A DNA stretch of 26,478 nt, from contig JAHBMJ010000732.1 in NCBI GenBank assembly GCA_018398765.1, forward strand, positions 9,253-35,730, in the 5' to 3' direction. Shown one piece after another: positions 1 through 26,478 of this stretch. The stretch's first letter is position 1. Every line of letters begins with the position of its first letter. The notes beneath the pieces were generated by a model. It ran no database searches, was not told the DNA's origin, and was given only the letters and a program-made list of their open reading frames with translations. The position numbers and the translations under genes are program-made. The DNA comes from Chromera velia. Lineage: Eukaryota > Sar > Chromeraceae.

Positions 1-960
1 GGAGGGAGGGAGGGAGGGAAGGAGAGAAGGAGAGAAGGAGGGAAGGGGGGAAGGAAGGGAGGAAGAAAGGAAGGGAAGGAGCTAGGGAAGGCAGAAAGGA
101 AGGAGGGGAGGGAGGAAGGAAGGAAGGAAAGGAAGAAAGGAAGGAAGGAAGAAAGGGAGGGAGGGAGGAAGGAAGGGAGGGAAGGAAGGAAGGAAGGAGG
201 GAGGGAGGGAGGGAGGGAGAGAGGAAGGAAGGGAGGGAGGGAAGGAAGGAAGGAAGGAAGAAAGGAAGGAAGAAAGGAAGGGAGAAAGGAAGGGAGAAAG
301 GAAGGGAGAGAGGGAGGAAAGAAGGAAGGGAGGAAGGCAGGGAGGGAGGAAAGAGGGAGGGAGGAGGGAAGGGAGGAGGTAAGAAAGGAAGGAAGGAAGG
401 AAGGAAGGAAAGAAGGAAGGAAGGAAGGAAGGAAAGAAGGAAGGAAGAAAAGAAGGAAGGAAGGAAGGAAGGAAGGAAGGAAAGAAAACAGAAAAGAGGG
501 GAAGAAAGGGATGGGGAGGGAAGGGAAGGAACTTTAGGAAGGAAGAGAAAAACCTTTAAGTGAGTTTTGAGTGAAAACGGAAGGAAGGAAGAAAGGAAAG
601 AAGTGAGAGAAGGAGAAAGGGGAAAGGGGGAGAAGGAGGAGGGAAACTAGAGAAGAGCAGAAGCAGGGAGGGAAGTGAGGACGGAAAGGACTTAAAGGAG
701 GGAGACATAGGGAGGCGACCAGTGGGATGAAGGAGAGAAGAAGGGGAGAGAGAGAGGGGAGGGAAAAATTATTGAAGAAGAGAAGCAAGGAAAAGAACGA
801 GGAAGAAAGGAAGGGAGGTCAGAGGGGGGGGAGACGGCCAAGCGGGGGGGAAAGGGGAAGCGGAGGAGGCCCGGAAGGAGGGGAAGAGGGGAGGAAAGGA
901 GGAGAGGGAAGAGGGGGGGGGGGAAGCGCGGAGCGGCCGAAGAGATGGGAGTTGAGTACG
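1..960. repeat. Polypurine GGAA/GGGA microsatellite tract
   Basis: The first 488 bases are almost pure A/G on the plus strand, with only about six pyrimidines (near 81-82, 92, 337, 379 and 489). Units are GGAA, GGGA, GAAA and GGAG in irregular order, so this is a decayed compound microsatellite. Purine dominance continues with more interruptions to about 960. Long open frames across it on both strands are low-complexity artefacts. Such homopurine-homopyrimidine DNA is known to be able to form triplex structures; that is general knowledge and not shown here. Confidence 0.95.
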
Positions 961-2096
961 GGAGGAGAAGGAAGACGTGTTGAGGGCGGTTGGAAAGGGG
1001 GGTGCATGGGATGGAGGAGAACCGAGGAAAACACTTCGGGGAATTGCGAGAATGAGTCCCACCTGCACAGAAAAACACAAACGGCGAGACGACTTGCATG
1101 CATAGTCCCCAGCTGTCCGCGGTGCGACGTTGTACATAGAGGCGGGGGGGGGTCACTGGCCCCCTCCCTGCCTGGGAAGCGATCTGCACTAGGATTTGCA
1201 TTCATTTTCATAACGCAGAGAATACAGTCCCCTGCTATGGTGGTGGGAGACGGGAATAGGAATTGGAAGACAGGGCAATAATCTTTCCCCGCGAACGCCC
1301 GCGGAATCCCCGACTTACCGGCAGCTATCGTATGCCGGGTGCACGGACGGTTGCCCGTGGACTCCTGCTGGGCGACGGTAAGGAGGACGTCCCCTACCTG
1401 TCTGACGAAGGGTCGCCCGACGGTGAAGAGGAACTAGGATATGACACTAAAAAATTAAAAAAATAAAAATTAATTATAACCTCTCCCCCTTTGGGTTTTA
1501 AACAAAAACCTACACTCTAAAAGTATATTTTTGTGGTTCTGAGCCAAAAAAAACCACATTGCAACATAAATAGAATCACTAGCTTGTAAATCTTTTCAGT
1601 TCTGGCAAGAAAACTGCTAGGTGCCAGGTAAAGTTCCAAAATGTCTAGAAGGGTGGTTCAGGAACTCAAAACAGAACTCATCTGAACTGGCTGAAACCGA
1701 CAAGAACCAACTTTCTGTGCACTTTCTATGCATTTAGCTGTCATCAGACTGCTCTTTTGACTCTTGAAAGGCTGTTTCAAGACGTACAAGCTCTTCAATC
1801 TCAACTCTCAGACCATCTTCAACCACAACGGCCTCCTAAACCCAAAAAAAAATGCTACTGATCGGAATGTCGTCTAATTGAGGCATACATGAATGGTGCA
1901 TTGTCAAAGGAGAAAAAACAACAGCATTGGAATTTTTACTTGCTGAAATGGCAGTCGATTCATATGAAATTACATGGGCAGACAGATGCTTGTTTTCGAC
2001 AATGTGTGCAACTCGAGACAACCCAATACTCCTCCCTTTTTTTGTAACAGGATGTTTGTCACTTGAGTTAACTAGGTCAATGACTTTTGAAATGTA
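961..2096. other. Stretch without a supported gene
   Basis: A GC-rich part (961-1460) follows the purine tract and contains a short acidic open frame at 1263-1466 with no recognisable domain. From 1470 the DNA becomes AT-rich. Open frames on both strands at 1836-2090 are about 60 codons or fewer, or overlap the remnant that follows. I see no RNA gene or clear regulatory site. Confidence 0.5.
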
Positions 2097-2934
2097 CTAT
2101 TCATTCTTGTCTCTCCCCTCCCACTTGCATGCAACGACATCACCAATGCCGATGCTGTATTCACCTCCATGGGGCACAGCATGCTTCAAGAGAGGACGTC
2201 TTGTGATTCGAGTTTGTCTGTCTGCTGCCAACTTTTCATCTCTTAGAAGCATACAAACAGAAGACAATAAAATGCATCCACGATGAGGATACAGAACGCT
2301 CACTCTTCCGTTTTTCTTTCCTTCTTTCTGTTCTTCTGGAGTCGGAGTGTGACTTTCAATCTGCTCATACAAAGCATTCTCTCCTTTGAAAATATTGCAT
2401 TGGCTTCCAGAACCACAGCGGCACCACGCATTTCTTTTTCCTCTTCTTCACTCTCGCTGTTACCTTTCAAAGAACTAGCAGCTGCAGAGCTGCTCGATGA
2501 CAGCTGAACACCTTCCTGACTTATACCTGACTCACTGTTGCTCCTGACACTGCTGTCTACAACCTTAACAACATCATCGTCATCCTTCAAGTCAATATAA
2601 CCGACTCTTTGCAAATTAATAAGAGCTGACCAGCCGTTGTAGCTCAGCAGATTCATGTGGTCAAGCGGCTGTTTTCTGTTCCCCCCTCTAGGACCTCCTC
2701 CAGAAATTGCCACCTTAACCTTGCTTCCCAGGTTAGTCCAGATAGAAGTGTCAAGCTTGTTGATCAACTCACACGCTTTTGCATGGCCGGTATCCATCGC
2801 AGCCTTGATCTTCTTGTCTGTGAAGCGAAAGCAGGTCTTTCCCTTCACCCAGAGTTTTGGAAGATCCCCTCTCGACTTGCGGATCGTATGGCTCTTTTCA
2901 TATGAAGTGCTGCCCCCCTTTTCATTTTTATACT
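2097..2934 (-). pseudogene. Unrecognised hydrophilic protein remnant with one frameshift
   Basis: Reading leftward from about 2934, one frame gives a balanced, lysine- and aspartate-rich sequence. It includes a GGGPRGG turn, a DDDD cluster, and a serine-rich then glutamate-rich low-complexity tail. Near 2380-2400, at a short T run, the plausible coding sense moves to another frame, which continues with a PTPEEQKEGKKNG segment and ends in GRDKNE followed by a stop at 2097-2099. I see no GT-AG intron that explains the shift, so a one-base indel (decay or assembly error) is the simplest reading. I do not recognise the family. The first frame is also open upstream to 3457, but that part looks like the antisense of the plus-strand remnant. 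The 5' end is therefore unknown. Confidence 0.4.
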
Positions 2935-2999
2935 CCTCCCGCCTCTCGCCTCCTCTAATAGAGACTGCTGCAGGACAGGTGCATTCCATAGGTGGGCGA

Positions 3000-3530
3000 C
3001 GTGGGAGGGGCGGCGACCAGCATGAGACGACCGACACCAGGATCATAGTCCCAAAGAAGAAGGTGGTTGAGGATATGATTGCAAAGAATATTAGCAACCT
3101 CAAGCCCCTAAAGAAATCCCAGAAAGTTTCTTTTGACCCCGCAAAGGACTGCGAGATTGTAGAGCTCCATGCGTACGATGAAAGAGAGGATCCAACCTCT
3201 TCAAAGGGGTGGTGTCTGGTCAGAGTCAAGTGCGGTGTCTGCACTCTGGCCTCCGAGTCAGAGAACGACTGCGTATGGAAGTGTTGGTAGACCGGAAAGG
3301 CAATGAGGATGCAGAAATTCGAGGGACACATCCTCTTCACACATGCAAAGGACGTAGCCCAGCAGACCCTGCCCTCAAAGGGTGTGTCCAAGGCAAAGAA
3401 TGATACTCCACCTAACTCCAGCCGGGGGGTCCGGGAGGAAGGGGTTGATGCAGACAAACGAGAATACGTCTCCCAAGTCTGCGAAGGCTGTACTCAAGGA
3501 TGACACCAAGGGCTACGGCAAGTGAAGTTT
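3000..3530 (+). pseudogene. Possible small plus-strand coding remnant, unknown function
   Basis: From about 3023 the plus strand reads TRIIVPKKKVVEDMIAKN and continues as a lysine-rich, helix-forming sequence, then a short cysteine-containing segment (VKCGVC), to a TAG at 3288-3290. The same frame continues beyond that stop with KFEGHILFTHAKDV. A 42-base GT-AG intron (about 3270-3311) would skip the stop. After a second acceptor-like site (gatgcag near 3453) another frame reads TNENTSPKSAKAVLKDD and ends with KGYGK and a TGA near 3524. It could be a small multi-exon gene or a decayed copy. The antisense strand is also open. No family is recognised. Confidence 0.3.
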
Positions 3531-5450
3531 GTTTCCTAGTTTGTTTCTCTCAGTTTCTCTCTTTTGTTTATGTATTAAGAGGGCATCAAAGGCAAAGAAT
3601 TGTTTTCTGTATCTCTCACTGTCTTATGACAAGCCGTTCTTCATCTGCTTTTGCCTTTAACAAAGCTTAGCCTTTCATTCATTTTGTGTCCGCCTCATTG
3701 CATACATACCCCTTTGTTGCATCGATCATTAACAAAAGATAGATCCCTATTGCCCTGAGCTAAGCCCCCACCTCGTTCCATCTGTTTAGCCTTTGTTTTT
3801 ACGTTTGCGCAGGGACTGGTTCGATTCATTCTGCTTCATTTAACCGTCTGAGACTGACTGAGATCATTTATGTCATTTGTCTGGTCATGCATAACTCTGA
3901 TTGACCGTTACACATGAGTCTGATCGATCATGGAGAGATGCATCATCAGTTGAGAGCTTGGTTTGGATGGTTCAAGCCCGGTTCTCACGGTTTTGATTGG
4001 GTTCCTTCTGGTTCAGAAAAGTTCAAATAGTTCTTATCTCTGTTCATTCGGTTCATGAACCAATGACCAGAACCGGAAGTGACACCGACCTCAGACCTAA
4101 CTATAACCACTTAGAACTTACTTAAACCTTAGACTTATACTCTAATTAATGGTCCTTTAGGGTTTTTTTACTTTTTAAAGTTTATAAATTGAGTTAAAGT
4201 TTTATTTTTTCATCAAAAAAGTTGTAGGAACCACACATGTAGTTAGGGATTGTCCGTAGAGTGTCATACCCTAGAAGAGGAACATGGACGTGAAACAAGA
4301 GAAAGAGGACGCGAGGATAAGTCCTGCCGCACTGCGATGACCTAACATGTGACCTAGCCTTCAACACAGACACAGTGGGAACGCAGCTGCCTGGTCTGTC
4401 GGCTGAGTGTTTCATGGTTCTTACTGCAAATCTTGCAGAAATGCTTTCGGTTTGGCTTGGAATTGTTTGGAGATCCGGAGGCCACGGCACGAGAGGTGGC
4501 TTTGCACGGTGGGAGAGGCCCCGGCACGTGTCCATATTTTTGCAGCGTTGGGCCGCGCGCGGCATGCCGTGACCCCCATGAGTTCCAACAAACTTTATGG
4601 TTTCATACTTGGCAAGATGATGTCTGAACTCTGATAATTTGAACGGTACCCTTCATATTTGCCTGCGATTTTTTTGGATTTTTCGGTTTGAATTCGCTCT
4701 CTCATCCCAGAACAGCAGGAGTTAGAGCAGGGCTACTCGGACCCGGGGCCTCACCCGGGTCTTCTAGAGGGAAAATAGTCCGGCATAGCCTCAGGCAGCT
4801 TTTCCATATATATGCAATCCACGACTACCAGCACCGTGTCTGCAACTTACTGCTCACACTAGCCTCATTCTTATATTGCTTTCATCTCACTGCGTGCTCT
4901 TAATGCCTCTCATTCGTTTGCTTTATCCCACTGCACTCCATTCTCTCCTTCCCGCTTGTGTGTGTTATTGCACGATCCTCGTTATTTGCATGCATCCTGC
5001 AGCTCTCCAACTGCCCAAAATGATACGGTCGTGTTAGCTTACTGCGTTGATATGTTCACTTATGTAGGTCTGTTGCTCGCATTCGATCATGCATTCACTC
5101 AACGTGTATATATCAATCTCTATTCATCTTATCACCGCTTGATCCCAGAATAATCGGTTTCACTACGTGCTTTTGTATGATAATCCACTGCTTTGCCCAT
5201 TTTGTTTCACTGTTCTCATTACACCTTTGTACACCACATCTCTCCCACTATCATCTAAGTTGCCTCTTTGCTAAGCTTTTCACACACACGTCAGCTTTAA
5301 TTAAATCTCAGTGCCCACAGCTGACTCTCTCATCATCTCAACGTCTTCTCTGTTCAGTGCTCTAAATCAGATTTCAATGCAATGCCATGGCCTCTTCCCA
5401 CTGTATTCTCTCTCATGTTTGGTTCTCGCTTTTTTCTGTCCATAGCCATC
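3531..5450. other. Non-coding stretch; GGTTC-rich patch and small palindrome
   Basis: No convincing gene. Positions 3955-4075 carry several GGTTC/GGTTCA words and a perfect 12-base palindrome, GGTTCATGAACC. Positions 4200-4640 have overlapping frames of at most 123 codons on both strands, with no domain or codon bias separating one from another. Positions 4800-5450 are T/C-rich. The isolated GGTTCGATT at about 3817 resembles a tRNA B box, but no tRNA body surrounds it. Confidence 0.5.
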
Positions 5451-5479
5451 AACTCATTGCTCTTATACCCCAGCTATCA

Positions 5480-5700
5480 CCCAGCGCAGACAGGTGGGCA
5501 TATAGACAGGCAGGTAGGCAGGCAGGCAGGCAGATATGCCAAACCATAGAATAGGCAGACCCATAAAATGAGAGAATGGCACTGGCAAAATAGCAGAAAG
5601 GCAGAGAGACATGCAAATACGCACTCATAGGCACTGCCAGGCTAGACTGCCAGGCAGGCAAGCAGGCAGGTGGGTAGACAGACAGACAGACACACAGGCT
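5480..5700. repeat. GGCA/GACA tetranucleotide repeats, two clusters
   Basis: Two clusters, near 5484-5535 and 5636-5697, are built from AGGC/GGCA and GACA units. They share longer words such as CAGGTGGG followed by TAGACAG. They read as a decayed compound microsatellite. Confidence 0.85.
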
Positions 5701-6360
5701 ACTCTCTCGGTGACCCTGTTTGCTCACATCTCATCTCTTCACTTACATTTCACTTTTCTTATCTTGCCTGTCTCATGCCATTTCTCTCAATTCTGACATC
5801 TTATCTGACCTCTCAGCTGTACATATCTCTACATGCTACCTCACAAACAAACTGTGAGATTCAGAAGTCACAATCCCACTCTGCTTCCGTCTTGATGTTT
5901 CTTTCCGGCATGACTCAGCGTATTCCTGCCTACCTGCCCGTTGGCTGTCATGTAGGGATGCCTTCCTGTGTGTGTGACCGTATTCCTAATTTTGTCTTCT
6001 TTTCTGAGTGTGCTCAAAGTTCTGCCTCCCTGTCTGTTTGACTGCTTTCTCATCATCCCAGCTAGGTACCCATTCTGTCTGCCTGACTTAGTCTACTTCC
6101 CGAATTTTGATCTTTCTGTTAAACTTTGCCTATGTTCACTGAAAAGTTCTGACTGGGCCGCTCTATCCAAGGACTGCCTTTAATAACTTGCTATCCTAAT
6201 AACCTTCCAAATTTCGCTTTTCCGCTCTTCTATCTTTTCTCCTATCACCTCTTTTATCCTTTTTATCTGTTCTGTGTTTCTTCTTTCTTTCTGTCACTGC
6301 TTTTTTCATTCTCTTCCCCTCTTTCGTCTCTCTCTCCAGATGTATACCTCTTATTTTACA
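5701..6360. other. C/T-rich stretch without a supported gene
   Basis: Pyrimidine-rich sequence with many short C/T runs. The open frames (up to 123 codons) are rich in Ser, Leu, Phe and Cys, as expected from composition alone. No splice-supported exon is seen. Confidence 0.5.
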
Positions 6361-6460
6361 TGTTTTTTCATAATAGTGCCTGAAAGTTAATTATTTCAGG
6401 ATAAGTTTTCTCGACACGATCATACTCGATCGTCAACATCGACCGCCATTTATTGAACAT
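6361..6460 (+). repeat. Left direct repeat flanking the LINE remnant
   Basis: This stretch aligns imperfectly with 8017-8127. Shared words include TTTTTT.AT.AT.G.GCCT, TAAGTTT.CT.GAC, ATCATACT.GAT and CGTCAACATCGA. The right copy carries a small insertion. It ends where the reverse-transcriptase reading frame becomes recognisable, so it is a candidate long target-site duplication. Confidence 0.65.
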
Positions 6461-6478
6461 CGCTCTTTTATACATAGA

Positions 6479-7894
6479 ATGGGGGAGGGCAGCGTCGAGG
6501 AGCCCGAGAGAGAGCCCGAACCTATCCTCCTTGACAACTGCATCTTAGGCAGTCTAGGGTATGCGGATGATCTCTGTTTCCTTGCTCATTCCGTCTCAGA
6601 TCTGCAAAAGAAGTTCTCAGCCTTGGAAGGGTATTCCAAGGAATGGGGATTGAGTGTGAACTTAAAGAAAACGAAAATCTTGCGTCTGTCTGCCTTGGCT
6701 CTGGGGCAATCTGCAGGTAGAGTCATGTATAGTGGGAGGGAAGTTGAATAGACATCCGAATACAAATATCTGGGGTGTGTTTTCTTTGAAAGGGGGTGCT
6801 TGAACAAGACAATTGAGTCCCGTATTGCTTCTGCTTCGCGGGCTCTGGGAGGGGTAATTAGATTGATTGCAAGCATGGGCCCGCTCAGCATTGACGCGCA
6901 GGTAATAGTCTTTAGAGCTTGCTAGACCCCCGTAGCGCTCTACTACCTTGAATGTCTGCCAGTACAGGATGCAGACCTGCTCGTTCTTGATGCTTTGCAG
7001 CTTCGGTTTACCCGTTGGTGTGGTTATTTATCTGCTTGCAGCCTCCGCCTGCCCTCTCTTTGCATCCTTGGTCTTCTTCCCTGCAAAGCCCTTCTCTGCT
7101 CCCATGTGGCTGACTGATGGCACTCTCTTTCCATCACAACACACACTATTCCTGCAGCCATGTTGCGTACCTGGAAGAATAACTGCTACCAACAATTCAC
7201 AAGATCTATAAACAGGCTGCTTCGTTGGGTTGATTTGATATCTGTCCGCTTGCTGAGGGTCGAGCCCGATCTGTCTTCCCAACGCGGGCAGAATGGTCGT
7301 AGGGCACAAGGCACCGGCTCACTTTTCTTTAAGGGCAAGGTGAGACAGACAGTTGTAAAGGAATGCATGAAGGCTTCTGAGGATCATGGGCAATCTTCCT
7401 CTCACTTTCCCCTCCTTGCTAGACTCACCCCTCTGCAGCGCGACTTCCCGTCCTCCCACCGTATGTTTGTCTTCCTCCTGTGCAGCAAGTCATCCTCCAG
7501 TGTTCCTTCCGTCTCTGTCCTTCCCCGTTCTGCCCTGTCGGTTACGGATGGCTCGATCTTTTCTTTTTTGCACATGCTGACATATAACCCAATGGGCGGG
7601 TAAGGTGGGCTGCCTGTTGGTTGCTCTGATAAAAAGCTGTGCACCTATGAAGCCTGCTACCGGTGTGTAGATGATTTTATTCATCGGCTCTCTGTCTGCC
7701 CCCGATGGACTGCCGAACAAGGCTTTTTGCAGTGGTTGGCATTAATTCAATCAGACTGCTTCACTCGTTGTGACTCACCCTTTGCATCTGCCTCCTTTTC
7801 TGATCTGGGGGTTCACAAGTTCATCACATCGCTCTTACGCTCTCAACCTTCTCTCCTCTTTATGATTTCTCATCATATTATAGTAAATGATTAA
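6479..7894 (+). pseudogene. LINE ORF2 fragment (reverse transcriptase to CCHC motif)
   Basis: This is the coding remnant inside the LINE copy, about 471 codons with four in-frame stops and no frameshift. YADD lies about 28 codons after the first in-frame ATG; that ATG is not the original start, because the frame is open upstream into the left flanking repeat. The absence of indels against four nonsense changes means point substitutions dominate its decay. Confidence 0.8.
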
Positions 7895-7965
7895 TTAGAT
7901 TAACTATCGTCCACTTAGCTTGCAGCTGGCATAATTGAACAGATTCATGTATGTATGCGCCGCCC

Positions 7966-8016
7966 GGGAGTTCTAACTCCACCTAGGGTTTGGCATCAAT
8001 CAATCAATCAATCAAC
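7966..8016 (+). repeat. LINE 3' tail: stem-loop plus (ATCA)n
   Basis: GGAGTT and AACTCC (7967-7980) form a short hairpin. About 15 bases later come roughly five ATCA units (7995-8015). A 3' stem-loop followed by a short tandem repeat is known in several LINE families as the template end used by their own reverse transcriptase. Confidence 0.65.
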
Positions 8017-8127
8017 ATTTTTTTTATGATGGCGCCTAAATGGTATTGCATGGTAAGTTTACTTGACTTAATCATACTTGATCCATAAGTTGATCGTCAA
8101 CATCGATTGGCATTAATTTATTGAATA
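8017..8127 (+). repeat. Right direct repeat flanking the LINE remnant
   Basis: This is the counterpart of 6361-6460 and starts directly after the ATCA tail. It is more AT-rich, with an extra segment of about 11 bases before the shared CGTCAACATCGA word. Confidence 0.65.
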
Positions 8128-8730
8128 CAATTATAAAAAGCTTTTATAATTAAGCTGCTTGAGAAAATTTAGGAAAATTTATATCAGATTACAAAACTTT
8201 TTTGACTGACTATTGATTGATCGATGAGTTTCATAGTTGGTACACAAAGCATTTATCAAAAAGTATCCTCTAAAAAAGGTTACAGAATGTGTTTAGCCAT
8301 AAGTCTAACAAATTTTAGAACATTTTATGACATAGCTCTTATTTAATTGACTAGTTGATTGATTGAATGCGTAATTTTTTAAAGTCATAATGATGTTAAA
8401 TGCATTCGGTTTTAAATTAGTGAATATGTAATTGATAGATTTGGATACCAATAGTAGTTCAGCAAAAAATTTAGTAATCAGACCGTAATACTGCATGCTT
8501 ATATTTTTTAACGTTTTCCTTTAGCCCGTACGTCATAATTAACACACTCACAAGAGTCGGGTGATAAGACCTTAATCACTTTGCACGCGCACTCACTTGT
8601 TAATTAAAATTTTATAACGCAAAAAAAAAACTGCAAATTGTGCATGGGCTGCAAATTTTGCAATATATATATATGATGTGTGCGTCTTTCATTGCATAAA
8701 ATTAAGCTTTCGATGCATGGCGACCTTCTG
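8128..8730. other. AT-rich stretch without a supported gene
   Basis: AT-rich sequence with short TTGA/TTGATTGA runs (8210-8226, 8349-8367) and a short TA run near 8664. Open frames are at most 63 codons and AT-driven. No exon or RNA gene is seen. Confidence 0.6.
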
Positions 8731-8737
8731 ATAATAC

Positions 8738-9334
8738 TTGACGACTCCTGTTATAGTGATAAGAAGATTCCTTGCTGCTTCTGTGGGGTTTCTTGCTCCG
8801 ATTGACGGTGTGCAAACCGCTATCTGTAGAATGTTTGCGTTGCCAATTTCACTGTTGCACGAGTCGTTTATCCTCTCGTCTGATGTCTTGTCGGCGTTTC
8901 AGAAGACGTTGTCACCCTTTTGTCTTGGCCTCCTCCTTAGGAGTGCTCTTTTCGAGTTCTTGGGAAGTGATGGATTTTGGAATTTGCACGTGTTTGTCTC
9001 CTGAGAGATGTGAAATGAGATCTTCAGGGCAAATCGATTAGAATCCTTGATCTCTGTCCCTCACAGCCGAAGAGTCGCCCTTTGGCTGCTTTCTGGGGTC
9101 AGGGTTGAGTGTCTTTTTCGGAAGTTGGGCGGTCTGTGGAAGCCCCCCAATTTTGTCTCTCTCGCTGCGCTTCGTAGTGACTGTGCTGTAGAGAGCCCTG
9201 GCCCGTCTACGCCTCTTCAGAGTTCCTCTGCTGTTCTGAACGTTGTGTCTCTGTGCAACCTGTTGGCAGTGGCTGATGGTACGACTACAGCAGGCAATGT
9301 GAGAACCTTCCGTTGGGCCTTGCAGCGTCTTTGA
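8738..9334 (+). pseudogene. Decayed plus-strand reading frame, unknown
   Basis: One frame is open for about 200 codons except for two close stops at 9002-9004 and 9011-9013. It has T/G-rich codons similar to the LINE frame and mixed hydrophobic/polar content, and it ends in a SLCNLLAVADGTTTAG segment and a TGA at 9332-9334. The unusually long same-frame continuation on both sides of the stops suggests a dead mobile-element or gene fragment. No motif allows a family call. Confidence 0.3.
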
Positions 9335-9365
9335 AGGCCGTCTTTGGGGGCCCTAGCCTGACGCC

Positions 9366-9770
9366 GCATGACGCACTACAACAACTTCACACAATCTGCA
9401 GATGGCTAGGCAGATGGGCAGAGACGGGACTGTATACTCAACGGAAGAGCTTAGAGACAAAGGCAGCTCCACCTGCCTGACAAAGCACAAGAAGAGTTCC
9501 AAATTCCACGTATACACACGCCAGAAGTAGAGGACAAAGCGCATTAACATTCAGCAAGTGGCATCCTTTTTTGACATAATGCAACAACTTCACACAATCT
9601 GTACATCTGCAGATCGAGACGACCAGACTTACCGGAAGAGGGAGTCACCAAGGTAGTTCCCGCTCCCCGACAAAGCATAACAGAAGTTTCAACACACGCG
9701 ATCGAAGTAAGTACGAATAAGGGGATAAAGCGCATAAGCATTCAGCAAGGCGGATCTGATGTAATGACGA
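9366..9770. repeat. Tandem duplication of about 200 bp, two copies plus partial
   Basis: The unit begins near CAACAACTTCACACAATCTG (9378 and 9582) and ends near AAAGCGCAT.A.CATTCAGCAAG (9537 and 9728). Internal matches include CGGAAGAG and ACAAAGCA. A partial third start (gatgtaatgacgacttacacaca) follows at about 9759. Each copy holds an antisense frame of 65 codons starting MLMRF, which reflects the duplication and not a gene. Confidence 0.8.
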
Positions 9771-10370
9771 CTTACACACACAGCCAATTAATGAAAAAAG
9801 CATGCAGGGCTTCGGTATGAAAAGCTGGATAATCGGTTCTGATGCGAGCAGCCATAATTAAGCGCACCGCGGCACGGCCGGCGCATGGCATGCACGCGGA
9901 TCCTACGCCGTGCGCGCCATGCAGGCAAATGAAATATAAATGTCAGACTTCAGCATAAAGGTCAGTTTTTGAGCATAGGGACTTCGTTGCTTGCATGCAA
10001 CTCCGATGCGTGTGTGTTTGGGCTTTAGGAAGTGTGGGTTGAGGCAACACTCAGGCGGGGGCATTGGCATATTTGGGGGTTTGTTGTAGAAACCCTCCTG
10101 ACGGTCAAAAAGCCCCTTCTCAAAAGCCGTTGGTATGCTGACGGCGCTCCTTGGGATCCGAGCCCTGAAGATATGGAGAAAAGGTTAGAGAAGGAGATGG
10201 GAGGGGGGGGATTCAAACACTTGTTGTAGGGAGACTCATATATTGACTCAGCAGAAGCACAGAGCGTCGGGGTCACTCCTGAGCCACAACTGCAGTGGTT
10301 GGTTGAAGAGAAAGACTTCGGTCGAGCCATTCCATCCAACCTTCTCCCTGTCTTCTCCCAAACCACAACA
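9771..10370. other. Mixed stretch, no firm gene
   Basis: Positions 9860-9925 are GC-rich with GCATGGC/GCACG words in imperfect inverted order. A 65-codon plus frame at 10032-10229 contains WYADGAPWDPSPEDMEKRL, which looks protein-like. It starts only at a GTG and has no supported splice sites or family match, so I do not call it a gene. Confidence 0.35.
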
Positions 10371-10371
10371 G

Positions 10372-10540
10372 CAGCATTATTTGACAACATAAGGGGGTGA
10401 TATTGGGGGGAGGGAGGTCCCAGTCTGCGCAGCTGGAGCATCATTTGACAACATAGGGGGGTGATATCGGGGGAGGTGGGTCCCAGTCCGCGTGGCTGGC
10501 TTGCCAGCCGCACGGGACCCCCCCCCGGGCCACGCGGAGC
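10372..10540. repeat. Two ~66-bp G-rich direct repeats ending in a hairpin
   Basis: CAT.ATTTGACAACATA followed by GGGGGTGATAT.GGGGG and GGTCCCAGTC.GCG.GGCTGG occurs twice, near 10374 and 10440. The second copy runs into a stem-loop: GGCTGG (10494-10499), CTTG loop, CCAGCC (10504-10509), with outer arms GGGTCCC (10478) and GGGACCC (10514). A separate 9-base inverted pair, CCGCGTGGC (10488) and GCCACGCGG (10529), overlaps it. Confidence 0.8.
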
Positions 10541-11315
10541 ATGGTCCGGGCTCGTAGCACAAGGGGGGGCCGTGCCGCGCGGTAAACCATTAAATAACAT
10601 ACTAGATAACATAAGTTAAACTCGGTCTCAACGTCGTCTCCTCGCGTTGCCTCCCCCCTTTCTTCTTGCCAACGGCGGCCAACCGGTCAACGTCTAGGTA
10701 TGTCTAGGTCAACGTCAGTATCTGGATGCTGAAAAAGATACTGAGAGAGGAATAAAGAGGAGAGCAGGGCAGTTGAGTACTATTGAGTGCCTCTTCCACC
10801 AGCCAGGAGTTGAAAGCCTAACGCATACTAGAGAAAATCTTGCTGCCCTTTCTGCTCTCTCGTATACGTTTCACGGATATTTTATGCTATTTATGGCTCT
10901 TGGCATATTTTTATTGTTTTTTAAATCTGGTGTTTTCTTCTTTTTGTTTTTGTCTTTTATTACCTGGTGTAACCTGGTGTTTTCTTCTTTCCGTTTGTAT
11001 CTTTTTCTGCCATCACATATCATAAGCGTAGGATGCATGTATAGGCCAGTCGGCATGGACCATATGTAACTAGCTAAGCCGTGGGCCTGCATGTGTCGTG
11101 CATGTACTCTGCATGCATGCATCGAACGCATGCGGCACGCAAACGTGCGAACAACCTCGGAAATTAAGCGTGAAATTCATCTTTTTTCAAATAAACTAGC
11201 AAACAGACATATATTGGCATGTGAACGCCCCCAAAACTGTTAGAAACTTTCCGTCAAAGTTTTTTTTAGGTGTGATCTGTAAAGTTTTAAAGTAAAATAA
11301 AGTTTAAAGTCTGTC
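10541..11315. other. Stretch without a supported gene
   Basis: Ser/Phe-rich open frames at 10773-11069 are T-rich translations with no motif. ATGC-rich words cluster at 11087-11135. No RNA gene or exon is supported. Confidence 0.5.
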
Positions 11316-11528
11316 CCCTAATATATTGGGGGATAATGGGGGAAAATGGGCCCCCCATATACCCTATTTCTGAAAAATTGGCCACATATTTTATGAGGGG
11401 TACATAAGTGATATAGAGCTCAAATTTAGTCCAAAAATTAGTTTTAAACTTCTTCTAATCATACTTGCTGCTTAGAAGCCAAAGAATAATTTTGAATACA
11501 TAAAAAATATATATACAAAAATGGGGGG

Positions 11529-11548
11529 AAAATGGGGTACCCCATTTT
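11529..11548. repeat. Perfect 20-base palindrome
   Basis: AAAATGGGGTACCCCATTTT is its own reverse complement. It sits within the ATGGGG-rich left arm of the putative element. Confidence 0.95.
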
Positions 11549-11865
11549 CTAATACCCCGTTATACCCCATTTATACCCTATTATACCCTATTTCAAAATT
11601 ATAGCATTTTTTTAATATTTTTAAAGCCTAAAACAAGCTTTAATAGGTTTTTAAACACTTGAACATGCATTATCAATATTTCTAAATAACCCTTTGGTCA
11701 TCTCAACTATTAATAGGCTGCGATTCTAATTCTATCTTCAGGGATGCAAAAAATTCATCCGCAAAATCATAGTCACCACACCATTTTCCATCCGTGAGAC
11801 CATCTGTCTTCCCCTCAACCCCCTTGACACTCTAGTCTGTCTTGAAATGGTTTTTTTAATGCTAG

Positions 11866-12000
11866 CCACACCTGCGGCGCGGTTCTTTCAAGACTGTCTG
11901 CACCTTCCACAAAATATTTCAAGTGTACTTTATTTTGGCCGCGCCTGCAGCGCAGGCGTTTCAAGTCTGGCCGCGCCTATGGCATGGCGTTTCAAGTTTA
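11866..12000. repeat. Four degenerate units with GC hairpins next to the small gene
   Basis: Four units each end in TTTCAAG (11886, 11917, 11959, 11990; spacing 31, 42, 31). Two have cores GGCCGCGCCT followed by GGCG. The third contains a perfect hairpin, CGCCTGC-AGC-GCAGGCG. The array abuts the stop codon of the minus-strand gene and so would lie in its 3' UTR. Confidence 0.65.
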
Positions 12001-12886
12001 CTGGAGTGTCAGGGGGGTTTTCCCCTCAAACCTGGCCTTATACTTGCTTTCCGCTTCCCCACTAAAAGCGAAAACTTCCGGTGTTTCTTCAACATTGGAC
12101 CAGCGAATCCAAATCTTCATCTCTTCATGTTTCTGGAAGAATGCCCTTTTTGTGACTGAGCCAACCAGGACGATCCCTGGCCAGTCGATAAAGATCAGAC
12201 GTACAATATCATTCTGCCTCATCTGAAGGAAAGTGTTTGGAATCACTTCCCCATATCTGCGAGGTCCTCCTCGGGTGATCTTCAGAACTCTCTCTAGTTT
12301 CCGCTTGTACAGAAAAAGCTGCTGGTGCAGGAGCTCCCACTCAGACTTTGCTCAGAGTCTCCTGCCCTGTTGCAAGGAGCGCCGATAAAGGTCGATCTCT
12401 GCCTCCAGTTTCTGTATCATACAATACAAAGATAAATAAACTTGCAAATAGATCTGAAAATTCTGTGAAAGCAAGCCAAAATAGATATGCAACTTTTTCA
12501 CTACTTCTTTTGAGGTCTTCTCCAGACTGATGTTAAGGCGCTCATCCTTCAATAAGTTTTCCGTCTTCATCTTTGTCAGCTTCTTCAGCTTAATTCTTTT
12601 CGTCAAGAGGCCCTTCTGTTTTTCCATCTGCATGTATGCAATACGTGAGAGATACATTCAACGAAATTCAATTGTGAAGAAAAAAGTGTATGCAGAGGCT
12701 GATTGCAAAACCCAAACGCCAAACAGAGCCAAATGAGACAGCATCGCTGCCACCACAGCACTTTGAGACCGGCTGACCTTTCTGTTGAAAAACGGGCACC
12801 TCCTGCTCAAGGAGTGTCTCCTTCACTAAAGGTTCAAGCCAGGGGATGTCGTCAAAGAGATGGCAGTAAACAAATATTTTCAATCC
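11998..12886 (-). pseudogene. Small spliced gene inside the inverted-repeat element, unknown function
   Basis: Three minus-strand exons fit GT-AG sites with phase 0 throughout: 12800-12886 (begins GLKIFVYCHLF, ends LLEQE), 12505-12627 (begins MEKQKGLLTKR) and 11998-12411 (begins KLEAEIDLYRR). The joined product is about 208 residues. It has a strongly charged probable coiled coil in the middle and a C-terminal part with ITRGGPRRYGEV, DIVRLIFIDWPGIVLVGS and KIWIRWSN, ending ...PLTLQ before the TAA at 11998-12000. One in-frame TGA at 12352-12354 interrupts the last exon, between RRL and AKSEWELL. It is either a recent nonsense change or an error. The 5' end may lie further upstream. I recognise no transposase motif and no known family. 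Confidence 0.5.
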
Positions 12887-13458
12887 CTTGCAAAAGATGA
12901 CTGATGCGAAGAATTGTGCAGAAACTGTGTGTAGTGAGTCAATTTCTCAGTCAAAACATGTCATATTCACTACTATTCTTTAAACTTATATTTCTCTCTA
13001 TAGTTTAGCAACGGGATGCAAGGGGAAACATAGTGAAAATAAAAGTTTGAGAGTTAATAAACCTTCTAATACCGTTTTAGAAGTTGTTTTGATGTTCTAA
13101 CATTAACTTGAAAAAAAGAATAATTCTAAAGTCCCCCATTTTTTCCCCATTTCACCCCATTTTGTCCTCATTTTTTACTTAAGGAAATTTGCCTAAAATT
13201 TTAGGCTGAAAAATGGGCCCCTCATTTCCCTCTATTTTTCAGTTAACTTTATAATTTTTGAAATATGTTACATGTGTCAAATAGTGTTTTAAGTTAGTGT
13301 TTAAGAGTCTAGAAGCCTCAAAGTTCTTGAAACACACCTTTTTTTAGCCTCTAAACATGTTTTTTACCACAAAAAATAGGATCTCGTTTTTTAGAAATAG
13401 GCCATAATAGGACCTATTTCCTCCCCATTTCCCCCATTTATCCCCCAATACGTTAGGG

Positions 13459-13942
13459 TGATTTCAGACCCTTGATTGTGAAATATAACTTTTGAAATTT
13501 ATTATAAAAATTTATGGGTATAGATTTTGTAAGGTTTTAAAAAGTGAAAGAAAATAAAAAAACCATCTTGAAGATAAGACTTCTCAGTTCTAATTTCTAA
13601 AGTTATAAAATTAAAAAAGTTTTAAAATTTAAAGTTTGGGGTCGGGCTTTATTATAAAAAAAACAATTCTGAGGTTTTTTTTCAGAAAATGCATGTCCCA
13701 GTATGTACGTGCTCTCTTGTGTGCAGCAGTCTTAATTTAAAGCGCAGTTCAGCAATGAAAACGAATGAAAAAGCCCTGTATAACTTTATGGTGGAAGTGT
13801 TTTTGCACTATCTTGCACATAACATAATATAACGTTGATATCTCTTCCTCAAGATTTCAAAATATAATTCACATATTCACGTTCATTTTTTTTTTTGCGA
13901 CAGCTAGGTTTCAGTGCACTCAAGCACAAAAGTTAAATTAAC
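13459..13942. other. AT-rich stretch without a gene
   Basis: Long A and T runs, no open frame of note and no RNA gene seen. Confidence 0.6.
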
Positions 13943-14320
13943 CGTGATGTTCTTTTTAATTTCTTTCGTGATTTGGTTGCTTTTTCTCTGTTGCCCATTT
14001 CTGGAGGATGGTCGTCTTTTCCTAACCTACCTTCACTTCGTAGAGTGCGTTTGATGCATGCTTTCTCCTGTGTTCCTTCTGTCTCGGCCAAGAAGGGCCT
14101 AATATCCTCTCATCTTATCCGGACACTTCTTTCTTGTAATGCACCTGCGGTTGTCCTGGTTGACGAACTTACTTTTCTGTTTTTGGAGTTGTATATTTTG
14201 AGATGGCCTGTTTCGTTTTTGCTTGATTTGTTCATGTCTGCAGTCCGTCGGACTGGTGATGATGGTCTTCGTTCTCTTTGGAAGGCGCGTTTGTCCTTTC
14301 TTTGTTTTGTTCTAAAATAA
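13943..14320 (+). pseudogene. Orphan plus-strand open frame, unknown
   Basis: A single frame is open for about 125 codons to a TAA at 14318-14320. It has T-rich codons and a plausible mixed composition (SVSAKKGLISSHLIRTLL, FMSAVRRTGDDGLRSLWKAR). It has no ATG near its 5' end and no recognised domain. Codon style resembles the LINE frame and the decayed frame at 8.7-9.3 kb, so a mobile-element fragment is likeliest. Confidence 0.25.
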
Positions 14321-14528
14321 TCTACATATGACTAATTTTCAATGTTACGGCCTTTTGTTGTCGTTTGCTTCCGCAAGTACACCTGAGAACCGTCAGCGAT
14401 AAACAAAAGACAGCGGTAGGGATACGGAGGGGCGTCGCGCGCAGGACACTACGTGTGTTCTCTAATCATGCCTACGGTCTATCCATCGGCTTGCAAGGAT
14501 CGACGTAATACTGCGATTAATTGGCATG

Positions 14529-14781
14529 NNNNNNNNNNNNNNNNNNNNNNNNNNNNNNNNNNNNNNNNNNNNNNNNNNNNNNNNNNNNNNNNNNNNNNNN
14601 NNNNNNNNNNNNNNNNNNNNNNNNNNNNNNNNNNNNNNNNNNNNNNNNNNNNNNNNNNNNNNNNNNNNNNNNNNNNNNNNNNNNNNNNNNNNNNNNNNNN
14701 NNNNNNNNNNNNNNNNNNNNNNNNNNNNNNNNNNNNNNNNNNNNNNNNNNNNNNNNNNNNNNNNNNNNNNNNNNNNNNNNN
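14529..14781. other. Assembly gap
   Basis: 253 undetermined bases. Both flanks carry GCATG, directly before and directly after the gap. Frames spanning it are meaningless. Confidence 0.99.
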
Positions 14782-16680
14782 GCATGTATTCGATAAATTC
14801 CAATTGAATCAGACAGCAGCCTGTTGGATTGTACTGGATTATGGTAGATTGACCGTGTGCTCCTACCGACACATTTGTGCACAGACAACATAGGATCTCA
14901 GCTGTTGGAAGAGACTTTCAATTTTGTAGAATCTCCATTATAAATGTATCATAACTCTGATTCATGAGACTTTTGTCTCCTATACGTGGCACTTGCCCAT
15001 ATTGAGCTGTTTTGTAAGTACTCTCTGCTACGTTTTCCAAGGTCATGCTTGGGGCCTGCGCAATACATATTGCACACTAGTTAAAAAAACAACAATATCT
15101 ACCACTAAAAACTACTGAAAACACTACAAAAAACTTTACAAAAAAAAACTATAAGAAAATCTGAAAGGTGCACTTTGATTGACAAATTGATAACAAATTG
15201 TGGGCAAAAACCTTCCAAAAATTTGTGAAAATAGATTTAAATAGATTTAATGACTTAATCTTTCAGAATCATATAAGAAAACATTTGTTGTTTGGCATCT
15301 GGTACGCCTGAAATTCCAAATCGATCTACCATCTACCTGCAGAAACTGAAAGAAACTGTACAGGTCAACTCAGCCACCCAGCCGTCCTTAGGCTTCTTGG
15401 CTGTTCCATTTCAACATGCAACCATAAACTTTAGGTGAGGTGCATCGCTTGATCTGCACTCTCAGCCACCCCTTCACCCCACTTTCAGCGCCGCGAGCCA
15501 AGTGCCTCATGCACACATTTGAACCACTTGACTGAACAGCTCAACTAAAAAAACTATCAGGACTCTTCAAGCCAACGCCAGCAAAAAAATGACAAACACA
15601 CGCGTTGCCCGAATGATCGATCGATCGAGAGATTGAATCGAGTGAAACAGCATAAGAGAGGAGACAACAGCGAGGAAATTATGAATTCTTTGTGCTCACT
15701 CAGTCCCTCGAGAAACACATGAGATATTTCCCTTTCGCTATGCAGGCTGACCGGAGAGCGACTAAATCTTTCTTCTTGCATCCATCGAGAGGTGCGAGAG
15801 GAAAAGCAAGCTGTCGCTTCTCTTTCTGGTCAGAACGAACAAATTCTGGACGAGAACCCTGAATGCCCTTCAGATAAGACGAATACTATAAAACTTTTGA
15901 GAACCGGGCGTGCAGTTGGACACTCACCCTTCTTTATTCCAGCAACCCGAAAATTTCCCCCCTTTCGCTCCCTTGACCAGAGCTCTTCCGACTTTTCAGC
16001 ATCCGTCCCTCCGCTCTGAGATGGATGCACGCTTTGACAGAATTTCATGCTCAGCCAGTACTCTCTTGTATTTCGTCAACGTGAATGAAAGATGCATGGG
16101 AAAATCGCTGTCCTTCAATTTGCAGTTTGGCGACGATTTGAATCGCTCGTTTTGTTTTCAAACACAAAAAAGACTCATCCCTTCCTGTCTGAAGGTCATC
16201 TTTCAAACCAACACCTGCTGCTCTCTTCCTTTCGCTTTCCCTTGCAAATCAGCTCGCCTGCTTACCAGGCTCTGGATTCTGACTCACTATAGACTTTCGT
16301 GCTGCTGCTTCCTCTTCTGCATGACTTATGCGTTTCTACTTATACGACTGTAAAGACTCAGACATGTGCGAGGACTGGTCGAAGAATGAGGACTGGGTCT
16401 CTGAGATCTCCCCCCCCGAGGATGAGAGATCGCCTTTCTTTTTGCCCACACTCTTCCGAATGTGCCGCATCTGCAGCACAACGAAAACATGATGACATAT
16501 GCACTAAGTGGCAGGATGCAGAGTCATTCATTCTGAATCAGGAGGAATCAAAGCAGTCAAAACAACATATACATGTGCAAGGATGCTGCGTGCGTATCTG
16601 CGAGTCTTGAGACTCCCGTCCAAGCGCACAAAACAAACGCCCTTTGCCCGTCTCCACTACCTAATTTTCCCACTTAAGCA

Positions 16681-16731
<51 letters not shown>

Positions 16732-17101
16732 GGTGACATAACCCGCTTTCACCGTCCCTCACGCCATTCAGAGAGGTCTGAAAGGGGTGAGTGCACGCCG
16801 GTCTACAAATCTACCTCACAAGTATGCATTCGATCATTTCTGACACTTTGGTTCCTACAATGACCTGCTGCAGCCCCCCCCCGCACTTCCAGATTCATCA
16901 GTGACACGTGCCACCATTTATCATTTCGAGTGATCTGTGCACGTGACAGTCATCAATCAGAGATCATCCGTTTCGTTTCTGACAGAACCTCTGGGCAAAC
17001 TCATTTTTCTTAAGACGCGAAGAAGACTTCTGGTAGAACGGAGACATTGCTTTACCTAGGGCACCAATTAAATCACTGTCACTATCTCCTGCCCAACCCG
17101 C
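14782..17101. other. Long non-coding stretch downstream of the channel gene
   Basis: No splice-supported exon on either strand. It holds a GATC run (15617-15628) and a (CA)n(GA)n microsatellite (16678-16730). Several overlapping open frames of 60-147 codons at 15557-16741 lack domains and conflict with one another. The 3' UTR of the minus-strand channel gene must begin at its left neighbour 17101, but I see no clear AATAAA on the minus strand. Confidence 0.5.
16678..16730. repeat. (CA)n(GA)n dinucleotide microsatellite
   Basis: About ten CA units are followed directly by about 16 GA units. Confidence 0.95.
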
Positions 17102-17815
17102 TCACTGACGCACGCACCCCCCCTTCAAATGCCCTAGCTGCCTGACCAGTCGTGTGACTTTTGTGGTTCCCTGGAGGACGTTGCCTGTCTGCTTCTCCAG
17201 AGACAGAAGGGCACTCGTGAGGAGGTCCTCAGACGACAGCTCTGCCGGTCCGCTCCCGTTCTTGCCGCCACCCCCCGTCTCCCCCCCTGAGGGCTCAGAG
17301 GGCCAGGCCACCTCAGGGCCTTCCTCGGAGTCGTAAAACTCCAAACGGCCCGGACGGAGACGTCCCGCCTGCAATTCAGGAAGGCCAAACGACGTTGTCT
17401 GTCGGGATTCGCATGACTGCATGGCACCACTAGTGAGTGTATCTTCGCTATCAATGTAATGCATTTCCAAGCGTTATATCAAACGGAAGCGGATGGCTCC
17501 GTCAAGAAGTCTCCCACACCTTCCACCCACAAGAGAGGAAGGTGAGGGGCTGATGGAGGGAAAAGAAGGAGCGATTGATGAGAGACACAGGAGAACACCA
17601 GAGCTTGTCATCTGCTCCGACGCAACAATTTGTGCATTGAGGATCGACTGATGGAAACATGAACAGCCAAACACAAGGGGGAGCATCATCTTTGAAGCAA
17701 AGTCAACCAGAGCACCAAAATCCCTGGCATGATCACCAATAGCAAGTGTCTTTGGACAGGAGTAAATGCTCTGAATTTTCTTCACACTAGCCCAGGCCCC
17801 ATCATGAAAGCATGC

Positions 17816-17851
<36 letters not shown>

Positions 17852-18005
17852 GCCGGACCTGCCAGTCCAGGGGGAAGTAGGCCCTCAATGCTCTGTCTGG
17901 TGCCGCCAGTCTGCTGCTGTCGAAGCACTTGGGCTCTCCGAAAGGCAGGCTGCGGTGGAGGGCGTTGAGCCTCGAGGGACTCATCGCAAATTCTGCATCC
18001 ACAAC
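17102..18005 (-). other. Cytosolic tail with coiled coil (exons 18-19)
   Basis: Residues about 937-1073. KVVDAEFAMSPSRLNALHR follows S6, where TRP channels carry their post-S6 helix. A Gly/Ser-rich acidic spacer then leads into SSEDLLTSALLSLEKQ and QGTTKVTRLVRQLGHL, whose hydrophobic spacing fits a short coiled coil before the TGA. Coiled coils in this position help tetramer assembly in related channels. Confidence 0.6.
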
Positions 18006-21000
18006 CTGCAGTGAGTGATCAAATAGATCGGTCGAATCATTGGGTTCTGTCGGATGGCAGCCTGAGATGATGGATGCTTCATGGAGAATGCTTCCAAAAC
18101 AGCTAGGTGGTATGGTGTAAGCACCGCAGGATTGTCCGCCCCCAAGGAGTCTCCCCCCCTGACGAAATGACATCACCGCCGGCTCTTCCCGACGAAATAT
18201 ATCGACGTCTTATCATGCATCAGCAAAGTAAGCTCTCGATTCCATAAATCAGGTAACACAATTGAATGAAATGGACTGTTCATCTTCCTGACCGACCTAC
18301 CTTCGCAACCTTGGACAGGAAGACTGCGTGATCCGCCTGCTCGAACGCGGAGGGCAGAACAGCGACGTATACAGCAGCCACGGCGGAGAGCAGGAGAATG
18401 CAGGCGATGAAGACGAACACCAGCAGAGTGATGTGCACAGAGAGGTCCAAATACCTCCACTCAGGCTCCCAAGCGCCACCTGCATCCAGAAGACTTGGAA
18501 AGAGGTAAGGAATGATAGGTGCATGGATGATTTTCATCTCGCTTTTTCTGTTTTTGTGGGATCCAGTTGCTTGCTTAACTTGGGTTGTGCTCTTCCACCA
18601 CACATCAAGAAAATCCTCCTTTGAAAGAAGTCCACCGCAAAATGAAGGTTGCTAAAAACAAAGAAAGAACCCATGCGACACACCGAACATGCATGCGCAA
18701 AATGTGAGCATGGCCTGCTGATCGGACAAACAAGGTCTTTATCCCCTCAAGGAATGACATGAACCCCCCTCAAAGAACTAGAAAGATCTCAACTGACAGA
18801 GCAAGGCCAGGAGACGGACGGAGGTGTCCCCAAAGTGTTGGAACTCCTCTGAATTTGTGTCCCTCGCAAAGAATGTCACCGTATGGGCGAAGGCCAAAAC
18901 CAAAAGCAGCTGCGTACACTAGCACACATGTCTGAGGTATCATCCAGGGTTTCACAGAAAGAATTTGACGCCATGTCATAACCACACAAAGAGCAACCAA
19001 ACGGATGAACGAACAAGAAACAGAAAAATAAACGAACGAACACGCGAATGAATGAAAGAGAGAGAAAAAAAAAAAGGCGAATGACGAAGAAGACAGAGAC
19101 AAAGGAAGGAAGGTTTGCCGTATAGTCCTGCGCTCTGCACACGCACACGCCTACCGTCCCCCTCCAGCACGCGAACTCCTTCTATCACATGCAGGCCCGT
19201 CTGAACTGACCACCAGCGGGATGAATTGGCTCATTTGAGATGCCAACGCCGCCACAGTCTGTGCAATCCTCCGACCCTGCCTCGAGGCAGTGACCGCATC
19301 CACAGAAGCAAACCAGAGGATCACTCCGGTGATCGCCACTTCGATGACCTCAAAGTTATAAGCCCTCTTTACACCCTCAGTCTCCTCAGTTGCATCTTGG
19401 CCTACATGTCCGTGTGAAAGTTCCACCGCTGCCTTTGCCAGGACCAAAATGACTCCCACAAGGCGCAGGCTGTTAAGAGGCCAACTGAGGTGAAATGGGA
19501 TCCCGAAGGGCAGAGGCAGGCTCCCCGCTTTCCGGGTGGTGAATCCTCCTCTCAGCTGGATCACGCACCGGCAGCCAATGGCAACAAAGAGGACCAAGGC
19601 AGACCCCCACGCTCCGGCACGGCTTGCGAAGGCAATCCAGGGACTACCAGCGCCAACCAACCAGAGGTGGCCAGCAGAGAAGCACAAGGCCTGCAAATCC
19701 AATCGAAAAAAAACGACAAAGGAGATCAAGCATCTTCATTTCACAATTGAGACAGCACGATCGATTACAGAGTGGACTGCTTTCTGTGTGCAAGCCTGTA
19801 AAGAGACGATGACAAAACCTCTCATGAAAGTGTTTGTTTGCTCTTTCTTTCTACCTTTCGACTCCGGAACCCCTTTTCTAGAAGAGCATCAAAGAAAGGG
19901 GTGTGCTTTCTGATTCTACTCTTCCCTAACCGACCATGATTGCTGTCAATGACTGGAGGAGGAGCTCGCTCTTCCATGCGAACATGTTCCATTTCTTCGT
20001 CTGCAGAAAGGGAGAAGAGCACGAATTGCAAGAACCCTATCATTGTTCCGAACGTCAGAGGGGCAGGGGCGGCTTTCCCGACAGGGCAGATTGTCAGACC
20101 ACACACATGAAGAAAGAGGAAAGCAAACAGGCAGAAAAAAAGATGGACAGAAAGACAGACACGCACGTACACTTACATACACACAGAGGGGGGGGGGAGG
20201 GAACAAAGAGAAACAGATACACAGGGGGTAGGCAAGCACACTACCAGGCAGAAAGACAATCAGTCAGACGGAGAGACAAAACGAAAGATCTGTGGGTAGA
20301 GGCACAGGCACTCACACGTAGCGGACTGATGAACAGAGATACAGGGGACGATGATAGAAAGCAGGAAATGCAAGCAAAGAGAAAAGCACATAGAGAGCAT
20401 TCAAAAATGTGATGGACTATTGAGAGAAACACCATCTTTTTGACTGAGCAGAAACACATCACTGACAAGCCAAAAGTGACTGACTGCCTGCCTGACTACC
20501 TGCGTGACTGCCCGACTGACGGTAATAAAGTCCACTACTGGGTGTGCTGCCAGCTCATGATGTCCAGCGAGAGCGATTTGAGGCAGGAGTGTGTCCTTCA
20601 AGGAAGCATGAAGAAGGAGTTCCTCTGCATGCGTCTTTGAGGCCGCCTCTCCAAGGCCCGCCATGACAGCTCCAGACCCGGCAGGCAGTCCCCCCCCCGT
20701 CCTCCTGTCGTCAGTCCGCTCGTTGTTTTCTTGGAGTGGATTGCCCCAGAGTTCCTCTACGAAGAAGAGAAGCTTGCGGCGTCCGTTTGCTGTCTGCATG
20801 CACTCCGCAAATACTTGAGACTTACATAAGGGAGTGGAAGAGGATCGGCATGCAGTACAACAGAAGAAGGGAAGGGAAGGACGCTAAACAGTACAAGAAG
20901 AAAGTCGAAAGCAAAAAGAAAACTCCCCTTACTAGTCTGTTTGTCTGCTGAATTTGAACGATTACGCAATCCGTCCCAAAATCTTGGTAGGTCAATACTG

Positions 21001-24000
21001 TTGTTGTTTTGCTCTGCGCTTCTCTCTGTCCACCTTCTGTCTGCCTGTCTTCCTGTCTACGTACCTACCTGTGCGCTTACCAGACCGCTCGTCCTTCTGT
21101 TTCGCTCTCTTGTGTTGTCCGTCTGCACATATCTAACTTACGTGACTAAGGAGGGGAAAACAGAATATATTCCATGCATTGTCGCATTTTCAACTCCTAT
21201 CTGACGCACTGCGGGCGGACTGACCACTGTGGAAGCCCAGTAGTGTCCGTCCAGCATCGCCCAGAGGACGGCGGAAGACATCCTGATCAGTTTGGGAATC
21301 AGCAGGACGTTGTGAGAGTTCCACAGAGCGTCCCTGCCAAAGTAGAGACGGGATCTGTTCGTTCGAAGAGTCAGAATGTCCGTCACCTGCAGACATAAAT
21401 ACGGTTTTGTCAGCATTTGTCAGCTTTGTTCGGGTACCCATTTGGATGAAGAACCAAACGTCATCGTATGGAGATTTAAGATGTCCACAACGAACAATCC
21501 AGAAACAAAGAGTCGTAGAGAGAAAGCATTCCTCATTTGTCAGATCACGGTCGGTCTTGAAAACACTCTATCCATGTGTCCCTCTCATATTGAAGAATCG
21601 AGGCCACTGGTCAGGACTCACAAAAAACGCTATAATGCATTTCCGGCTGGGGAAAACAATGCCATCCTGACATTTACAGGACGCTTGTAAGTGAACGCAG
21701 GGCAAGACACTTACTTTTGTGGAAGGACACCGCGGTGGGTACGAAAGAGCTCAAAACAATGATAGAGCAGAGACGAACACGGATCAAAAATCAACTGACG
21801 AGCAGCTTTGCGAGATCAGGATCCCCGCTGTCGAGCATCCTGCAGAGGACGAAATAGATCGAGCAAAAGAAGAGGAAGTGGAGGGGCGATCGAAAGAGAA
21901 ACAAAGGATACATGCCGACACACCAAAGAATTGCAAACACCTGGAACAGAAACAGGAGAGGATCGGGATAAGGGGTGCATAAAATCGTTCTGCGCTTCGC
22001 ATGAAAAAGTGTAGGGAACACACAAAAAAAGAGCTATCAAATGTGCATCGTTTTTGCCGTTCAACTGACAACGGAACTCTTCGACTCTCTCTCTCTCTCT
22101 CTCGTTCAATCACCGCACAGATTTACATGGAGGCGATTGCACCTCTCTGGCCTACTGACCAAAAGATTGCAGATCTCTTCTCTCCCTTGATGGTCACCTC
22201 ACAGGCAGCAGAAGCCCTCTCCCCCCTTGGAATGTCCTTCAGAGCCTGCCGGAGGTCCCTGTGGCTCCTCACCAACAGGGCCCGAATCAACGGGTTCCCT
22301 GCCGCAGCGATCACCTCACTCAGGCCCTGTGCGGCCTGCAGGAAGGAAGGAAGGAAGGAAAGAAGGAAGGAAGGAAGGAAGGAAGGAAGGTGTCTTGTCC
22401 ATATGCATGCATGTGCTTTCATTTCCTTTCAGGAATTAAGACTCTACACAAGCATGCAATCAGAGTGGTGTGCATGCATCTCGGAGCCTTGATGTGCCTT
22501 TTGGATGTTTTGATTGTTTTTTGCTCCGAAATGAATAAGTTTTTCAATCCAGAACAACCCACTTTCACTCCTGTATACATCTTGTCTCTCCCCCTTTTGG
22601 CTCTTATTTCGTTCCGCTGTTCTCCGGGTGCGCTTTCCTGATGCAGTTTTGGCTAAATGTTTCTGGCCGGCTGGAATGCTGGCTGATCGACCCACTTACT
22701 GGCTGACCAGGCTCCAGTATTTGGTCCATGCGAGTTTGAAGGGAAGGGTCCATCTGTGCTTCCCGCAGAGTCTCTGGAGCGTGGAGAGAAGGACGGTCCC
22801 TGCAACGATCGTATGTTAAGTATTGAAGAAGCATGTACTTCTTGACTTGAACAGCTGATGCTGAGAGAGTGTCGGAAAAAAGACGAACAAGGGAAGAAAG
22901 AGGAGGGTACATTAATTACAGACGCGCATCGTACGAATCATGACGGCTGAAGTAGAGAAAAAAGCCTAAATTAAAATCAGAAAACAGTCGACCCATCAAA
23001 TAAGAATTGACAGACGGATCGACATGAATCGCGGCCTGCCTACCCTCGCCGCGTGACTGCCTGATTGAGGACCTTGCAATCTCACTGACTGACCGAACAT
23101 CGGCAGATCTACCGGAGTCACTCCGAACGCCACGCTGCACATAATTATACATTGGGAAAGTGCTTGAGAATTGCTTCTTGAACAATGACCACTCTCTGTG
23201 TTAATCAGTGTCGCGGTTGCTGCCTGTTTCAGGATACCTTCGACGCAGGACATGCTGAGGATCTCGGGGCTCTCAATCAATGGCCTTTGTGAACCTGCGT
23301 CCATTCCTTTGTAGGCAGTCCCATTCCTCCTTCCCGCTACTCCGCCGTCCTTACTCCCTTTCGCATGTGTATGCAGCAAAGCTACGGGAAACAAATGAAA
23401 ACAGCAAGAAACCTTCGACTCACTGACTGCCTGACTGACTGTTCGAGGGCGAGGTCGGGGTCATCTGCCCAGAGCTGCAGGGGATTGTCCCAGTAGGCGA
23501 GGATCCTGTGGATCTGGTTAAAGAACACCCTACAGACAGGCAGGCAGGCGTGCATACATGGACAAACAGTAGATGCGTTTGACGCACACACAAAAGCACT
23601 GGAAAGGAAAAAGGCATCGAGGGTATGCAGGTTTCACGAAAGCTGGGGACCACCTAGTAACAGCAGTTGATCTAATTTTGTGCTGAGTCAGGCGATGGCA
23701 TGTGCGTCTTTCGCAAGACCAGGCAGGATTTGACGTTGAACATGCACTTTGTCTTCAAAATGTAAACTCACGTTTGATAGCACTTATCGGACTTGACCCA
23801 GATCGCCTTCTGGCTGGGCGCCCTCTCGAGGAGAAACTGCATGAAGCTCTTCATGATTGTGTCTCTCACTGAGCGGGAGGTTTTGGGTCCCTTCTTCAGG
23901 CGCTCTGCGACTCTGCGTCTCCTGAGGGTAATGTCCTCGTCACTCTCTGCTGCATCTGAGGGCAGAGACTCCAGGGAGGAGGAAGCTCTCTTGACGAAAC

Positions 24001-26457
24001 TCCGACCCACAAAGGTTTTGCTGAGGAAACCCATCCATCCTTTTCTGTTTTTGGGAGCAGAGACGCTCTCTGCTTCCTGCTGTCCCTCCGATTCCTCTTC
24101 TGTTTCTTCTTTCTTGACCTGGACCGTTGCTTTCGGTGTGAAGTCCTCGGCTTTTTCTCCCTTTTCGTCCGCTTTGGGGCTCCCTGGGGACTCTTCTGAA
24201 GAGTCGGGGGAGCTTTGTCTTTCTTGCAGACGCACAACGCTCCCCCTTCGACCTGCTGTGCTGTTTCCCTGACCTATCAGACTGCTCCGTCGTCCTGTCA
24301 GGCTGTTTTTCCTACCCGGTAGCTCCTTCTTCTCCTGCTCTTTTTCGTTTTCCTTCGCATTCTCTTTTTTTTCTTTGTCCAACTCTTCGTCTAGGTATCC
24401 GTAGATCCCTTCCCCCTCTTCCGCTTCCTCCCCGTCAGAGTTTGCTTTCGCAATGCACTCCTCCACCGTTTTCCAAGAGTCAATAAAAATTCTCCCGTCG
24501 CTGCAGGTGAAATGCAACACCACAAGAAACAAACATAGAGAGTCAGATGGATGTACAGTTGGATTCTCTTTTGTGCAGAGTGCATGGGAGTGCTGTTTGG
24601 ACCAATTTGCAGAAGGAAAATCAGACATGACATTGCGCTGTTCTGCACGTGTGTTTCGAAATTTTGACTCACTGTCATCATGCGTCTGTTCTTCCGATTC
24701 TCAAAGGACTTTCACCATCTCACCTCTCAAATGCGTGAAGAATGTTACCGAGGATTCCCCTGTACACAGGGAGTCACAACAATAAAAACAAACAAAGGCT
24801 GATGGAGGTTTTTCCAGGCAAGGAAGGAAGGAAGCGACCGACTGACTCCTCTGTCCATCGCCCATCGTTCTCATCGACAGCCAGCTGCCACAGCCACCCC
24901 CATGCGTCCTCATGAGTCTGGTCCCACCGACGACCCACGATCTCCTGCATACACGCGACAACCGAAGCCTTGAACTGAGCTCTTGCAGCGAAGGCAGCTT
25001 GAAAGAGTTCCGCCTCCCTCCCTTCCCCTCCTCTTCTTCACATTCTTCCTCACTCATTGAGTGAGTTTCTCAGTCATCGATTCACTCATCCCCTCGTGTG
25101 CTCATTACCGTAACCATTTACACACGCACTCATTCCCGCGCTCACTGACAAACCTCCCAACAATCAGACATACCAGACACTGGCGACCAGCGCAGTGCAT
25201 ATCCAAAGCGTGAGAAAGCAACAAGGCAGGGAGGGAGGAAGTGAGGGAGGGACGGAGGGAGGGAGAAAACGTACCTGAAGTGTCTGCATCACGACTGGAG
25301 TCACCTGCAGACATAAATCCAGCACGAACACAGGACCTCACTCAAATCGCGTCTGATGAATTTGACCGCCAAACGGAAAGGGTTCCTAGGCCTGGAAAAC
25401 GGATGTTGGTGTTGGGATTGCGCAATCGGGAAAATGTGAACTGCTCTGCGGCCTTTATCGTATCCGTTCAAAACGGGACATGGATTTGATGTCGAAGGCG
25501 GTTGGTCAGCACAGATATGGATATGGTCTGATAATGGAAGGAGAGTTCTTTTCAGATGGGTCTGCACGTCTCTCCCTTTCATTGCGGCAATTCTTGTGAG
25601 GTCAAAATACTCGATGTACGCATTGAAAGAGGATGATATGATTCGAGTCTGCTGAGATGCCACAGAGGTTGCATGGTGTCTGGCTGCCCGATCATCCCGT
25701 CTCTGGGAAAGGGGATGACGCACGCACCTGGTCAAACTTGGGTATGGCCTGGTAATCCTCAAAGACCTCAGGCCAGGGGATGCCTGCATGCATTCGTCCA
25801 AACAACGAAATCAAACAGTCAGCGAGGAACCAGTGTGTGTTTGTGTGTGTGAGAGAGAGAGAAGGCGTCATTGTCGGGAAAGACGAAACCTCCTGAGTTC
25901 CCCGGGCTTTCTCAGCCGTCCCTTTCCCCAACGCCGAAAAGCACTGCATGTGCAGAGAGGCACCGCTTTCCCCTTTCCCCAACGCCGAAAAGCACTGCAT
26001 GTGCAGAGAGGCACCGCTTTCCCCTTTCCCCAACGCTGAAAAGCACTGCATGTGCAGAGAGGCACCGCTTTCCCCTTTCCCCAACGCCGAAAAGCACTGC
26101 ATGTGCAGAGAGGCACCGCTTTCCCCTTTCCCCAACGCCGAAAAGCACTGCATGTGCAGAGAGGCACCGCTTTCCCCTCAAACAAAACGGCAAGAGAGAA
26201 AACAGAAGAGAGATCTCCACAAGTGTAGAAAGGAAAGACGGGCAGCTGTGCGAAGAGGCGCTCACTGACTCACCCAGACTATTGACCACTCCCTGCACGA
26301 AGAAGAGCACACACGCAGCGCAGAAAATGGAAAAACAGAGAACTAGATGAGAGGAGTGTCATCCAAACGGCCTGTAGATGCTGTGCAATGGAGTGGAAAC
26401 ATCCGTGGAACACTCTACGATCCATGCCTGGAGACGCTCGGAGAAGAAATTCCCCAT
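17102..26457 (-). CDS. Globin-like/TRP-like cation channel fusion, 19-exon model
   Basis: Exons in transcript order: 26419-26457, 26274-26292, 25728-25783, 25275-25304, 24847-24974, 23772-24500, 23440-23529, 23238-23284, 22708-22799, 22198-22335, 21800-21940, 21225-21386, 20521-20820, 19935-20000, 19211-19690, 18798-18909, 18301-18479, 17859-18005, 17102-17368. All joins keep phase, giving 1,073 residues and a TGA at 17102-17104. Order: globin-like 1 (about 4-84), charged linker (92-298), globin-like 2 (about 300-410), pre-S1 (411-660), six membrane helices with pore (about 665-915), cytosolic tail with coiled coil (about 1034-1066). The channel half matches the TRP/polycystin layout, so it likely passes cations across a membrane; the sensor role of the N-terminal half is inference. 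The first ATG lies 21 bases from the window edge, and globin helices A-D are missing before it, so the true 5' end may lie outside. Least certain joins: exon 1, the 5' edge of exon 5, the exon 9 donor, and the frame of exon 11. Confidence 0.7.
17819..17849. repeat. (GA)n microsatellite next to a splice donor
   Basis: About 15 GA units (CT on the transcript strand) start ten bases inside the intron after exon 18. Confidence 0.95.
18301..19690 (-). other. Six-helix TRP/polycystin-like channel core (exons 15-17)
   Basis: S1 is completed by ALCFSAGHLW, S2 is ALVLFVAIGC, S3 is LRLVGVILVLAKAAVEL and S4 is VIEVAITGVILWFASVDA, with no voltage-sensor-like arginine ladder. The S4-S5 linker reads RRIAQTVAALASQMSQ, S5 LLLVLAFAHTVTFF, the pore helix FQHFGDTSVRLLALL, the filter LCGAWEPEW, and S6 HITLLVFVFIACILLL. 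The spacing of LAFA.....F, F..F......LL and the S6 length correspond to the polycystin-2/TRP pore module. The filter lacks the LGD or GMGD of PKD2 and TRPV channels. Confidence 0.7.
19935..22335 (-). other. Pre-S1 region of the channel (exons 10-14)
   Basis: Residues about 411-679. Helical segments without a recognised repeat family come first: NPLIRALLVRSHRDLRQAL, a hydrophobic stretch VFAILWCVGMYPLFLF, and LLIPKLIRMSSAVLWAML. The end, ELAAHPVVDFITTKKWNMFAW, matches the TRP pre-S1 pattern of a short hydrophobic segment followed by KW..F leading into S1. Exon 11 is open in all three frames; phase supports the one used here. An extra membrane helix in exon 11 is possible. Confidence 0.5.
22085..22103. 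repeat. (CT)n microsatellite in intron 10
   Basis: About nine CT units on the plus strand. Confidence 0.9.
22340..22390. repeat. (GGAA)n microsatellite forming a polypyrimidine tract
   Basis: About twelve GGAA units on the plus strand. On the transcript strand this is (TTCC)n directly before the tgcag acceptor of exon 10. Confidence 0.9.
22708..23872 (-). other. Globin-like segment 2 (end of exon 6 to exon 9)
   Basis: Residues about 300-410. SVRDTIMKSFMQFLLERAP resembles helix A/B, VFFNQIHRILAYWDNP resembles helix E with glutamine or isoleucine near E7, and VLLSTLQRLCGKHRW with LPFKLAWTKYWSLV is a G-H pair. It aligns end to end with segment 1: FFxxx...W, then Q/CMQEIVG.RW against TLQRLCGKHRW, then DAWGWLW against LAWTKYW. 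The F-helix region (ALEQPLIESPEIL) has no histidine. The phase-consistent donor for exon 9 is GTCAGC at 22702-22707; a stronger-looking GTAAGT eight bases downstream breaks the frame into exon 10. Confidence 0.55.
23900..24500 (-). other. Charged linker with RRxS-type phosphorylation motifs
   Basis: Residues about 92-290, in exon 6. The segment is rich in K, E and S and predicted disordered by composition. Three spaced repeats of G-R-[KR]-x-S (GRKNS, GRRSS, GRRGS; serines near 157, 164 and 178) and a fourth VKRAS (near 264) fit the basophilic PKA/PKG consensus. Several SP sites lie between them. This is where kinase control of the channel would be expected. Confidence 0.6.
24847..26457 (-). 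other. Globin-like segment 1 (exons 1-5)
   Basis: Residues about 4-84 of the model. FFSERLQAWIGVVNSLG would be helix E, VTPVVMQTLQF leads into helix G, and ACMQEIVGRRW followed by HEDAWGWLWQLAVDE is a characteristic G-H pair with the AW..LW pattern of helix H. Helices A to D are not present in the window. No histidine lies where F8 would be expected (DYQAIPKFDQ region), and E7 is not histidine. Exons 2 and 4 are only 19 and 30 bases. A six-residue start MGNFFS would fit an N-myristoylation signal (G2, S6) if the ATG at 26457 is real. Confidence 0.55.
25921..26176. repeat. 51-bp minisatellite, five copies, in intron 2
   Basis: The core AACGCCGAAAAGCACTGCAT starts at 25930, 25981, 26032, 26083 and 26134, exactly 51 bases apart. 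Copies are nearly identical; one visible difference is a T near 26037. Because 51 is a multiple of three and the unit lacks stops in several frames, both strands show spurious 17-residue repeat proteins. It lies between exons 2 and 3 of the channel gene. Confidence 0.95.
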
Positions 26458-26478
26458 GCAGACACACACGCCCCCCCC
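26458..26478. other. Window edge upstream of the channel model
   Basis: The last eight bases are a C run (G run on the transcript strand). No splice acceptor lies between the edge and the ATG at 26457, so the first exon either starts here with a 5' UTR or continues outside. Confidence 0.5.

Follow-up and report, generated by a model that had tools for sequence, protein, structure and literature searches.

The window, by which we mean the whole stretch of Chromera velia DNA that was analysed (26,478 nucleotides), carries on its minus strand, from 26292 to 16336, the 3' part of a single large gene. Our manual model of this gene has 19 GT-AG exons in consistent phases that form one open frame of 1030 amino acids, which extends from 26292 down to the stop at 17102. 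P0001, a gene prediction made independently (1226 aa; UniRef accession beginning A0A0G4FY), is named "Globin domain-containing protein" and has PF00042 as its sole precomputed domain, the membrane part being absent from both name and domains. Residues 179-1226 of P0001 are identical to the window over 19 exons, with GT-AG boundaries at 18/18 introns; in all, 1048 of 1050 aligned residues agree, and the two mismatches, residues 177-178, are located upstream of the first true acceptor at 26292. Residues 1-178 lie outside the window, whose end is the end of the contig and falls inside the gene, and when the assembly was searched with them only diverged copies were recovered (best identity 72%). 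P0001 differs from the manual model in lacking the small exon 24759-24724 and in finishing in an added exon, 16470-16336, rather than at the stop at 17102; the small exon was also not recovered in the paralog C2153, and we dropped it. A preliminary description of this DNA had proposed 19 phase-compatible exons beginning at 26457: the number agrees with P0001, which however corrects the exon edges and contains no exon starting at 26457. The features of the gene are as follows.

24847..26292, minus strand: second half of the middle globin domain (G1); exons 26292-26274, 25783-25728, 25304-25275 and 24944-24847 (manual model and P0001)
23772..24500, minus strand: one exon encoding helix A of the third globin domain (G2), a low-complexity insert and helix B (manual model and P0001)
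22708..23875, minus strand: helices B-H of G2; last part of exon 24500-23772 and exons 23529-23440, 23134-23094 and 22799-22708
21225..22335, minus strand: conserved ankyrin-like linker; exons 22335-22160, 21839-21800 and 21386-21225 (invariant motifs in 12 members)
19935..20793, minus strand: linker leading into the membrane part, with an HPVVDF..KKW motif, and beginning of S1; exons 20793-20521 and 20000-19935
19211..19690, minus strand: remainder of S1, then S2, S3, S4 and the S4-S5 linker; one exon (hydropathy peaks)
18798..18909, minus strand: S5 with the pore helix, in a single exon (profile match TRPV-like)
18301..18479, minus strand: filter-like CGAWEP, S6 and post-S6 helix; one exon (TRPV-like in the profile match)
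17147..18005, minus strand: C-terminal exons 18005-17859 and 17368-17147 (P0001 and manual model, the latter continuing to the stop at 17102)
16336..16470, minus strand: final P0001 exon with its stop, coding 16470-16339 (P0001 alignment)

Matches to this gene family were found on 22 Chromera velia contigs, and the family set that we analysed comprised 12 members, namely the window and 11 paralogs, with the wrong ends of some paralog models trimmed by eye. The order from globin to pre-channel linker is kept in all 11 modelled paralog loci and extends through S6 in eight of them; of the models that stop short of S6, C3864 ends near the pore, C1757 ends past the pre-S1 part, and C2621 meets a run of N beyond S1, an S6-like stretch past this gap having been left unused. 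Exon sizes of 90, 41, 176, 40, 162, 66 and 179 nt are common to the window, C2153 and C1217. Splice-aware alignment gave scores of 2002 (C2153), 1312 (C1217), 815 (C132) and 785 (C1946), against 149, 152, 128 and 133 for the reversed DNA of the same loci, a control that covers four of the 11 loci and used an intron penalty slightly above that of the forward run. We conclude from the shared exon sizes and the difference between forward and reversed scores that the gene structure has not arisen by chance. In C2621, moreover, globin, ankyrin-like repeat and pre-channel linker lie within one unspliced frame of 487 codons, which matches both globin (3wfw, 6.3e-5) and ankyrin (0.025). Together with the collinearity of the paralogs, this frame disfavours separate genes, in keeping with the single gene first proposed. 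A protein search with one paralog exon gave no match, and protein searches, which need shared 5-mers, in part scored a capped number of candidates and accept limited lengths, had nothing from outside Chromera among the matches listed, a result that does not imply absence elsewhere. It was also seen that those searches returned two Chromera proteins only, though the genome holds many paralogs.

P0001 and the paralogs contain three tandem globin domains (G0, G1 and G2), rather than the two segments described previously. The match of P0001 to Pfam Globin (6.2e-13) falls in two stretches, and the G2 domain of the window alone scores 23.0 bits against a cut-off of 22. Across the family, nine of ten G2 domains are matched by Pfam Globin, seven of the ten exceeding the cut-off, and the scan of the C1217 globin gave no match. 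When a profile of the ten G2 domains was compared with the PDB, the best E-value was 6.9e-12 and all 60 of the matches listed were globins; a G0 profile likewise found a globin (1.3e-9), and for both G2 and G0 the best sequence matches are F-type globins (3wfw, 3s1i, 1cqx). The sequence profiles thus point to globins rather than to another helical fold. The proximal F8 histidine is present in 10/10 G2 and 4/4 G0 domains; in the window G2 its codon is split by an intron, with CA at 23441-23440 and C at 23134. The G2 domains are 32-66% identical to that of the window (10 domains), and they have an invariant Tyr at the E7-like place and Phe or Trp at the CD1-like place. This alignment covers ten of the 12 members, C132, in which the G-H stretch is suspect, and C3864, in which the start is cut, being excluded; by eye, these two also have a proximal histidine. 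G1 has a conserved proximal histidine in 0/7 domains and is weakly globin-like, its best PDB match being leghemoglobin (E 0.01), and profile-profile comparison of G1 with G2 gave 89%. The counts for G1 and G0 refer to members with readable exons. What had been taken for a first globin segment is indeed globin-like, if weakly, and is actually the C-terminal half of this divergent G1. The whole 1030-aa window model matched neither Globin nor Ion_trans in Pfam, Pfam scans of single exons of the window gene were uninformative, and a Pfam Globin search of the Chromera velia genome itself returned a flavohemoglobin-like frame only, the family being missed because its globins are split over exons. 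G0 and G2 are likely heme binders, a putative assignment that is based on their sequences.

The segment inserted between helices A and B of G2 is of low complexity and contains four or more R-x-x-S motifs. This is the region that had been read as a kinase-motif linker; it falls within the third globin, and no kinase domain was found in Pfam scans of the window exons and protein model. The linker that follows G2 aligns across all 12 family members with invariant motifs, and its similarity to ankyrin is marginal (Ank_2, 0.0046 in C2621, under the cut-off; Kidins220, 0.18; TRPA1, 0.6). The pre-S1 linker shows a faint match to the pre-S1 region of TRPA1 (E 0.6). We also noted a borderline hydropathy peak (1.65), additional to the six of the membrane part, at P0001 residues 662-680 within the linker.

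Six hydropathy peaks are predicted at P0001 residues 798-1036, with a long gap between S5 and S6. A profile of nine membrane regions (C2621, C1757 and C3864 being excluded for an incomplete membrane region) had TRPV3 as its best PDB match (8.3e-10), and 60 of the 60 matches listed belong to the TRP superfamily, whereas the reversed profile matched no channel. The match rests on S5-pore-S6, and S1-S3 hardly score. Ion_trans was matched by one of nine family models (0.0077), with the paralog model P0002 below the cut-off, and was not matched by the window sequence alone, the TRP-like pore being seen through the family profile. An acidic residue in the filter is conserved in five of nine members. 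The AlphaFold model of P0002, which lacks the globins, has a mean pLDDT of 34.7. The six-helix pore had been described as TRP/polycystin-like; the profile upholds the TRP assignment, and polycystin was rejected as closest kin since TRPV outscores it in the profile searches. By sequence the channel appears closest to TRPV, with polycystin-2 next, and we class it as TRPV-like, not as TRPV.

A single profile of the joined protein matches both TRPV3 (1.8e-9) and globins (2.5e-9). The globin, membrane and joined-protein profiles all support the proposed fusion, and we regard it as highly probable that the globin and TRP-like parts form one spliced frame encoding one predicted protein.

The TRPV N-terminus carries a run of about six ankyrin repeats. 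TRPV channels (TRPV3, TRPV1 and others) have alignable S5, pore helix, S6 and post-S6 helix, as in the window protein, and in both an ankyrin-like part lies N-terminal to S1, although the ankyrin matches here are marginal; however, TRPV channels are without globins and their filter differs from CGAWEP. The F-type globins, namely flavohemoglobins and the single-domain globins of bacteria, share the proximal histidine with G2 and G0, but they lack the long A-B insert of G2, and in 3wfw, 3s1i and 1cqx the partner is a reductase, a Roadblock domain or none, where here it is a channel. In bacterial globin-coupled sensors a globin is followed by variable C-terminal outputs (PMC1457004). The globin also precedes the presumed output domain in the window protein, which it would control; an ion channel output goes unmentioned in the available part of PMC1457004, and the window protein has three tandem globins. 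Nematode GLB-33 is a putative globin-coupled transmembrane receptor of unknown function (PMC13331133), and in related work a part with 7 helices is described as G protein-coupled receptor-like (PMC1457004); here too a globin is joined to a membrane protein, but to a receptor and not a channel. Two chimeric proteins of the alga Guillardia theta, each longer than 1000 aa, together contain six globin domains (PMC4101818); they are described with a cytochrome b5-like N-terminus, and the available part of that paper has 0 occurrences of 'channel', 'transmembrane' and 'ankyrin'. No globin-ion channel fusion was found in the literature searched.

The explanation that we favour, with a probability of about 0.6, is that of a predicted sensory channel for cations: tandem globins, two of them likely heme-binding, are followed by an ankyrin-like linker and then by a six-helix, TRPV-like pore, so that a ligand or redox change at the heme would probably reach the pore. 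In TRP channels the ankyrin part couples to the helix after S6. In the predicted protein, O2, NO or oxidation state would alter the heme iron in G0 or G2; the last G2 helix would be directly continuous with the ankyrin-like linker, and a shift of this linker would bias the gate and alter the entry of cations, probably Ca2+. The R-x-x-S-rich insert may provide a second, phosphorylation-type input, and G1, without its histidine, may be a structural spacer. Heme binding, membrane insertion and cation conduction are predicted properties of the protein, and for heme-dependent gating we put the chances at roughly even. The odds seem to us equally balanced that this is the first ion channel family with built-in globin sensors, the tandem heme globins of a large set of TRPV-like channels gating Ca2+ or cation entry in response to O2, NO or redox state.

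A potential alternative is that the fusion is real but that the globins are heme-less or a non-gating scaffold of the N-terminus, the channel being gated in some other way, by phosphorylation of the insert, temperature, force or lipid. The absence of a conserved histidine from the weakly globin-like G1 indicates that loss of heme binding does occur in this protein, and the motifs of the G2 insert would suit such a scheme. However, the F8 histidine is invariant in G2 despite the wide divergence of the domains, as it is in the four G0 domains, and the residues at the E7-like and CD1-like places look as if selection had acted on a heme pocket; we consider this alternative possible but rather unlikely. 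It is much less probable that the globins are enzymes or scavengers (NO dioxygenases, or removing O2 or NO) that sit beside the channel and do not gate it: flavohemoglobins and an NO dioxygenase are among the PDB matches of the globin profile, but Pfam scans of the window model and P0001 revealed no reductase (FAD/NAD) domain, and the genome has its separate flavohemoglobin-like frame. That globin and channel are two adjacent genes, or the product of a gene-model or assembly error, can be largely discounted, for while P0001 is itself a prediction, the published Chromera velia genes having been predicted with Augustus (PMC4501334), and P0002 is without globins, the 11 paralog loci share their order, intron positions are shared between loci, and the C2621 frame covers globin through pre-channel linker without splicing.

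Known outputs of globin sensors are cyclases, kinases and chemoreceptors, and known stimuli of TRP channels are heat, lipids, force and chemicals. If globin and TRP channel are covalently fused, the channel would have a heme sensor that is defined, so that the effect of a gas on membrane current would become testable on one protein, and a natural heme-gated cation channel could find use as a tool that is genetically encoded. Judging by the size of the family, many versions of the channel may be useful to the cell. If the favoured explanation is true, a photosynthetic relative of apicomplexan parasites would possess a direct switch from gas to ion current, which would suggest how a photosynthetic alga tracks its own O2 or NO.

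The preliminary description of the window had proposed a single protein of globins and channel, as against two separate genes. Splicing the minus strand by hand gave a chain of 19 exons in which the introns are GT-AG and the phases agree, and a protein search with the alignment of the family (this gene and its paralog loci) retrieved P0001, a 1226-aa 'Globin domain-containing protein' predicted from Chromera velia CCMP2878. The window translation corresponds to residues 179-1226 of P0001, with 1048 of 1050 aligned residues identical and both mismatches upstream of the first true acceptor; this identity assigns the DNA to Chromera velia. P0001 and the hand-spliced chain have the same exons save at three places: P0001 carries 178 residues upstream, skips exon 24759-24724 and ends with exon 16470-16336, where the hand-spliced chain instead runs to a stop at 17102. 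The first exon proposed earlier at 26457 is absent from P0001. The window extends to the end of its contig (C731), and an exact copy of the 178 upstream residues was not found in the assembly searched (178 Mb, smaller than the published assembly, given as 193.66 Mb in 5953 scaffolds; PMC4501334). A 51-bp tandem repeat occupies 25920-26178, in the intron between exons 26292-26274 and 25783-25728; its copies lie in register at 51-base spacing and the inner ones are 99-100% identical. Between the gene and the window's left half is a run of 253 Ns (14529-14781). The longest open frame of the left part is 2303-3493 (minus strand, 397 codons), and neither it nor seven other left-hand frames had a Pfam match at E <= 0.01.

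A query made from the N-terminal exons had 55 hits (E <= 1) in the same genome, the window's own counted, and tblastn on the fetched loci showed that the order of N-terminal part and membrane part is preserved. When paralog loci were modelled with a purpose-written splice-aware aligner, the globin-to-pre-channel chain was recovered in 11/11, and it extended through S6 as a full globin-channel chain in eight of these (contigs C2153, C1217, C132, C1946, C2536, C2033, C2176 and C3489). Alignment scores were 785-2002 forward versus 128-152 on reversed DNA for the four loci tried, and exon sizes of 90, 41, 176, 40, 162, 66 and 179 nt are common to the window, C2153 and C1217. On contig C2621, one unspliced frame of 487 codons holds the third globin together with an ankyrin-like repeat and the pre-channel linker; searched by itself, this frame hits solved globins with its residues 129-228 (3wfw, E 6.3e-5) and an engineered ankyrin with residues 274-297 (E 0.025). 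We conclude from these sequence comparisons that the globin and channel parts are very probably one gene, not two; collinear paralog loci, shared exon sizes and the unspliced C2621 frame all bear out the proposed fusion.

P0002, a 632-aa Chromera velia paralog model, connects the channel to an N-terminal leader and leaves out the globins; either the model is wrong or it represents a form without globins. In C2153 (locus L027, about 2371-4717, minus strand) two exons, counterparts of window 21839-21800 and 21386-21225, are found as three tandem copies that score identically; they could be alternative exons, the product of a recent duplication or an artefact of assembly. The ankyrin-like-linker consensus had at least 40 matches at E <= 0.01 in the genome, falling at E <= 1e-3 on at least 22 contigs (the window's own counted), and the membrane query adds one more, C189; these counts are lower bounds, and contigs do not equal genes. 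By single-frame search, the sole Pfam Globin match in the genome was in a separate frame:

C3421 (locus L022), 1252-2616: flavohemoglobin-like frame, 454 codons

This looks like a separate flavohemoglobin, the FAD-domain label being our own reading, and it may be contamination.

P0001 as a whole matched Pfam Globin at 6.2e-13 over two stretches; no such match came from the full-length 1030-aa window model. The third globin, G2, of the window scored 23.0 bits against a cut-off of 22 (22.6 with slightly longer ends). Nine of ten family G2 domains matched, seven over the cut-off, and that of C1217 gave no Pfam Globin match. The ten-member G2 profile had 160 PDB matches at E <= 1, the best 60 all globins (top 3wfw, 6.9e-12). 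All ten domains have a histidine at F8, a tyrosine where the E7 region of 3s1i aligns and Phe or Trp at a CD1-like place. The first globin, G0, lies beyond the contig, yet is present in P0001 and paralogs; its part of the query matched on eight contigs at E <= 1e-3, its profile matched 3wfw at 1.3e-9, its histidine is kept in 4/4 and profile-profile comparison with G2 gave 98.4%. The middle globin, G1, of which the window contains the second half, is divergent: its best PDB match was leghemoglobin (E 0.01), six of eight matches at E <= 10 were globins, comparison with G2 gave 89%, and no conserved proximal His was found across seven sequences. The stretch earlier taken for a linker with kinase motifs proves to be an insert of low complexity that separates helices A and B of G2 and holds at least four R-x-x-S motifs; Pfam scans found no kinase domain.

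The nine-member membrane-region profile had 195 PDB matches at E <= 5, the best 60 all of the TRP superfamily (TRPV3, 8.3e-10). Those listed include TRPV3, TRPV1, TRPV2, TRPV6, TRPV5, polycystin-2, OSM-9-like, TRPM2-like and YVC1. The reversed profile gave five matches and no channels (best OST4, 0.0079). A single profile of the joined protein found TRPV3 (1.8e-9), globins (2.5e-9) and polycystin-2 (7.7e-9) together. Six hydropathy peaks fall within P0001 798-1036; a further, borderline one (662-680) is outside the membrane part. S1-S3 contribute hardly any score to the TRP match, Pfam Ion_trans was seen in 1/9 models (0.0077), and similarity of the ankyrin-like part to ankyrin is marginal. 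The filter-like stretch in the window is CGAWEP, its acid kept in 5/9.

No globin-ion channel fusion was found in the largely open-access literature searched, nor in the accessible text of PMC4101818, PMC1457004 or PMC13331133; the available main text of the Chromera genome paper has no mention of globin, TRP or ion channel (PMC4501334). GLB-33 is named as the exception among metazoans (PMC13331133); it is a putative receptor, whereas the predicted partner here is a TRP-like channel. Within that literature, this is a sensor-channel architecture of known domains not found in print.

What the sequence establishes is the order of the domains and the conservation of the heme-ligand residue. The likeliest reading makes the globins sensors; its main rival is a globin module that is heme-less or non-gating. 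On the likeliest reading, G0 and G2 would bind heme, and ligand binding or oxidation would shift G2, whose last helix is predicted to continue without a break into the ankyrin-like linker and the segment before S1. In TRP channels these elements couple to the helix after S6. The bias of the pore may thereby be altered, and with it the flow of cations, probably Ca2+.
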